Shown piece after piece: positions 1 to 64,000 of a stretch of DNA of 64,000 nucleotides; position 1 is the stretch's first letter; every line of letters begins with the position of its first letter. The DNA lies in the NCBI RefSeq assembly GCF_000758755.1, contig NZ_JRMV01000281.1, positions 295,981-359,980 of the forward strand, read 5' to 3'. A model generated the notes under the pieces. That model saw only the letters and a program-made list of their open reading frames with translations, did no database searches and was not told the DNA's origin. Position numbers and translations under genes: made by a program. This DNA is from Actinomyces sp. S6-Spd3. Its GTDB lineage: Bacteria; Actinomycetota; Actinomycetes; Actinomycetales; Actinomycetaceae.

Positions 1-711
1 CGCGCGGGCACCGGTGAGGACAGTGACGCCCTGCGTGCCGAGCACTTCCTGGTAGATTGCAGCGATATCTGGGTCTTCACGATCAAGGATGTGCTCGCCC
101 GAAGCGATCACAGTGACCTGCGAACCGAAGGCCGCCATCATCGAGGCAAACTCGACGCCGATGTATCCGCCGCCAATGATTGCCAAAGAGGAAGGAATTT
201 CTTCAAGACGCAGGATATCTTCGCTATCCCATGCGCCGGCTTCCCACAGACCTGGAATCGGCGGGTGTGCGGGGCGCGTTCCGAGGTTGAGAAGGACTTT
301 GTCGGAGTGGAGCTGGCGTGTCGTACCGTCTTCTAAGGTCACTTCGACGCTGTGCGCATCGAGGAGCCTGGCGCTTCCGCGCATGAAGTCGATGCCGGGG
401 GCAGCGAAGAACTTCTCATGCGCGGCGATCATCGCTGAGACGATGCCATTCTTGTGCGCGCGCAGCTTCTCAATGTCGATGTGAACGTTCCCAGTCCCTT
501 CGACACCGAAGACGGAATCATTGCGGGCCTCGTCGAGGCGACGTGCCGAAGCAACGAGGGACTTGGTGGGGATACACGCCACGTTAATGCACGTGCCGCC
601 GATGAACTGTCGTTCAATGAGCGCGACCTTCCATCCGTGTTTCGCGCGGTTCATTGCCAGTGATTTGCCGGCCTTTCCGCCGCCAACAACGATGAGATCA
701 AAGTTCTCCAT
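1..711 (-). CDS. Pyridine nucleotide-disulfide oxidoreductase, FAD-dependent (partial, C-terminus beyond window)
   Basis: The minus-strand frame is open from an ATG at 711 to the window edge, giving about 237 N-terminal residues. It begins with a Rossmann FAD site (VVGGGKAGKS) and has the redox-active CxxxxC motif GGTCINVACIPTKS near residues 40-53. A second NAD(P)-binding glycine motif (IIGGGYIGVEFA) lies near residue 177. This order is typical of class I flavoprotein disulfide reductases (mercuric reductase, RclA, lipoamide dehydrogenase). An AAGGA Shine-Dalgarno lies about 7 nt before the ATG. The substrate cannot be assigned because the C-terminal dimerisation domain is missing. It is the last gene of a minus-strand group downstream of the HrpB-like helicase. 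Confidence 0.85.
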   Translation of the reverse strand, partial: MENFDLIVVGGGKAGKSLAMNRAKHGWKVALIERQFIGGTCINVACIPTKSLVASARRLDEARNDSVFGVEGTGNVHIDIEKLRAHKNGIVSAMIAAHEKFFAAPGIDFMRGSARLLDAHSVEVTLEDGTTRQLHSDKVLLNLGTRPAHPPIPGLWEAGAWDSEDILRLEEIPSSLAIIGGGYIGVEFASMMAAFGSQVTVIASGEHILDREDPDIAAIYQEVLGTQGVTVLTGARA

Positions 712-801
712 GGCCCGTCCTTCCGTTTCTAAGGCCCGTTTCATCCAGTTCAACGACATGGATGGAAGGACATTCCCTATTTCGCAGGAAGGTGAGGGGG
801 A

Positions 802-3303
802 TCACTGAGATTTTTGGCTTTGGCGTTTTGTCCGCGATGTTGGGGCAACAGAGAAAGGATCTTCAGGCCAATGATGTTTGGGGTATCTACCGCGAAGCTG
901 AGAACGAACCTGCTGATATGGTCCCTTCCAAAAGGAAGCAAGATCACTGGTGATCGCAACGGGGCGGCCTGCAGGATCAGTCAGCTCAATTCGAAGCGGA
1001 AGGCGCCCTTGAACAAAATGCGGAGTATCGGTCCAGCCGAAGGCCTCTTGGACACGCAAGCGTACGTATGCTCCGTCTTCGTCCCATTTCACGCTTCGAT
1101 GAGTTCCCGTCGGAATCGTGATCTGCTGTGGTGCCTCTCGTTCAAGATCCATATTGAGTGGCCAGGGGAGCAGCGCATTCAAAGCTTCGCTCAGGTCCAG
1201 CTGGGAAAATGCCACTCCCTCACTCCACTGCTCGCTCAAGTGATCAATGCACGCGGCAATGATGTGGGCGTCATCAAGTGCGGGCCAAGGCTCGCCGATG
1301 AGTCTGTGACACGCCATGATTCTCATACGAAGCTGTTTCGCATTGTCATCCCACGGAAGATCACTTGCGCTCATTTCCTCTAGATTTCGCCGCGCCACCT
1401 CGCGCATTTCAGATCGGTCAGGGGAAGGCAAACGCGTACTAGAGAGCACGATGGTTCCCAGTTTTTCTTCCACAAAGCCAATAATTACGCCATTTTCGAC
1501 ACGTAACGACGAGGCTTTCTCACGCAGATGCGAAGCTGCCAGATCCACATCATCACCGTCAATGGGCAGAGCTGAACGGATAATGGCATCCGCATTGCCC
1601 GCAGATTGAAGCTCAGCAATCGCAATCCACTCGCTGCCTTCCAAAGAAGAAGACGGAGGAAGACTAGCTCCCTGTCCAGAAGTCAGTAGATAACGCGCGC
1701 TCTGTGCGCGTTTACGTGCAATTCGCAGCGGGTATGCACAGGCAACAAAAAGAGGGAGCGCCTGCGAAAGCGCCTGCCTCGTACTGGCATTGAGGTGAGG
1801 GCGAATATCGGAAGTTAAACGTGCAGCTGACTCTTCCACTCGCTTTCCCTGAGGGCTCGAGGGGGAGAGGGAAAAGACAGCACTCAATAAATCAGCACCC
1901 TGCGGGCGAAGATCTTCAGATACAAGCGCGGCGCACATGGCTGCGATACCGCTTGGAATATTCCCCTGAAGCGTACTCAGAGCATGCGCGATTCGAGGAT
2001 CAACGGGGGTAAGGACCAACTCGCGGCCGTGGGGAAGGGCAAGTCCCGCCTCGTCAATCGCGCCCAAGGCCTGAAGGCAGGTGCGCGCGTAGTCTTCGTA
2101 GCCCGCGCTTGGGGTATCCAAAAGTTGCAGGGAGGAGAAGTCTGCTTGTGACCAACACGCTACTGAAAGAAGCGGAGGAACGGGGTCGCAGGTGGTGATT
2201 TCAGGGGAAGGATGCGCTGGACGCATAGCCCAAGTAGATTCCTCCATCGCGCGAATGCACACGCCCGGCCCCACTCGTCCCGCACGTCCCGCGCGCTGAA
2301 TCATTGAAGAACGAGGCGATGGGATCGTGACCAATGAGCTTGCCTCGCGGGAAGGGGAGAAACGAGTCTGACGGCTCAGGGTTGAATCGATGACAATTTG
2401 CACTCCGGGGACAGTCAACGCACTCTCTGCAATAGCCGAAGAGACGATGATTCGTCGTTCACTGGATGGCGCAAAGATCTCATCTTGGCGATCGGGAGAA
2501 AGCTGAGCATGCAGAGGAATCACCTGTGCATTCGCGCCATCAAGAAACTCACAAACCCTTTCGATCTCCCACACTCCTGGAAGAAAAACCAGAACATCAC
2601 CGGGATAAGTGTCAAGGGAAGCCCGAGCGAGCGAAGCAATATGACGCAAGAAACCGCGGCTGATTCGATCTCCTTGAAAGACCTCAATGCCACGCGGCGG
2701 CGCCTCCCACAGGACAGAAACGGGGAATAACTCGCGTGTGAGTTCAAAGAAACGCGAAGGAAGATCGACTAGAAGCTGCCCCAGAGCGACGTCATCGATG
2801 GTCGCGGACATGACAACTAAACGCAGATCTTCGCGCAACAGAGAGCGAATATCGATAAGAAAAGCCAAAGACAGGTCGCTATCGACAGCCCGTTCGTGGA
2901 ACTCGTCAAGGATCACGCAGCCGATCCCGTCAAGCCCCGGGTCAGAATGAATCATTCGCGCGAGCACTCCCGGGGTCACGAATTCAATACGTGTTTCCCT
3001 ACTGCGTTGACTTTGCCCGCGCACGCTAAACCCCACGAGATTGCCGAGGCAGTCGTTGAGTAGGCTCGCGAGGCGCCGCGCGCACGAGCGTGCACTCATT
3101 CGCCGCGGAGAGCACACAATAACGCGTTGTCCGCTCGCTATGAGATCCGCGCAGGCAAGAGGGATAAGCGTTGTTTTGCCGCTTCCCGCGCTCGCTGAAA
3201 CAACAGACACACTGCCCGGGGTGAAAGCTTGGGAGAACTTAGGGAGCAATGCGTGGACGGGAAGATCCGCTGCGCTCGCAATCGCTTCCTGAAAGGTCAA
3301 CAC
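802..3303 (-). CDS. hrpB: ATP-dependent RNA helicase HrpB-like (DEAH box)
   Basis: This 833-residue superfamily 2 helicase has Walker A GSGKTT near residues 40-45, DEFHER (motif II) near 133-138, SAT (motif III) and QRAGRAGR (motif VI). These are followed by a helicase-associated region and an HrpB-type C-terminal domain (WPLNMDLEREAP). Length and motif order match the HrpB family, whose biological role is poorly defined. The frame stays open to an ATG at 3387, but that start would overlap the upstream epimerase gene by 62 bp and adds unfamiliar residues. I prefer GTG 3303, which has no Shine-Dalgarno but is preceded by GATACT 6 nt upstream, as in a leaderless promoter. Confidence 0.85.
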   Translation of the reverse strand: MLTFQEAIASAADLPVHALLPKFSQAFTPGSVSVVSASAGSGKTTLIPLACADLIASGQRVIVCSPRRMSARSCARRLASLLNDCLGNLVGFSVRGQSQRSRETRIEFVTPGVLARMIHSDPGLDGIGCVILDEFHERAVDSDLSLAFLIDIRSLLREDLRLVVMSATIDDVALGQLLVDLPSRFFELTRELFPVSVLWEAPPRGIEVFQGDRISRGFLRHIASLARASLDTYPGDVLVFLPGVWEIERVCEFLDGANAQVIPLHAQLSPDRQDEIFAPSSERRIIVSSAIAESALTVPGVQIVIDSTLSRQTRFSPSREASSLVTIPSPRSSMIQRAGRAGRVGPGVCIRAMEESTWAMRPAHPSPEITTCDPVPPLLSVACWSQADFSSLQLLDTPSAGYEDYARTCLQALGAIDEAGLALPHGRELVLTPVDPRIAHALSTLQGNIPSGIAAMCAALVSEDLRPQGADLLSAVFSLSPSSPQGKRVEESAARLTSDIRPHLNASTRQALSQALPLFVACAYPLRIARKRAQSARYLLTSGQGASLPPSSSLEGSEWIAIAELQSAGNADAIIRSALPIDGDDVDLAASHLREKASSLRVENGVIIGFVEEKLGTIVLSSTRLPSPDRSEMREVARRNLEEMSASDLPWDDNAKQLRMRIMACHRLIGEPWPALDDAHIIAACIDHLSEQWSEGVAFSQLDLSEALNALLPWPLNMDLEREAPQQITIPTGTHRSVKWDEDGAYVRLRVQEAFGWTDTPHFVQGRLPLRIELTDPAGRPVAITSDLASFWKGPYQQVRSQLRGRYPKHHWPEDPFSVAPTSRTKRQSQKSQ

Positions 3304-3309
3304 CGCATC

Positions 3310-3315
3310 AGTATC
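3310..3315 (-). promoter_or_regulatory. Putative leaderless -10 hexamer for hrpB
   Basis: GATACT on the minus strand sits exactly 6 nt before the preferred GTG start at 3303, and no Shine-Dalgarno is visible. Spacing of 6-7 nt between a TANNNT-like hexamer and the start codon is the usual leaderless arrangement in Actinobacteria. There is no clear -35, so this is a weak prediction. Confidence 0.3.
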
Positions 3316-3325
3316 GCACGAAGCT

Positions 3326-4204
3326 TCACAGCCCGCGGATGGACATCGATAAACGATGCCTCTGGCCCGGAGCAAGAGAAACCACATCGATACCCGAGTT
3401 AAAAGCGTCCGGCGGGCAGGTCATGGGCTCGACTGCCAAGCCGGGGCGCCCAAGAGCATCCGCAGTGTGGAGCTGAAGCCAGGGGGTATCCGAGGACAAG
3501 GAAACTCCCTGACCCTCATCGTTCGTTAGGTGAACTTCCCACTGCCCTTCAAGGCCACCGAAGCAATGATCGATGAACAGATCGCCAATCTTGTGGGCAG
3601 TGCGGAAATCGTAGGCACCGTGAACTGCTTCGATACCGGTGGGGAGAAGATTCTGATCCGTCATGACGATTGTCGAAGCCGGTGAGTACAGTGTGCATTC
3701 ATCCACGCTGCTCGCCGCAAGAAGGTACGGGTGAAGAGAAGAACCGTAGGGGGCGGGGGAGTCTCCCAGGTTTTTTGCGGAAATGTCGATGCTCAGCCCC
3801 TTTTCCGCATCAAGATGAAGATCGAGGCGTGCGCTCAGTGGCCACGGATAGCCTTCCTGGGCAGCGATGAAAGCCTCGAGGACCACGTGCGAGGCCGTCG
3901 CATCAACAAACTCCCAAGGAACCCATCCAGCCAGTCCATGTAGGGCCGTGCCGGTCCCGCGATCGTTGATCGGAAGAAGATATTCCCTTCCATCCCAGGT
4001 GTAACGTCCATCGGCAATGCGGTTGGGCCAGGGGAGAAGTACTTTTCCGGACCAACCGGGAGCGACCTCGGCGACGTTATGAGGGAAAAGCAAATCGCGT
4101 CCGCGCCATTTGAATGAAGAAATCCCACCGCCGACGCTGACGACACTGAGCGTATAGTCCCCGACTTCGCAGGAAAACTCGCGGCCAGAAGCATGGAGAG
4201 ACAT
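3326..4204 (-). CDS. Aldose 1-epimerase family protein (galactose mutarotase-like)
   Basis: A 292-residue beta-sandwich epimerase. NRIADGRYTWDG, HGLAGW, a catalytic-type His in SLHPYLLA and the C-terminal AVEPMTCPPDAFNSG are the hallmark stretches of the bacterial aldose epimerase family, including actinobacterial YeaD/GalM-like proteins. It probably interconverts anomers of hexoses or hexose phosphates in the cytosol. The ATG at 4204 is chosen because GAGGTG lies 6 nt upstream; a longer frame to 4252 lacks such a signal. The stop lies 22 bp upstream of the preferred hrpB start. Confidence 0.85.
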   Translation of the reverse strand: MSLHASGREFSCEVGDYTLSVVSVGGGISSFKWRGRDLLFPHNVAEVAPGWSGKVLLPWPNRIADGRYTWDGREYLLPINDRGTGTALHGLAGWVPWEFVDATASHVVLEAFIAAQEGYPWPLSARLDLHLDAEKGLSIDISAKNLGDSPAPYGSSLHPYLLAASSVDECTLYSPASTIVMTDQNLLPTGIEAVHGAYDFRTAHKIGDLFIDHCFGGLEGQWEVHLTNDEGQGVSLSSDTPWLQLHTADALGRPGLAVEPMTCPPDAFNSGIDVVSLAPGQRHRLSMSIRGL

Positions 4205-4415
4205 TGTGCACCTCGCTGTGACACCTGCGTGGCCCTTCCACGCTGACCTCACTAGTTTAGGGGCACTGAGTAAGGAGGCGATAAGACTTCAGGCCCGTGT
4301 TCGAAGGCACAATGCAAAACGCTTCGGTCATGGACAAATACCTTCACGATCTGCCGATACGCGTACTATGAAGGAAGCAATGGCGCTGATAATCAGGACA
4401 CACGAGAGGATTGAC

Positions 4416-5741
4416 ATGCCTGAAATTACGAACGGACTCGTTGACGATCTCCGCCACGCACACGCGGATGAGCTCACCCTAGCGAGGAATGCCGCAACTC
4501 AAATGGGAATCGAAACAGCATCGCTGAACCGTGAAGCTATCCAACACACGACGACGGCGATCTCGCACCGACTCGATGAATGGAAGGCTACCTCGCAGAA
4601 GAAATCCGGCCGTTGCTGGCTTTTCTCCTCGCTGAATCTGCTGCGCTCGCGGGCGCGCGTGAGCCTGGGCGTAAAGAACTTCGAGTTTTCCCAGAGCTAC
4701 GTCTTCTTCTGGGATAAGTTCGAGCGCGCCAACTGGTTCCTCACCGACATCATCGCAACCGCAGATGAGCCCGTTGACGGACGCCTTGTGCAGTTCCTGC
4801 TTGCTGATGTCTTGGGTGATGGCGGTCAGTGGGATATGGCCGCATCAATCTACATGAAGTACGGACTGGTTCCCAAGGAAGTTATGCCCGAGAGCGAGGC
4901 CTCGACCAACTCTCGCCCCATGAACGCGCGTTTGCGTGCGGTTCTTCGCGTTGGAGCACTTCGTTTGCGTGAGGCCATTGCCGGCGGTGCAGATGCAGAA
5001 GAGATCGATGCGAAGCGTCGTGAAATCCTTGCCGATGTTTGGAAGATCCTCGTTGTTTCCTTGGGCGAGCCGCCAGCACGCTTTAACTGGCAGTGGCGTG
5101 ACGATGAAGGGAATTTCCATCGCGATGGCGAGGTGACCCCCCACGAATTCTACGAGGCTCACGTGGGCGTTGATCTGAGCGACTACATCTGCTTGGTCGA
5201 TGACCCGCGCCCCGAAAACCCGAAGGGCTCAATGGAAACCGTTGAGCACCTGGGCAATGTCGTGGGTGGCCGTCCGATTCGTTACCTCAACGCTCCCATC
5301 GATGCGATCAAGCGCATTGCGGCCGAGCAGATCGTTGCTGGCGAGCCCGTCTGGTTCGGTGCCGATGTCTCCCAGCCCTATGACCGTGGTCTTGGCTTCT
5401 TCGTGACTGGAATCCACGATTACGACCGTCTTTTCGGCGTTGATTTCTCTTCGACCAAGCTCGAGCGTGTACGTTCGGGAGAATCCGCGATGGATCACGC
5501 AATGCTCTTCACCGGCGTTGACCTTGACGAGGCCGGTGCACCGCGGGCATGGAGGGTCGAAAATTCCTGGGGTGAGGAGCCGGGTGACTCGGGCTTCTTC
5601 ACGATGGATGATCAGTGGTTCACGGATAACGTTTTCGAGGTCGTCGTTCGTAAGAGCGCCTTGCCTGCAGAACTAGCAGCAAGTCTGGATAAGGATCCGA
5701 TCGTGTTGCCCGCATGGGATCCCATGGGAACCCTCGCCTAA
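4416..5741 (+). CDS. pepC: Aminopeptidase C (bleomycin hydrolase family, peptidase C1B)
   Basis: The 441 residues match the usual PepC length. The papain-like catalytic triad is visible: Cys67 in SGRCWLF, His361 in MDHAMLFTG and Asn383 in VENSWG. PepC enzymes are cytosolic hexameric cysteine aminopeptidases that trim peptides. The frame is open from 4206, but the start is ATG 4416, where GAGAGGA lies 5 nt upstream and homology begins. It heads a plus-strand group with the amidotransferase-like hydrolase (21-bp gap) and the acetyltransferase. Confidence 0.95.
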   Translation: MPEITNGLVDDLRHAHADELTLARNAATQMGIETASLNREAIQHTTTAISHRLDEWKATSQKKSGRCWLFSSLNLLRSRARVSLGVKNFEFSQSYVFFWDKFERANWFLTDIIATADEPVDGRLVQFLLADVLGDGGQWDMAASIYMKYGLVPKEVMPESEASTNSRPMNARLRAVLRVGALRLREAIAGGADAEEIDAKRREILADVWKILVVSLGEPPARFNWQWRDDEGNFHRDGEVTPHEFYEAHVGVDLSDYICLVDDPRPENPKGSMETVEHLGNVVGGRPIRYLNAPIDAIKRIAAEQIVAGEPVWFGADVSQPYDRGLGFFVTGIHDYDRLFGVDFSSTKLERVRSGESAMDHAMLFTGVDLDEAGAPRAWRVENSWGEEPGDSGFFTMDDQWFTDNVFEVVVRKSALPAELAASLDKDPIVLPAWDPMGTLA

Positions 5742-5762
5742 GGTTCATCTCAAGGAGACGTG

Positions 5763-6473
5763 ATGATTCGCCCTCGCCTTCTGGTCAGTGCCCTGACTGA
5801 TCACCGTCCAACGTGTCGTGAGCAATCGCTGCTCGAAGCCCTTCAGGGAAGTGTGCTTTCCCAAGCGGTTACTTCGTGGGATGTTCAGCTCCATATCGCC
5901 GATAGCGATCCTCGGCCAGCGTCCGAGGTTGTGGAGGGAATCGATGCGGTGATTCTCCTCGGTGGCCCCGATGTCCATCCTGAGTTCTACGGTATGGATA
6001 CCGGTTACCCCCGTGAAGGTCAGCACTGGCCAGATGGCGACCGCAGGCAAATCGAATTGGTTCTGCAGTGTCGACAGCGAGGACTTCCTCTTCTTGGTAT
6101 CTGCAGGGGACACCAAGTCATCAATGTCGCTTACGGTGGAACGCTCATTCAAGACATGGATGGGCATGAAAGCCCGACGCTCTTGGATGACCACCGTTTT
6201 AGTCGTCATCAGGTCATTCTTGAAGACGAGTCGTCTTTGACTCGAGCGGGCTTTGGTCATGAGCTCACGGTGAGTTCTGCGCACCACCAGGCAATCGATC
6301 GTCTGGCAACGGGACTGCGCTCGATTGCGAGCAGCCCCGATGGCACGATCGAGGCCGTGGAAGACCCGCACGCTCCTATCGTGGGTGTCCAGTGGCATCC
6401 CGAAGATCCGCGTTCAGACCGCTATTCTTTTGAACTGCTCTTAGGGATGCTGAGCGAAGGACTTCATTCATGA
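5763..6473 (+). CDS. Class I glutamine amidotransferase-like gamma-glutamyl hydrolase (peptidase C26)
   Basis: A 236-residue protein with nucleophile Cys114 in the elbow GICRGHQVINVAYGG and a His-x-Glu dyad in GVQWHPEDP near the C-terminus. The spacing is as in the PuuD / gamma-glutamyl-GABA hydrolase family (PF07722). Family members hydrolyse gamma-glutamyl amide bonds; the true substrate here is unknown. AAGGAGA at 5752-5758 positions the ATG at 5763 better than the GTG at 5760. It follows pepC closely and overlaps the next gene by 4 bp (ATGA), so the three are probably co-transcribed. Confidence 0.85.
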   Translation: MIRPRLLVSALTDHRPTCREQSLLEALQGSVLSQAVTSWDVQLHIADSDPRPASEVVEGIDAVILLGGPDVHPEFYGMDTGYPREGQHWPDGDRRQIELVLQCRQRGLPLLGICRGHQVINVAYGGTLIQDMDGHESPTLLDDHRFSRHQVILEDESSLTRAGFGHELTVSSAHHQAIDRLATGLRSIASSPDGTIEAVEDPHAPIVGVQWHPEDPRSDRYSFELLLGMLSEGLHS

Positions 6474-7099
6474 ACCGCGATCACGGTGCTTTCCAAGCTG
6501 ATGGGCGGAGCAATTGGGAACGCATGATCGCAGGGGACTGGTATATCGGTGATGATCCGAAGATGTCTGAGGTCAGCAGACGTGCTCAACGTCTTCTTAA
6601 ACTCCATGAAGCCGCCTTTCCGGAAGATCCCGACATTGCACACTATCTGCTCGAGCAAATATTGGGCAGTGTTGGACAGCGAGTGACGATTCGTCCGCCC
6701 TTCCGAGTCGATTACGGAATCAATATTCATATCGGTGAAGGAGTCTGGGCGAACTACGGGTTAACCGCACTTGATGTCGCCGAGATCCGCATTGGTAATG
6801 ATGTCCTGATCGGCCCGAATTGTCAGCTGCTCACCCCAATTCACCCATTGGAACACGGCCCGCGTCGCGAGGGATGGGAGAGCGCCGAACCCATCACCAT
6901 CGAAGACAATGTGTGGCTGGCCAGCGGCGTGACGGTGTGCCAAGGCGTCACTATTGGCCATGACAGTGTTATTGGAGCTGGCGCAGTTGTGACACGTTCG
7001 ATTCCGCCTCGCAGCCTTGCCGTGGGTAATCCAGCGCGTGTTATCCGTGAGCTACGTGAAGATGAAGACCGCCAGGTAGCCCTCGATACTTTGAATTAA
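6470..7099 (+). CDS. Sugar O-acetyltransferase, maltose/galactoside acetyltransferase family
   Basis: The 209 residues show a helical N-terminal region (MIAGDWYIGDDPKM), which is the Mac-type maltose acetyltransferase domain, followed by left-handed beta-helix hexapeptide repeats (IEDNVWLASGVTVCQGVTIG, then VIGAGAVV). The C-terminus carries the usual VGNPARVIREL. It would transfer acetyl from acetyl-CoA to a sugar hydroxyl (galactoside/maltose type). The ATG overlaps the preceding stop by 4 bp, indicating translational coupling. A strong hairpin terminator follows. Confidence 0.88.
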   Translation: MNRDHGAFQADGRSNWERMIAGDWYIGDDPKMSEVSRRAQRLLKLHEAAFPEDPDIAHYLLEQILGSVGQRVTIRPPFRVDYGINIHIGEGVWANYGLTALDVAEIRIGNDVLIGPNCQLLTPIHPLEHGPRREGWESAEPITIEDNVWLASGVTVCQGVTIGHDSVIGAGAVVTRSIPPRSLAVGNPARVIRELREDEDRQVALDTLN

Positions 7100-7116
7100 G
7101 GTTCGACCTAATAAAC

Positions 7117-7160
7117 TTTGGGCCACTGCCGAGCGTCACACGCTGGTGCAGTGGCCCAAA
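7117..7160. terminator. Bidirectional terminator between the acetyltransferase gene and pflA
   Basis: A 13-bp perfect inverted repeat has arms at 7117-7129 and 7148-7160 and a smaller AGCG/CGCT stem inside. TTT ends the right-hand arm on the minus strand and AAA on the plus strand. It sits between two convergent genes, so it can stop transcription from both sides. Confidence 0.75.
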
Positions 7161-7175
7161 TATTGACGGCGCTAC

Positions 7176-8057
7176 TTAGTGGACTTCGAAGCCCAGAGAG
7201 CGGAAGTATTCGCGGACCTTTTCGGTCGCCTCGGGCGACGGGGGCTTCGTATCCTCCAACTTGTATTCCAGTCCCAAGCTCTTCCATTTGTCGGAACCGA
7301 GCTGGTGGAAGGGAAGCACCTCAACGCGGTCAATGACGTTCGTCCAGCGCTGAACGATCTCTCCGACCTTGTGGATGTTCTCGGGATCGTCTGTCAGGCC
7401 TGGAACCAGAACAAATCGGATCCACATACGGGTAGGGCCACCGCGCTTTGCGATGCGGTCACCGAAGTCGATAGTTGGCTGCAGATCTCGTCCCGTGACC
7501 TCCTTATAAGTCTCAGGGAAGCCAGACTTGACGTCCAAAAGAACAAGATCAAGGTTGTCCAACATCTCTTCGTCGCAGTTGGCGCCCAGATAACCTGAGG
7601 TATCGATGCAGGTGTGGATCCCCATTTCCTTCGTGCCCAAGATAATGCGCTTGGCAAAAGCTGGCTGCATCAGTACTTCGCCACCAGATAGCGTGATGCC
7701 ACCGTTTGTCGCCTTGAATACGCGGCGGTAGCGACGGATCTTGTTGAGCAGCTCGACATCTGAAATGGGAGCGCCGTCCTTCATAAGGAAGGTATCAGGA
7801 TTGTGGCAGTAGAGGCAGCGCAGGGGACAGCCGTTCAAAAAGACCGTCATGCGGGTTCCGGGTCCATCGACGGCAGTGACCAATTCCCACGAGTGAATTG
7901 AACCCAGGGTACCTTCGCGCATTCGAGCGAGGCGGTCTGAGCGCTCTAGATCGGTCAATTCTTCGAGGCCTTCGACGCCCTGGCCAGCTGTGCGAGCTAA
8001 GGGTGCCTGAAAGTCTTGATCACGAAGAAGATCAGTATCACTCAATGTCATGGTCAT
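7176..8057 (-). CDS. pflA: Pyruvate formate-lyase activating enzyme (radical SAM)
   Basis: A 293-residue radical SAM protein with cluster cysteines C77, C81 and C84 in GCPLRCLYCHNPD. It also has a GGITLSGGE motif for SAM binding and a C-terminal LPFHQLG segment typical of PflA. It uses a 4Fe-4S cluster and SAM to make the glycyl radical on PFL. Here the target glycine should be on the separate 83-residue protein encoded upstream. The protein carries an extra N-terminal stretch of about 45-50 residues compared with the 246-residue E. coli enzyme. The ATG at 8057 has GGAG about 8 nt upstream. Confidence 0.95.
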   Translation of the reverse strand: MTMTLSDTDLLRDQDFQAPLARTAGQGVEGLEELTDLERSDRLARMREGTLGSIHSWELVTAVDGPGTRMTVFLNGCPLRCLYCHNPDTFLMKDGAPISDVELLNKIRRYRRVFKATNGGITLSGGEVLMQPAFAKRIILGTKEMGIHTCIDTSGYLGANCDEEMLDNLDLVLLDVKSGFPETYKEVTGRDLQPTIDFGDRIAKRGGPTRMWIRFVLVPGLTDDPENIHKVGEIVQRWTNVIDRVEVLPFHQLGSDKWKSLGLEYKLEDTKPPSPEATEKVREYFRSLGFEVH

Positions 8058-8083
8058 CGTGTACTCCGTGGGGTGTGCCCTTG

Positions 8084-8110
8084 ACGTTCCTATGGGGAAG
8101 AACGATCAAG
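8084..8110 (-). promoter_or_regulatory. Imperfect inverted repeat upstream of pflA
   Basis: On the plus strand CTTGACGTTC is followed 10 nt later by GAACGATCAAG, its reverse complement apart from one extra base. It lies about 30-55 nt upstream of the pflA start, so it could be a leader hairpin or an operator. The function is inferred from position only. Confidence 0.3.
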
Positions 8111-8145
8111 GTACGGAAAAAATTTCGTCAGTGGGCTGAGAAAGC

Positions 8146-8181
8146 GAATGGGGCGCGGGCCCTGCGGCCAGCGCCCCATTC
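8146..8181 (-). terminator. Hairpin downstream of the glycyl-radical gene
   Basis: Perfect 11-bp arms at 8146-8156 and 8171-8181 (GAATGGGGCGC and its complement) lie 14 nt after the stop of the 83-residue gene. No strong U-tract follows on the minus strand. It may be a partial terminator or an mRNA-stabilising hairpin that sets different levels of the radical-domain and activase transcripts. Confidence 0.5.
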
Positions 8182-8194
8182 AGTCAAGCTACTC

Positions 8195-8446
8195 TCAGGC
8201 AGAGTGGTGGAAGGTGCGGGAAAGCACGTCCAGCTGCTGCTCGCGGGTGAGCTTCACGAAGTTCACTGCGTAGCCCGAGACGCGAACGGTCAGGTTCGGG
8301 TAGTTCTCGGGGTGCTCCATTGCGTCCTCGAGGGTTGCCTGGTCGAGAACGTTGATGTTGGCGTGGTACAGACCAGCGCCTTCCTCACGCTCTTCGCGGG
8401 CGGCCTTCATGGAAGCAAGACGCTCTTCGTAGGTCTTAGTTGCCAT
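8195..8446 (-). CDS. grcA: Free-standing glycyl-radical domain of pyruvate formate-lyase (GrcA-like)
   Basis: This 83-residue protein is essentially the C-terminal glycyl-radical domain of PFL. It contains RVSGYAVNF with the radical Gly58, preceded by [13 protein letters not shown] and followed by [15 protein letters not shown], nearly the E. coli PFL/YfiD ending. The first 24 or so residues are highly charged and probably helical. A strong AAAAGGAG site precedes the ATG at 8446. It lies 72 bp downstream of a PFL gene that lacks this domain, so it should supply the radical needed for catalysis rather than only repair. It is shorter than E. coli GrcA (127 residues). Confidence 0.93.
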
Positions 8447-8518
8447 TTCATTTCTCCTTTTCTTCCGGGTGGGGCCGGATAGACAAGCGGTGTTCCGTTT
8501 GCCTAAGACTTGTTTCTA

Positions 8519-10639
8519 TCAGTAGCCCTTGGTTGCATCGACGCAGCAGGAATCGTCGGGAACGAAACCTGCATCGAGGATGCCCACCAGGTTGGTGATC
8601 TGCTCGTCGCGCGTACGACCAAGACCCTGAGGGGTAATGGTGTTGGTCAACGAGATACCGTCCAGCGCGTCGTTGTAGTCGAGCTTGGCAACGGAAAGCA
8701 TGGAGGCAACCATGCCGTGAGTATCGATGCCGTTTTCCGGGTTCGCGCCAGGTGCGAAGGGGGTGCCCTTCTGGTGGCCCGAGGGGAAGGAACCGGTTGC
8801 CTTACCGTAAACAACATTCGAGGTAATGGTCAGCACCGACTGGGTCGGGATTGCATCACGGTACATGGGGATCGCGCGGATCTTATCCATGATGGTGTGA
8901 ACGACGGTTGCTGCAATGTCATCTGCGCGGTCATCGTCGTTGCCGTAGGTCGGGAATTCGCCCTCGGTACGGTAGTCAACGACCAGTCCGGTTTCATCGC
9001 GGATCGGGTAGACCTTTGCGTACTTGATTGCAGACAGAGAGTCGGCAACGATGGACAGGCCGGCAATGCCACAGCCCATGGTGCGGACGATCTCCGAGTC
9101 GTGCAGAGCCATCTCGACTGCCTCGTATGCGTAACGATCGTGGCAGTAGTGGATGATGTTCAGAGCCTCGACGTAGGTTCCGACAACCCAGTCCAGCATC
9201 TCTTCGTACTTCGCCCAGACCTCGTCAAAGTCGAGGGGGCCGTCACCCTTGATGGGCTCGTAGCCTTCCATGACCTGCTTTCCGCTCATCTCATCACGGC
9301 CACCGTTGATGGCGTAGAGGAGAGCCTTTGCAGAGTTCACGCGGGCGCCGAAGAACTGCATCTGCTTGCCGACACGCATGGGGGAGACGCAGCAAGCGAT
9401 GGCCGCATCGTCGCCCCAGTGCTCACGAATCTGCTCATCAGATTCGTACTGGATCGAGGAGGTCTCGATGGAGATCAGTGCACAGAATTCCTTGTAGCCC
9501 TTGGGGAGCTTCTCATCCCAGAAAATGGTGATGTTCGGCTCGGGTGCGGGGCCGAGGTTGCGCAGGGTCTGGAGCAGACGGAATGCGGTCTTGGTGACCA
9601 GGGTGCGACCGTCTTCGCCGAAGCCGGCATCCGACCAGGTTGCCCAGTAGGGGTCACCGGAGAAGATCTGGTCGTAATCGATGGTGCGCAGGAAGCGGGT
9701 AATGCGCAGCTTAATAACCAGGGAGTCAATGATTTCCTGGGCATCGAGCTCGGTCAGGGTACCGTTCTTCAGATCGCGTTCGAAGTAGCAGTCGAAGAAG
9801 GCGGAGAGACGGCCGATGGACATTGCCGCACCGTCCTGAGACTTCACGGATGCCAGGTAGCCGAAGTAGGTCCACTGCACTGCTTCATGAGCGTTACGAG
9901 CAGGACCAGAGATGTCGTAGCCGTAGTCGGCTGCCATCTTCTTGAGCTTCTTCAGAGCCTTGATCTGCTCCGAGTGCTCCTCGCGGTAGCGTGCCCAGTG
10001 CTCGGAGAAGGGCTGATCTGCGTAGCGATCCTTATCCTTCTGCTTCTGCTCGATCAGGTAATCGACACCGTAGAGTGCGACGCGGCGGTAGTCGCCGATG
10101 ATGCGGCCACGGCCGTATGCATCGGGAAGACCGGTGATGATGTGTGAGGAACGCGCTGCACGAATGCGAGGAGTGTAGATATCGAAGACGGCATCGTTGT
10201 GGGTCTTGCGGTACTGGGTGAAGATCTTCTTGACCTCGGGGTCAACTTCCTTACCAGCTTCCTTGATGGCGGTTTCAACCATGCGCCAGCCGCCATTGGG
10301 CATCATCGCACGCTTGAGGGGGGCATCAGTCTGCAGTCCGACGATAACGTCGTCGTCCTCGCTGATGTAGCCGGGCTTGAAAGCGTCAATATCCGCGGGG
10401 GTGTGGGTGTCAACATCGAGGATGCGAACCTTACGTTCCTCCGACAGGTAGTTCTTTTCAAGGGTTTCCCACACGCGCAGGGTCTTTTCCGTCGGCCCGG
10501 CGAGGAAGGAAGCATCTCCTTCGTAAGGGGTGTAGTTGTGCTGAATGAAGTCACGCACGTCGATTTCTTCGGACCAGTGGCCCCTAACAAAACCGTCCCA
10601 TGCGTCGGTAGTGACGTCGGCGGTCTGCTGATCAGTCAT
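8519..10639 (-). CDS. pflB: Formate C-acetyltransferase (pyruvate formate-lyase) catalytic core lacking the glycyl-radical domain
   Basis: The 706-residue protein has the PFL fold and the catalytic pair C416-C417 in ACCVSPM, followed by GKQMQFFGAR. PFL converts pyruvate and CoA to acetyl-CoA and formate under anaerobic conditions. E. coli PFL has about 760 residues and ends with RVSGYAVRF...; this one stops after NLVGILDAGFVPDD...KGY with tandem TGA-TAG stops, so the radical loop is absent. The missing part is encoded as a separate gene with its own ribosome-binding site 72 bp downstream. The ATG at 10639 is preceded by GAGGG. The upstream region carries a long inverted repeat. No sign of recent decay is seen: the core is intact to its end. 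Confidence 0.95.
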   Translation of the reverse strand: MTDQQTADVTTDAWDGFVRGHWSEEIDVRDFIQHNYTPYEGDASFLAGPTEKTLRVWETLEKNYLSEERKVRILDVDTHTPADIDAFKPGYISEDDDVIVGLQTDAPLKRAMMPNGGWRMVETAIKEAGKEVDPEVKKIFTQYRKTHNDAVFDIYTPRIRAARSSHIITGLPDAYGRGRIIGDYRRVALYGVDYLIEQKQKDKDRYADQPFSEHWARYREEHSEQIKALKKLKKMAADYGYDISGPARNAHEAVQWTYFGYLASVKSQDGAAMSIGRLSAFFDCYFERDLKNGTLTELDAQEIIDSLVIKLRITRFLRTIDYDQIFSGDPYWATWSDAGFGEDGRTLVTKTAFRLLQTLRNLGPAPEPNITIFWDEKLPKGYKEFCALISIETSSIQYESDEQIREHWGDDAAIACCVSPMRVGKQMQFFGARVNSAKALLYAINGGRDEMSGKQVMEGYEPIKGDGPLDFDEVWAKYEEMLDWVVGTYVEALNIIHYCHDRYAYEAVEMALHDSEIVRTMGCGIAGLSIVADSLSAIKYAKVYPIRDETGLVVDYRTEGEFPTYGNDDDRADDIAATVVHTIMDKIRAIPMYRDAIPTQSVLTITSNVVYGKATGSFPSGHQKGTPFAPGANPENGIDTHGMVASMLSVAKLDYNDALDGISLTNTITPQGLGRTRDEQITNLVGILDAGFVPDDSCCVDATKGY

Positions 10640-10992
10640 TTTCCCTCTTCTCGGTTGCCGTGGCTTTCAGGCTGAAAACCTCCGGTTGATGAGGTTCGGC
10701 CTCATCTTTGGTGCCGTGTTGGGCATCTGGTAATAGTGTCCCTCACTTGATGCCCGGACAGCATCTTTATGCACCTTTCGCCTATATGTGGTGTCTAACA
10801 ATCTGGGACTTTTGTCGCTCCGGTCACTATGAGTATAGGACAAAAGTCCCTAACGTGAAGTGGTTGAAAGTTGCGTATCTCAAAGTGCTTGTTGAAACCC
10901 GTAGGGGAGAGCTTGGCACAGTAGACTCATCACAGTTCAAGGAAAGAAATGTCCGCATTGATGCGTGCGTGACACCTGATGCAGGGGGAAAA
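10640..10992. other. Divergent intergenic region between pflB and hom (353 bp)
   Basis: The region has no gene. It holds a 7-bp stem with a 5-nt loop at 10688-10706 (GATGAGG/CCTCATC), a long-range GGGCATC/GATGCCC pair at 10721-10755, and a 12-bp inverted repeat at 10805-10850. For pflB a weak promoter can be drawn on the minus strand, with TATACT near 10832-10837 and TTCACG about 16 nt further upstream. For hom, TATAGG at 10834-10839 with TTTGTC 17 nt upstream is possible. Both would overlap the 12-bp repeat. Confidence 0.5.
10805..10850. promoter_or_regulatory. Inverted GGGACTTTTGTC sites, putative operator of the pfl locus
   Basis: GGGACTTTTGTC (10805-10816) and its exact complement (10839-10850) are separated by 22 nt. 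Each arm is itself close to a palindrome of the form GGAC-N4-GTCC, reminiscent of DosR/NarL-type response-regulator boxes (GGGACT...AGTCCC). The position overlaps the candidate -10/-35 elements for pflB, which fits control by oxygen or redox state. The regulator identity is inference. Confidence 0.5.
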
Positions 10993-12294
10993 ATGAGCGC
11001 AGCTACGCCGATTCGTATTGGTGTCCTGGGAGCAGGAACGGTGGGTGGCCACGTTATTCATTTGCTCGACCAGTGGGCGGATGAATACGAGCGACGCCTA
11101 GGGGTGCGTCTCGATGTCGAATCTGTGCTCGTTCGTCGCCTCGAGGCCAAGCGTGCTTTCCCCATCGCCTCGGAACTATTGTCAACGGATCCTTATGCGG
11201 TGATCGATGGAAAAGACATTGTTGTCGAATTGATCGGTGGGGTTGAACCCGCCTTTGACTATGTGATGGCTGCCCTGCGCAATGGAAGTGCTGTTGTTAC
11301 AGGAAACAAGGCATTGATTGCCTCGCGTGGTCCAGAGCTTTTTGAAGCTGCTCGTCAGGCCAATACTCGCTTGTATTTCGAGGCCTCGGTCGCGGGTGCA
11401 ATTCCCGTGATCCATGCACTCTCCAGCTCGCTACGCGGAGATCGCGTGCGTCAGATTGCGGGAGTCGTGAATGGTACGACGAACTTCATTCTCGATGCGA
11501 TGACGACGCGTGGTGCTGACTACAACGAGGCATTGGCTCAGGCGCAAGAGCTCGGCTTCGCTGAAGCGGATCCCAGTGCAGACGTTGAAGGCTACGACGC
11601 CTCGGCAAAGTGCGCGATCATGTCCTCCTTGTCTTTCGGCCGCTGGGTCAGTGTTGATTCTGTTCCGAGGCAGGGTATTACGACTTTGTCGACCAAGGAC
11701 ATCGCTTTTGCTGCCGAGCTTGGATGTGTGGTCAAGCTTGTGGCGCGTGCGCAACTCAGGGTTGAAGCAGGGGAGCAGGTATTAGCTCTTGGAGTGGAAC
11801 CGACCTTCGTTCCTTCCGACCATGCCTTTGCCTCGCTTCATGGTCCCGCAAACGGTGTCTATGTTGAGGCTGAAGCTGCCGGCACGCTCGCCTTCCTCGG
11901 TTTGGGTGCGGGTGGTTACCCGACGGCCTCGGCAGTTCTGGGGGACATTGTTTCCGCCGCTCGTGACCGCGTTGATGGTCAGGGGGCGCTGCGCCTCGAA
12001 GAGGAAAGTGATGTTGTCCTCGCCTCTGAATGGAGCGTTGCTTCGCCTTTTATTATTCGTCTCGGCGTGCGCCAGGGCGCTAGTGTGTGCGAAACGATTG
12101 CGGCCGTTTGTGCCTCCCGTGAAGTGTCGCTGTGCAGTCTCGATGTCGTGAAGGGTGATACTGAAGGGGAGCAAATCATCACGCTACGTACTCAGTCTGT
12201 TTCGAGAGACCGTGCCCATGGCCTCGTCGATGCCCTTCAAAGTGCGTGTGACGCGCTCACTCCGCCCGTAATCTTCCCCATGCTGGATATCTAA
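10993..12294 (+). CDS. hom: Homoserine dehydrogenase
   Basis: The 433 residues show a GAGTVG NAD(P)-binding motif at 13-18, the catalytic-domain signatures GVVNGTTNFIL and ADPSADVEGYDASAK, and a C-terminal ACT domain (FIIRLGVRQGASV onward) that gives threonine feedback control in related enzymes. It reduces aspartate semialdehyde to homoserine. The frame is open from 10708, but ATG 10993 is right: a purine-rich AGGGGGAA precedes it and homology begins there. thrB follows after 20 bp, and no thrC lies between them. Confidence 0.95.
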   Translation: MSAATPIRIGVLGAGTVGGHVIHLLDQWADEYERRLGVRLDVESVLVRRLEAKRAFPIASELLSTDPYAVIDGKDIVVELIGGVEPAFDYVMAALRNGSAVVTGNKALIASRGPELFEAARQANTRLYFEASVAGAIPVIHALSSSLRGDRVRQIAGVVNGTTNFILDAMTTRGADYNEALAQAQELGFAEADPSADVEGYDASAKCAIMSSLSFGRWVSVDSVPRQGITTLSTKDIAFAAELGCVVKLVARAQLRVEAGEQVLALGVEPTFVPSDHAFASLHGPANGVYVEAEAAGTLAFLGLGAGGYPTASAVLGDIVSAARDRVDGQGALRLEEESDVVLASEWSVASPFIIRLGVRQGASVCETIAAVCASREVSLCSLDVVKGDTEGEQIITLRTQSVSRDRAHGLVDALQSACDALTPPVIFPMLDI

Positions 12295-12314
12295 AATCTG
12301 GAAAGTGACCCTCC

Positions 12315-13280
12315 ATGCGTATCACCCAAGACTTCGTTGCTGTTCGTGTTCCGGCAACTTCGGCGAATCTCGGACCGGGTTTTGATTCTTTCGGTCTTGC
12401 CTTAGATCTGTGGGATCAGGTCAGTGTCCACGCCACCGCAGGTCCGACGCATGTCGCGATCGAGGGTGAGGGGGCCGGGGTCCTTGACGAGGGCGAAGAC
12501 CATTTGGTTGTTCGCTCGCTTCGAATGGGACTTGAAGCCGCTGGGGTTGCTCAGGTCGGGATCCAGATGCACTGCACGAACCGTATCCCTCATTCCCGAG
12601 GCCTGGGTTCTTCTGCGTCGGCAATTGTTGCTGGGCTTGGGCTTGCGCGCGCCCTTATTGGTGATCCTGAGGCGCTAACCGCTGAAGATATTCTTGCAAT
12701 CGCAACGGAAATTGAAGGTCATCCCGATAATGTTGCACCCGCTATTTCGGGCGGCGTCACGGTGTCGTGGATGGATGATGATGGGGCACCCGGAATGGTG
12801 CATTTGTCGGGAGAATCTCCCATTGACCCCGTTGCTTTTATTCCTGACTTCGAGCTAGCGACTTCGAAGGCGCGGGCTGTTTTGCCTGAGCAGGTTCCTT
12901 TCAATGATGCGAAATTCAATCTTTCAAGGGCTGGGGTTTTGGCCGCAGTCTTGGGAGGGCAGACGCGCGTGATCGGGGCAGGACATGATGTGCATGACTT
13001 GCTCATGGCCGCGACAGAAGACCGCCTCCATCAGGACTATCGTCGTCAATCCATGCAACCTTCGCATGCTCTGGTTACGTGGCTTCGCGGTGCGGGTAAA
13101 GCGGCTGTTATTTCGGGGGCTGGGCCGACAGTTCTCAGTTTGGAAAGTATTGATCCGAAGGTCCAGGCTGATGCTCAGGCTGCTGGTTGGAAGGTTTTGC
13201 CTCTCAAGCTGGCAAAGTCTGGTGTGCAGATTACTCGGGGTAATCTTTCAAAGATTGACGATGGGCGAGTGTTTGTGTGA
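12315..13280 (+). CDS. thrB: Homoserine kinase
   Basis: A 321-residue GHMP-family kinase. The N-terminal PATSANLGPGFDS, the ATP loop PHSRGLGSSASA at residues 92-103 and the C-terminal SGAGPTVLSL are all present. It phosphorylates homoserine on the way to threonine. It is 20 bp downstream of hom and probably co-transcribed; its own Shine-Dalgarno is weak. Threonine synthase, which in mycobacteria lies between the two, is absent from this locus. Confidence 0.95.
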   Translation: MRITQDFVAVRVPATSANLGPGFDSFGLALDLWDQVSVHATAGPTHVAIEGEGAGVLDEGEDHLVVRSLRMGLEAAGVAQVGIQMHCTNRIPHSRGLGSSASAIVAGLGLARALIGDPEALTAEDILAIATEIEGHPDNVAPAISGGVTVSWMDDDGAPGMVHLSGESPIDPVAFIPDFELATSKARAVLPEQVPFNDAKFNLSRAGVLAAVLGGQTRVIGAGHDVHDLLMAATEDRLHQDYRRQSMQPSHALVTWLRGAGKAAVISGAGPTVLSLESIDPKVQADAQAAGWKVLPLKLAKSGVQITRGNLSKIDDGRVFV

Positions 13281-13341
13281 TTTAGCGCGCAGACTGAAGA
13301 ACTCTGCCGCGAAAAGTAGTGAGAAAACCTGAGCGACTTGC

Positions 13342-13347
13342 TACTAT
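13342..13347 (+). promoter_or_regulatory. Possible -10 element upstream of rho
   Basis: TACTAT resembles a -10 hexamer, but no good -35 lies 16-18 nt upstream. If used, it would give a rho leader of about 115 nt that includes the hairpin at 13375-13394. Confidence 0.25.
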
Positions 13348-13374
13348 CGCACTGAAGGAAATCCTTCGCTCTTC

Positions 13375-13404
13375 CATATTCCTGTTGGAATGTGTCTTTT
13401 TATT
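13375..13404 (+). terminator. Intrinsic terminator-like hairpin in the thrB-rho gap
   Basis: An 8-bp stem (CATATTCC with GGAATGTG, one G-U pair) with a TGTT loop is followed at once by TCTTTTTATT. This is the form of a Rho-independent terminator. It could end the hom-thrB transcript or act as an attenuator in the rho leader. Confidence 0.5.
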
Positions 13405-13468
13405 GATCTCATGTTGATTGAGAAGTTCACCTGGCCTTTGAATGGGCCATGCATGTGAGGATTATCAG

Positions 13469-15193
13469 TTGAGCAACGATGTGACCACCCAAGAGCGCGA
13501 ACTTTCGCGACTGAAGTTGGTGGAACTCAAAGCTATGGCCACTGAATTGGGTCTCAAGGGCGTTTCTGCTATGCGCAAGCCCCAGCTCATCGAGGCAATT
13601 AGCACTGCCCAAAGCAACAGCAGTCCAGAAGCTTCTGCTCCGCGTCGTCGCCGCGCGGAACGTGAGGAGGCCAGCGAAGCCCCGCAGGTGAGTATCGAAC
13701 TCCCCGAGGCCTCGGTGCAGGAAAGTGCTTCCGAAGAACGTTCTTCGCGTGAAGCAAGCCTTCCGCGTAAGAGCCGCCGTCGCCGCGTCGTCTCCAGTGA
13801 AGCGGCTGAGCCTCCGACCGTCACCCTGGATCTTCCTGCCCCCGCTCAGCGTGAAGAGGAAGAATCGGCACCCAGCCAGCACATTGAAATTTCGCTCCCC
13901 GATAGCGACGATCCTGAATCCCGTGAGCGCTCGCGTCGCGATCGCGAAGGGCGCCGTCGTGGGCGTGGTCGAGAAGGCCGCGAATCCCGTCGCGAACGTG
14001 GCGACCGCGGTGAACGAGGCGAACGTCGTGAAGCTGCAGCGCAAGCTTCGGCCTCGGAAGAAAATCTGGCACCGATCGCGGGCATCTTGGACGTTCAAGA
14101 AAACCATGCTTTCGTGCGCACCTCGGGTTATTTGCCGGGTCCGAACGATGTTTATGTCACCCTCGGCAATGTCCGTCGTTGGGGACTGCGCCCCGGTGAC
14201 GCGGTCGCAGGCGCCGTCCGGCAGCCTCGTGAGGGAGAACGTCAGCGCCAGAAGTACAACGCACTGGTTCGCGTTGACTCCGTCAACGGTATGAGCATTG
14301 AGGATGCACAGGCTCGTCGTGAGTTTTCCAAGCTCACCCCGATCTACCCCGATCAGCAGCTGCGCATGGAGACCTCTGCTAAGGCTTATACCCCTCGCGT
14401 CATCGATTTGGTTGCTCCCATTGGTAAGGGACAGCGTGGCTTGATTGTCTCGCCGCCGAAGGCCGGTAAGACCATGGTCATCCAGCAGATCGCCAAGGCA
14501 ATCGAGCTGAACAACCCCGAGGTTCACCTCATGGTTGTTTTGGTTGATGAGCGCCCTGAAGAAGTGACCGATATGCGTTCCATCGTCAAGGGTGAGGTCA
14601 TTGCATCGACCTTCGACCGCCCGGCATCGGATCACGCAATCGTTGCTGAACTCGCGATCGAGAGAGCCAAGCGTCTGGTCGAACTCGGCCAAGATGTCGT
14701 CGTTCTTCTTGACTCCATCACCAGGCTTTCTCGTGCCTACAATCTTGCGGCACCGGCCTCGGGGCGTATTCTCTCCGGTGGTGTTGACGCCTCTGCGCTG
14801 TACCCCCCGAAGAAGTTCTTTGGTGGAGCGCGCAATCTGCGCGAAGGCGGATCGCTGACCATTATTGCCTCGGCACTGGTTGAGACCGGTTCGAAGATGG
14901 ATGAAGTGATCTTCGAAGAGTTTAAGGGCACCGGCAACATGGAACTGCGCCTCTCGCGTCAGCTCGCTGACCGCCGAATCTTCCCAGCTATTGATATCAA
15001 TGCATCGGGAACCCGTCGCGAAGAGATGCTGCTCAAGCCCGAGGAACTGCGCATCATGTGGAAACTGCGTCGAGTTCTGGGCACCCTCGATCAGCAAAGT
15101 GCATTGGAAGCGGTTTTGGATCGTTTGAAGGAAACGCAATCGAATGCGGAATTCCTCATGCTGGTTCAAAAGCAAGTTCCTTCCGCAGACTGA
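13469..15193 (+). CDS. rho: Transcription termination factor Rho
   Basis: About 574 residues: an N-terminal Rho_N helical domain ([17 protein letters not shown]), a long acidic and Arg-rich insertion near residues 45-195, typical of actinobacterial Rho, a cold-shock-like RNA-binding domain, and the RecA-type ATPase with Walker A PPKAGKT at 329-335 and the [10 protein letters not shown] motif. It is a hexameric RNA translocase that ends transcription. Start choice: TTG 13469 has GTGAGG about 9 nt upstream; the in-frame ATG 13442 has no such site but cannot be excluded. The gene is followed by a strong terminator. Confidence 0.93.
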
Positions 15194-15208
15194 AGATAAG
15201 CGACGAGC

Positions 15209-15245
15209 GGGGCGAAAGACTAGACGGTCTTTCGCCCCATTTGTT
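15209..15245 (+). terminator. Terminator downstream of rho
   Basis: A 12-bp perfect stem has arms GGGGCGAAAGAC (15209-15220) and its complement (15227-15238) with a 6-nt loop, followed by ATTTGTT. It lies 15 nt after the rho stop codon. Confidence 0.8.
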
Positions 15246-15293
15246 CTGCCTTGGCAAGGTCACTATTCTGCTACTAGTTGACAACGAAATGGG

Positions 15294-16973
15294 ATGGTTA
15301 TGGCTGATACGCCTCAAGTGATTGTTCGAGACGACCCCTCAGGCAAGAAGAAGGCAACTGCGCGGCGCGGCATGATGCGAATGCTTTGCGGGCTGCTCGT
15401 CATGCTCTCTGTTCCGGCTGTGTGGCTCTTCCCGATTGTCATGTCGAGTATTTCAACCGCGCGTGCTGCTAACCAGTACTATCCCAATGTTGAAATCTAT
15501 GATCAGACCTCAAGCTTTGGCGCTATCAACGGGCAGAGTCTTCAAAGCGAGCTCGGGCAGGTGCCCTTCAAGCAGCCGGTGAAGCTTGTGGTTCTATCCA
15601 CCGACACTGTGCCCACTGGTAACTTCAATGAAGCGGTCTTGAACTACGCGCGAAGTTCTCATAAAGAATGGCTCTCGGCAAGCGGAAACAAGTGGGCTGA
15701 CGGCCTGGTGATCCTCGCGGTATCGCCGAGCTATCGAAAAGTGGGTACGTACTTTGGGGAAGACACCAAGGTATCTAGCAGCAAACAAGACAAGATCCAA
15801 GAAGCCGCCAAAGATGATTTCCGGGCCGGGCGCTGGAGTGCGGGAATGGTCGAAGCTGCAAAAGAAGCGGCGCACTACGTTCCTGACGCGAATGGAAATA
15901 GTACATATGATGGAGAGCTTCCTCCCGGGCCCGCATGGTTTGTCTCTTTCTTAGGTCTGGTCACCGTATGGAAGGGCTTCAAGCTCCGTCGCGAATCGCG
16001 TCGTAACTTGCGTCAGGCGCGCGAGCATTGGGAAAACGTCCAGGCGGACCACAATCGAGCCGAGCGAGCTTTTGCTTTAATCGGTGATAGCGGTAAGTAT
16101 CACGATGAACTTGAGCTGCGCTACACCGAATATGAAGCGAATTTCCGCATCGCTCAAGAGAAATGGGCGGAAATTGGAACCCCCCGTTTCTGGGAGTACT
16201 TCAGCGCTGTTCTTAAGGACAAAACCGATACTCTTCTCAGTTTGACCAGCTCAATGGATTCAACTGATGACACAGTTTTCTCTGCCTCTGAGTTCTTTAA
16301 CCTCGGCAGTGGATGGGTCGACGCTTGGATGAAGGAAATCGGCCCGGTCATTGAGGACCTGACTGCGCTTGGGGAACTCGTCACCTCGGTGAGCAAAGAA
16401 ATGGGAACCCCCGACGCAATGCGAGGCCAAGAAGAGATCCTCCGTTGGATCGTTGATCAGCAGGCACTCATCGTCCAGCTCAAGGACCAAATCGGTCAGG
16501 GCGCGGTTACCCCGGTGAACGCTTTGGAAACACTTGATCGTATTGCGAATGAAACTCGAAATTGGGTCAAAGGCGTTGTCGTGGCATCTCTCAAAGCTGA
16601 TACCACCAAACTCGGGCAAGAACGCTACGAAAAATGGGAAACCATGCAGGACAAATCCGATGGCGCCGCAACGGTCGGTTACAAGGGCTCGTATCGCCTG
16701 AATGGCACCCTTCATACCTATGATCCTGCCTCAACCATTCGCCTGAATACCCAGAGCGCAGGGGTGAGTGCGGACACTCTGAAATCCATAGCTTTTGGAA
16801 GCTACCGCATGCCCGGATGGGAATCGGATACGTACATTTACCAGTCGATGTGGTATCAACAGCACACCTACAACACGGCTCACACGTGGACGCACAGCAG
16901 TGATTCCAGTGATGGAAGCTATGGAAGTTCAGGCGGAGGCTTCTCCGGTTCGGGCTCGTCCTCGTCCTTCTGA
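15294..16973 (+). CDS. DUF5129-like membrane protein with Gly/Ser-rich tail
   Basis: A 559-residue protein with a basic N-terminus and a membrane segment near residues 27-50, then an extracytoplasmic region resembling a TPM/DUF5129 domain ([30 protein letters not shown]). A second hydrophobic segment near 203-218 precedes a long, mostly helical region. The last 30 or so residues are Ser/Gly-rich, like many TPM proteins. The function is unknown. ATG 15294 is used, with ATG 15300 an alternative; the Shine-Dalgarno is poor for both. It is flanked by the rho terminator and the rpmE promoter region, so it is probably monocistronic. Confidence 0.7.
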
Positions 16974-17047
16974 ACTCGCCGCCCAAACATTGCCCATTTC
17001 ACGCTCAGCGAATGGTGTGGGCGTGGCAATCATGGGGGAGGACATGG

Positions 17048-17053
17048 CATAAT
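17048..17053 (+). promoter_or_regulatory. Putative -10 element of rpmE
   Basis: CATAAT fits a -10 hexamer. A weak TGGCAA lies 18 nt upstream at 17024-17029 as a -35. Transcription from here would leave an untranslated leader of about 115 nt before rpmE. Confidence 0.35.
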
Positions 17054-17059
17054 GTCATG

Positions 17060-17176
17060 TCGGCTTCCGCTTCACCGCTTCGTCCCGCTGATTTTCAGTG
17101 GAAGGTGACTCATCGCCAGATGCGATGGGCACTGCGATTCGGACCCGGGGCACCAAACGATCCAGGAGATATATCC
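17060..17176 (+). ncRNA. Candidate structured leader of rpmE (L31)
   Basis: Between the putative promoter and the rpmE start there are about 115 nt with no credible short gene. Two small hairpins are visible: CGCTGA/TCAGTG, and a perfect CATCGC/GCGATG stem at 17111-17127. Structured L31 leaders are known in Actinobacteria as ribosomal autoregulatory elements. I cannot confirm that this sequence fits their consensus. Confidence 0.3.
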
Positions 17177-17398
17177 ATGAAGAAGGGCATTCACCCCGAA
17201 TACGTGGACACCGTCGTGACCTGCACGTGCGGTAACACGTTCCACACCCGTTCCACCCTCACCTCCGGTGAGATGCGCGTGGACGTGTGCTCGGCTTGCC
17301 ACCCGTTCTACACCGGCAAGCAGAAGATTCTTGATACCGGCGGCCGTGTCGCCCGTTTCGAGGCGCGTTACGGAAAGCGCGTGCGCCCCTCCAAGTGA
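17177..17398 (+). CDS. rpmE: 50S ribosomal protein L31 (zinc-binding type)
   Basis: The 73 residues begin [14 protein letters not shown] and carry the four zinc-ligand cysteines C16, C18, C38 and C41 (CTC...CSAC), so this is the zinc-containing C+ form. HPFYTGKQK and the basic C-terminus are typical of L31. ATG 17177 is set by AGGAGAT 6 nt upstream; the open frame extends to 17012 but that part is not L31. It lies at its conserved place between rho and prfA. Confidence 0.95.
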
Positions 17399-17405
17399 GC
17401 TCGCA

Positions 17406-17440
17406 GTCGGCGCCGGCGACACGATGTCGTCGGCGCCGAC
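17406..17440 (+). terminator. GC-rich hairpin between rpmE and prfA
   Basis: The arms GTCGGCGCCG and CGGCGCCGAC, extended by GCGAC/GTCGT, form a stable stem just after rpmE. No U-tract follows, so it may only attenuate or separate the two mRNAs. Confidence 0.5.
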
Positions 17441-17486
17441 GTGTGTCAACAGCTACCCTTGAATCAGGTCTAGGGAAGGATCAGTC

Positions 17487-18587
17487 ATGAGTGCTCTCGG
17501 AGAAGAATTCTCCGCATTAGATGCGTTGCTCGAGGAATATACAGAGCTTGAAACGCGAATGTCTGATCCTGAAGTCCTTTCCTCCCCATCACTTCTCAAG
17601 CAGGTTTCCCGCCGCTACGCTGAGCTTTCTCGCATTAAAGCAGCAGCCGATCAGCTCAGCCATGCGCGAGATGATCTTCAAGCAGCACAAGAACTTGCGC
17701 AAGACGATCCCTCTTTCGCAGAGGAAATCCCCGCGCTCGAAGAGGAAGAAAAGTCTGCGCACGAACATCTCCTCTCGATTCTTGCTCCACGAGATCCCGA
17801 TGATGCCTGCGACGTGATCTTGGAAATCAAGGCCGGCGAAGGTGGAGAAGAATCTGCGCTTTTCGCCGCTGACCTTGCCAGAATGTATTTGCGCTACGCG
17901 GATTCGAAGGGCTGGAAGACAAGCGAGCTATCCGCCACCTACACCGAATTGGGTGGGTATAAGGAAATTACACTTGCCCTGCGAGCAACGGGTAACCCGA
18001 CTCCCGATGAAGGCGTGTGGGCACACCTGAAGTACGAAGGGGGAGTGCACCGAGTCCAGCGCGTTCCCGTAACCGAATCACAGGGACGCGTCCATACCAG
18101 CGCTGCCGGTGTCTTCGTCATGCCCGAACTCGAAGTCGATGACGAAATTGTTATCGACCCCAATGACTTGCGAATCGATGTCTACCGTTCATCGGGCCCC
18201 GGCGGTCAGTCGGTGAACACAACCGATTCCGCGGTGCGTATCACCCACCTTCCTTCGGGAATCGTCGTCTCCATGCAGAACGAGAAATCGCAGCTGCAAA
18301 ACAAAGAAGCAGCACTGCGTGTTCTTGCCTCGCGATTGGCTGCTGAAGCTAAAGCTAAGCGTGAAGCTGAAGCTTCTGCGCAGCGTCTTTCCCAGGTGCG
18401 CACCGTCGACCGATCCGAACGCGTCCGTACCTACAATTTCCCGGAGAACCGTATCGCCGATCACCGCAGTGGATTTAAGGCCTACAACCTTGATCAGGTT
18501 CTCGATGGCGCGCTTGATCCCGTGATTGCTTCTCTCCAAAGCGCAGACGAGGCCGAGCGCCTCGCATCTGCAGATGCACATGTATGA
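17487..18587 (+). CDS. prfA: Peptide chain release factor 1
   Basis: The 366 residues include the catalytic GGQ in [14 protein letters not shown] and the codon-recognition PxT tripeptide as PVT in [14 protein letters not shown], which marks RF1 (UAA/UAG) rather than RF2. The N-terminal coiled region and C-terminal [10 protein letters not shown] are typical. AAGGA precedes the ATG. The stop overlaps the start of prmC by 4 bp, coupling the factor to its own methyltransferase. Confidence 0.97.
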
Positions 18588-19453
18588 GCACTCAATCTGA
18601 GCTCCTCACTTGGGGGAGCGCTCAGCTTAAGGAGCTCTCAACTGACAGTGGGGGAGCTTCACCTGCAGCCGAGGCCCGCTACCTTCTCGCGTGGGCACTG
18701 GGCGTGGATTCTCTCCTTCGCGCACCCCTTGAGGTCCCTCCCATCGCCGAGGCCAGCTACCGCACTGCCGTCATGAAGCGAGCGCGCCGTATCCCTCGTT
18801 CCCATGTCACTGGCCAGATGTATTTTCGAGGACTCAAGCTTGACGCGGGCGAGGGGGTCTTCACTGTTCGCCCCGAAACAGAAATGCTCGTTGAACACGT
18901 TCTGGAGCTGATTTCAAAGGATGGGATTCCAGAGGGGGAATGGGTTGATCTGTGCAGCGGATCGGCGGCAATTGCGCTTTCTTTGAGCCTCGAGGGAAAA
19001 CATCACGTGACTGCAGTTGAAGTGGATCCCTCCGCGTTTTCCTACGCGCAGCGCAATGTTGCCGCGCACGCCCACGCCAGCGTCGGCCTCGTCAATGGGG
19101 ACGCAACCCAGGCCTCGACGCTCAAGGAACTGGGCGGGAAAGTTGCGCTTCTCGTCAGCAATCCCCCCTACGTTCCACCCAACGAGGCACCGACTCAGCC
19201 TGAAGCACAGCGTGACCCGGCCGTGGCGCTCTATGGGGGAGGCGACGATGGTACACAGATCCCCAAACTACTGATTGACCGTTGCCGTGATTTGCTGATG
19301 AAAGACGGCCTTTTAGCCATGGAGCACTCGGCGTCGCAAGCCCAGACCTTGAGGGAATATGCGCGTGAGTGCGGCTTCACTCAGGTCCGAACCCTCAGTG
19401 ATTTAGCTGGCATCCCACGCTTTTTGTTCGCTCGATATACCGAAGGAGAGTAG
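18584..19453 (+). CDS. prmC: Release factor N5-glutamine methyltransferase
   Basis: A 289-residue protein with an N-terminal helical domain, the SAM-binding stretch [15 protein letters not shown] and the NPPY motif at 193-196 in LVSNPPYVP, which recognises the glutamine amide. It methylates the GGQ glutamine of release factors. Its ATG overlaps the prfA stop (ATGA). The tsaC start follows 6 bp downstream. Confidence 0.95.
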
Positions 19454-19459
19454 AAAACG

Positions 19460-20104
19460 GTGGAGCATATTCTTGATTGTCGCATGGGATGGGATCCGGC
19501 TGATCTCGCCTTTGTGAGTTCGCGAATTGCCAACGGAGACCTTGTTGTTCTCCCAACCGATACCGTTTACGGGATCGGAGTGCGTGCGGATAACCATGAC
19601 TCAGTTCGCGCGCTGCTTGCCGCGAAAGGTCGGAATGAAACCATGCCCCCTCCGGTGCTGCTCGCCTCTGTCGAGCAGGCATACGAGGTCTCGACTGATT
19701 TGAGCGCAGACGCTATTCGGCTCATGGAATCATTCTGGCCGGGGGCGCTGACCGTGATCGTTCAAGCCAATCCGAGTGTTGACTGGGATCTGGGACAAAC
19801 CGGTGGAACCGTTGCTTTGCGCATGCCCGCTCACGAGGCCGTGTGCGAGCTTTTGAGTGGTGTCGGCCCTATGGCGGTTACTTCCGCGAACCTCACGGGG
19901 CAGCCTCCCGCGACCAATGTGGAAGAAGCACGTGGATATTTCAGTGGCACTGTAGACTGTTACGTGGATTCAGGGCCGACCAAGAGCGCCGTTCCCTCAA
20001 CAATCATCGATTGTGCGCATGGGGATGCGACACTGCTGCGCGAAGGCGCATGGGCCCTCAAAGATATTGCTACTGTGCTGGGATACCAGCCCGGAACGCG
20101 CTGA
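19460..20104 (+). CDS. tsaC: L-threonylcarbamoyladenylate synthase (Sua5/YciO/YrdC family)
   Basis: The 214 residues contain the YrdC-domain signatures LVVLPTDTVYGIG, FWPGALTVI, VALRMPAH and MAVTSANLTGQP. The enzyme makes threonylcarbamoyl-AMP for the t6A37 modification of ANN-decoding tRNAs. The start is GTG 19460, with GAAGGAG about 11 nt upstream at the end of prmC. The prmC-sua5 pair is a common actinobacterial arrangement. Confidence 0.93.
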   Translation: MEHILDCRMGWDPADLAFVSSRIANGDLVVLPTDTVYGIGVRADNHDSVRALLAAKGRNETMPPPVLLASVEQAYEVSTDLSADAIRLMESFWPGALTVIVQANPSVDWDLGQTGGTVALRMPAHEAVCELLSGVGPMAVTSANLTGQPPATNVEEARGYFSGTVDCYVDSGPTKSAVPSTIIDCAHGDATLLREGAWALKDIATVLGYQPGTR

Positions 20105-20123
20105 GGGAGGAGACATCGACGCC

Positions 20124-21257
20124 GTGAAGGTCTATGTCCTGCTGATGGTTGTCGCGGCCGCATTGACGGTCCTGTTGACTCCACTCGTGCGCTGGGCATG
20201 CCTGAAATGGGGGATCGTCCCCAAACTGCGAAGCCGCGATATCCAGGCTGCGCCGATTCCTCGGCTTGGAGGCATTGCGATCACCATTGCATTGGTCATC
20301 ACAATGCTTATTAGTGCGCGCATTCCCTACATGGCACCGCTTTTTGAAACGAACGCGGCCTGGGCAGTTGTCGGCGGGGCGTGTGCGATGTGCGCCCTTG
20401 GCGTCGTCGACGATGTCGTAGAACTTGACTGGATGACGAAGCTGTCGGGGCAGATTCTCATTGCGGGATCGATGGCTTTCAACGGTGTCCAAATGGTCAG
20501 TTTCCCCATTTTTGGTCTGACGATTGGATCCTCGCGTCTGTCACTGATGCTCACTGTTCTTCTGATCGTCGGCATCATGAATGCGGTGAACTTTATTGAC
20601 GGTTTGGACGGTCTTGCCGCGGGAATCGTTGGCATTGGAGCTGCTGCATTTTTCGTCTATTCCTATGTGCTCACCCGCATTATGGGAGCTGCCTCCTATG
20701 CGACCACCGCTTCGTTGGCGGTCATCACTTTGGTGGGAGTCTGCCTGGGGTTCCTCTGGTTTAATTACCATCCCTCGTCGATCATGATGGGCGGCGGCTC
20801 AGAAACAATGGGTCTTGTGCTTGCTTCCGCTGGCATCATCGTGACGGGCCAGGTTGACCCCTCGCTTCTGGGCAGTCAGCAACTCATCGTCTCCTTGCTT
20901 CCATTGCTATTGCCGATCTCCGTCATCCTCGTGCCCATCGGCGACCTCGTCGTGACCAGTGTTCGACGAATGCTCCGAGGAAAGAGCCCCTTCCACGCAG
21001 ACCGTTCCCACTTTCATGACCGATTGCTTGAACGAGGCCACTCGCACCGCGGCGTTGTGGCAATTTTGTGGATGTGGACGGCTTTGGTTGCTTTCCCTCC
21101 CGTTGCTCTCTTGACGTATGACTGGAGGGTCGTCGCTTTGTGTACCCTCCCTGCGCTTTTCATCGGAATGCGTTTCACCGCATCGGAGTTCCCGACCTAT
21201 TCCCTGTTATTTGGCCGCGGGCCTAGGCGCAGGCGAGAAAGAAGGAAGACGCAATGA
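20124..21257 (+). CDS. wecA: Polyprenyl-phosphate N-acetylaminosugar-1-phosphate transferase (WecA/Rfe-like)
   Basis: A 377-residue polytopic membrane protein of about 10-11 segments in the MraY/WecA/TagO family. It has the magnesium-site motif NFIDGLDGLAAG, DDVVELDW and the cytoplasmic HFHDRLLERGHSHR loop (HxxH-type) of WecA. It would transfer an aminosugar-1-phosphate to undecaprenyl or decaprenyl phosphate as the first step in cell-wall glycan linker synthesis. GTG 20124 is chosen because GGGAGGAG lies about 10 nt upstream. Its place just upstream of atpI matches mycobacterial rfe. The stop overlaps atpI by 4 bp. Confidence 0.9.
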   Translation: MKVYVLLMVVAAALTVLLTPLVRWACLKWGIVPKLRSRDIQAAPIPRLGGIAITIALVITMLISARIPYMAPLFETNAAWAVVGGACAMCALGVVDDVVELDWMTKLSGQILIAGSMAFNGVQMVSFPIFGLTIGSSRLSLMLTVLLIVGIMNAVNFIDGLDGLAAGIVGIGAAAFFVYSYVLTRIMGAASYATTASLAVITLVGVCLGFLWFNYHPSSIMMGGGSETMGLVLASAGIIVTGQVDPSLLGSQQLIVSLLPLLLPISVILVPIGDLVVTSVRRMLRGKSPFHADRSHFHDRLLERGHSHRGVVAILWMWTALVAFPPVALLTYDWRVVALCTLPALFIGMRFTASEFPTYSLLFGRGPRRRRERRKTQ

Positions 21258-21685
21258 CTGACTTATTGCAGGCTCGAAGCGAAGAGCTTCTTCAAGCTGT
21301 TCGGCGCTTGGGATTCCTGATCCTCATTGGTGCCGGTGTTGCTCTGGGTTGGGCCCTGTACGCGGGGTGGGGACGCATGAGCCTTCTTCTTTCTGGCTGC
21401 ATGATCGTTCTTGGTGCGGTCACAACAACCTGCGTTCGCAACATGATCTGTGCCGACTCTCTCAATCGTTCCGCATGGGTTTGGGCTCATATGGGAGGGA
21501 CTTTTCTTGTCCTCATTATTGGGCTATTCCTGAGCAAAGCCTGGGGTATCTCGGCGATCGTCGTTGGACTTGTTCTCATTTGCGAGCATTTCCTCGTGTT
21601 CATCTTCCTTGGCGTTACTTTTTCGCGCATTATGCGTGGGGACTCTCGAACTGAGAGCACTTCGCATAACGAAGAAAGAGACTGA
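21254..21685 (+). CDS. atpI: AtpI-like membrane protein of the ATP synthase operon
   Basis: A 143-residue protein with four predicted hydrophobic segments, including LIGAGVALGWALYAGWG, GTFLVLIIGLFLSKAWGISAI and VLICEHFLVFIFLG. Such proteins occur between wecA/rfe and atpB in Actinobacteria and are called AtpI or subunit I; they may assist c-ring assembly. The assignment rests mainly on position and topology. It overlaps wecA by 4 bp. Confidence 0.7.
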   Translation: MTDLLQARSEELLQAVRRLGFLILIGAGVALGWALYAGWGRMSLLLSGCMIVLGAVTTTCVRNMICADSLNRSAWVWAHMGGTFLVLIIGLFLSKAWGISAIVVGLVLICEHFLVFIFLGVTFSRIMRGDSRTESTSHNEERD

Positions 21686-21783
21686 GGGATCTTTCAGAGG
21701 ACAATCTCTGGACGTATAACTTCATCAATGCAACTAGCTGGGCTACACTAGACCGAGTTGACCCTAGTGAGGAAGTGAAACAC

Positions 21784-22671
21784 GTGGAAGCGACAGTTCT
21801 CGGCGAAGAGAAAACCGCGCAGCGCAGCTACGCTATGCCTTTGTGGTACAAGGTTCTCATCGGTATTGTCGCGCTGATTGCTGCCGCAACATGTATTCCC
21901 GCTGTTACGCAGGCGCCCCACGCTCCCGGTATCCATGATTTCTTCCCCGATGCATTTTTCGGTGAGGGGACGCTCTTCCAATTCAACCGGCTGACGCTGG
22001 TGCGCGTGGTCGCTGGAATTACACTGTGCTTGGTTTTCTGGCTCGGTGCGCGCAGCGTCAAGCTCATGCCGGGGCGGGGACAGGTTCTCCTCGAAATGGC
22101 AGCCGAGTTTGTTCGCAATGGTATTTCCGTCGCGATGCTGGGTGAAGGACGAGGCCGTCGTTGGGCAGCCTTTATCGGTGTTGTTTTCTTCGGCGTCCTT
22201 TTTATGAATATCCAGGGGATTATCCCGGGAATGAATATCGCAGCTTCCTCTGTAATGGCTGTGCCGATTGTTTTCGCCATCATCGCCTACGTCTCTTTCG
22301 TGGGTGCTGGAATTAAACAGTACGGCTTCTTCCATTTCTTCAAGTCCCAGCTTTTCCCCAAGGGGTTGCCTTGGCCGATCTACTTCCTCATCACCCCCAT
22401 CGAGTTCTTCTCGACTTTTATTGTCCGTCCCGCAACCTTGGCCATCCGTCTTCTGTGCAACATGATTTCAGGGCACCTGCTTCTTGCACTGACCTATTTT
22501 GGAACGTCAAATCTTCTCATCGCTGCGGGTATGAAACAGACTGGTGCCCTCTTAACTGGAGCTGGTGCGGTTGCGGCAACGCTCTTTGAAATTTTCGTCG
22601 CTGTCTTGCAGGCATACATTTTCGCCATGCTGACAGCGGTCTACATCAAGCTTTCAGTCGAAGAACACTAA
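21784..22671 (+). CDS. atpB: F0F1 ATP synthase subunit a
   Basis: A 295-residue membrane protein with the subunit a signature PATLAIRLLCNMISGHLL, in which Arg222 is the essential proton-channel arginine. About five to six membrane segments are evident. GTG 21784 is preferred because GAGGAAGTG lies about 9 nt upstream; GTG 21775 would fall inside that site. A 98-nt gap from atpI could hold a promoter, for example TACACT at 21744-21749, but the -35 is poor. Confidence 0.95.
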   Translation: MEATVLGEEKTAQRSYAMPLWYKVLIGIVALIAAATCIPAVTQAPHAPGIHDFFPDAFFGEGTLFQFNRLTLVRVVAGITLCLVFWLGARSVKLMPGRGQVLLEMAAEFVRNGISVAMLGEGRGRRWAAFIGVVFFGVLFMNIQGIIPGMNIAASSVMAVPIVFAIIAYVSFVGAGIKQYGFFHFFKSQLFPKGLPWPIYFLITPIEFFSTFIVRPATLAIRLLCNMISGHLLLALTYFGTSNLLIAAGMKQTGALLTGAGAVAATLFEIFVAVLQAYIFAMLTAVYIKLSVEEH

Positions 22672-22922
<251 letters not shown>

Positions 22923-22923
<1 letters not shown>

Positions 22924-23486
22924 TGTTCGCACAGCTTGTTCCTATGTCCGAGGGATCGGTCGGAGGAATCGGCGTTGTTCTGCCCCCTCTTTATGAGATT
23001 TTCTGGTCAGCGCTGATCCTTCTGGTTATCCTCTTGGTCGTCGGTCTGTACGCGTTGCCGCGGATCTACTCCATGATCGACCAGCGGCGCGACGCCATTC
23101 AGGAAGGCCTCGACAACGCTGAGAAAGCTCGTGAAGATCTCTCTCTTGCTTCGCGTAAGAAAGACGAGATGCTTCGTGATGCTCAGGCTGAGGCTCACCA
23201 GATCCGTGAAGATGCACGCGCTCAAGCCCAGCAGATCGTCGCACAGGCACGTCTTGATGCGCAGGTAGAGGCTCAGCGCGTGCAAGATGCCGCTCAGCGT
23301 CAGATTCTTGCCGAGCGGCAGGCCGCGCAGATTAGCCTGCGTAGCGATGTTGGTCTGCTCGCAAGCGAACTCGCAGAGAAGCTCGTGGGTGAGCATCTGG
23401 AGAATACTGATCTCACTGCTCGCGTTGTGGATCGCTTCTTGGATGAACTCGAGGCTGAAGAAGTTCCCATTGGTGGTGTGAACTGA
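22923..23486 (+). CDS. atpF: F0F1 ATP synthase subunit b
   Basis: The 187 residues show one membrane segment (FWSALILLVILLVVGLYALP) and then a long charged coiled coil rich in Ala, Arg, Glu and Gln, the peripheral stalk. The ATG overlaps the atpE stop by one base. An internal Met8 (MSEGSVGG) is a possible alternative start. Unlike mycobacteria, b and delta are separate and only one b gene is present. Confidence 0.95.
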
Positions 23487-24274
23487 TGACTCCTGAGTTG
23501 TTACGCGAACGTCTTGCGCAGGCGGGCGATGAGCGTATGAAGGTAGCGGAAGATCTTTTCGGCGTCGCAGATTTTTTGCGTACGAATTCTTCCGTCCAAC
23601 GTGCACTCACTGACCCCTCGCGAGAACAGAGTGATAAAGACGCTCTTGTTGATCGTCTTTTCGCTCCGGTTGTATCTGCTGTCTCGATTCAGTGTCTGCA
23701 TGACCTGGTAGCGGGTCACTGGTCCCGTCCGCGTGACATCGTGCACGCTGTCGAAGAAGCAGGCTGCGATGCAGTGCTGCTCAGCGCGCAATTTGATGGG
23801 GTATTGGAAGAAACAGAAGCTCAGCTTGTTGCGGTTTCTGTTTTCCTCCAGTCACATCGCGATCTCAGAAATGAACTCTCTGACCTGTCTGCCCTTTCTC
23901 CGAAGGGACGCGCAGATCTTGCCCAGTCGGTGTTCCAGAGTGTTCTTGGCCAGCCGAGTATGCGTCTTTTGCGCCGATGCGTGGGACGAACCTCGCATGG
24001 CCATCTCTTGGGAAAGCTGCGGGAATTGGCTGTCCGCGCGGCAAACCTCTCCGGTCGACGCTTCGTATTCGTTGAGTCGGCACACGAGCTGAGTGACGAC
24101 CAGAAGATGCGTCTCGAGAAGATTCTTGAGACCAAGCTGGCCAGCCCCGTTTCGGCAACCTACACGCTGCGCCCCGAGCTGCTCGGCGGCCTCGTCATCC
24201 GAATGGGGACTGAGCGAGTTGATGCGTCGCTGGCCACACGAGTTGGCGCTCTAAAACGTTCGATCGTCGGTTAA
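23486..24274 (+). CDS. atpH: F0F1 ATP synthase subunit delta
   Basis: A 262-residue protein with the C-terminal OSCP/delta signature (YTLRPELLGGLVIRMGTERVDASLATRVGALK). It is longer than the roughly 180-residue E. coli delta, as is usual in Actinobacteria. It links F1 to the b stalk. The ATG overlaps the atpF stop by one base (TGATG), so translation is probably coupled. Confidence 0.93.
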   Translation: MTPELLRERLAQAGDERMKVAEDLFGVADFLRTNSSVQRALTDPSREQSDKDALVDRLFAPVVSAVSIQCLHDLVAGHWSRPRDIVHAVEEAGCDAVLLSAQFDGVLEETEAQLVAVSVFLQSHRDLRNELSDLSALSPKGRADLAQSVFQSVLGQPSMRLLRRCVGRTSHGHLLGKLRELAVRAANLSGRRFVFVESAHELSDDQKMRLEKILETKLASPVSATYTLRPELLGGLVIRMGTERVDASLATRVGALKRSIVG

Positions 24275-24312
24275 GCCCGATGTGTCTGAGGAATAGATAG
24301 AAGGAATGCTCA

Positions 24313-25953
24313 ATGGCTGATCTGTCCATTAGCCCCGAGGAAGTACGGGCGGCGCTCGACTCTTTCGTGGAATCGTATCAACCTGCACAGGTTGCGACCG
24401 ATGAAGTCGGTCATGTTACCGAAACTGCCGACGGTATTGCCCACGTTGAAGGGCTTCCCGGAACTATGGCAAATGAACTCCTGCGTTTCGAGGACGGGAC
24501 GCTCGGGCTTGCCATGAACTTGGAACAGCGCGAAATCGGTACCGTTGTCCTTGGGGATTTCTCCTCCATTGAAGAAGGACAGCCCGTTTACCGTACCGGT
24601 GAAGTGCTCTCAGTCCCCGTTGGTGATGGCTACCTCGGTCGTACCGTTGACCCGCTGGGCCGCCCCATCGACGGCCTCGGTGATATCACCGACCTGGAAG
24701 GTCGACGAGCACTGGAACTCCAGGCTCCCGGTGTCATGATGCGTAAATCGGTTCACGAGCCGCTGCAGACCGGCCTGAAAGCGATCGACTCGATGATTCC
24801 GATCGGTCGTGGTCAGCGTCAGCTCATCATTGGTGACCGTCAAACCGGTAAGACCGCAATCGCACTGGATACAATCATTAACCAGCGTGACAACTGGCTT
24901 TCCGGAGATGTCAATAAGCAGGTTCGATGCATCTACGTCGCCATCGGCCAGAAGGGCTCGACAATCGCTTCGGTTCGCTCGACTCTTGAAGACGCCGGAG
25001 CAATGGAGTACACGACGATCGTTGCTTCTCCGGCCTCGGATCCCGCCGGCTACAAGTACATGGCTCCCTACACGGGTAGCGCAATTGGTCAGCACTGGAT
25101 GTACCAGGGTAAGCACGTCCTTATCGTTTTCGATGACCTTTCTAAGCAGGCCGAGGCCTACCGCGCAGTTTCGCTTCTTCTGCGCCGTCCGCCGGGGCGT
25201 GAAGCGTACCCCGGTGACGTTTTCTACTTGCACTCTCGCTTGCTGGAACGCTGTGCGAAGCTCTCCGACGAGCTCGGTGGGGGATCGATGACCGGTCTGC
25301 CGATTATCGAAACCAAGGCAAATGACGTTTCTGCCTACATTCCGACCAACGTTATTTCGATTACCGATGGCCAGATCTTCCTTCAGTCTGACCTCTTCAA
25401 CTCGAACCAGCGACCGGCTGTTGATGTTGGTATTTCGGTGTCTCGTGTTGGTGGCGCCGCACAGATCAAAGCAATGAAGAAGGTCGCCGGTACCTTGAAG
25501 CTCACGCTTGCTCAGTACCGTTCGATGGCGGCCTTCGCGATGTTTGCTTCTGACCTTGATGCTGCAACACGTCGTCAGCTCACGCGCGGTGAGCGTCTCA
25601 TGGAGCTTCTCAAGCAGCCGCAAAACTCGCCCTATGTTGTTCAAGACCAGGTTGCGTCCATCTGGGCCGGCACAAATGGTTACCTCGATGATCTTGAGGT
25701 CAGCGAAGTCCTTTCCTTTGAAAGCGGCCTGCTGGACTACTTGCGTGCAAACTCCACGGTGCTTGATGAGATCGCCGCAACCGGTGAGCTCTCGAAGGAA
25801 ACCGAAGAAGCTCTGCGTGCTGCGGTTGAGACCTTCCATGGTCAATGGGTGAGTGCGAAGGCATCACCGGTCTCGCTTGATGACGCTGAGGTGCAGGCCG
25901 AGCGTTCTCAGGAAGAAATCGTTCGTTCGCGCCCGGTAGTGTCTGAGGCCTGA
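24313..25953 (+). CDS. atpA: F0F1 ATP synthase subunit alpha
   Basis: The 546 residues have the N-terminal beta-barrel, the non-catalytic P-loop GDRQTGKT at 174-181 and a conserved [11 protein letters not shown] segment. GAAGGAATG precedes the ATG. The C-terminus is somewhat longer than in E. coli (513 residues), as in other actinobacterial alpha subunits, where C-terminal extensions are known. It is followed by atpG after 2 bp. Confidence 0.98.
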
Positions 25954-25955
25954 GT

Positions 25956-28360
<2,405 letters not shown>

Positions 28361-28361
28361 C

Positions 28362-28628
28362 GTGCCTGCCACCGATAAGTTGCAGGTCGAGATCGTTTCA
28401 CACGAAGGTAGGCTTTGGCACGGTAGTGCATCTCAGGTCAGCTTTCCGGCAACGGACGGCTCCATCGGTGTGCTTCCTGGACGGCAACCGGTTCTTGCGG
28501 GTCTTGTTCCCGGACGTGTGAGTATCACGACTGAGCAAGGAGTTGTCGACTTCGATATCGATAAAGGTCTGGCTTCAGTAGATTCCGACTTTATTACGAT
28601 TGTTGCGGAACACGCCTCCCAGATGTGA
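28362..28628 (+). CDS. atpC: F0F1 ATP synthase subunit epsilon
   Basis: The 88 residues contain only the N-terminal beta-sandwich (LQVEIVSHEGRLWHG, GSIGVLPG); the C-terminal helical hairpin that can inhibit rotation is absent or very short compared with the roughly 135-residue proteins. The start is GTG 28362 with AAGGA about 8 nt upstream. It closes the atp operon and is followed by a terminator. Confidence 0.93.
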   Translation: MPATDKLQVEIVSHEGRLWHGSASQVSFPATDGSIGVLPGRQPVLAGLVPGRVSITTEQGVVDFDIDKGLASVDSDFITIVAEHASQM

Positions 28629-28634
28629 GTGAGC

Positions 28635-28680
28635 GGTGTGCGGGCTTAAACTGTCCGCACACCCTCATTTTCATTTTCTT
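28635..28680 (+). terminator. Terminator of the atp operon
   Basis: GGTGTGCGG and its exact complement form a 9-bp stem with an 11-nt loop at 28635-28663. It is followed by CTCATTTTCATTTTCTT. It begins 6 nt after the atpC stop. Confidence 0.8.
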
Positions 28681-28692
28681 CAGGAGGTTTTC

Positions 28693-29091
28693 ATGGTTTT
28701 CGTTATTTACGCGATCGTGGTCCTCCTCCTTACCCTTTTTGCCCTCTGGGGCTACGTTAACGTGCGCGCTCGTCGCCTCGACCAGCAAGTCGGCGCCTTC
28801 CGCGCATGGGCACGTCTCGATTCGCATTCGGGCTGGATGTCAGGCATTGGCCAATATCAGGGTGATCGTTTGTGCTGGTATCGCCTCATTGCGCTTTCGA
28901 TGAAGCCTCATGTTGTTCTCCCCAGGCACGGCTTTGAAGTTTCCCTTCCCCTGCAGCGCTCGACCGATGGCTCCATGGTCGAGGTTCGACTGACTTCAGG
29001 GGATGTTTTTTTGGATATTGCAATCGAACCTTTGACCTACAACGGTCTTGTGTCCTGGTGTGAGTCTGAACCGCCCGCAATTCAAAGTTAA
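28693..29091 (+). CDS. DUF2550 family membrane protein
   Basis: A 132-residue protein with one N-terminal membrane helix (VFVIYAIVVLLLTLFALWGY) and a soluble domain containing GIGQYQGDRLCWYRL and RHGFEVSLP. It resembles the DUF2550 proteins found directly downstream of atpC in mycobacteria and other Actinobacteria; the function is unknown. AGGAGG lies 5 nt before ATG 28693. Confidence 0.8.
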   Translation: MVFVIYAIVVLLLTLFALWGYVNVRARRLDQQVGAFRAWARLDSHSGWMSGIGQYQGDRLCWYRLIALSMKPHVVLPRHGFEVSLPLQRSTDGSMVEVRLTSGDVFLDIAIEPLTYNGLVSWCESEPPAIQS

Positions 29092-29121
29092 GTTGTACTC
29101 GAAGTCCTGAAAGGCGGGCTT

Positions 29122-29820
29122 GTGCGCGTCCTTATTGCCTCTTGCACAGTTGATTACTCTGGTCGTCTCAGTGCGCACCTCGATCGTGCGGTCCGCTTGA
29201 TTATGCACAAAGCGGATGGTTCAGTCCTCATCCATTCTGATGGTGGATCATACAAACCCCTGAACTGGATGAACGCGCCTTGCACTGTCACTACTGAAAC
29301 CCCTGAAGAAGGCGAAGAACTCGACGGCGTCACGCAGATTTGGCAAGTACAAGCCGATAAAACGGATGACCGTCTTGTCATCCGAATTCACGAAATCATT
29401 AGCGATGTGAGCGAGGAATTCGGCGTCGACCCGGGCCTGGTCAAAGACGGGGTTGAAACGCACCTTCAGGAACTCCTCGCCGAACAGGTTCCTCAGATCC
29501 TAGGGGAGGGGTGGGAACTTGTTCGCCGCGAGTACCCCACACCGGTCGGCCCCGTTGACCTCTTAGTGCGAGACCCGCAAGGACTCCCAGTCGCGATCGA
29601 GGTGAAGAGGCGCGGTGGAATGGATGGCGTTGATCAACTCACGCGTTACCTCTCTCTTTTGGGACGCGATCCACTTCTTGACGGGATTCGCGGCATCTTT
29701 GCAGCTCAAGAAATCACCAAACAGGCCCGTACGCTTGCTGAGGACCGTGGGATTGACTGCTTGATCCTGGATTACGACGCGATGCGCGGTTTCGACGATC
29801 CCGACTCGCGTTTGTTCTAG
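29122..29820 (+). CDS. nucS: Mismatch-specific endonuclease NucS/EndoMS
   Basis: A 232-residue nuclease with an N-terminal DNA-binding/dimer domain ([20 protein letters not shown]) and a C-terminal RecB-like domain containing VDLLVRD and IEVKRRGG, the catalytic Asp/Glu-x-Lys set. NucS cuts both strands at mismatches and gives MutSL-independent repair in Actinobacteria. It starts at GTG 29122 with AAAGGCGGG upstream. Its place after atpC-DUF2550 is conserved in the phylum. Confidence 0.93.
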
Positions 29821-29827
29821 CCCCGCG

Positions 29828-30904
29828 ATGGACGCATCTACCCAGCGAAGCCTCGCTCGCATCATCAGCCAGGGCCTCGTCACATCCACCGCAGCTGAGG
29901 ACCCTCATGATGCTGTACGCACGCTTCTTGCTCTCCAGGCACAGCAACCATCCTCAGTTCCTTGGGCGATCAATCTTCGCCTTCGCATGCCTTCGATTGC
30001 ACAGATTGATCAGGCTTTCGACAACTGCCAGCTTGTGCGTTCGTGGCCCATGCGTGGCACTATTCACGTCACCTGTGGCGAGGACCATCATTGGCTCCGC
30101 TTGCTGCTACGGCATCGATATAATGGATGGCTACGCTCTTTTGAAGAAGAAGGATTGACTCGAGGCCTCCTCAATGAAGCGGCGCAGATCGCATGTAAGC
30201 AGATTCGCGACTTCGGGCCGCAAAGTCGAGAAGAGCTCTGCAAGGCCTGGGAGGACGCGGGGATCCGGACAGGGACGGGACCGCAGCGCGAGGCTGCGCG
30301 TCGAGCGGGGGAGAAGGGGATCTTCCTTGATCGCCGGCACCTCTTTTTGGACCTGCATATTTCTGGCTATCTTGCTGCAGGCCCGAGGCGGGGAAATTCT
30401 TTCCTTTTCATTGACGCGGGCAAGCTAGCGCCTGCGGAGGGCGTGGCTCAGGGAGAAAGAGATTACGAGGCCGCGCTGGTCTACCTTGCGCGCCGTTACG
30501 CCTGGGGACACGGGCCAGTGAGCGCTGAAGACCTTGCCCGTTGGGCGGGCATCCCCAAGCGCGAGGCCGCTCGAGCTTTAGACGGCGCTGCACAGGAAAA
30601 GCGCGGGCACAACTTTCCGATTATCCACACGCAGATGGGGTACCACCGTGCCGATCTTGACGCACTTCTGCGCGCTCATAGTGAGGAAGCACGTTCGCTC
30701 ATTTCATGCCCGTCTTTTGATGAGATTCATGTTGGTTATGCAGACCGTTCGTGTCTAGCTGACGCTCAAGCAGAACACGCAATTTGCCCAACAAAGAACG
30801 GAATGTTTCGCCCTTTCATCATTGAAAACGGCCGTGTCATTGCGGTGAAAGACCCACGCGCGGTTATCAATTTGTCGATTCTTATGAAGGCGCGCTGTCC
30901 TTAG
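29828..30904 (+). CDS. AlkZ-like winged-helix protein, putative DNA glycosylase
   Basis: A 358-residue protein of the winged-helix family PF06224. Residues 37-39 read QAQ within LLALQAQQPSS, matching the catalytic QxQ motif and position reported for AlkZ, a crosslink-unhooking glycosylase. SWPMRGTIHV and the tandem winged-helix segments (FGPQSREELCKAW, GPVSAEDLARWAGI) are also family marks. It lies 7 bp after nucS, which supports a DNA-repair role. The substrate is not known. Confidence 0.7.
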   Translation: MDASTQRSLARIISQGLVTSTAAEDPHDAVRTLLALQAQQPSSVPWAINLRLRMPSIAQIDQAFDNCQLVRSWPMRGTIHVTCGEDHHWLRLLLRHRYNGWLRSFEEEGLTRGLLNEAAQIACKQIRDFGPQSREELCKAWEDAGIRTGTGPQREAARRAGEKGIFLDRRHLFLDLHISGYLAAGPRRGNSFLFIDAGKLAPAEGVAQGERDYEAALVYLARRYAWGHGPVSAEDLARWAGIPKREAARALDGAAQEKRGHNFPIIHTQMGYHRADLDALLRAHSEEARSLISCPSFDEIHVGYADRSCLADAQAEHAICPTKNGMFRPFIIENGRVIAVKDPRAVINLSILMKARCP

Positions 30905-30978
30905 CATCTCTTGAACAAGCGGAGGCAATTGCTCAGGTGATGAGCGGAAATTGACTGCGAAAGCGCTGGCCAGTGTGA

Positions 30979-30984
30979 CAAAAT
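30979..30984 (+). promoter_or_regulatory. Putative leaderless -10 hexamer for nagA
   Basis: CAAAAT ends 6 nt before the nagA ATG and there is no Shine-Dalgarno. TTGACT at 30951-30956 is too far away (22 nt) to be a standard -35. Confidence 0.3.
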
Positions 30985-30990
30985 AGAGCT

Positions 30991-32181
30991 ATGGATCAAC
31001 AAATTATGCGAGGCCGCGTAATCCTGAAGGACTCCATCATTGACGATGGTGTTATTGAGATCGAAGGCCAATTCATTACCCGTGTATGTGCCGCTACAGA
31101 ATATGAAGGAGATCTTCCTGCTCCCAGTGATTCAACCTTCCTTCCCGGGCTGGTTGATGTTCACTGCCACGGCGGCGGTGGAGAGTCTTTCCCCAATGCA
31201 ACAACTGGCGAAGCGGCAATGGTTGCAGTCATGGAGCATCGTCGCCATGGTACGACCAGCCTGGTTGCTTCATGTGTGACGGCCGATGCCGATACTCTGA
31301 AAGCCCGTGCACGCACTCTTGCTTCTTTGGCGAAGCAGGGGGAACTTGCCGGAATCCACTTCGAGGGTCCTTTCGTTTCACACGCACGCTGCGGAGCGCA
31401 AGATCCCACCTATATCGTCGATCCCGATCCCGATCTCACTCGAGAATTGATCGAGCTGTGTGAGGGCTATGCCCTCTCCATGACCCTTGCCCCCGAAAAG
31501 CCTCGCGCATACGGTGAAGGCTCGGTCGCGGAAGCCCTGATCGACGGGGGAGCGCTTCCCTCATGGGGACATACGGATTCGACTTCTGTATATGCTCGCG
31601 AGGCATTGGAATATTCGCGTGCACGTTTTGCCCAGTCCAACACCAGCCGTGGCCCGCGCGCGACCATTACCCACCTCTTCAATGGGATGCGCCCGCTTCA
31701 CCACCGCGACACCGGCCCGATCGCAGAGTTCCTCTCCGATGCCGCACGCGGCGGCGCTGTTGCTGAACTCATCTGCGACAACGTCCATGTCGATCCGCTT
31801 CTGGTTCGTGACGTTTACGAGTTGGTGGGCCGCGACCACGTCGTTTTTATTACGGATGCGATGGCAGCTGCCGGCATGCCCGATGGTGCTTACACCCTCG
31901 GTCCTCAAGACGTTGTGGTTCGTGATGGCATTGCCCGTCTCGCTCAAGGAGAATCCATTGCAGGTGGAACTGCACACCTGCTGGATTGTGTGCGTGTTGC
32001 TTCCACTCTTGGTGGGATTCCGCTGGTGGATGCTGTCTACATGGCCTCGGTACAGGGCGCAACCATCCTGGGTGATGATCGCATTGGCTGCCTTGAGGCC
32101 GGTAAGTTCGCCGATGTGGTCGAGGTTGATTCTGCTCTTAATGTGCGTCGGGTTTTGCGCCGTGGCACAGTAGTGGAGTGA
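30991..32181 (+). CDS. nagA: N-acetylglucosamine-6-phosphate deacetylase
   Basis: The 396-residue amidohydrolase has the metal-binding and substrate motifs VDVHCHGGGG, HFEGPFVS, NGMRPLHHR and DNVHVDPL, with catalytic Asp289 in ITDAMAAAG. It removes acetate from GlcNAc-6-phosphate for amino-sugar recycling. No nagB is next to it. The following small gene overlaps the stop by 4 bp. Confidence 0.95.
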   Translation: MDQQIMRGRVILKDSIIDDGVIEIEGQFITRVCAATEYEGDLPAPSDSTFLPGLVDVHCHGGGGESFPNATTGEAAMVAVMEHRRHGTTSLVASCVTADADTLKARARTLASLAKQGELAGIHFEGPFVSHARCGAQDPTYIVDPDPDLTRELIELCEGYALSMTLAPEKPRAYGEGSVAEALIDGGALPSWGHTDSTSVYAREALEYSRARFAQSNTSRGPRATITHLFNGMRPLHHRDTGPIAEFLSDAARGGAVAELICDNVHVDPLLVRDVYELVGRDHVVFITDAMAAAGMPDGAYTLGPQDVVVRDGIARLAQGESIAGGTAHLLDCVRVASTLGGIPLVDAVYMASVQGATILGDDRIGCLEAGKFADVVEVDSALNVRRVLRRGTVVE

Positions 32182-32474
32182 GAGGAAAGCGATCTCGTAA
32201 GCGTCCCTGGGGCGAGAGCAGGCCACTTCAGGTCTCTGCTCTCGCCTCGATGGCGCACAGCGAAATTGGGCCCGATGGCGATTACTATCAGGTCCAGTAT
32301 CTTCGGACATCCTCCAAAACCTACACATGTCCCGCGTGTTTGCAGCCCGTCACGGTGGGGAGTGCACATGTCGTCGCCTGGCCTGAAGAACGTGCTTACG
32401 GTTTAGAACAGGGTGTTCGCGCTCGGCGACACTGGCACCTTAACTGTTGGAAACGTGGTCTTCGACCGGCATAA
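32178..32474 (+). CDS. Small zinc-binding-type protein conserved in Actinobacteria
   Basis: A 98-residue basic protein starting at GTG 32178, whose GTGA overlaps the nagA stop. It contains YTCPACLQPV, then HVVAWP and RRHWHLNCW, giving a CxxC...HxxC arrangement like a small treble-clef zinc finger. Proteins of this kind are widespread in Actinobacteria, often labelled ATP/GTP-binding without evidence. The function is unknown; overlap with nagA suggests co-translation only. Confidence 0.7.
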   Translation: MRGKRSRKRPWGESRPLQVSALASMAHSEIGPDGDYYQVQYLRTSSKTYTCPACLQPVTVGSAHVVAWPEERAYGLEQGVRARRHWHLNCWKRGLRPA

Positions 32475-32589
32475 TGGGCGTGATCGGCTACGTGCACGTG
32501 GCGTGAGACACCTCCAGTATGCACTCGTGTTGTTTGCCCGTAGAGTTACAACTAGAGGTTGACAGTATCCCATTACTAGGAGAGTCCGA

Positions 32590-33867
32590 GTGGATCAGCT
32601 CAAGAGATTTCCAGGAGCAGTTGCTGCATGTGCAGTTGCGGTGATTGCAGCGATCGTTGCCGTGCTGGCTTTGACTATTTGGAAGCCTGCGCAGCAAATC
32701 AGTGCCACCGTTTCACCCGAGCAGCCGGTTGTTATCACCCGAGAGGGGCTTTTCCAACTTGAGGGCGGCGAAGTCACGGTTACCGCTTCCTCGGCATCTG
32801 GTCAACAAGTCACGATGGCACTGGGTACGTCTTCTGATGTTCGAGGCTGGGTTTCAGACCTGTCCTACGCTGAAATTACCGGTATTTCCGCCAACCGCAG
32901 CAATCTTTTGACCCAGGGACACGACGCGCAAGTAAGCGCTTCTCCCACGCCGACGCCTTCTCCTTCCCCCTCGAGCGAGCAGCCTCAGAATCCGGAGGCA
33001 TCCCCCCAGCCTTCGCCTTCCACGAGCGCAACGCCGAGTTTGTCGGCAGCTGGCGGAGATATGTGGCTTGACGAGGCCACCGCCGCCTCGAGTGCGACCA
33101 TGACTCTTCGCGATGTCCCCGCAGGCCGCTCCCTTGTCATTACCTCGGATGGAAAGACCGCTTCCGACCTGACCGTCACCATGACGTGGAAGACCCCGCA
33201 CAAGAACGTCTTGGCCATCGCTTCGGGGATCATTGCTCTGCTCTTCCTGTTGATCGCTGGTGCACTGGTGGGATTCGCTCTTTGGCGCGAACGTCAACAC
33301 TCGGATATGCATACTGACGAAGACGATCCTCAAGCTCCTTCGAAGGCGCTGTCTTTCTTTGAGGAAGAAGCTGCCGGAGAGCCGGAACTCCCGGCGAGTG
33401 AAGATGATGGCCTCGTGGAAGAAGAACTTCTCTCCAGTGAAGATGAGGAGGCTTTTGAGGAAGAGGAAAACGCAGGCAATGAGTATCCCTCTGAGGATCC
33501 AGCGGTTGTTGATGAAACTGAAGACAATACGCAGCCTGAAGAAGAACCACGGTTTGGTCGTCACGGGATTGTGAGCGAGGACGAACACGTTGATCCTCCC
33601 CAGCGTGAATCCACGGACACCGGCATTATCGACTTGTCGAGCATCCGACCTGGCGCTGTCTTGCCCTCTCGTCGTGCACTGCGTCAGGCGCGTGAAAATG
33701 GCGAGAATCGCGTGGTCATTGGCGGACAGGAATTCGACACTGGACTGATTCCACAGGTTTCCAAGGACGAAGAAGGAACAGGCGAAGAAACTGCCGAGAA
33801 ACGTCCGTGGGGTCAGATTATCGGTGGATGGATGTCCTCTAAGGAACGCGGAAAGAAGGAGCAGTGA
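32590..33867 (+). CDS. Uncharacterised bitopic membrane protein with Pro/Ser-rich linker and acidic tail
   Basis: The 425 residues are not recognised. There is one membrane helix near residues 10-29 (VAACAVAVIAAIVAVLALTI), then an external region of about 175 residues with a Pro/Ser/Thr-rich low-complexity part near 118-155. A second helix follows near 206-232 and then a very acidic, Glu-rich cytoplasmic region to about residue 345 before a mixed C-terminus. GTG 32590 has AGGAGA 6 nt upstream. The next gene starts 1 bp after its stop, so the two are coupled with the lipoprotein gene. It looks like a cell-envelope protein. Confidence 0.65.
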   Translation: MDQLKRFPGAVAACAVAVIAAIVAVLALTIWKPAQQISATVSPEQPVVITREGLFQLEGGEVTVTASSASGQQVTMALGTSSDVRGWVSDLSYAEITGISANRSNLLTQGHDAQVSASPTPTPSPSPSSEQPQNPEASPQPSPSTSATPSLSAAGGDMWLDEATAASSATMTLRDVPAGRSLVITSDGKTASDLTVTMTWKTPHKNVLAIASGIIALLFLLIAGALVGFALWRERQHSDMHTDEDDPQAPSKALSFFEEEAAGEPELPASEDDGLVEEELLSSEDEEAFEEEENAGNEYPSEDPAVVDETEDNTQPEEEPRFGRHGIVSEDEHVDPPQRESTDTGIIDLSSIRPGAVLPSRRALRQARENGENRVVIGGQEFDTGLIPQVSKDEEGTGEETAEKRPWGQIIGGWMSSKERGKKEQ

Positions 33868-33868
33868 T

Positions 33869-34882
33869 ATGAGCGCACGACGTTTTCTTCCTGTTTTTGT
33901 CATTCCCGCTTTCGTTCTGGCTGCCTGCAGCAGCGGGGACTTGGTTGCTCCCGAAACCACTGCTCAGGCCTCGGCCAGTGCACCGAACTTAGATTCTGCC
34001 CGCGTCGAGCGCATTCTCGATTCGATTCAAGACACGCTCAACACGGCGGATTCCAGTCGCGATCCCGCGCTTCTTCAGGCTCGTCTTGAAGGTGGCGCTC
34101 TGCGTATGCGCGCGGACCAATACGCCGCAGCGAAAGCCACAAATACTGAGGTCTCCAAACTCATTGTGAATGAAGGATCGGTTGCGGTCTCAAATTCGAA
34201 TGATTGGCCTCGCGTCATTGTGAATGTTTCGAATCCGGATCGAACCTCTTTGCCGGTGATCGCTTTCGCAGTCCAAGAGGATGCACGCTCACAGTACAAA
34301 CTTCTGGGGTGGGCGCGTGCGCTGGGCGGTGCACAGTTCCAGCTCGATAACATGGAAAAGGGCTCCGCACCTTTGAGCGCGGATGCTCAGGGCTACGTCA
34401 AGACCCCGAAGGAAGCGCTGCAGGGTTACGTTGATATGCTCAACTCCGGCAACGCTGGGAACGACCAGTATTCCGGTGATGACTTTGCTCGCCGCTACCT
34501 TCAAGACGCAAAGAGCCTGAATGATGCTGTGCAGGCAGCAGGAAACGTTCAAGCTCATGCTGAAGTCTCGGACGAGTTCCCCATCGTTGGTGTCCAGCTG
34601 GTTGACGGTTCGTCACTGGTCGTTGCTTCCTTCACCTATACTCAAACCTATCAGCGTACTGTTGCTCGCTCGACAATGCGTCTGGGAGGAACGACTGCAG
34701 CCCTTGCTGAGGGCGACGATGATACCGTTAAGGGGAAGGCAACAGCGACCTACGTTGCAACGGTCCTCTTGCACATCCCAAAGTCGGGTTCTGATTCACA
34801 GGTGATCAGCGTGGTGGGTGCCGAACGTGCACTCGGCTCGGTCGTAAAGGACGATAACGCGGGCAACCCTGATCAACGTTAA
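33869..34882 (+). CDS. Putative lipoprotein of unknown function
   Basis: The 337 residues begin with a lipoprotein signal peptide and the lipobox LAAC, with Cys20 as the modified residue. The mature part resembles a two-domain secreted protein (LARRLEGGALRMRADQYAA-like first half; DEFPIVGVQLVDGSSLVVASFTY in the second), without a family I can name. GAAGGAG lies 7 nt before ATG 33869. It is immediately downstream of the membrane protein and 15 bp upstream of the thioredoxin-fold protein, forming a three-gene unit. Confidence 0.7.
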   Translation: MSARRFLPVFVIPAFVLAACSSGDLVAPETTAQASASAPNLDSARVERILDSIQDTLNTADSSRDPALLQARLEGGALRMRADQYAAAKATNTEVSKLIVNEGSVAVSNSNDWPRVIVNVSNPDRTSLPVIAFAVQEDARSQYKLLGWARALGGAQFQLDNMEKGSAPLSADAQGYVKTPKEALQGYVDMLNSGNAGNDQYSGDDFARRYLQDAKSLNDAVQAAGNVQAHAEVSDEFPIVGVQLVDGSSLVVASFTYTQTYQRTVARSTMRLGGTTAALAEGDDDTVKGKATATYVATVLLHIPKSGSDSQVISVVGAERALGSVVKDDNAGNPDQR

Positions 34883-34897
34883 GGGAGATTAATAGAT

Positions 34898-35818
34898 ATG
34901 AATAACGAGGCTCATAACCCTCAGCCTGCAGATTCTCACGGCGCAGTGGATCTGAGCGCCGCTACAGCGCGAGGTAACTCTTCGGGTGGAGTGCAGCCGG
35001 CAGCCCAGGGAAATCCTGCGATGCAGGCTCCGATGTCCCAGCAGGGGGCGGGCCTTGATATTCCTCTTGTCGATACCTGCGATGATTCGACTTTCGAGGC
35101 CGTCGCCGCGCGCTCGCAACAGGTGCCCGTGGTCATCGTGCTTTGGGCAGCTCAGTCATTGGAGTCCAAGCAGCTTCTGGCAACTTTGGAAGAACTTGCT
35201 CGGGACAAGATGGGCGCTTTCCAACTTGTGGAAATCGATGCCGCTCGTGCACCGCGCGTGGCGCAGGCCTTCCAGGTACAAGTTATTCCCACTGTTGTTG
35301 CTTTGGTCGGCGCCCGTCCGGTTCCTCTTTTCCAGGGAGTTGCTCCCAAGGAACAGGTCGCACCGGTTATCGAAGATCTTCTTCGAGCCGCCCAGCAAAT
35401 GGGTGTAACCGGACGAGTTGCCGTGAGTGGAGAGGACGTCGCGAAGCCGATCCCCGAAGAACATCTCCCGGCTCTGGAAGCTGAAGAACGCGGTGACTTA
35501 GAAGGCGCGCGCGCAGCTTGGGACAAGATTATTGAATTGAATCCCCGTGATGAAGACGCAAAAGATCATCGTGCACGTGTGAATCTTCGTTTGCGTGAAA
35601 GCTTGGCAAGCGATGATCCCTCTGCCCGCGCCGATGCACTCTTTGCCGCAGGCCAGTACGCCGAGGCTTTTGAGGTCCTCTTGCAGCTCATGGAGGATGC
35701 TTCGGAAGAAGAAAAAGAAGACTATCGCGTACGTCTCTTGGATCTTTTCCGCATCGCCGGGAACACTCCCGAAGTTAAGGCGGCTCGTCGTCGTCTCTCA
35801 TCCCTGTTGATGATCTGA
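34898..35818 (+). CDS. Thioredoxin-fold/TPR protein, YbbN (CnoX)-like
   Basis: The 306 residues have a polar N-terminal extension of about 55 residues, a thioredoxin-like domain (VVIVLWAAQSLESKQLLATLEEL, then VQVIPTVVAL with the cis-Pro) and C-terminal TPR-like helices. The active-site CXXC is replaced by QSLES, so it cannot act as a dithiol oxidoreductase. YbbN/CnoX proteins are holdases that work with GroEL and DnaK. It ends the plus-strand group at a strong terminator. Confidence 0.8.
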   Translation: MNNEAHNPQPADSHGAVDLSAATARGNSSGGVQPAAQGNPAMQAPMSQQGAGLDIPLVDTCDDSTFEAVAARSQQVPVVIVLWAAQSLESKQLLATLEELARDKMGAFQLVEIDAARAPRVAQAFQVQVIPTVVALVGARPVPLFQGVAPKEQVAPVIEDLLRAAQQMGVTGRVAVSGEDVAKPIPEEHLPALEAEERGDLEGARAAWDKIIELNPRDEDAKDHRARVNLRLRESLASDDPSARADALFAAGQYAEAFEVLLQLMEDASEEEKEDYRVRLLDLFRIAGNTPEVKAARRRLSSLLMI

Positions 35819-35850
35819 TCAGACGGCAGCTTACTTTAGAGCACGTTAAA

Positions 35851-35893
35851 GGGAGTGGGTGCGGATCCTAGGATCCGCACCCACTCCCTTTTT
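35851..35893. terminator. Bidirectional terminator between the YbbN-like gene and glgB
   Basis: Positions 35851-35888 form a perfect 38-bp palindrome (19-bp half starting GGGAGTGGGTGC). TTTTT follows on the plus strand and AAA precedes it, so it can terminate both convergent transcription units. Confidence 0.85.
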
Positions 35894-35903
35894 CTAGTAG
35901 CTG

Positions 35904-38090
35904 TTACTTTTCAGGAGCGAGCCAGAGACCACCCAGAGGCGGAACTCGAAGTTCGACTGAGAAAGGACGTCCATTCCACGGGACTTCTTCGGCGACAAGG
36001 TCTCCGATATTCACCACTCCAGATCCGCCGAAGGCAGGATCATCTGTGTTTACGACTTCGCGCCAGGTGCCGCCGTGTGGCAAACCAACGCGGTAGCCCT
36101 CGTGGGGGTTACCCGCAAAGTTCACGACGCACACAAGCTCATCGTGAGCGCTGTGTCCGCCAGCGGCCTCGGACTTACGAATGTAGGAAATGAGGTTGTG
36201 ATCGCCATCGGAGGCGTCGATCCACTCAAATCCGGTGTAGGTATCGTTCCACAGTGCTGCGTGGGCGCTGTAGAGCTCGTTCAAACGCGAGACCAAGGCA
36301 GCCATTCCAGCGTGATCGGGGCGATCGTAGAGCCACCAATCAAGAGAATAGCTTTCGTTCCACTCTTGCTCCTGGGCGAATTCTTGTCCCATAAAGAGGA
36401 GCTGCTTGCCGGGGTGAGACCACTGGTAGGCATACAGTGCGCGCAGGCCCGCCATCTGTTGCCAATGATCGCCCGGCATCTTTGAGACAAGCGCGCCCTT
36501 ACCGTGAACAACCTCATCATGAGACAGGGGCAAGACATAGTTCTCGGAGAAGGCGTAGACCAAGGAGAAGGTGAGCTCACCGTGGTGCCACCGGCGATTG
36601 ACCGGATCTTCCGAGAGATAGCGCAGGGTGTCGTTCATCCACCCCATGTTCCACTTCATGCCAAAACCGAGGCCTCCGCCGGAAGTAGGAGCAGTCACTC
36701 CTGGCCAAGCGGTTGACTCTTCGGCAATCATGACGATGCCCGGGTGCAAGCGGTATGCCGTTGCAGTTGCTTCTTGAAGGAAGGAGATCGCCTCGAGGTT
36801 TTCACGCCCACCATACTGGTTGGGGCGCCACTGACCGTCCTTGCGGGAGTAATCGAGGTAGAGCATCGATGCTACTGCGTCAACGCGTAGACCATCGATA
36901 TGGAACTGGTCGAGCCAGTAGAGAGCATTGGCAACGAGGAAGTTACGAACTTCCGTGCGTCCAAAGTTAAAGACGTAGGTTCCCCAGTCGGGATGTTCCC
37001 CGCGGAGAGGATCCGGGTCTTCATAGAGGGGAGTGCCATCGAAGCGAGCCAGTGCCCAGTCGTCCTTGGGGAAGTGGGCGGGGACCCAGTCCAAGATCAC
37101 GCCGATGCCTTCTTGGTGGAGACGATCAACTAGGTAACGGAAGTCGTCGGGGGTTCCGTAGCGTGAGGTTGGTGCGTAGTAGGAGGTTACCTGGTATCCC
37201 CAGGAACCGCCGAAGGGGTGCTCGGCAAGGGGCATGAACTCAACGTGCGTGAAGCCCATCTTCTTGACGTAGGGGATGAGTTCATCGGCAAGACCGCGGT
37301 ATCCCAGATCTTGCTTCCACGAACCCGCATGGACCTCATAAATGGACATTGGGCCTGAATGCGGATTTGTCTCTTCCCGCGCACGCAGCCATTCCTGGTC
37401 TCCCCATGTGTGGAATACATCGGTCACCACTGAAGCGGTTGCGGGAGGAATCTCGGTTGCTCGGGCCATCGGGTCGGCCTTTTGGAACCAATCACCCGAG
37501 GGGCCTTGGATTTCGAACTTGTAGCGAGCGCCTACGCCAACGCCGGGAACGAAGAGCTCCCACACTCCCGAGGCTCCCATGGAACGCATTGAGTGGGCGG
37601 TACCATCCCAGAAGTTGAAGTCGCCGACGACGCGAACCGCGCGAGCATTGGGCGCCCACACTGCGAAGGCAACGCCGTCGACCGGTCCCATGACGCCGTC
37701 GAAATGGGTGATATGCGCTCCCAAGACCTCCCAGAGACGTTCGTGGCGTCCCTCGCCGATGAGATAGGTATCCATCTCTCCAAGAGTCGGGAGGAAGCGA
37801 TACGGATCGTCAACGACTTGTGAGTGATCTCCGTAGGTGACACGCAGACGGTAGTCGGGGATATCGTCTGCCTCGAAAGCACACACCCAGACCCCAGAAT
37901 GCTCATGGGTCGCGGGGAGCGTCCTATCGGGAGTAATCACCTCGACAGAATCTGCTAGGTGGTGAACACTACGAATGGTGACGACGCCGTCACTAAGGTG
38001 TGCTCCCAACACATCGTGAGGAAGAGCGTAGCGTCCTTCGGCTACTGCATCGAGGACGTCTGTGGCCACTGATGTCGCTTGAGGTTCCAT
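35904..38090 (-). CDS. glgB: 1,4-alpha-glucan branching enzyme
   Basis: A 728-residue GH13 enzyme with an N-terminal CBM48-type region ([19 protein letters not shown]). The catalytic Asp404 lies in [11 protein letters not shown], Glu457 in IAEEST and the third acid in [11 protein letters not shown], near residue 525. It introduces alpha-1,6 branches into glycogen or alpha-glucan. The ATG at 38090 lacks a clear Shine-Dalgarno; GATGAT lies 6 nt upstream. It is downstream of glgE on the same strand with a gap of 36 bp, so co-transcription is likely. Confidence 0.96.
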
Positions 38091-38126
38091 GTGTTCATCA
38101 TCTCATGTTCGAAGGTGATCGTGTAA

Positions 38127-40145
38127 TTACTCGGTTTCGATGGCCATGACATGGCCGAGTCGATCCCAGGGAGACAGTCGGACCCAGTTGGTCGTTGACC
38201 AGGAGTAACGCTGTCCGTCGAGTTCATCAACAACCGTGAAGTTAGCTGATGAGGTTCCCAATGAAAGCCCGCTCAAATCAACGTGAACTTCACCCTCAAC
38301 CGTATTTTCCGGATCGAGTGAAAGAACGACGATGACGGTGTCGGGCACTCCAGTAGGAGAAAAACGAGCAGGAACGTGCTTTGAGAAGCACAGAAGTCGG
38401 TCCGATGTCGTGGGATGAATACGTAAGTCGTGGAGCTGACGCAATGCGGGGTGGCGCTCACGCGCACTGTTGAGCAGCGTCAATAGAGCAGGAATTCCTG
38501 TCCCTTGGGCAAGCTTGGGATCACGAGGCCTGAACTCGTACTTTTCGTTGTCATTGGGTTCTTCAGCTCCGGGACGCTGGACGTTTTCAACCCATTCGTA
38601 GCCCGAGTAGATTCCCCATGAGGGAGCCCCAAGGGCGGCAAGCATAGCGCGGATTGCAAAAATTGCAGTCCCGCCCGTCGTCATTTGAGGCGTGAGAATA
38701 TCGTGGGTCGTCGGCCAGAACGTCGGGCGAATGAGGTGAGCTGTTTCTTGGGAGAGCTCGGTGAGATACTCTTCGATTTCTTCCTTGTAGGTTCGCCACG
38801 CGAAGTAGGTGTAGGACTGGTCAAATCCGACAGCACCCAAGGTTCGCATCATCGCAGGACGGGTGAAGGCCTCGGCAAGGAAGATCACGTCCGGGTAGCG
38901 CGTGTGAAGTTCTTCTAAAAGCCGCAGCCAGAAGGGGACTGGTTTCGTGTGCGGGTTATCAACGCGGAAGATCTTGACGCCGTGAGAGATCCACAGTTCA
39001 AGCATGTCGCGGATAGCCGTGTAAATCCCCTCGGGATCTCGATCGAAATTCAGGGGATAAATGTCCTGATACTTCTTTGGGGGATTCTCGGCGTAGGCGA
39101 TGGAGCCGTCGGCACGCTGCGAGAACCAGTCGGGATGCTCACTGACCCACGGGTGATCGGGCGAGCACTGTAATGCGATATCGAGCGCGACTTCGAGGCC
39201 GAGTTCGCGTGACTGCTCGACGAAATAATCGAAATCATCGAAGTTGCCGAGCTCGGGATGGATCGCGTCATGTCCGCCTTCGGCTGAGCCAATTCCGTAC
39301 GGGCTTCCAGGTTCGCCCTTGTGAGCGATCAGAGCATTGTTTTTACCCTTGCGGTTGGTCAATCCAATGGGGTGGATGGGCGTCAAATAGATGACGTTAA
39401 ATCCCATTGAGGCAATCCTTGGCAAGTCCTCGACAGCGGTGCGCAAGGTGCCTGAGACCCAGCGTCCCTTTGAGTCTTGGAAAGCGCCGTGGGAACGCGG
39501 GAAAATTTCGTACCATGCACCGGCAAGAGCGCGGTTGCGGGCAACGAAAAGGGGGTAGGTGCGCGTCGAACCGTAGAGGTCTCTGAGGGGGAACTGCCTA
39601 AATACCGCGCGCACGGGCGCCGAGAGACCAGCTGAAAGACGACGCTGGGGAGTTTGCGAGGCATCGCGCAATCCCTTTGCCGCGTCCAAGAGAGTATCGA
39701 TTGCTGAGCGCGTTGGCTGGGTTTGCGAGGGATTGTTGAGTGCCTCGCCTCGGGTGGCACGTTCCATCAAGAGCGCACCTTCCTCGAGCATCAGCTCGAC
39801 GTCGACACCCGCGCCGATTTTGACCGAGGCGTCATGGCGCCACGTCGCATAAGGGTCAGACCAGGTATCGATCCTGAAACTCCACTGACCGACGGAATCC
39901 GGCATCACCCACGCTTCATAGCGGTCAAGGCCGGGAGCGATGTCGCGCATAAGCGCGCGTGAATGAATCGACCCACCCGGGCGCAGGAGAACTGCCTCGG
40001 CTGCGTAGCAATCGTGCCCTTCTCTAAAGACCGTCGCTCGGATAGGGAAAGCCTCAAAAGCAGTGGCTTTGGCGGGAAGATTTCCGTCCTCGACGACGGG
40101 GAAAACTTCAGTTGCGGGGATGCGGGCCAGAAGTGTCTCGTTCAC
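38127..40145 (-). CDS. glgE: Alpha-1,4-glucan:maltose-1-phosphate maltosyltransferase
   Basis: The 672-residue GH13_3 protein has an N-terminal beta-sandwich (LPAKATAFEAFPIRATVFREGHD) and a catalytic barrel with the nucleophile in FRVDNPHTKP, the acid in FLAEAFTRP and NDNEKYEFRPRD. It extends alpha-glucans from maltose-1-phosphate and is typical of Actinobacteria. GTG 40145 is chosen because family homology begins four residues later and TACGCT lies 7 nt upstream; ATG 40181 would add 12 unfamiliar residues. No treS or maltokinase gene lies beside it. Confidence 0.95.
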   Translation of the reverse strand: MNETLLARIPATEVFPVVEDGNLPAKATAFEAFPIRATVFREGHDCYAAEAVLLRPGGSIHSRALMRDIAPGLDRYEAWVMPDSVGQWSFRIDTWSDPYATWRHDASVKIGAGVDVELMLEEGALLMERATRGEALNNPSQTQPTRSAIDTLLDAAKGLRDASQTPQRRLSAGLSAPVRAVFRQFPLRDLYGSTRTYPLFVARNRALAGAWYEIFPRSHGAFQDSKGRWVSGTLRTAVEDLPRIASMGFNVIYLTPIHPIGLTNRKGKNNALIAHKGEPGSPYGIGSAEGGHDAIHPELGNFDDFDYFVEQSRELGLEVALDIALQCSPDHPWVSEHPDWFSQRADGSIAYAENPPKKYQDIYPLNFDRDPEGIYTAIRDMLELWISHGVKIFRVDNPHTKPVPFWLRLLEELHTRYPDVIFLAEAFTRPAMMRTLGAVGFDQSYTYFAWRTYKEEIEEYLTELSQETAHLIRPTFWPTTHDILTPQMTTGGTAIFAIRAMLAALGAPSWGIYSGYEWVENVQRPGAEEPNDNEKYEFRPRDPKLAQGTGIPALLTLLNSARERHPALRQLHDLRIHPTTSDRLLCFSKHVPARFSPTGVPDTVIVVLSLDPENTVEGEVHVDLSGLSLGTSSANFTVVDELDGQRYSWSTTNWVRLSPWDRLGHVMAIETE

Positions 40146-40212
40146 ATATCTAAGCGTAATCGAAATTGTGAGCGTCGACATACTCTAGCCACTGAGAGGT
40201 TGCTGAGAAGAC

Positions 40213-40252
40213 AAAAATGGTGGTGATCCTTACGCGGATCACCACCATTTTT
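40213..40252. terminator. Terminator between glgE and trpS
   Basis: A 17-bp perfect stem with arms at 40213-40229 and 40236-40252 has a 6-nt loop and terminal AAAAA/TTTTT on both sides. It lies 7 nt after the trpS stop on the minus strand, so it ends trpS transcription and separates it from glgE-glgB. Confidence 0.85.
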
Positions 40253-40259
40253 ATGAACT

Positions 40260-41360
40260 TCAGTAGACCATGTGCATAGCCTGACGAACCTCGTTCAGTG
40301 TCTGTTCTGCCTGCTCGTTCGCCTTCTCATTTCCTTGGCGAAGAATGGAGAGCAGGTAACCCGGATCTGCGGCCAGTTCTTCGCGGCGAGCGCGGATGGG
40401 GGCGAGCATCTCATTGAGTGCCTCGGTAACGGTTGCCTTGAGCATTCCGCCGCCGCCGTCTCCGATCCTCTCGGCGATGGCGGCGGGATCCTCACCCGTT
40501 GCCAGTGACGCCAACATCAGCAGGTTGGATACCTCGGGACGATTCTCGGGATCGTAGGTGATATGACGATCCGAATCCGTCTTCGCACGCTTCAAGATAC
40601 GAGCGGTCTCATCTGCACTCATCGCAAGCTCGATCGTGTTTCCACGCGACTTCGACATCTTTGTGCCGTCAGTCCCCAGGAGGAGGGGAGTCTCAGATAG
40701 GAGCGCATCAGGGCGCGGGAAGACTGCGCGCTTGGGGTCGACGCGCCCGTAACGCTTGTCGAAGCGTTGAGCGATCAAGCGTGTCTGCTCGATGTGGGGG
40801 AGCTGGTCTTGTCCAACAGGAACAAGATTTGCCTTGCAGAACAAAATGTCGCATGCCTGGTGAACCGGGTAGGTCAGCATCAAACCGGTCATCGCGCGTC
40901 CATCGGTTGCCTCAAGCTCAGCCTTCACCGTGGGATTGCGATGCAATTCTGACTCGGTGACCAGCGACAGGAAAGGAAGCATCAGCTGGTTGAGCGCAGG
41001 AATGGATGAGTGGTTAAAGATCGTTGTCTTTTCTGGATCGAGTCCAACTGCCAAGTAGTCGGTAACGAGGCCTAAAACGCGTTCCTCAATGGGGCCAACT
41101 GCGTCCCGGTCGGTGATCACCTGGTAGTCGGCGACCAGAACCCAGGTGTCAATGCCGCGGTCTTGAAGAAGAACGCGATTGCGCAGAGTTCCAAAGTAAT
41201 GCCCCAAGTGGAGACGGCCGGTGGGGCGATCTCCAGTTAATACGCGGAATCGCGAGGGGTCCTGGTCGATGGCCTCTTCGATTTCCTTCGAACGTGCGAT
41301 TGAACGTGCGAGGGATGCATCAGAGGTAGATTGCTCAAGTGTTTCTTCGCTGCTAGTCAC
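40260..41360 (-). CDS. trpS: Tryptophanyl-tRNA synthetase
   Basis: A 366-residue class I synthetase with the HIGH-like GRLHLGHY motif and KMSKS in GTKMSKSRGN. DQLPHIEQTRLIAQRF is also typical of TrpRS. It starts at GTG 41360 without a Shine-Dalgarno; TAGACT is 6 nt upstream. No T-box structure is visible upstream, and only 18 bp separate it from glgX. It lies within the glycogen gene cluster without an obvious functional link. Confidence 0.96.
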   Translation of the reverse strand: MTSSEETLEQSTSDASLARSIARSKEIEEAIDQDPSRFRVLTGDRPTGRLHLGHYFGTLRNRVLLQDRGIDTWVLVADYQVITDRDAVGPIEERVLGLVTDYLAVGLDPEKTTIFNHSSIPALNQLMLPFLSLVTESELHRNPTVKAELEATDGRAMTGLMLTYPVHQACDILFCKANLVPVGQDQLPHIEQTRLIAQRFDKRYGRVDPKRAVFPRPDALLSETPLLLGTDGTKMSKSRGNTIELAMSADETARILKRAKTDSDRHITYDPENRPEVSNLLMLASLATGEDPAAIAERIGDGGGGMLKATVTEALNEMLAPIRARREELAADPGYLLSILRQGNEKANEQAEQTLNEVRQAMHMVY

Positions 41361-41366
41361 TAGGCC

Positions 41367-41372
41367 AGTCTA
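41367..41372 (-). promoter_or_regulatory. Putative leaderless -10 hexamer for trpS
   Basis: TAGACT on the minus strand ends 6 nt before the GTG start. No good -35 is seen. The hexamer lies in the 18-bp gap from glgX, so trpS may have its own promoter. Confidence 0.3.
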
Positions 41373-41378
41373 GCGTGA

Positions 41379-43661
41379 TCACCCCTGAGGCGAAGACTCT
41401 ACAGCAGACAGGTAGATATGCATGCTGAAGGGGTCCAAAGAAATAGTGTCGCCTGGAGCCTTTCGATCAAGGGAAGCCGGCAATCGCGTCGCGTCGAACA
41501 CAGAGCTAATGCCGCCGTCTTCGGGGTTACCCCATGCGGTGTCGAGGACCTGAACCCACGGGCAGCCGCGGCCTTGGGAAAGAACGACATCGCGGTCATC
41601 TGTTGTGCCATTGAATACGACCAAGGCGTCGCGGCCGTTGTAGGGGCTACCGGAGCGAAGCATCTGGAAGACTCGAGACTCTTGAGATCCCCAAATGTCA
41701 TCCCTCATCGGTGAGCCATCGGCGCTATACCAAGAAAGATCAGCGATGACATCGCCATGAGGATCTGTTCCTGAGAAGAAAGCCATAGGGCGAAGCGCCG
41801 GGTGAGCGCGGCGCAAGGCCAAAAGCCAACGCACCGTCTGGAGCTGATCTTTCTGGAGTTCAGAAAGATCCCAATCGATCCATGAGATCGGAGAATCCTG
41901 ACAGTAGGCATTGTTATTGCCAAATTGCGTACGAGAAAATTCGTCTCCTGCAACCAACATTGGAGTTCCCGAAGAGACCAACAAAGTTGCAAGTAGATTT
42001 TTCTGGCTGCGCTGACGGGCAGGGATAATGTCTTCGACAATGCCCGTTACGTCGCGGACATCGGGATCAACACCGATGATGGGGGAGGCAATTGCCCCCT
42101 CCAAACCGTGATTCCACGAGTTGTTGTTATCAGAACCATCACGGTTTTCTTCGAGGTTTGCCAGATTGTGCTTGTGATCGAAAGCCGTCAGATCTGCCAA
42201 GGTAAAACCATCGTGGGCGGTTACGAAATTGACCGAAGCGCTGGGACCTCGCAAATATCCCACGCCGTGACCGAAGACATCTTGAGAACCTGACAAGCGA
42301 GTCGCGAACTCGTTCGAACCGCCGGCGCCACGCCCGCCGGCCAAGGCGCGCATATCGGAGAGCCAGAAAGTGCGCACCGTATCGCGGAAACGGTCATTCC
42401 ATTCACAGAATGGATCAGGGAAATTGCCTGTCTGCCAGCCGCCGAGGCCGACGTCCCAGGGTTCGGCAATGAGTTTGACCTCACGAAGAATCGGATCCGC
42501 GCCCATCCCGATCAGAACGGGGTGCATCGGAGTGAAACCATTAGCAAAGCGCCCCAAGGTAGCGGCAAGGTCGAAGCGGAACCCATCGATCCCCATATTC
42601 GATACCCAATAGCGCAAAGAGTCCAAGATGAGCGAAATAACCTGGGGATTATCCGTATTGACGGTGTTTCCAGTCCCTGTCGTATCGATGATGTGCGAGG
42701 GGTATCCCTCGGTCCGGCGGTAGTACAGGGGCGAATCAAGTCCGCGGAAAGACAAGGACGGACCGGCATCACCGTTTTCACAGGTGTGGTTGTAGACGAC
42801 ATCCAGGATGACTTCGATACCTGCTTCATGCAGGATCGAAACCATTCCACGAAATTCATCAATGACTGCCTGAGGTCCGCGTGCACGGGCAGAAGCGCTG
42901 GCATAGGAAGGTTCGGGGCTAAAGAATGACAGAGTCGAGTATCCCCAGTAGTTCGTGAGTCCACGTTCAACGAGGAAAGGCTCATCAGACTTTGCGTGGA
43001 CTGGGAGTAGCTCGACGGAAGTGACGCCAAGTTCCTTGAGATAGCGCACTGAGGCAGGGTGGGCGAGTCCTGCGTAGGTGCCGCGAAGGTTGGGGGGAAC
43101 CTCCGGCATATTCTGCGTAAAACCTTTGACGTGAAGCTCATAAATGACTGTCTCGTCCAAAGGAACCTTAGGCTGGGGTGCGAGCTTGAACGAGGTGTCG
43201 ATAACCACGCTATGCGCGTTGTAAGGTGCGGAATCTGACTGCGAAGGCTCAAGCGGATAGGAAACCGGGTAGAGATCTTCATCAACGCTGTGTGCGTAAA
43301 CTTCCGGGCAAATATCGACGCTGCCTGCGAGCCCGCGGCCATAGGGGTCAATGAGTAGCTTGTTGTAGTTGAAGAACAAGCCTGCGTCGGGATCCCAAGG
43401 TCCTTGAGCGCGGAAGCCGTAGTGGGTACCAACTCCAAGACCTTCGATGTAACCGTGCCAGATTCCGTGATCAGGCCCAAGAAGGTGGTAGCGCTCTTCG
43501 CTACCGCTTTGCGGGTCGATGACGCAGAAATCTACTTGAGTCGCGCGCGTGGAGACAACAGCGACGTTAAGGCCCGATCCTGCCACTGAAACGCCCAACT
43601 GACGAAAGTGAGGATTTGGCCGATTAACGGCACGGAACGCGTGTGTTTGCTGTTGTGACAT
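41379..43661 (-). CDS. glgX: Glycogen debranching enzyme GlgX
   Basis: A 760-residue GH13_11 protein with a CBM48-like N-terminal domain and a barrel carrying the nucleophile in GFRFDLAATLG, the acid in LIAEPWDVG and VTAHDGFTLADL. It hydrolyses alpha-1,6 branches of phosphorylase-limit glycogen. ATG 43661 is preferred because GAGGCGG lies a few nt upstream; in-frame ATGs at 43682 and 43697 have no such site. Confidence 0.95.
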   Translation of the reverse strand: MSQQQTHAFRAVNRPNPHFRQLGVSVAGSGLNVAVVSTRATQVDFCVIDPQSGSEERYHLLGPDHGIWHGYIEGLGVGTHYGFRAQGPWDPDAGLFFNYNKLLIDPYGRGLAGSVDICPEVYAHSVDEDLYPVSYPLEPSQSDSAPYNAHSVVIDTSFKLAPQPKVPLDETVIYELHVKGFTQNMPEVPPNLRGTYAGLAHPASVRYLKELGVTSVELLPVHAKSDEPFLVERGLTNYWGYSTLSFFSPEPSYASASARARGPQAVIDEFRGMVSILHEAGIEVILDVVYNHTCENGDAGPSLSFRGLDSPLYYRRTEGYPSHIIDTTGTGNTVNTDNPQVISLILDSLRYWVSNMGIDGFRFDLAATLGRFANGFTPMHPVLIGMGADPILREVKLIAEPWDVGLGGWQTGNFPDPFCEWNDRFRDTVRTFWLSDMRALAGGRGAGGSNEFATRLSGSQDVFGHGVGYLRGPSASVNFVTAHDGFTLADLTAFDHKHNLANLEENRDGSDNNNSWNHGLEGAIASPIIGVDPDVRDVTGIVEDIIPARQRSQKNLLATLLVSSGTPMLVAGDEFSRTQFGNNNAYCQDSPISWIDWDLSELQKDQLQTVRWLLALRRAHPALRPMAFFSGTDPHGDVIADLSWYSADGSPMRDDIWGSQESRVFQMLRSGSPYNGRDALVVFNGTTDDRDVVLSQGRGCPWVQVLDTAWGNPEDGGISSVFDATRLPASLDRKAPGDTISLDPFSMHIYLSAVESSPQG

Positions 43662-43763
43662 TACCGCCTCTACATCTGTCATAACAGCTATAAGCATAGT
43701 CGCTCCTGTTCCTCAGCACACTCGGAGCTGCGCGCATGAGGCCTGATATGGCACTCTGGATAC

Positions 43764-44573
43764 ATGAGGATTGCAGTGCTGGCTAAGCAAGTTCCCGATA
43801 CCAGCTCGGGGCGTCGTTTTGAAGGCTCGCGTCTTGTCCGCGGTGAAGACGATGTACTGAATGAATTTGATGAGAATGCAGTCGAGGCGGCGGCCGAGCT
43901 TGTTGCTGCTCACGGCGGTGAAGTGCTCGCTGTGAGCATGGGGCCGGAAGATGCCAGTGACGCACTGGTTCGTTGTCTTGCTCTCGGCGCCGATAGCGCG
44001 TACCTCCTTTCAGACCCCTTGCTTGAAAACGCTGATGTCACAGTGACAGCGCGCGCACTCGCGGCTTTGATCTCGCTCTTGGCCGAAGAAGAAGCGATCG
44101 ACCTTGTTTTGTGCGGCATGGCGGCATCCGATGCAATGACCTCGATGCTCCCGGCAGCACTCGCCGCTGTCATGAATGTTCCTTTGGTATCTCAGGTTCG
44201 TGAATTGACAGTTGATCCCGATAGCGGTCACGTCCAAGCACTGCGCAGCGTGGATGGTGTTGATGAAACTTTGCGCGCGCCCCTTCCGGCAGTCATCTCT
44301 GTGACGGATCAACTCAATGAGCCGCGATTCCCCGGCTTTAAGGATTTGAAGGCAGCACGCATGAAGCCTCTCGTTCAGGCCGAACTCGATGACGTCGCTG
44401 GCTACGATCCCACTGGATGCCTCAGTGAATTAGTCTCCGGAGCTCGCTCCGAGATGCCTTTGGGCGTTGTCTCGATGACAGAACATAATCGCGGCGGCTC
44501 TGGTGAGGTCTTCACCGATACCGGGGACGGCGGGACGCGCCTGGCTGAGTTCATTGAGGAGAAGATGAAATGA
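43764..44573 (+). CDS. etfB: Electron transfer flavoprotein subunit beta
   Basis: The 269 residues begin with MRIAVLAKQVPDT and include NEFDENAVEAA and the AMP/FAD-contacting loop LCGMAASDAMTSMLP, as in FixA/EtfB. With EtfA it carries electrons from flavin dehydrogenases. The ATG has no clear Shine-Dalgarno. The 102-bp gap to the divergent glgX should hold the promoter. It overlaps etfA by 4 bp. No dehydrogenase or ETF-quinone oxidoreductase gene is close. Confidence 0.92.
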   Translation: MRIAVLAKQVPDTSSGRRFEGSRLVRGEDDVLNEFDENAVEAAAELVAAHGGEVLAVSMGPEDASDALVRCLALGADSAYLLSDPLLENADVTVTARALAALISLLAEEEAIDLVLCGMAASDAMTSMLPAALAAVMNVPLVSQVRELTVDPDSGHVQALRSVDGVDETLRAPLPAVISVTDQLNEPRFPGFKDLKAARMKPLVQAELDDVAGYDPTGCLSELVSGARSEMPLGVVSMTEHNRGGSGEVFTDTGDGGTRLAEFIEEKMK

Positions 44574-45562
44574 GCACTTGTCTTAAGGACGCGATTGTCG
44601 TCATCGATTGTTCGGATACCGCTTCGCTGGGTTCGCGTTACCGCGACATGATTGCCCAGGCGCATGAGTGCGCCGAAGCTGTCCACGCGATTGTCGTCTC
44701 TCAGGAAGAGCGCGAGTCTTTGCGCGAAGAACTTGGACGCCTCGGTGTTTCTTCTTGCGTTTTCCTCCAGGTAAATGAATCGGTGCTGACTGCCTCGGCA
44801 CTTTCCCCTGCACTTGCGTCGGCTTACTCGCGTTTCGGCAACCCGCAGGCCCCGCTTCTTTTTGCTTCGCGTTTCCTTGACCGTGAGTGCGCAGCGTCGC
44901 TTGCGATCACTTTGGGAGGCTGCGCGATTGCCGAGGCCCTGGCTCTTCGCGTAGAAGACGGACACTTGTGTGCGACTACGGATGCTTTGGGGGGAACGTG
45001 GCGCGCAGAGATTGCGACGCACAGTGCCCCAGCGTGCGTGTGCGTGCGTTCTCGTGGATTGGAAGTAGCGGCTGAGGAAAACGAATGCGTTGAACTCGCT
45101 AGTGAAGTCGTAGAGCCCGATCCTACGCGTACGCTCGTCGTCGAGCGGGTTGAAGCTAGCTCTGATGGGCGTCCCAGTGTCACTGATGCGCAGGTCGTTG
45201 TCGTTGGCGGTCGTGGTGCCGGAAATGATTGGTCTCTTGTTGAAGATCTCGCCGACGTCTTGGGCGCTGGAATTGGCGCGACCCGCGATGCTGTTGACGA
45301 AGGCTGGGCTCGCCGCAGTGCGCAAATTGGACAAACCGGTCTCACGATTGCTCCCAAGCTCTACATCTCGCTCGGCGTCTCGGGCGCGATTCATCACACA
45401 GTGGGGATTATGTCCTCGCAAACGATCGTTGCAATCTGTGATGACCCCGATGCGCCAATCTTCGAACTCGCGGACTTTGGCGTAGTGGGCGATATGTACG
45501 AAATCGTTCCCCAGGCTCTGGAACACTTGCGCGCATGGCAGGCATCTAGAGCCGACAACTAG
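44570..45562 (+). CDS. etfA: Electron transfer flavoprotein subunit alpha
   Basis: A 330-residue protein. The C-terminal FAD domain is clear: VVVGGRGAGND, then IGQTG, APKLYISLGVSGAIHHTVGI and ICDDPDAPIFELADFGVVGD. The N-terminal half is less conserved. The ATG overlaps the etfB stop (ATGA). Eleven bp separate it from the desulfurase gene, suggesting one operon etfB-etfA-desulfurase-mnmA. Confidence 0.93.
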   Translation: MSTCLKDAIVVIDCSDTASLGSRYRDMIAQAHECAEAVHAIVVSQEERESLREELGRLGVSSCVFLQVNESVLTASALSPALASAYSRFGNPQAPLLFASRFLDRECAASLAITLGGCAIAEALALRVEDGHLCATTDALGGTWRAEIATHSAPACVCVRSRGLEVAAEENECVELASEVVEPDPTRTLVVERVEASSDGRPSVTDAQVVVVGGRGAGNDWSLVEDLADVLGAGIGATRDAVDEGWARRSAQIGQTGLTIAPKLYISLGVSGAIHHTVGIMSSQTIVAICDDPDAPIFELADFGVVGDMYEIVPQALEHLRAWQASRADN

Positions 45563-45574
45563 TGAAAGACACAC

Positions 45575-46768
45575 GTGTCGCATTACCTTGATCACGCGGG
45601 ATCAACGCCTCTGGCCCCCGGTGTTTGTGAAGCATGGATGCATGCCCAGGAAGCACTGAGTGAACGCCCTGGGAATCCGGCTGCGCTACATGCCGGTGGA
45701 CGCGCTGCACGCAGGATGCTTGAAGATGCGCGAGAACGTGCGAGTGCTGCCCTTGGTGCCGAGCGTGCGGAGCTGGTCTTCACATCGGGCGCAACAGAAT
45801 CTGATGCTCTTGCACTTCTTGGGGCTTCTCGGGGAATGCGAAACAAAGATGCGACGCGCAGCGATGTGTGGATGTCGCGCCTTGAACACGACGCAGTCAG
45901 CGAACAATCTGAAGCGCTGGGGCGTGAGGGCTTTAACATTCGCAAGTTTGATGTCGATTCACGGGGTGTTACGACATTTGAGAATCTGCGTGAAAACCCG
46001 GAGATGCTTCAACGTGCCGCGCTCATGTCCCTGACGTGGGTGTGTTCTGAAGTGGGAACTATTCAACCGATCGGGGAACTATCTGAACTCGTCAGGTCAC
46101 ACTCCCTAGACGTGCAATCTCCTCTTCTTCACTCCGATGCAGCGCAAGCAATTGGATACTGCGATGTCAATTTCAGCGAGAGTGGCCTCGACCTGCTGAC
46201 AGTGGGAGGCCACAAAGTTGGGGCCCCCGTCGGCACTGGTGCATTACTTGTTCGCCGGGGAGTGAAGGTCGTAACCGACCGCCCAGGTGGAGGACACGAA
46301 AGGGGGATCCGCTCGGGTACCCCAGATGTTGCTGGCGCATGTGCACTGGCAACTGCACTGGAGTACGCAGCTGCACACCGCCTCGAACGGGTTCAGAGGG
46401 CGCAAGACCTTCGTCGCCGTCTCCTTGCTGGTCTTCCCAGCGATGTGCGCATGACGGTGGACCCCCACGCGGCCTCGGCGGCGATTATCCACTTGATGAT
46501 CCCGACTCACCATCCCGAAGCGGTCCTTTTAGCAATGGATATGGCGGACATTGACGTCTCGGCTGGATCCGCGTGCCATGCTGGTGTTTCGCGGCCTTCA
46601 AGAATCGTCATGGAACTGGGATACGACGAAAACCAGGCTCTGGGGGTGTTGCGAGTATCGACGGGAATTGAAACTCAGGCAGAAGATATCGATGCTTTCT
46701 TGGCAGCACTTCCCGCAGCCATTCGAGCCGGGCAAGCCTTGGATGAACGAGAGGGAACGGGCGCATGA
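45575..46768 (+). CDS. Cysteine desulfurase (NifS/IscS-like)
   Basis: A 397-residue pyridoxal phosphate enzyme. Lys214 in GGHKVGAPVG binds the cofactor and Cys334 in GSACHAGVSRPS is the persulfide cysteine. It releases sulfur from cysteine, probably to feed MnmA, whose gene overlaps it by 4 bp. The start is GTG 45575 with a weak GAAAG upstream. Confidence 0.94.
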   Translation: MSHYLDHAGSTPLAPGVCEAWMHAQEALSERPGNPAALHAGGRAARRMLEDARERASAALGAERAELVFTSGATESDALALLGASRGMRNKDATRSDVWMSRLEHDAVSEQSEALGREGFNIRKFDVDSRGVTTFENLRENPEMLQRAALMSLTWVCSEVGTIQPIGELSELVRSHSLDVQSPLLHSDAAQAIGYCDVNFSESGLDLLTVGGHKVGAPVGTGALLVRRGVKVVTDRPGGGHERGIRSGTPDVAGACALATALEYAAAHRLERVQRAQDLRRRLLAGLPSDVRMTVDPHAASAAIIHLMIPTHHPEAVLLAMDMADIDVSAGSACHAGVSRPSRIVMELGYDENQALGVLRVSTGIETQAEDIDAFLAALPAAIRAGQALDEREGTGA

Positions 46769-47943
46769 GGGTCTTAGCAGCTCTTTCAGGCGGAGTTGAC
46801 TCTGCAGTCGCAGCCGCGAAAGCCGTAGAAGCAGGTCACGAGGTAGTCGGTGTCCACATGGCTCTTTCCTCCCAGCCTCAAGAATGTCGCCTTGGCTCAC
46901 GCGGCTGCTGCTCCGTTGAAGACGCGGCAGATGCTGCGCGCGCAGCTGAGATTATGGGGATTCCCTTCTACGTGTGGGATCTTGCAGAAGAGTTTGAGCA
47001 GACAGTGATCACCGACTTCGTTGAGCAGTACGCGGCCGGGCACACCCCGAATCCCTGCGTGCGATGCAATGAGTTTGTGAAATTCAGAGAGCTCGCGCAG
47101 CGCGCGCGGGCGCTTGGCTTTGACGCAGTCTGTACGGGACACTACGCGCGGATTGTTGAAGGGCCGAATGGGCCGCAGCTGCACCGAGGCAAAGACGAAG
47201 CGAAGGACCAATCCTACGTCTTGGCAATTATGGGACCGCAGGAACTACCACGCGTGATCTTCCCGTTGGGCGAGGCGCCTTCGAAAGCCTGGGTGCGTTC
47301 AGAAGCTGAAAGAATGGGGCTGGGGGTTTCCAACAAGCCCGATTCTTACGATATCTGTTTCATCCCCGATGGAGATACCCAAGGCTTCCTCAAGTCTCAT
47401 CTGGGCTCAAAGCCCGGAGAAATCGTCGATACCGATGGGCAAGTTGTTGGCCGCCACGAAGGGTACTGGAATTTCACGGTCGGTCAGCGTCGTGGTTTGA
47501 ACTTAGGGAATCCGGCTGCAGACGGTCGACCTCGGTATGTGGTGGAAACACGCCCCGAGACCAATCAAGTGATTGTTGGCGCTTCAGAACTCTTGTCGGT
47601 GGACCGTATCACTTGCTCGGATATCGTCTGGCTAGCAAACGACGATCAGGGAGACGTTGACGAGGCCGCGACGAGTGCCTTTGGCGCATCGATCGGGGAG
47701 CGGAGCCTGGGCGAGGTTGACGAGCGTGTGCTCACCGCGCAGATCCGTGCCCACGGCACGCCCAGCGTTGTTACCTCTGTCCAGCGCTTCGGGGAAGAGG
47801 AAGAAAAGCTTGAGCTCTCCCTGGCGCTGCCAATTCGTGGTGTGGCAGCTGGGCAATCCATGGTTCTGTATCGGGGAACTCGCGTGATTGCCGAGGCGAC
47901 AATTGAACGTGCAAACCGTGGTGAGGGAAGCGTGGCCTCCTAG
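46765..47943 (+). CDS. mnmA: tRNA-specific 2-thiouridylase MnmA
   Basis: The 392 residues show the PP-loop SGGVDS at 8-13 and the two catalytic cysteines C101 (VRCNEFVKF) and C198 (YDICFIPDGD), plus the GYWNFTVGQRRGL segment. It thiolates U34 of Lys, Glu and Gln tRNAs using sulfur passed from a desulfurase. The ATG overlaps the desulfurase stop, a strong hint that the two act together. Confidence 0.96.
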   Translation: MRVLAALSGGVDSAVAAAKAVEAGHEVVGVHMALSSQPQECRLGSRGCCSVEDAADAARAAEIMGIPFYVWDLAEEFEQTVITDFVEQYAAGHTPNPCVRCNEFVKFRELAQRARALGFDAVCTGHYARIVEGPNGPQLHRGKDEAKDQSYVLAIMGPQELPRVIFPLGEAPSKAWVRSEAERMGLGVSNKPDSYDICFIPDGDTQGFLKSHLGSKPGEIVDTDGQVVGRHEGYWNFTVGQRRGLNLGNPAADGRPRYVVETRPETNQVIVGASELLSVDRITCSDIVWLANDDQGDVDEAATSAFGASIGERSLGEVDERVLTAQIRAHGTPSVVTSVQRFGEEEEKLELSLALPIRGVAAGQSMVLYRGTRVIAEATIERANRGEGSVAS

Positions 47944-47965
47944 GGGAGGCGCGGGAATTTATCAG

Positions 47966-48046
<81 letters not shown>

Positions 48047-48123
48047 AACGCTCCGAGTTTACCTTATCGATGGTGCGATGCACTCCTCGAAGCACTACGC
48101 GAGCATGGGGCCTCTCTCACGAC

Positions 48124-48129
48124 TAAGCT
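48124..48129 (+). promoter_or_regulatory. Putative leaderless -10 hexamer for bcp
   Basis: TAAGCT ends 7 nt before the bcp ATG and there is no Shine-Dalgarno. The -35 is not evident. Confidence 0.3.
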
Positions 48130-48136
48130 CGTCGCT

Positions 48137-48613
48137 ATGGCTCAACTTCACGTAGGGGACAAGGCTCCCGACTTCACGCTCGAAACCACGCAGGGAACTC
48201 TTTCTTTGCACGACCTCTTAGGACGGGCTCGCGTCGGAGTCATCGTCTATTTCTATCCCAAGGCCTCGACACCCGGGTGTACGAAGGAAGCATGTGATTT
48301 TAGGGATCACTTCAATTCTTTTAAGGCACAGGGCTATGAAGTCATCGGCGTCAGCGCCGATTCAATGAAAGCCCTTGAAAACTTTTCGCAGAAACAGTCT
48401 TTGAACTTTCCTTTGGCCTCGGACCCGGATAAGACAATGCTTGCCCAGTGGGGAGCATGGGGAGAAAAGAAGAACTACGGCAAGATCTTCTTGGGCATTA
48501 TTCGCTCAACCATCGTTCTTGACACCAGCGGCGTCGTCACGCATGCCTTGTATAACGTCAAGGCAACCGGCCATGTTGCCCGCTTGCGTAGAGACCTCGG
48601 TCTTGATGACTAA
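48137..48613 (+). CDS. bcp: Thioredoxin-dependent thiol peroxidase (bacterioferritin comigratory protein, PrxQ type)
   Basis: The 158-residue peroxiredoxin has the peroxidatic Cys48 in FYPKASTPGCTKEACDF and a resolving Cys53 five residues later, the atypical two-Cys PrxQ pattern. It reduces peroxides with thioredoxin. The ATG lacks a Shine-Dalgarno. It is monocistronic, with a terminator downstream. Confidence 0.94.
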   Translation: MAQLHVGDKAPDFTLETTQGTLSLHDLLGRARVGVIVYFYPKASTPGCTKEACDFRDHFNSFKAQGYEVIGVSADSMKALENFSQKQSLNFPLASDPDKTMLAQWGAWGEKKNYGKIFLGIIRSTIVLDTSGVVTHALYNVKATGHVARLRRDLGLDD

Positions 48614-48622
48614 GTAAAAATT

Positions 48623-48659
48623 GGGCCAAACCGCTTCATCGTGGTTTGGCCCGATTTCT
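48623..48659 (+). terminator. Terminator downstream of bcp
   Basis: A 10-bp perfect stem (GGGCCAAACC with its complement) has a 10-nt loop at 48623-48652 and is followed by GATTTCTATTT. It begins 10 nt after the stop. Confidence 0.75.
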
Positions 48660-48760
48660 ATTTGTGATGAGGGATGAATGACTGCGGAGCGCGGTGCGCC
48701 GTTGAACCCCACTCCGCAGCCGGCTCTTGTAGATGAGCTGCGAAGGTGAGCGTGTCGCGG

Positions 48761-49315
48761 TCACAGTGATGTTGCTTGGATCTCCGGATCAAACAGCGGG
48801 ACCGGCGAAGGACGGCGTTCTTCGGCGGTTGCAAAGGATTCGGCAGCACCAACGAGGGTGTGCAGGTCGTGCCCTTCGAGCATCCACTGTGCCGGGGTCG
48901 TCTGATCAAGTACCTCGAGGGGACGTTGGAACCACGAAGCAGCGGTGAGCTGGTGAACCCGACCGCGCAGGCGACCGAGAACATCCGACATATCGTCAAT
49001 GACGGAGTGATTGGCCATAAGCTGCCACGTGGGGTAGTACCAGATTGTTGAAGGGGATTGGACTGCAAGAATGCGATTGGTTCGCACAGCCTTGTTGATT
49101 CCTTGACGCGAAATTCCAAGCCAGGCAACGATGTCGGATGTGGTACACACAGGGCCGACGAGTTCGTGAAGGCCTGGGCGGGGATCGGTCATTGAACGGA
49201 CCAGATGGGTGGCCTGCTCGACGATATCGGGAGTAATGACGGTACGGCGACGAGCACTTAACTGTTGTTCAATCGATGCGAGCAGATCCTTCTCTGAAGA
49301 AGTGAGACGACGCAT
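48761..49315 (-). CDS. Uncharacterised DNA-binding (HTH) protein
   Basis: The 184-residue protein has a helical N-terminus (SSEKDLLASIEQQLSARRR). Next comes a helix-turn-helix-like segment CTTSDIVAWLGISRQGINKAV near residues 78-98. The C-terminal portion ends with RPLEVLDQTTPAQWMLEGHDL, which recalls the C-terminal part of MbcA/ParS/Xre-type antitoxins. No toxin-like gene is beside it. ATG 49315 has GGAG 7 nt upstream; the longer frame to 49516 runs through a tRNA gene and is not real. I would call it a stand-alone DNA-binding protein of unknown function. Confidence 0.65.
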   Translation of the reverse strand: MRRLTSSEKDLLASIEQQLSARRRTVITPDIVEQATHLVRSMTDPRPGLHELVGPVCTTSDIVAWLGISRQGINKAVRTNRILAVQSPSTIWYYPTWQLMANHSVIDDMSDVLGRLRGRVHQLTAASWFQRPLEVLDQTTPAQWMLEGHDLHTLVGAAESFATAEERRPSPVPLFDPEIQATSL

Positions 49316-49392
49316 GAGATGCTCCGAGGGGGGTGAGTAGGGCACAGATACGCAAAGAGGTACCCGGCCATTGGCGCCGCCTCGGCAATGGG

Positions 49393-49465
<73 letters not shown>

Positions 49466-49508
49466 TTCAGTTATGTGTTTACAGTAGCACACAAGTGAAC
49501 GTACTGTG

Positions 49509-49581
<73 letters not shown>

Positions 49582-49666
49582 TTTGTCCTAAGGACAAGAA
49601 AGTAGATTACATACTAATGACGCCATGCGCAAATCATGCCGGGGCCGAATTTTGAGTACGAGGCTG

Positions 49667-49672
49667 TAGGCT
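49667..49672 (+). promoter_or_regulatory. Putative leaderless -10 hexamer for the DtxR-family gene
   Basis: TAGGCT ends 6 nt before GTG 49679. An AGGGGA lies between them but is too close to the GTG to serve as a normal ribosome-binding site. Confidence 0.3.
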
Positions 49673-49678
49673 AGGGGA

Positions 49679-50407
49679 GTGCAAGCAGTTGACATGGCAT
49701 CGGTCGATAGTCGAGTTTCCCGCGAAAATACGGTAACGCAGGACTACCTCAAAGCAATTTGGGGAGCTGAAGAAAACGGTGACGAAGGAATCACAATTCG
49801 TGCACTTGCTTCGCGTGTCGGAGTCGCGGTTTCAACTGCCTCGGAAAAGGTCAAAAGGCTCGCAGCTGAGGGGCTTGCCTTTCACGAACCCTATGGGAAA
49901 GTAACTTTGACTGGAGAAGGCCGTCGGCGAGCTCTTGAAGTTGTGCGTCGTCATCGCCTTCTTGAAACTTATCTGCACGATGCTTTGGGCTTCGATTGGG
50001 ATGAAGTCCACGAGGAAGCCGAAATTCTTGAGCATGCGGTTTCCGACCGTCTTCTGAACCGGATTGATGAACAACTGGGATACCCAAGGCGCGATCCTCA
50101 CGGAGATCCGATTCCTTCAACTGATGGGCAAGTGCGCATTCTTTCGCTTACTCCCTTGCGTGACATTCCACTTCATCGTCGTATGCGAATAGCTCGTTTT
50201 AGCGATAGTGATGCACGTGCTCTTCGCTCCCTCGAATCTAAAGGACTAGGACTTGACGCCGTCGTGGCGATCAGTGAACGAATGGATGCTCAAACGATGA
50301 AAATCATCGTTCAAGCAGAAGAAAAAGAACGACTCCTTGAGCTTAACGCCCAAGAAGTCGCCCTTGTGTTCGTCACAAGCGTGGAGGAACAGGAAGCAAG
50401 TTACTGA
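49679..50407 (+). CDS. DtxR-family metal-dependent transcriptional regulator
   Basis: The 242 residues contain a winged helix (IRALASRVGVAVSTASEKVKRLAAEGL), the metal-binding and dimer domain (RHRLLETYLHD, HEEAEILEHAVSD) and a C-terminal FeoA/SH3-like domain (LRDIPLHRRMRIARFSD onward). It is in the DtxR/IdeR/MntR family, which senses iron or manganese. GTG 49679 is used; ATG 49694 is an alternative with poor spacing. The C-terminus overlaps the convergent HIT gene by 7 bp. Confidence 0.9.
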   Translation: MQAVDMASVDSRVSRENTVTQDYLKAIWGAEENGDEGITIRALASRVGVAVSTASEKVKRLAAEGLAFHEPYGKVTLTGEGRRRALEVVRRHRLLETYLHDALGFDWDEVHEEAEILEHAVSDRLLNRIDEQLGYPRRDPHGDPIPSTDGQVRILSLTPLRDIPLHRRMRIARFSDSDARALRSLESKGLGLDAVVAISERMDAQTMKIIVQAEEKERLLELNAQEVALVFVTSVEEQEASY

Positions 50408-50841
50408 AGCGAGGCCATCTGGGGTGGAACTTTGGCGCCGTAACCCAAAGCAACCACGGCCTCGCGAAGCTTCTCAATCGCAGCGTCGAGTTCTTCTGAG
50501 CTTGCAGGGGCTGCATTGCTCAAAAGGACGTCGCTCTCGGTGCGCAGAGGAATGACGTGCAGGTGCGTATGAGGAACCTCAAAACCGGCGATAACAAGTC
50601 CGGATCGCTCGACACCAAAGGCACGCTCTTGTGCTCGGCCGATGATCTGCGCGACTTCCATCAAGTGGGTGCATTCCTGTGGATCCAATTGTGTCCATGA
50701 AGGAATAGGATCTCGCGGGACGACGAGGACATGACCTGGACTCGTCGGCTCGATGGTTGCGAAAGCAACGCAGGAATCGTCCGCCCAGACGAAACGCCCA
50801 GAGAACTCACCTGAAATAATTTTTTTAAAAACGGTACTCAT
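50401..50841 (-). CDS. HIT family protein (histidine triad nucleotide hydrolase)
   Basis: The 146 residues contain the catalytic HTHLHVIPL (HxHxH) near residue 95 and FKKIISGEF at the start, as in HinT-like nucleotide phosphoramidases. ATG 50841 lacks a Shine-Dalgarno, but GACAAT lies 6 nt upstream on the minus strand. The frame extends to 50946, without homology. Its stop overlaps the DtxR-family gene. Confidence 0.9.
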   Translation of the reverse strand: MSTVFKKIISGEFSGRFVWADDSCVAFATIEPTSPGHVLVVPRDPIPSWTQLDPQECTHLMEVAQIIGRAQERAFGVERSGLVIAGFEVPHTHLHVIPLRTESDVLLSNAAPASSEELDAAIEKLREAVVALGYGAKVPPQMASLQ

Positions 50842-50847
50842 GTCTCT

Positions 50848-50853
50848 ATTGTC
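50848..50853 (-). promoter_or_regulatory. Putative leaderless -10 hexamer for the HIT gene
   Basis: GACAAT ends 6 nt before ATG 50841 on the minus strand. It fits the pattern seen at several other genes in this window. Confidence 0.3.
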
Positions 50854-50974
50854 GAACGCCGCGAGGGTTTTGCCTAGTGGGAATAAACAGGCAAATTTGC
50901 GCCAATGCACTACCCTAGATACGGCATAGAACGAGCCTGAAGACACTGTGTTTTCAGGGTAGATGGAGGCAAGG

Positions 50975-53911
50975 ATGAGCGAGATCTCAACAGGGGAGCC
51001 CGATTTCCGTTACACGGCGCAATTGGCCGGAGAGATCGAAAACAAGTGGCAGGACCTATGGGACGAACGTGGGACCTTCTACGCGGATAACCCCGAGGGA
51101 GATCTTGCAGGTGATCTAGCCACACGTCAGTCTTTCTTCCTCCTTGACATGTTCCCGTACCCTTCGGGCAAGGGCCTGCATGTCGGCCACCCGCTGGGAT
51201 ACATCGCAACTGACACCGTTGCGCGTTTCCACCGCATGCAAGGTGAGAACGTTCTGTACACCATGGGCTACGACGCCTTCGGTCTTCCTGCAGAACAGTA
51301 CGCTGTTCAGACCGGCCAACACCCGCGCGTGACAACCGAAGAGAACATCGCGAACATGCGTCGTCAGCTGCGCCGTCTGGGGCTTTCGCACGACCGTCGC
51401 CGTTCCTTCGCAACGACCGATGTCGACTATGTGCACTGGACCCAGTGGATTTTCCTTCAGGTGTTCAACTCATGGTTTGATCCGCAGGCACCGCGTCGCG
51501 ATGGACGAGGCTTGGGTGCCGCGCGTCCGATCAGCGAATTGATCGCACAGTTTGCTTCCGGAGCGCGTGAGCTTCCCTCCGAGATCGCGCAGGGACGTAC
51601 GTGGGATGAATTGAATTCGCGTGAGCGCGCGCAGATCATCGATTCCTACCGCCTCGCCTATATCTCCGAGGCGCCCGTGAACTGGTGTCCGGGTCTGGGA
51701 ACCGTTTTGGCCAACGAAGAAGTGACGGCGGATGGCCGTTCAGAGCGTGGTAACTACCCGGTTTTCAAGCGCAGCCTGCGTCAGTGGATGATGCGTATTA
51801 CCGCCTACGGTGATCGCCTCGCTGAAGACCTCGACACCATTAACTGGCCTGAAAAGGTGCGCACCATGCAGCGCAACTGGATTGGCCGCTCCAACGGCGC
51901 GGAGGTTGACTTCATTGCAGTCGGCGAAGGCGTCAGTGATCGTGGTTTCACGGTCTACACGACTCGTCCCGACACTCTCTTTGGCGCAACCTTCGTCGTC
52001 TGGTCGCCCGAGCACCCACTCCTTGGTGGCACCACCCCGGGTTCGGCCTCGGACCAAGCAGCGCTGGATATCCCCGCGAGCTGGCCCGAAGGCACCCGCG
52101 AGGCCTGGCGTGGTGGCTATGCAACGCCTGCCGAGGCCGTGGCGGCCTACCGTGCACAAGCTGGGGCAAAGACTCCTGAGCAACGCGCAGAAGATGCGGG
52201 GGAGAAGACGGGTGTCTTCACGGGCCTGTGGGCAATTAACCCTGTCAATGGCCGTCGCATTCCTGTGTTCATTGCTGATTATGTCCTCATGGATTACGGC
52301 ACCGGTGCGATCATGGCAGTTCCTGCACACGATGATCGTGACTGGGAATTCGCTCAGCGTTTTGATCTGGATATCATCCGCACTATCGGTGATGCTCAAG
52401 ATCCGACCGCTCATGACCTGAGCCAGGGCGCCTACACCGGTGATGGCGTTGCAGTTGACTCCGCGAACGAAGAGATTAGCCTCAATGGTCTGGATAAGGA
52501 CGCGGCAAAGGCGGCAATGACCCAGTGGCTCGAAGAAAAGGGCTTGGGACGCGCTGCTGTTACCTACCGTCTGCGTGACTGGCTTTTCAGTCGTCAGCGT
52601 TACTGGGGAGAGCCTTTCCCGATCGTTTGGGACGAAGATGGGGTGGCTCATGCCCTCCCCGAAGAGATGCTCCCTGTTGAGCTTCCCGAGATTAGCGACT
52701 ATTCGCCTCGTACCTTCGATCCTGATGATGCTGATACGGAACCGGAAGCGCCGCTGGGACGCGCACAGGAATGGGTGAACGTCACCCTGGACCTGGGGGA
52801 CGGCCCGAAGAAGTATCGCCGTGAAACCAACACCATGCCTCAGTGGGCCGGTTCGTGCTGGTACGAGATGCGTTACACCGACCCGACGAACTCCACTGCT
52901 TTTGCCTCGCAAGAGAACCTGTCCTACTGGATGGGGCCGCGAGAGGGCAAGATCAGCGGTGGTACCGACCTGTACATCGGCGGTGTTGAGCACGCAGTTC
53001 TCCACCTGCTCTACGCACGCTTCTGGCAGAAGGTCCTCTTTGACCTAGGATTCGTTCCCGACGCTGAGCCCTACCACACCCTGTTCAACCAGGGCTACGT
53101 CCAGGCCTATGCCTACACGGATGCTCGCGGGCAGTACGTTCCCGCGGACGAAGTTGAAGGCGACGAATCCACCGGATTCACGTGGAAGGGTGAACCCGTT
53201 AACCGTGAATACGGAAAGATGGGTAAGTCACTGAAGAACATCGTGACCCCTGATGAAATGTATGACGCCTACGGCGCCGACGTTTTCCGCGTGTATGAGA
53301 TGAGCATGGGACCGCTGGACGTCTCACGTCCGTGGGACACCCGCGCGGTTGTTGGCTCCCAGCGTTTCCTGCAGCGTCTGTGGCGAAATGTTTTGGACGA
53401 GACCACCGGTGAGGTGACCGTCAGCGATGACCCAATGGATGCAAAGACCGTACGCCTTTTGGCGCGCACCATTGCGGAAGTGACCGTCGAGTACGAGAAC
53501 CTGCGCATCAACACTGCGATTGCAAAGCTTATCGTTCTCAACAATCACCTGACGTCTTTCGATCGCGTGCCACGCGTTGCAGTCGAGGCCCTCATTTTGA
53601 TGCTCTCACCGGTTGCTCCGCACATCTGTGAGGAACTGTGGTCGAAGCTCGGACATGCAGATTCTCTTGCTCGCGTTCCCTTCCCGGTTGTGGAAGACGA
53701 ATCCTTGCTCGAGGACGATACCGTCACAGCGATTGTCCAGGCCAATGGCAAGCTGCGTGCAAAGATCGAGGTTCCGGTCTCGATCTCTGAAGAGGATCTT
53801 CGTGCACTGGCTCTTGAGCAGGGCCCGATTGTCAAGCTCCTCGAAGGCCGCGAGCCTCTCAGGGTGATTGTGCGTGCCCCGCAATTGGTCAACATCGTTC
53901 TTCCGAAGTAA
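50975..53911 (+). CDS. leuS: Leucyl-tRNA synthetase
   Basis: The 978-residue class I synthetase has the HIGH motif as HVGH at 69-72 in [16 protein letters not shown], a CP1 editing domain in the middle and KMSKS as KMGKS at 748-752. ATG 50975 has GGAGG 5 nt upstream; ATG 50963 lies before that site. The gap of 133 bp to the divergent HIT gene holds both promoters. A small hairpin (CCTGAA/TTCAGG) is near 50937-50958, but there is no T-box. Confidence 0.97.
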
Positions 53912-53913
53912 CC

Positions 53914-55044
53914 ATGCCTGAAGGAGATGCGATCCACCGGATCGCTCACACTTTTTCATCTCTTTTCGAAGGCGCTCAGGTGCAGGCGTCCTCCCCTCAG
54001 GGGAGGTTCGCCTCGTCTGCGCAGCTCATTGACGGCCACGTTGTGGTTGCGGTGCGAGCAGTGGGCAAGCATATGTTCGTTGCATTCGCTGCTCCCGGCC
54101 TCGCCACTTCCGTGATTGAGCAGGCCCGAGAAATTGAAGCTGAATACGCTGCTCGTTTGAACAGCGCCGAGGCCGTGGCTGCTCTTCCTTTTACCGGTAG
54201 TTCGCCGGTGTGGGGAGAACGTGCCTTCCCCAGTGAAGAATCCCTTCAGTGGCTCCATATTCACTTGGGGTTGTATGGCTCTTGGCGCTTTGACGCTGAC
54301 GAGCGAACACAGGATGTTCCAGCCTCAATTGGCGCTCCCCGGACGAATTGGGTTGCAACGAAGGGACACCGTCATGCTGCCCTCAAGTGGGCAAGTTACT
54401 CGGAAGATAGCCTGTATGTCGAGGACAATCTTGCTGCCGGCGAGGCTAGGGATTTGGCAGGCCAATGGCAGGCTCCTGAACCTGTGGGGCAGGTTCGTCT
54501 GCGTATCCTCTCCGAAGTGGCCGTTGCAGATGTGACGGGACCAAATCGCTGCGAGCTCATTTCCGACGACCAACGTTTGGTTACTGAGTCAAAACTCGGT
54601 TGCGATCCTTTGCAACCTGGGGCATCACAGGAGCCTGCAATGCGCAAACGTTTCATTGAGCTGGTTCGCGCGCGTAAACGTCCTGTTGGTGAATTAATCA
54701 TGGATCAGTCCATTGCAGCAGGGGTGGGAAATATCTATCGCGCTGAGGCTCTTTTCCTCGCCGGGATTTCTCCGATGCGCGCAGGAAACCGGCTCTCAAA
54801 GGCTCGCGTTGGCCAGCTGTGGGACATCATCTGTGAACTGATGACTCGTGGATTGGAAATCGGACGGATCGACACTATCCGTCCCGAAGATCAACCTGAT
54901 CCGATTCCTGAAGGGGATGAAGAACTTGGGCGATGGTACATCTACCATCGCAGCGGTCGTCCCTGTATTAAATGCGGGACCATGATCAGTGAGAAGCTCA
55001 TGCAAAACCGCAGGCTGTTCTGGTGCTCAAATTGCCAGAACTAG
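53914..55044 (+). CDS. nei: Fpg/Nei family DNA glycosylase, endonuclease VIII-like
   Basis: The 376-residue protein begins with MPEGDAIHRIA, so after Met removal the catalytic Pro-Glu-Gly is in place, with an H2TH domain (GVGNIYRAEALFLAG) and a C-terminal zinc finger CIKC...CSNC spaced as in Nei. It excises oxidised pyrimidines and nicks DNA. It is longer than typical Nei proteins (about 260-290) because of a roughly 45-residue insertion between GKHMFVAFA and WLHIHLGLYG. It starts 2 bp after leuS, so they may be co-transcribed. Confidence 0.92.
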   Translation: MPEGDAIHRIAHTFSSLFEGAQVQASSPQGRFASSAQLIDGHVVVAVRAVGKHMFVAFAAPGLATSVIEQAREIEAEYAARLNSAEAVAALPFTGSSPVWGERAFPSEESLQWLHIHLGLYGSWRFDADERTQDVPASIGAPRTNWVATKGHRHAALKWASYSEDSLYVEDNLAAGEARDLAGQWQAPEPVGQVRLRILSEVAVADVTGPNRCELISDDQRLVTESKLGCDPLQPGASQEPAMRKRFIELVRARKRPVGELIMDQSIAAGVGNIYRAEALFLAGISPMRAGNRLSKARVGQLWDIICELMTRGLEIGRIDTIRPEDQPDPIPEGDEELGRWYIYHRSGRPCIKCGTMISEKLMQNRRLFWCSNCQN

Positions 55045-55071
55045 GACAGAATCGTCAGTGAATCTGGGGTC

Positions 55072-55572
55072 TTAAGCCTGTTCGTAGTTTTCGCTCTCCT
55101 GGAAGATGTCGTAAACGTGTGGCAGATGCGCATTTGCCTCATCGATGCGGACGATCAGGGATGAAGCTCCCCAGTCTTGGCATCGGCGTGCACATTCTGC
55201 GACCAAAGCCGTTGCAATACCGCGCCGGCGGAATTTCGGGTGGACCATCAAGTCGATGACCTGTGGGAGACCGCTGGGTTCTTCTACAGGGGGGTCAACG
55301 ACGACGATGATTGCTGCGACGAGGTCTCCATCGACCCACGCGCCCAGAAAAGATCCTTCCAACGGGGTGCCGAAAACCCCTTCGAAACACAGGCGCATTT
55401 CATCCGTTGCTTCAGCCTGTGCCTCCAGAGTTTGGCGTTCTCCGTAGGCTGCGAGCGAGAGCTGTGCAAGCTCGGGGATATCGAATCGTGTGAGCACACC
55501 GATTTCACACTCTGCTGCACCGTGAAGGCGCGTCAGTGCGTCAATCTGTGCTTGTAGAGAATGTTTATCCAT
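55072..55572 (-). CDS. GNAT family N-acetyltransferase
   Basis: A 166-residue protein with the GNAT acetyl-CoA motif region VIDLMVHPKFRRRGIATALV (Q/RxxGxG/A loop) and a C-terminal RIDEANAHLPHVYDIFQ. The acceptor is unknown. ATG 55572 is chosen; it has no Shine-Dalgarno but TATTCT lies 6 nt upstream. GTG 55599 is the next in-frame start. A small palindrome (TAAGGA-G-TCCTTA) lies upstream near 55629-55641. Confidence 0.8.
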   Translation of the reverse strand: MDKHSLQAQIDALTRLHGAAECEIGVLTRFDIPELAQLSLAAYGERQTLEAQAEATDEMRLCFEGVFGTPLEGSFLGAWVDGDLVAAIIVVVDPPVEEPSGLPQVIDLMVHPKFRRRGIATALVAECARRCQDWGASSLIVRIDEANAHLPHVYDIFQESENYEQA

Positions 55573-55578
55573 AAGGAC

Positions 55579-55584
55579 AGAATA
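55579..55584 (-). promoter_or_regulatory. Putative leaderless -10 hexamer for the GNAT gene
   Basis: TATTCT ends 6 nt before ATG 55572 on the minus strand. No -35 is evident. Confidence 0.3.
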
Positions 55585-55681
55585 TGTGATCTGTTGCACG
55601 CGCGAGGTTCTATGGGAAGTTGTGCGCCTAAGGAGTCCTTAAGTTGGGAATATGTTCGAGGGCTTGACAAAACCTGCAGTG

Positions 55682-56299
55682 CTAGATGTACCAGGTCGGG
55701 TCTTCTTCCCAGCAGTTCGGATCGATGATGAGATCGCAGTCTTCTTCCACCATGCGAGTCTCAGGCTTTTGGCGTAATTGTGCCGGAACGCCAATTGCAA
55801 CAGCATCCTCGGGAACATCTTTAGTGACAACCGCGTTTGCGCCGACCTTTGCTCCATCGCCGATGGTGATCGGTCCAAGAACCTTCGCTCCCGCACCGAT
55901 CATCACGTGATTTCCGACAGTTGGATGGCGTTTGCCCTGAGTCATCGCAACGCCGCCGAGGGTGACACCGTGGAAAATAACAACGTCTTCACCTACCTCA
56001 GCGGTTTGGCCGATAACGACTCCCGTCGCATGATCAATAAATACGCGGCGACCGATTTTCGCCTCGGGATGGATATCAACACCCGTCGCCATGCGTGCAA
56101 GGGAAGAGAGTACACGCGCAGGAGTACGCAGATGGCGGTGCGCCCACATCGCATGGGTTACGCGGTGCGTCCACAGTGCATGAACGCCGGGATAGGCAAG
56201 TGCGACCTCGAGGGTAGAACGTGCTGCCGGGTCGCGGCGTTTAGCCGTGCGGAGATCTTCTGCAAGAAGTTCGATTACCTTGCGGGGAGACGAGGCCAT
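55682..56299 (-). CDS. cysE: Serine O-acetyltransferase
   Basis: The 205 residues have an N-terminal helical domain, then left-handed beta-helix repeats with DIHPEAKIGRRVFIDHATGVVIGQTAEVGEDV and VTLGG, the CysE active site. It makes O-acetylserine for CysK. ATG 56299 has GAAAG 8 nt upstream; GTG 56329 is a longer alternative. It follows cysK after a terminator-like hairpin, so some transcription may read through. Confidence 0.95.
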   Translation of the reverse strand: MASSPRKVIELLAEDLRTAKRRDPAARSTLEVALAYPGVHALWTHRVTHAMWAHRHLRTPARVLSSLARMATGVDIHPEAKIGRRVFIDHATGVVIGQTAEVGEDVVIFHGVTLGGVAMTQGKRHPTVGNHVMIGAGAKVLGPITIGDGAKVGANAVVTKDVPEDAVAIGVPAQLRQKPETRMVEEDCDLIIDPNCWEEDPTWYI

Positions 56300-56382
56300 G
56301 GTCAGTCTTTCGTGAATCGCGATCTGCACGTATCGTGCTGGTTTCTAGCCTAGCGAGCTGTGTGGAGGATTGGCAGAAAATT

Positions 56383-56413
56383 GAGTGGGTGGGGAATAAG
56401 CCCCCACCCACTC
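56383..56413 (-). terminator. Terminator downstream of cysK
   Basis: A 12-bp perfect stem (GAGTGGGTGGGG with its complement) has a 7-nt loop and is followed on the minus strand by AATTTTCT. It lies between cysK and cysE. Confidence 0.7.
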
Positions 56414-56423
56414 ATGAGTGTTC

Positions 56424-57356
56424 TCAGTCGCGCAGATTTTCGAAGAGCGCGGTGGAGAGGTAGCGCTCGCCCGTATCCGGCAGAATGACGACGATACGCT
56501 TCCCCTCGTTTTCAGGGCGCTGAGCAACCTGAATTGCTGCGGCGAGCGCTGCACCGGAGGAAATACCGACGAGGAGTCCTTCTTCTGCTGCTGCACGGCG
56601 GGAAGTCTCAAGAGCCACAGGGGTCTCAATATCGATCACTTCATCGACCACGCTGGCATCGTAGGTCTTTGCGACAAAGTTGGGGCCAAGTCCTTGGATT
56701 CCGTGAGGTGCAGCCTGTCCACCGGTCAGAAGAGGAGACTCGGCGGGCTGAACAGCAATCACCTTTACTCCCGGCTTCAGTTCCTTGAGCACCGAACCTA
56801 CGCCAGAAACAGTGCCGCCTGTGCCGACACCGGCAATAAAGATATCGATGTTCTCGTCAGTATCGCGAAGGATTTCTTCGGCGGTCGTACGACGGTGGAC
56901 AGCTGGATTGGCAGGGTTCGTAAATTGCGATGCGATGATTGAACCGGGACGAGAGTCGCGGATCCGTTCGGCTTCCTCAACCGCTGCGGTGACGCCACCC
57001 TTGGGGTCAGTTAGGACCAGTTCTGCCCCGAAAGCGCGAATTAGAATGCGACGCTCAACGCTCATAGAAGATGGCATGACGATCACGACTTTGTATCCGC
57101 GAGCAGCGCCAACCATTGCCAAAGCCACGCCGGTGTTGCCGGAAGTTGCCTCGATAATGGTGCCTCCGGGCTTGAGCTGTCCCGAAGCCTCGGCGGCATC
57201 AACGATTGAGCGCGCGATACGGTCCTTAACGGAAGAAGCGGGATTGAAGGCCTCGACCTTTGCAACGATCTCTGCGCCGCCCTTCTTCAAGCGGTTAATG
57301 CGCACCAGGGGGGTGCCGCCGATGAGATCGGTAACGTCAGTTGCGATGTTCGTCAT
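56424..57356 (-). CDS. cysK: Cysteine synthase A (O-acetylserine sulfhydrylase)
   Basis: The 310-residue fold-type II pyridoxal phosphate enzyme has Lys44 in NPASSVKDRIA as the cofactor-binding lysine, TSGNTGVALA as the substrate loop and GTGGTVSGVG for phosphate. It makes cysteine from O-acetylserine and sulfide. GAGGAG lies 6 nt before the ATG. An inverted repeat upstream may be an operator. cysE lies downstream. Confidence 0.97.
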   Translation of the reverse strand: MTNIATDVTDLIGGTPLVRINRLKKGGAEIVAKVEAFNPASSVKDRIARSIVDAAEASGQLKPGGTIIEATSGNTGVALAMVGAARGYKVVIVMPSSMSVERRILIRAFGAELVLTDPKGGVTAAVEEAERIRDSRPGSIIASQFTNPANPAVHRRTTAEEILRDTDENIDIFIAGVGTGGTVSGVGSVLKELKPGVKVIAVQPAESPLLTGGQAAPHGIQGLGPNFVAKTYDASVVDEVIDIETPVALETSRRAAAEEGLLVGISSGAALAAAIQVAQRPENEGKRIVVILPDTGERYLSTALFENLRD

Positions 57357-57374
57357 GATTTCTCCTCAGATGGC

Positions 57375-57391
57375 TGTGAGCCTTACTCACA
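57375..57391. promoter_or_regulatory. Palindromic site upstream of cysK
   Basis: TGTGAG and CTCACA are separated by 5 nt, about 20-35 nt upstream of the cysK ATG. It resembles a CRP/GlxR-type site but with a wider core (7 nt between TGTGA and TCACA), so that identity is unlikely. It may bind another regulator. Confidence 0.4.
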
Positions 57392-57414
57392 CCGCAACTC
57401 TAAAACCGACCGAG

Positions 57415-58056
57415 TTATTCCTCGATTTCTATGTAACGTTGTCCCAATTCACGGAAGGAATACTTCCCAGAGCTGAGATTAGCCAGAAGCGCAGTGGCGG
57501 ATTCGAGCTGATCAGGAGACATTGCTAAGCGGATCAAGACGTTCTGGCTCCATTCGGTGGCCAGTACCTGTGCTCCCATGCGACGCAGTTCAGCCTCGAT
57601 TCGTCCTGCGTCGGTGGGATCAAGTTCCGTTTCCACAACCGTGAGTGCTTCCAGGCGGGCAAAGGAAGCCAGTGCGAGGGCTTCGCTGGTCGCGCTTGAG
57701 TAAGCCCGCACGAGGCCGCCTGCGCCCAAGAGTATTCCGCCGAAATAGCGCGTGACGACGACCGTCACATTCCACAGCTCGTTCCGCTTGAGAACATCGA
57801 GCATCGGCGTTCCAGCGGTACCAGAGGGTTCTCCATCGTCAGAAGAGTGCTGAGACGGGGATTGCCCTTCTTCCGCAATCATCCATGCCGAGCAATTGTG
57901 GCGAGCTTGGGGATGTTCTTCTTTGATGGAATTGATGAAGGCTCGCGCTTCCTCGGGTGAATCTGTTCGTGCAATCGCAGCAATGAAACGTGATCGTTTG
58001 ATCTCGATCTCGTGACTCAGACGTGTTCCTGAGCGAAGGACTCGAAGTGATGACAT
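57415..58056 (-). CDS. YigZ/IMPACT family protein
   Basis: The 213 residues carry the UPF0029 N-terminal domain (IKRSRFIAAIARTDSPEEARAFI, DGEPSGTAGTPML, VVVTRYFGGILLGAGGLVRAYS) and a short C-terminal ferredoxin-like domain. The molecular function in bacteria is unclear. ATG 58056 is taken, where homology begins; the longer frame to 58200 is unlikely. Confidence 0.88.
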   Translation of the reverse strand: MSSLRVLRSGTRLSHEIEIKRSRFIAAIARTDSPEEARAFINSIKEEHPQARHNCSAWMIAEEGQSPSQHSSDDGEPSGTAGTPMLDVLKRNELWNVTVVVTRYFGGILLGAGGLVRAYSSATSEALALASFARLEALTVVETELDPTDAGRIEAELRRMGAQVLATEWSQNVLIRLAMSPDQLESATALLANLSSGKYSFRELGQRYIEIEE

Positions 58057-58259
58057 GGTGGTCTCATTGTCGCATGGCGGGGGAGTTTGGCTCGAATGAG
58101 ACGAGCTTCGCACGAATATTTCCTTTGGAATATGCGTACTTTTGGCCCGTCGTGCTACAGTGGTCAGGTTGTCGAAAGTCGTATTCGTATGACTGTGCAC
58201 CCAAAGGGGTGTTTTTCGACGCGGTAAAACGTCAGAACTAGAAGAGGAGCGGTAGGGTC

Positions 58260-58430
58260 ATGGCAGTTCCCAAGCGCAAGATGTCCCGAGCAAACACCCG
58301 CACTCGCCGGTCCGCATGGAAGGCCGATCTCACTGAGCTGAACACCATCAAGGTGGGCGGCCGTGAGGTGCGTGTTCCCCGTCGTCTGGCGAAGGCGTAC
58401 AAGAACGGCCTGCTGGACGTCGAGGACTGA
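58260..58430 (+). CDS. rpmF: 50S ribosomal protein L32 (zinc-free type)
   Basis: This 56-residue gene begins [22 protein letters not shown] and continues to [18 protein letters not shown], a clear L32. It lacks the CxxC pairs of the zinc-binding form, as in the common actinobacterial L32. GAGGAG lies about 10 nt before the ATG. Confidence 0.95.
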
Positions 58431-58450
58431 TTCCTCCGTTCGCAAGTTTT

Positions 58451-58486
58451 TGTGGGGCCCGGTACCTATTGGTACCGGGCCCCACA
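58451..58486 (+). terminator. Strong hairpin downstream of rpmF
   Basis: A perfect 16-bp stem (arms 58451-58466 and 58471-58486) encloses a TATT loop. There is no good U-tract after it. It most likely ends or protects the rpmF mRNA. Confidence 0.65.
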
Positions 58487-58509
58487 CTGGTATTAGTTAG
58501 TCCGTGCTC

Positions 58510-58515
58510 TATTGT
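58510..58515 (+). promoter_or_regulatory. Putative leaderless -10 hexamer for the YetF-like gene
   Basis: TATTGT ends 6 nt before ATG 58522, and no Shine-Dalgarno is present. TTGACA at 58515-58520 overlaps the start region and cannot be its -35. Confidence 0.35.
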
Positions 58516-58521
58516 TGACAT

Positions 58522-59226
58522 ATGTGGCACGAACTTATCCTTGACGCACACTCGATTTACCGACTTTTCATCGGTATCGTGATCATCTCTGCTCACCTGA
58601 CTTTGACAAAGAAACAGAGCCTCACCCAATTCACTTCCATTGACTTCATCGGAAACTTCATTTTGGGTGGAATTATCGGCGGTATTATCTATAACCACTC
58701 GGTTTCAACTTTCTCCTACCTCGTTTTATTGCTTGCAACCGTGGGGATGATTTCGCTCTTCAACTTCATTGCCTCCCGCTTTATGCCCGCGCGGCAAATC
58801 GTCAAGGGCAAAGCGGTGACCATCATCAATCACGGCCAGTTCGTCATTGATTCTCTCGATGATGCAAGCAGTAATTTTGACATCATTAATTTCATCGAAG
58901 AGCTTCGCTCGCGCGGGATCTTTTCAGTTGAAGATGTTGAGTTTGCACAGTATGGGTCCAATGGCTCTTTGACCGTTGTCAAGAAGGGCGATGGAAGCTT
59001 GAGCTACGTCTTAGTCTCGAAGGGACAGGTTGTTCAGGATCAACTTGAAGCCTCTGGCCAGAGCAAGGAATGGCTTACTAAGGAACTCAAACAACAGGGA
59101 ATTAAGCTCGAAGACATTTTCTTTGCTGAGCTCGAGGGGCGCGAGAAGATTTATATCGTGATGAATGACTTAACGACTCATACCTTTACCTTCTCTCTTG
59201 AAAATTCTGAGGAGGGCGGAGAATAA
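58522..59226 (+). CDS. DUF421/YetF-like membrane protein
   Basis: The 234 residues have about three N-terminal membrane helices and then two cytoplasmic YetF-type repeats. The first includes KGKAVTIINHGQFV and RSRGIFSVEDVEFAQ, the second KELKQQGIKLEDIFFAELEG. The function is unknown; in Firmicutes such proteins are linked to spore or envelope physiology. By eye the gene is richer in A and T than its neighbours and uses codons such as ATT, AAG and TTT more often. Confidence 0.85.
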   Translation: MWHELILDAHSIYRLFIGIVIISAHLTLTKKQSLTQFTSIDFIGNFILGGIIGGIIYNHSVSTFSYLVLLLATVGMISLFNFIASRFMPARQIVKGKAVTIINHGQFVIDSLDDASSNFDIINFIEELRSRGIFSVEDVEFAQYGSNGSLTVVKKGDGSLSYVLVSKGQVVQDQLEASGQSKEWLTKELKQQGIKLEDIFFAELEGREKIYIVMNDLTTHTFTFSLENSEEGGE

Positions 59227-59268
59227 GTCACTTGTGCCTATGCCTTGGGCATTTGTCGCGAGGAAAAC

Positions 59269-59307
59269 TTAAGCGGTGGGGCGGCCTTTGGTCGCCCCAC
59301 CGCTTAA
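59269..59307. terminator. Bidirectional terminator between the YetF-like gene and lutC
   Basis: A 15-bp perfect stem (TTAAGCGGTGGGGCG and its complement, arms 59269-59283 and 59293-59307) lies between convergent genes. No long T run flanks it, but its place and stability fit a terminator. Confidence 0.65.
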
Positions 59308-59328
59308 TAACGTGTCGGATCGAAGTAC

Positions 59329-59994
59329 TCAGTGAGCGATGATGACCCGCAAGAAGCGGGGACCGTGAACACCGTTGACTCGAACCAACTCGATATCCGA
59401 GGTCGCTGAACCACCGGCGATCCAGGTCGTCGGGCGAGTCGGATTCTGGCCCAAAATTTCAACCGCCTGAGGAACAGTCGGTACGATCGCTGAGCGTTCC
59501 AAAATAACCACATGCGTGTCGGGGACCAGGGAAATCGCGCGGCGCCCCTGATCGGGTTCCCCATCAAGAACAATCGTTCCCGAAATCGAGATGCCAACAC
59601 GCGAGCGGGTGACGACTGCGTCGATCTCATCGAGCTCCAGCGTCGGAATAGCGTTCTCGCGCGAGTCCTCGCGGACCGTGCGCTTGTCACGTCCCGCTGC
59701 CTTTTTGAACTGATCATCGAGGCCGGTGGGGACAACCACGGAAGAAGCCTTCGCCTCGGAAAGGAACTTCGCGATAGCGTCAGCAATGGCCTCGTCATCG
59801 CGAGCTTCAACCACCTGTGCTGAGTAATCCTCGAGCTTTTCGATCATATCGGCGATGACTTCATCTGAGCCCGGAGCAAACTGCCCTTCTCGGATGTAGT
59901 TACGAGGGATCTCGCGGACGGGGCGTCCTTCCTGCGAGCGCTCGATGGCCTCGCGCGCACGCGCAAGGATTGCGGTCTTTGCATCCATAACCAT
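59329..59994 (-). CDS. lutC: Lactate utilisation protein LutC (LUD domain)
   Basis: A 221-residue LUD-domain protein (VVVPTGLDDQFKK, SRVGISISGTIVLD, WIAGGSATSDIELVRVNGVHGPR). It forms part of the LutABC system that oxidises L-lactate to pyruvate. The AGGAGG at the end of lutB is 6 nt upstream of ATG 59994, which decides this start over 60012 and 59988. The lutB stop is 1 bp away. Confidence 0.92.
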   Translation of the reverse strand: MVMDAKTAILARAREAIERSQEGRPVREIPRNYIREGQFAPGSDEVIADMIEKLEDYSAQVVEARDDEAIADAIAKFLSEAKASSVVVPTGLDDQFKKAAGRDKRTVREDSRENAIPTLELDEIDAVVTRSRVGISISGTIVLDGEPDQGRRAISLVPDTHVVILERSAIVPTVPQAVEILGQNPTRPTTWIAGGSATSDIELVRVNGVHGPRFLRVIIAH

Positions 59995-59995
59995 C

Positions 59996-61621
59996 TCAGG
60001 CCTCCTCATCATTCGTGTGAGTAGTCATTCCGTGCTCACTGGCCAAAGGAATGCCACGTGCGGGTGCATCTGTACGCGGGGCGGAGGCATCTGATTCGGG
60101 GTGAGTGCGCCGCCACCACTGGCGGAAGGTTTCCTTAGGGGCAACCGGAAGATCACGAGCTCCCGTCCACAGCGAGGCTGGGAAGGGGAGAGCGCCGATT
60201 TTGCCCTTCTTCTTACCAATAAGGCGGGTTGCCTTCACGCCGGCCGTTGCAAGCTCCCAGGCCTTAGCGTTGGACATGACCGGGGTTGAAACGCCCATTG
60301 CCAGATCCCACACGTCGGGCACGATGGTGTGCTTGACGTCCACGGTGCGTGCACGCATGTGGATCAAGATGTTCGGAATCTTGATCTTGACTGGGCAGAC
60401 CTCGCCGCATGCGCCACACAGGGAAGAGGCGAAGGGAAGGGTGTGAACCGGATCCTTCTCATCCAAGCCCTGGGTGAGCTGCGGGGTGAGGATCGCGCCA
60501 ATGGGACCGGGGTAGACCGAACCATAGGCGTGGCCAGAAGTGTGCTGGTAGACCGGGCAGATGTTCATGCAGGACCCACAACGGATGCACGCAAGAGCCT
60601 CGCGACCAATCGGGTCGGCCAAGGTCTTAGTGCGGCCGTTATCCATCAAAATCACGTGGAATTCCTGGGGGCCATCTCCGGGGGTGACACCGGTCCACAT
60701 CGAGGTGTAGGGGTTCATGCGCTCGCCAGTTGCAGAACGGGGAAGCAGCTGAGCGAAGACCTCAACGTCCTGGTAACGAGGAACCAACTTCTCAATACCC
60801 ATAAGGGTAATGAGAGTATCGGGAAGAGTCAGGCACATGCGGCCGTTACCTTCGGACTCGAAGATCGAGACGGTACCGGTTTCTGCGATGCCCATGTTTG
60901 TTCCCGAAACTGCAACCTTTGCGTGAAGGAACTTCTTACGAAGGTGCGCGCGGGCAGCGGCCGTGAGTTCTTGCGGATCGTCGGAAAGATCTCGGGGAGC
61001 GTCTTCCATGCGGTCGAGGAAGATTCCACGGACCTCGGAACGATTGCGGTGAATTGCAGGAACAACGATGTGGCTGGGCATGTCGTCAGCAAGCTGAACG
61101 ATCATTTCCGCGAGGTCGGTTTCGCGCGCGGAGATGCCTTCGTCCTTGAGGAACTCGTTGAGGTTCGTTTCCTGGGTCGCCATCGACTTAATCTTGACGA
61201 CTTCATCGACTCCCTTGGACTTGATGATGTCGGCGATGATGCGATTTGCCTCGTGCTTGTCGCGAGCCCAGTGAACAATGCCACCGCGTGCGGTTACGTT
61301 GCGTTCGAACTCTTCGAGAAGCTCGGGAAGTCGGGATTCGACCTCAAACTTGATAGCTTCAGCGGCGTCGCGCAGATCTTCCCAGTCGGGCATTTCGGCA
61401 ACGCGCTGGCCGCGCTTGGTGCGGATAGTCCGAGTTGCATGGCCCAGGTTGCGGCGCATCTGAGTATTGGCGAGGGTGCGGTGTGCGCCCTGGGGGAAAG
61501 TCGGTCCCCAACGAAGCGTGTCCTCGGGAATGGTGACGGTAGTCCGCCATCCTCCGGTGTGAACCGTGGCGTCGGAATCGTTGCTGACGACTCCTGGCAT
61601 ACCAATAAAGGTTTCAGACAT
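59996..61621 (-). CDS. lutB: Lactate utilisation iron-sulfur protein LutB
   Basis: The 541 residues combine an N-terminal LUD domain with a ferredoxin-like region holding two CxxCxxCxxxCP sets, CIRCGSCMNICP and CGACGEVCP, for 4Fe-4S clusters, and a C-terminal DUF3390-type segment. It carries electrons in the LutABC lactate oxidase. It follows lutA after 1 bp and precedes lutC by 1 bp. Confidence 0.95.
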   Translation of the reverse strand: MSETFIGMPGVVSNDSDATVHTGGWRTTVTIPEDTLRWGPTFPQGAHRTLANTQMRRNLGHATRTIRTKRGQRVAEMPDWEDLRDAAEAIKFEVESRLPELLEEFERNVTARGGIVHWARDKHEANRIIADIIKSKGVDEVVKIKSMATQETNLNEFLKDEGISARETDLAEMIVQLADDMPSHIVVPAIHRNRSEVRGIFLDRMEDAPRDLSDDPQELTAAARAHLRKKFLHAKVAVSGTNMGIAETGTVSIFESEGNGRMCLTLPDTLITLMGIEKLVPRYQDVEVFAQLLPRSATGERMNPYTSMWTGVTPGDGPQEFHVILMDNGRTKTLADPIGREALACIRCGSCMNICPVYQHTSGHAYGSVYPGPIGAILTPQLTQGLDEKDPVHTLPFASSLCGACGEVCPVKIKIPNILIHMRARTVDVKHTIVPDVWDLAMGVSTPVMSNAKAWELATAGVKATRLIGKKKGKIGALPFPASLWTGARDLPVAPKETFRQWWRRTHPESDASAPRTDAPARGIPLASEHGMTTHTNDEEA

Positions 61622-61622
61622 A

Positions 61623-62420
61623 TCAGATCACCTGAGCGCTTTCCGGTGCGAATGAAATGTTGCCAAGGAATGGCTGGTCCTTGGTTGATGCAAGGATTTC
61701 AGCAAGGTGCATGGGACGGATACCTGAATTCAGACGAGACAAGCCGCCGCCAACATGCATGAGGCAGGAGTAGTCACCCATAACCAGAACCTCTGCCCGG
61801 GTAGACATCACGTTTGCGACCTTGTCGGCAAGCATCGCAGTTGAAGTTTCGGAGTTCTTCATCGAGAAGGTGCCGCCGAAACCACAGCAGACTTCGGCGT
61901 CTGGCAGATCGATGAGCGTCAGGCCTTCGACGGCGCGCAGGAGGCGGTAGGGGCGGTCACCCACGTGAGCGATGCGCATTGAGTGGCAGGTCGGGTGGTA
62001 AGTGACGGTGTGAGGGAAGTATGCGCCCACATCTTCCAGACCGAGGACATCAGTGATGAGCTCGGTGAGATCGTAGGTGTGCTTGGCGATTTCCTGGGAG
62101 CGCTTTGCGAGCTGCGCATCGCCAACGTGTTCGGCAACGAGCTTTTGCTCGTGGCGGGCAGCACCCGTGCAGGAGCCGGAGGGAACCACAATTGCGTCCC
62201 ACTCTCCGTCGAGAACTGGTTCGAAAGCCTTGACGTGGTTGCGCGTGATCTTTGCGGCGTCTTCAAAGTAGCCGGTGTTTGCATGCATCTGACCGCAGCA
62301 GACCTGGCCTTCTGGGAAGACGACTTCATGGCCGAGGCGCTCCAGCAGAGACACTGTCGCCTGGGCGGCCTGGGGGAACATGACGTCTGCCAGGCAAGTT
62401 GAGAAGAGAGCGATACGCAC
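61623..62420 (-). CDS. lutA: Lactate utilisation protein LutA (cysteine-rich CCG domain)
   Basis: The 265 residues have two CCG motifs, VCCGQMHANTGY and VCCGFGGTFSMK, with single cysteines upstream (TCLAD, THPTCHSMR-type region), the heterodisulfide reductase-like domain of LutA. The start is GTG 62420 with AAAGGA about 8 nt upstream. It is the first gene of the lutABC operon. Confidence 0.95.
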   Translation of the reverse strand: MRIALFSTCLADVMFPQAAQATVSLLERLGHEVVFPEGQVCCGQMHANTGYFEDAAKITRNHVKAFEPVLDGEWDAIVVPSGSCTGAARHEQKLVAEHVGDAQLAKRSQEIAKHTYDLTELITDVLGLEDVGAYFPHTVTYHPTCHSMRIAHVGDRPYRLLRAVEGLTLIDLPDAEVCCGFGGTFSMKNSETSTAMLADKVANVMSTRAEVLVMGDYSCLMHVGGGLSRLNSGIRPMHLAEILASTKDQPFLGNISFAPESAQVI

Positions 62421-62782
62421 TGGGAGATCCTTTCTCGTAGGTGCTATTTCTCAAAGTATGGCTGGGTCTGAGGTCCCAATGGGGGATAATGAGTCAGCCC
62501 CTTGCTAGGTGGCGGCCAGAATTGTTGATTTTGTGCGGAAAAGTCGCAGAATTAGATCGCTGAAATGACGGCTTCTCTTGAGCTATTTGTCGCGCCGAAA
62601 ATGCGACTTAAGACAGAGCATCCTTTCCTTTTTCAGTTTTACGCGGCTGCGGTACGCGAAAAACTACTACCCGGCCTCGTGGATTGACGAGGCCGGGTAG
62701 TAGTTTCCGTATCTGCGAAAGGAAGTCCGTTCGGCTTCTCTATTACTTCGCGAGGGTGCTCAGCTGGGGAAAACGCGTTTTC
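62421..62782. other. Intergenic region upstream of lutA (362 bp)
   Basis: No gene is seen. The part near lutA should hold its promoter. AAGTCGCA at 62541-62548 and its exact complement at 62602-62609 form an 8-bp inverted pair 53 nt apart, and a related TGTCGC lies at 62588-62593 near the second arm. The far end holds the terminator at 62661-62706. Confidence 0.5.
62661..62706 (-). terminator. Terminator of the lipoprotein gene upstream of lutABC
   Basis: A perfect 20-bp stem (arms 62661-62680 and 62687-62706) with a GGATTG loop is followed on the minus strand by TTTTT. It lies about 75 nt after the lipoprotein stop. Confidence 0.85.
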
Positions 62783-63337
62783 TTAGCCCCTGATTCCTTC
62801 GCCAGTGACGATGATGAGGTTACAGTCTGAGGACGCCGCGAAGCTTGTTATATCGAATGACCCCCAGTTCGAGTAAATGTTGTTCTTATCAGTTTGGAGC
62901 ACCGTGTTCGCATGATCGGAGGGAACAGTGAAAAAGTGGCAGTTTTGGGGGACGTACTCGTAGAGGCCTGGATAGATACCGGGAAGAAGTGCGTTATTTC
63001 CGTCGCTTCCATTGGCAAGCATCTGGATTGTCTCAGGAGGAACACTTGCGACGCCTGTTACCCATAAGTGATGGTCGGGTGAGGGTAAGAGCCATCCTTC
63101 TGGGAAGTTGGCTGCCACGACGTGTCCCTGAGTTGCACCAAGCCCGGGCATCCGTTCATTGAAGGAATCGGTGCGTTCTTGGACCTTGATTTCGCCGTCA
63201 GTTTCGTAAGTGAACTCGGCAAAGCGTGGGTCCTGGGGTAAGCGTGAGCGTGCTGCGTTTGAACCGAAGGGAATGCATCCCGTGAGAAGCGTGATCGCTG
63301 CACAAAGAAGTGCCAAGGATCGCAATGGCTTCGACAT
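62783..63337 (-). CDS. Putative lipoprotein of unknown function
   Basis: The 184 residues begin with a signal peptide and lipobox LLTGC, with Cys21 as the lipid-modified residue. The mature part has PSPDHHLWVTGV and YEYVPQNCHFFTVPSD, and two more cysteines. I do not recognise a family. AAGGAG lies about 8 nt before ATG 63337; the longer frame to 63406 is unlikely. It lies between the lactate permease gene and lutABC on the same strand. Confidence 0.7.
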   Translation of the reverse strand: MSKPLRSLALLCAAITLLTGCIPFGSNAARSRLPQDPRFAEFTYETDGEIKVQERTDSFNERMPGLGATQGHVVAANFPEGWLLPSPDHHLWVTGVASVPPETIQMLANGSDGNNALLPGIYPGLYEYVPQNCHFFTVPSDHANTVLQTDKNNIYSNWGSFDITSFAASSDCNLIIVTGEGIRG

Positions 63338-63359
63338 AAGACACTCCTTTTGAAGCAGA

Positions 63360-63395
63360 CGTTGGGCTCGCAGCCACGAGACTGCGAGCCCAACG
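63360..63395 (-). terminator. Hairpin between lctP and the lipoprotein gene
   Basis: A 14-bp perfect stem (CGTTGGGCTCGCAG and its complement) with an 8-nt loop lies just after the permease stop. On the minus strand it is not followed by a U-tract, so it may only reduce read-through. Confidence 0.5.
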
Positions 63396-63398
63396 ATC

Positions 63399-64000
63399 TT
63401 AAGCAACGGGCATATAGGAACCTAAATATCCTTGCGAGGCGAGGAAGATCAAGACGCACAAGATGAGCAGCAATCCGATGGAATAGGGGGCTGCTTTCTT
63501 GAGAATCTCTGCTTCGCTTCCGGGCTCGTTGATTGCGGTCGCTGCGATGGTGAGATTTTGTGGCGACACAATCTTGCCGATACCTCCACCAATCGTGTTG
63601 CCTGCAAGCAAAGTCGATGGGTCGAGTCCGGCGATCTGCGCTGCTGTGGACTGAAGGTTGGCAAAGAGTGCGCCTGCGCTGGTTGCAGATCCTGCGACTG
63701 CTGTTCCCAACCAACCAAGGATGGGGGAGAGGAAGGCGAAGAACACGCCGGTTGTTGCAAGAGCGGTACCAATCGCCCCAGTTTGTCCAGAGAGGTTCAT
63801 GACGTAGGCCAAGCCCATGACCAAGCAGATCGTCAGGATAGAAATCTTCAAGGTGGAAATTGTCTTGAAGAGAGTTGCAATTCCCTTTGTGAAGGTCATG
63901 GGGTAGCGACCGCCCGAACTGGTGCGACCGTAAACGAAAGCAACAATGAGAGCAGTGACGAAGATCCACGTTCCAGGGTTGGAAAGGAACTGGAATGTGT
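63399..64000 (-). CDS. lctP: L-lactate permease (partial, N-terminus beyond window)
   Basis: About 199 C-terminal residues are visible, running off the right edge. Hydrophobic segments (FAFLSPILGWLGTAVAGS, YSIGLLLILCVLIFLASQGYL) and the motifs AGNTIGGGIGKIVSPQNLTIA and TSAGALFANLQ are characteristic of the LldP/LctP lactate permease family. The nearby lutABC genes fit a role in lactate uptake for oxidation. Confidence 0.9.
   Translation of the reverse strand, partial: TFQFLSNPGTWIFVTALIVAFVYGRTSSGGRYPMTFTKGIATLFKTISTLKISILTICLVMGLAYVMNLSGQTGAIGTALATTGVFFAFLSPILGWLGTAVAGSATSAGALFANLQSTAAQIAGLDPSTLLAGNTIGGGIGKIVSPQNLTIAATAINEPGSEAEILKKAAPYSIGLLLILCVLIFLASQGYLGSYMPVA

Follow-up and report, generated by a model that had tools for sequence, protein, structure and literature searches.

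We asked whether a pyruvate formate-lyase (PFL) whose glycyl-radical domain lies on a separate gene is a genuine two-part enzyme, and whether its small part is a subunit that the core needs or a spare part. The locus lies in a 64,000-nucleotide stretch of DNA from Actinomyces sp. S6-Spd3, which was analysed as a whole and is called the window here. On the minus strand the genes run in the order core, small gene, activase (Table 1). The core passed the PFL model TIGR01255 (1019.8 bits, cut-off 994.2), covering positions 1–681 of its 744, and also matched PF02901. By phmmer it aligned to E. coli PFL residues 8–694, with Cys416-Cys417 opposite Cys418-Cys419. The small protein aligned to residues 701–758, with Gly58 opposite the radical glycine Gly734. 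The core therefore has the adjacent catalytic cysteines of a PFL, and the radical domain, found in the same chain in a PFL, sits on the next gene. The activase passed TIGR02493 (298.7 bits against a cut-off of 231.75). The initial annotation had described a core with the catalytic cysteine pair ending at TGA-TAG before the radical domain, then an 83-residue protein with Gly58 and its own ribosome-binding site 72 bp downstream (counted from the core's stop codon to the small gene's ATG), then the activase. Sequence and alignment bear out this layout, and the comparison with E. coli proteins that it proposed also showed that the small protein shares its radical domain with GrcA.

Table 1. Features of the split PFL locus (window coordinates).
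Feature	Position	Strand	Basis
PFL core (pflB-like, 706 aa), lacking the glycyl-radical domain	8519..10639	-	TIGR01255, PF02901, alignment to E. coli PFL
Codons of catalytic pair Cys416-Cys417 (TGC TGC)	9389..9394	-	Sequence and phmmer alignment opposite E. coli Cys418-Cys419
Fission point, tandem stop TGA TAG	8516..8521	-	Sequence; identical in L149
Ribosome-binding site of small gene, AAGGAG	8454..8459	-	6-base match to AAGGAGGT, 7 nt before ATG
Radical subunit (83 aa, NCBIfam GrcA2)	8195..8446	-	NF008341; Gly_radical model 51-106
Helix-like N-terminal extension of small protein, codons 1-24	8375..8446	-	Motif, structure model, likeness to core's last helix
Codon of radical-bearing Gly58 (GGC)	8273..8275	-	Sequence; opposite E. 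coli Gly734
Hairpin between small gene and activase gene, perfect 11-bp stem	8146..8181	-	
PFL activase (pflA, radical SAM, 293 aa)	7176..8057	-	TIGR02493
Two inverted copies of GGGACTTTTGTC in promoter region, DosR-hypoxia-box-like	10805..10850	.	

We searched 297 genomes of the order, drawn from a larger group, with the PFL model. A locus was called split when the core ended near model position 680 and a separate match covered the last part, and fused when one match ran full length. By hand count, 134 of the 297 genomes had a PFL match: 42 split (class A hereafter), 84 fused, and 8 with partial or other glycyl-radical matches. All 42 split loci (41 and the window) and 50 of the 84 fused loci were read. 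A small ORF lay directly 3' of the core in 42/42 split genomes, and a separate radical domain appeared in 0/84 fused genomes (a single PFL-model match each, at that threshold); thus the truncated core and the separate domain go together. Split genomes occurred in six family codes and 17 genus codes, and in the window's own family they made up 20 of the 24 genomes with a PFL. Scanning named genomes with two peptide patterns returned at least 80 loci; by a script rule 75 of the 80 listed were split, which is not a frequency because the loci were picked by those patterns. These 75 include L207, whose core is cut by an internal stop, and L159 and L169, where the best core segment covers the C-terminal part only. 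Among the matches listed, the genera with a split PFL were Actinomyces, Schaalia, Trueperella, Arcanobacterium, Corynebacterium, Rothia, Propionibacterium, Brachybacterium, Dermabacter and others.

An assembly error, a frameshift or a recently broken gene, which two ORFs sharing a frame and separated solely by stop codons might suggest, can be dismissed as next to impossible, since 42 genomes in six family codes share the split, with gaps of 1–124 nt in all three frames (the 1-nt gap, in L090, rests on a start perhaps called too early), and the junction is identical base for base over 75 nt in L149, the nearest named relative among the matches listed. Between the window and L149 the core differs at 192 nt, and the small gene shows 3 synonymous and 0 amino-acid changes. 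The initial annotation had taken the split to be natural and had proposed a search of related genomes for both forms; the 42 split and 84 fused genomes and the L149 junction answer in its favour.

A second possibility is that read-through of the stop codons, or ribosome hopping, yields a single joined product in the cell. In the window the core and the small ORF do share a frame, on either side of the tandem stop and at a distance of 24 codons, and L172 (Corynebacterium sp. Marseille-P4321) naturally runs in one frame through the junction. However, relatives differ in gap length modulo 3 (remainder 0 at 10, 1 at 15 and 2 at 17 of the 42 loci), so the shared frame in the window looks like chance. 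Further stops interrupt the gap at some same-frame loci, and a Shine-Dalgarno match of at least 4 bases precedes the small start in 42/42, although such matches also guided the choice of start. On these three grounds we rejected conserved read-through and regard joining of the two parts as very improbable.

We then consider what else in the genome could supply the radical. The assembly of the window's own genome (281 contigs, 96.5% completeness) contained one PFL-like domain according to a second PFL model, namely the truncated core, and two Gly_radical matches, the core half and the small half. No second PFL was found in it by the PFL-domain and Gly_radical searches, which rules out, within the assembly, a complete PFL that would make the pair redundant. 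In each of the 42 split genomes the PFL model returned the two halves alone. Gly_radical matched both halves in each, with no further match in 30/42; in the other 12 the extra match coincided with the anaerobic ribonucleotide reductase NrdD (12/12). The Gly_radical model is not exhaustive, because it missed a divergent NrdD in the window's own genome that the NrdD model found. Since the two halves are the only PFL-type radical matches in split genomes, the small protein is best read as an obligatory radical subunit. The claim that the radical domain is obligatory is thereby supported: neither the assembly nor any of the 42 split genomes yielded another PFL-type radical donor.

The database name of the small protein, "autonomous glycyl radical cofactor GrcA2", implies something else, namely a replacement part of the E. 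coli GrcA (YfiD) kind, which rescues oxygen-cut PFL, and the radical domain is indeed common to both proteins. We consider this role highly unlikely. An E. coli-type GrcA coexists with a full-length PFL to rescue, a coexistence seen in 0/42 split genomes, and the single PFL-like domain of the window's own genome is the truncated core. The small protein also failed the E. coli-type GrcA model TIGR04365 (83.1 against 170 bits). It passed GrcA2 (NF008341; 166.6 bits, cut-off 145) and failed GrcA3 (NF038360; 95.5 against 158 bits), and 7/7 class-A small proteins tested likewise passed the GrcA2 cut-off and failed the E. coli GrcA model. In a draw of 396 genomes across the phylum, the GrcA2 cut-off was passed in only two, the window's own and G034; in the phylum as a whole, therefore, the family is uncommon.

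Sequence identity points to the descent of the small gene. Over a 56-residue block, the class-A radical domain had on average 84% and 82% of residues identical with those of the order's two closest fused groups; the figure was 79% for other fused PFLs and 65% for E. coli GrcA, and the radical domain of E. coli GrcA was closest to that of E. coli PFL (80%). Because the radical domains group with PFLs of the same lineage, the small proteins appear to descend from PFL itself. The class-A small gene would be derived from its lineage's own PFL, with no descent from the E. coli-type spare part.

Ahead of its radical domain the small protein has an extension with a recurring motif: an aromatic residue, an arginine three residues later and a methionine four after that. 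The motif was present in 115 of 117 small proteins, not all independent because certain genomes appear under two locus numbers (for example L151 and L078); the two misses were L084, with a wrong start, and L090. The extension (consensus KTFDERLASM) resembles the last helix of the core (consensus RTKDEQVTNL). The likeness is weak in size, and its score was reached by 31 of 10410 column shuffles against cores and 39 of 3001 against fused PFLs. In one alignment the extension fell opposite the corresponding helix in fused PFLs, with an almost equal spacing to the radical domain, whereas a larger alignment set the fused-PFL helix against the core's tail instead. We infer that the extension is a docking helix, perhaps duplicated from the last helix of the core.

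AlphaFold2 modelled the pair, read as one chain, with a pLDDT of 83.3 and a pTM of 0.87; an earlier model from a thinner alignment was poor (pLDDT 63.6) and was set aside. The extension formed a helix at residues 737–750 (block pLDDT 81–90), and the linker was disordered. Superposed on 1mzo (E. coli PFL), the model matched 747 residues at 1.7 Å (model 9–814 to chain 4–758), as far as the C-terminus of the E. coli enzyme, so that, in this read-through chain, both parts together give the overall PFL fold. The model leans towards the fused arrangement because of the read-through chain and the fused relatives in the alignment, and the superposition shows compatibility with a docked pair, short of proof of docking.

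Taken with the gene content of the split genomes, this leads to our main reading, a two-subunit PFL in which a core works with an obligatory, separate radical subunit (probability roughly 0.88). Like other PFLs, it is predicted to turn pyruvate and CoA into formate and acetyl-CoA. The large subunit would provide the barrel, the substrate and CoA sites and the Cys pair, and would have no glycine able to hold the radical. The small subunit would supply the missing barrel strand, the glycyl-radical loop and the C-terminal helix, presumably docking where the radical domain sits in a one-chain PFL; without it the core should be inactive. PflA would install the Gly58 radical, most likely after the core has taken up the small subunit, and the radical would pass from Gly58 to Cys417 in each turnover. 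The extension probably helps the small protein find the core or stay on it. More speculatively, and in line with a suggestion of the initial annotation, a small subunit cut by oxygen could be exchanged for a fresh one.

The search for the split covered Actinomycetota and revealed a second arrangement, class B. The phylum-wide draw of 396 genomes yielded 21 cases, in more distantly related families (codes f35 and f56), and in 20/20 loci read a truncated core was followed by an 83-aa protein. Class-B small proteins passed GrcA3 (3/3 tested). The break lies about 13 residues earlier than in class A (E. coli numbering), so that the helix left on the core in class A sits on the small protein in class B, and most class-B cores end in a C-terminal tail, often acidic and with Cys. 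In a quick tree of cores (85 of 113 rows: 42 class A, 35 fused and 8 of 20 class B), the eight class-B rows formed one group apart from class A, with fused PFLs between; E. coli PFL stood beside the class-B group, a join of long branches according to a program warning. Two independent splits appear to be the simplest reading.

Expression signals around the class-A small gene were of three kinds. The first concerns translation. The initial annotation had proposed that the dosage of the radical domain is set by the small gene's own translation start. The ribosome-binding site is there, but it is predicted to pair with the anti-Shine-Dalgarno sequence no more strongly than the core's site does (means of −9.3 and −9.6 kcal/mol, respectively, over 42 loci; stronger by over 0.5 kcal/mol for the small gene in 16 and for the core in 20), so no special dosage signal is seen and this proposal was not supported in the form given. 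The second is a hairpin. A stem of at least 7 bp lay within 110 nt of the small gene's stop in 35/42 class-A loci, compared with 3/42 control stretches inside core genes, and this hairpin may set a lower level of activase. Such a stem between core and small gene occurred in 10/42 and so is not general. The third is a promoter motif. The GGGACTTTTGTC copies upstream of the core were the only two at ≤1 mismatch in 64 kb (6/100 shuffles had two or more), and they are close to the DosR hypoxia consensus in the available excerpt of PMC2275270. DosR-like boxes (≤2 mismatches, 400 nt) stood upstream of 16/42 class-A cores, against 11/2260 single-base shuffles. They also stood upstream of 10/51 fused genes (E. 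coli included) and of 0/20 class-B cores, which rules them out as a feature linked to the split.

Why the split arose and was kept has two serious answers. The first is adaptation. In the available portion of PMC8683613, oxygen cuts PFL at the radical glycine, and YfiD, which rescues the oxygen-cut E. coli enzyme, must displace residues 696–733. In the window the core stops resembling E. coli PFL at 694, and the stretch that YfiD must displace is on the small part; the small subunit would carry the oxygen-cut fragment away, and a fresh 83-aa protein would take its place with no stump to displace. By the account in the same excerpt, a split is not automatically efficient, since an E. coli core cut at 695 showed YfiD binding too weak for measurement and 32-fold poorer activation than the oxygen-cut enzyme, although E. 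coli PFL cut at 695 reached wild-type activity once activated with a separate radical protein (PMC8683613). The distribution of class A also bears on the oxygen explanation. Many of the named hosts, among the matches listed, belong to oxygen-tolerant genera; Actinomyces, Corynebacterium, Rothia and Brachybacterium are such genera. Against it stand the lack of any sign of extra small-subunit dosage and the occurrence of the second split in lineages that we take to be Coriobacteriia and, if so, presumably strict anaerobes. Support for the oxygen explanation is circumstantial and mixed, because the second split belongs to a different branch of Actinomycetota and the fused form persists in 84 of the order's genomes. 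We give adaptation somewhat less than an even chance.

The other answer, a neutral origin, comes close to even odds in our judgement. A duplicated 3' end would have made the parent's own radical domain dispensable; its loss would have left a self-dependent pair with no gain in oxygen tolerance. The extension's resemblance to a helix that the core still keeps looks as if the region had existed twice, the split cores form nearly one clade, and fused relatives persist in 84 genomes. Three fused sequences (L121-L123) were placed inside the split group in the core tree, but a single clade of the 42 split rows was not rejected (p-AU 0.554), and we therefore do not claim re-fusion. Retention of the split across 17 genus codes and a second split at another break point suggest some benefit and speak against pure neutrality, though neither is decisive.

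Whichever origin applies, the obligatory two-part PFL is, as far as the genomes indicate, real, spread over many genera and a variant of a known enzyme. Exchange of its radical subunit after oxygen damage is an attractive but speculative extension. The broadest formulation, which we offer tentatively and with more doubt than confidence, is that PFL has been split at least twice in Actinomycetota at two break points; that GrcA2 and GrcA3 would be radical subunits exchangeable after oxygen damage; and that the N-terminal helix, which may have been copied from the last helix of the core, would be a docking handle with no counterpart in the artificial E. coli split. If the radical part is indeed separate and obligatory, it could be activated and damaged independently of the core and then taken off and replaced, an option that a one-chain enzyme lacks. 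The implied role of a named family, GrcA2, would be corrected in many Actinomycetota genera, and the split explains how annotation could miss a PFL or label half of one a repair factor.

Compared with E. coli PflB (1h16, 2pfl), both parts of the window enzyme align and the Cys pair and radical glycine are kept, but there are two chains in place of one. E. coli GrcA/YfiD (TIGR04365; 6owr) is likewise a separate small protein with a PFL radical domain; it accompanies a full-length PFL, whereas none was found in the window's genome. The closest named family is NCBIfam GrcA2 (NF008341), to which the class-A small proteins belong. Its name implies a repair cofactor, whereas the gene context here points to an obligatory subunit, and the name would thus understate the protein's role.

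The GrcA3 system of class B has the same make-up of a core and an 83-aa radical protein and differs in its earlier break, in the helix carried by the small protein and in the core tail. Two PDB entries titled "Formate acetyltransferase", 38lb and 38la, are PFL chains, identified here by sequence matches. Neither was matched in two radical-domain searches, and 38lb matched a class-B core to near its end, tail included. Cores of the class-B kind thus seem to have been solved structurally; 38lb resembles class B, whereas the window enzyme is class A. Among the matches listed in a search of openly licensed literature, preprints excluded, neither a natural split PFL nor GrcA2 was the subject of any paper, which is weak evidence of absence because of that coverage, and the PDB entries suggest that a natural split PFL is known to someone.

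The nearest laboratory counterpart is the engineered E. coli pair of tPFL (1–695) and YfiD, broken at nearly the class-A residue; as the available part of PMC8683613 describes it, that pair is man-made, with weak binding and 32-fold poorer activation. The class-A enzyme would be its natural counterpart, so that the way a separate radical domain is recognized and activated becomes open to direct test in a pair that, unlike the engineered one with parts that hardly bind, has its own N-terminal extension on the small protein.

The split form of pyruvate formate-lyase (PFL), a truncated core and a separate small glycyl-radical protein, may also run as one chain in Corynebacterium sp. Marseille-P4321 (locus L172), where the stop codon found in relatives is missing and the reading frame continues. 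A single open frame thereby spans the former intergenic stretch, the N-terminal extension of the small protein and the radical domain, and the ATG that once started the small gene is retained within it. Judged from its sequence, this gene looks like a natural re-joining of the split PFL; it is a single genome, and an error is possible.

Around the split genes, a stem was observed at the hairpin position between the radical-subunit gene and pflA, the activase gene, in 35 of the 42 relatives examined, the window counted in. Boxes similar to GGGACTTTTGTC lay upstream of 16/42 split-PFL cores and of 10/51 fused PFL genes.

Non-coding features flanking the PFL genes in the window
Feature	Position	Location	Remark
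Perfect 11-bp hairpin	8146-8181	Between radical-subunit gene and pflA	
GGGACTTTTGTC, two inverted copies	10805-10850	PFL promoter region	Resemble DosR hypoxia box

Splitting may also let PFL escape annotation. A Varibaculum genome paper (PMC4177395) reports that V. cambriense shows no sign of PFL; in V. vaginae (L199) a split PFL is present. Two genomes of the same order as the window (L105 in G134, L106 in G227) have PFL matches falling in several pieces, apparently broken genes. PFL genes were also found on IMG/VR contigs classed as viral (L235-L250, some contigs >100 kb), with about 55-62% identity to E. coli PflB and one out-of-frame gene (L244).

A second natural PFL split, whose small part is GrcA3, was found at 20 loci (L127-L146; families f35 and f56). 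Its break point differs from that of the window type, and most of these loci have a C-terminal tail on the PFL core. PDB entry 38lb looks like a PFL core of this second type.
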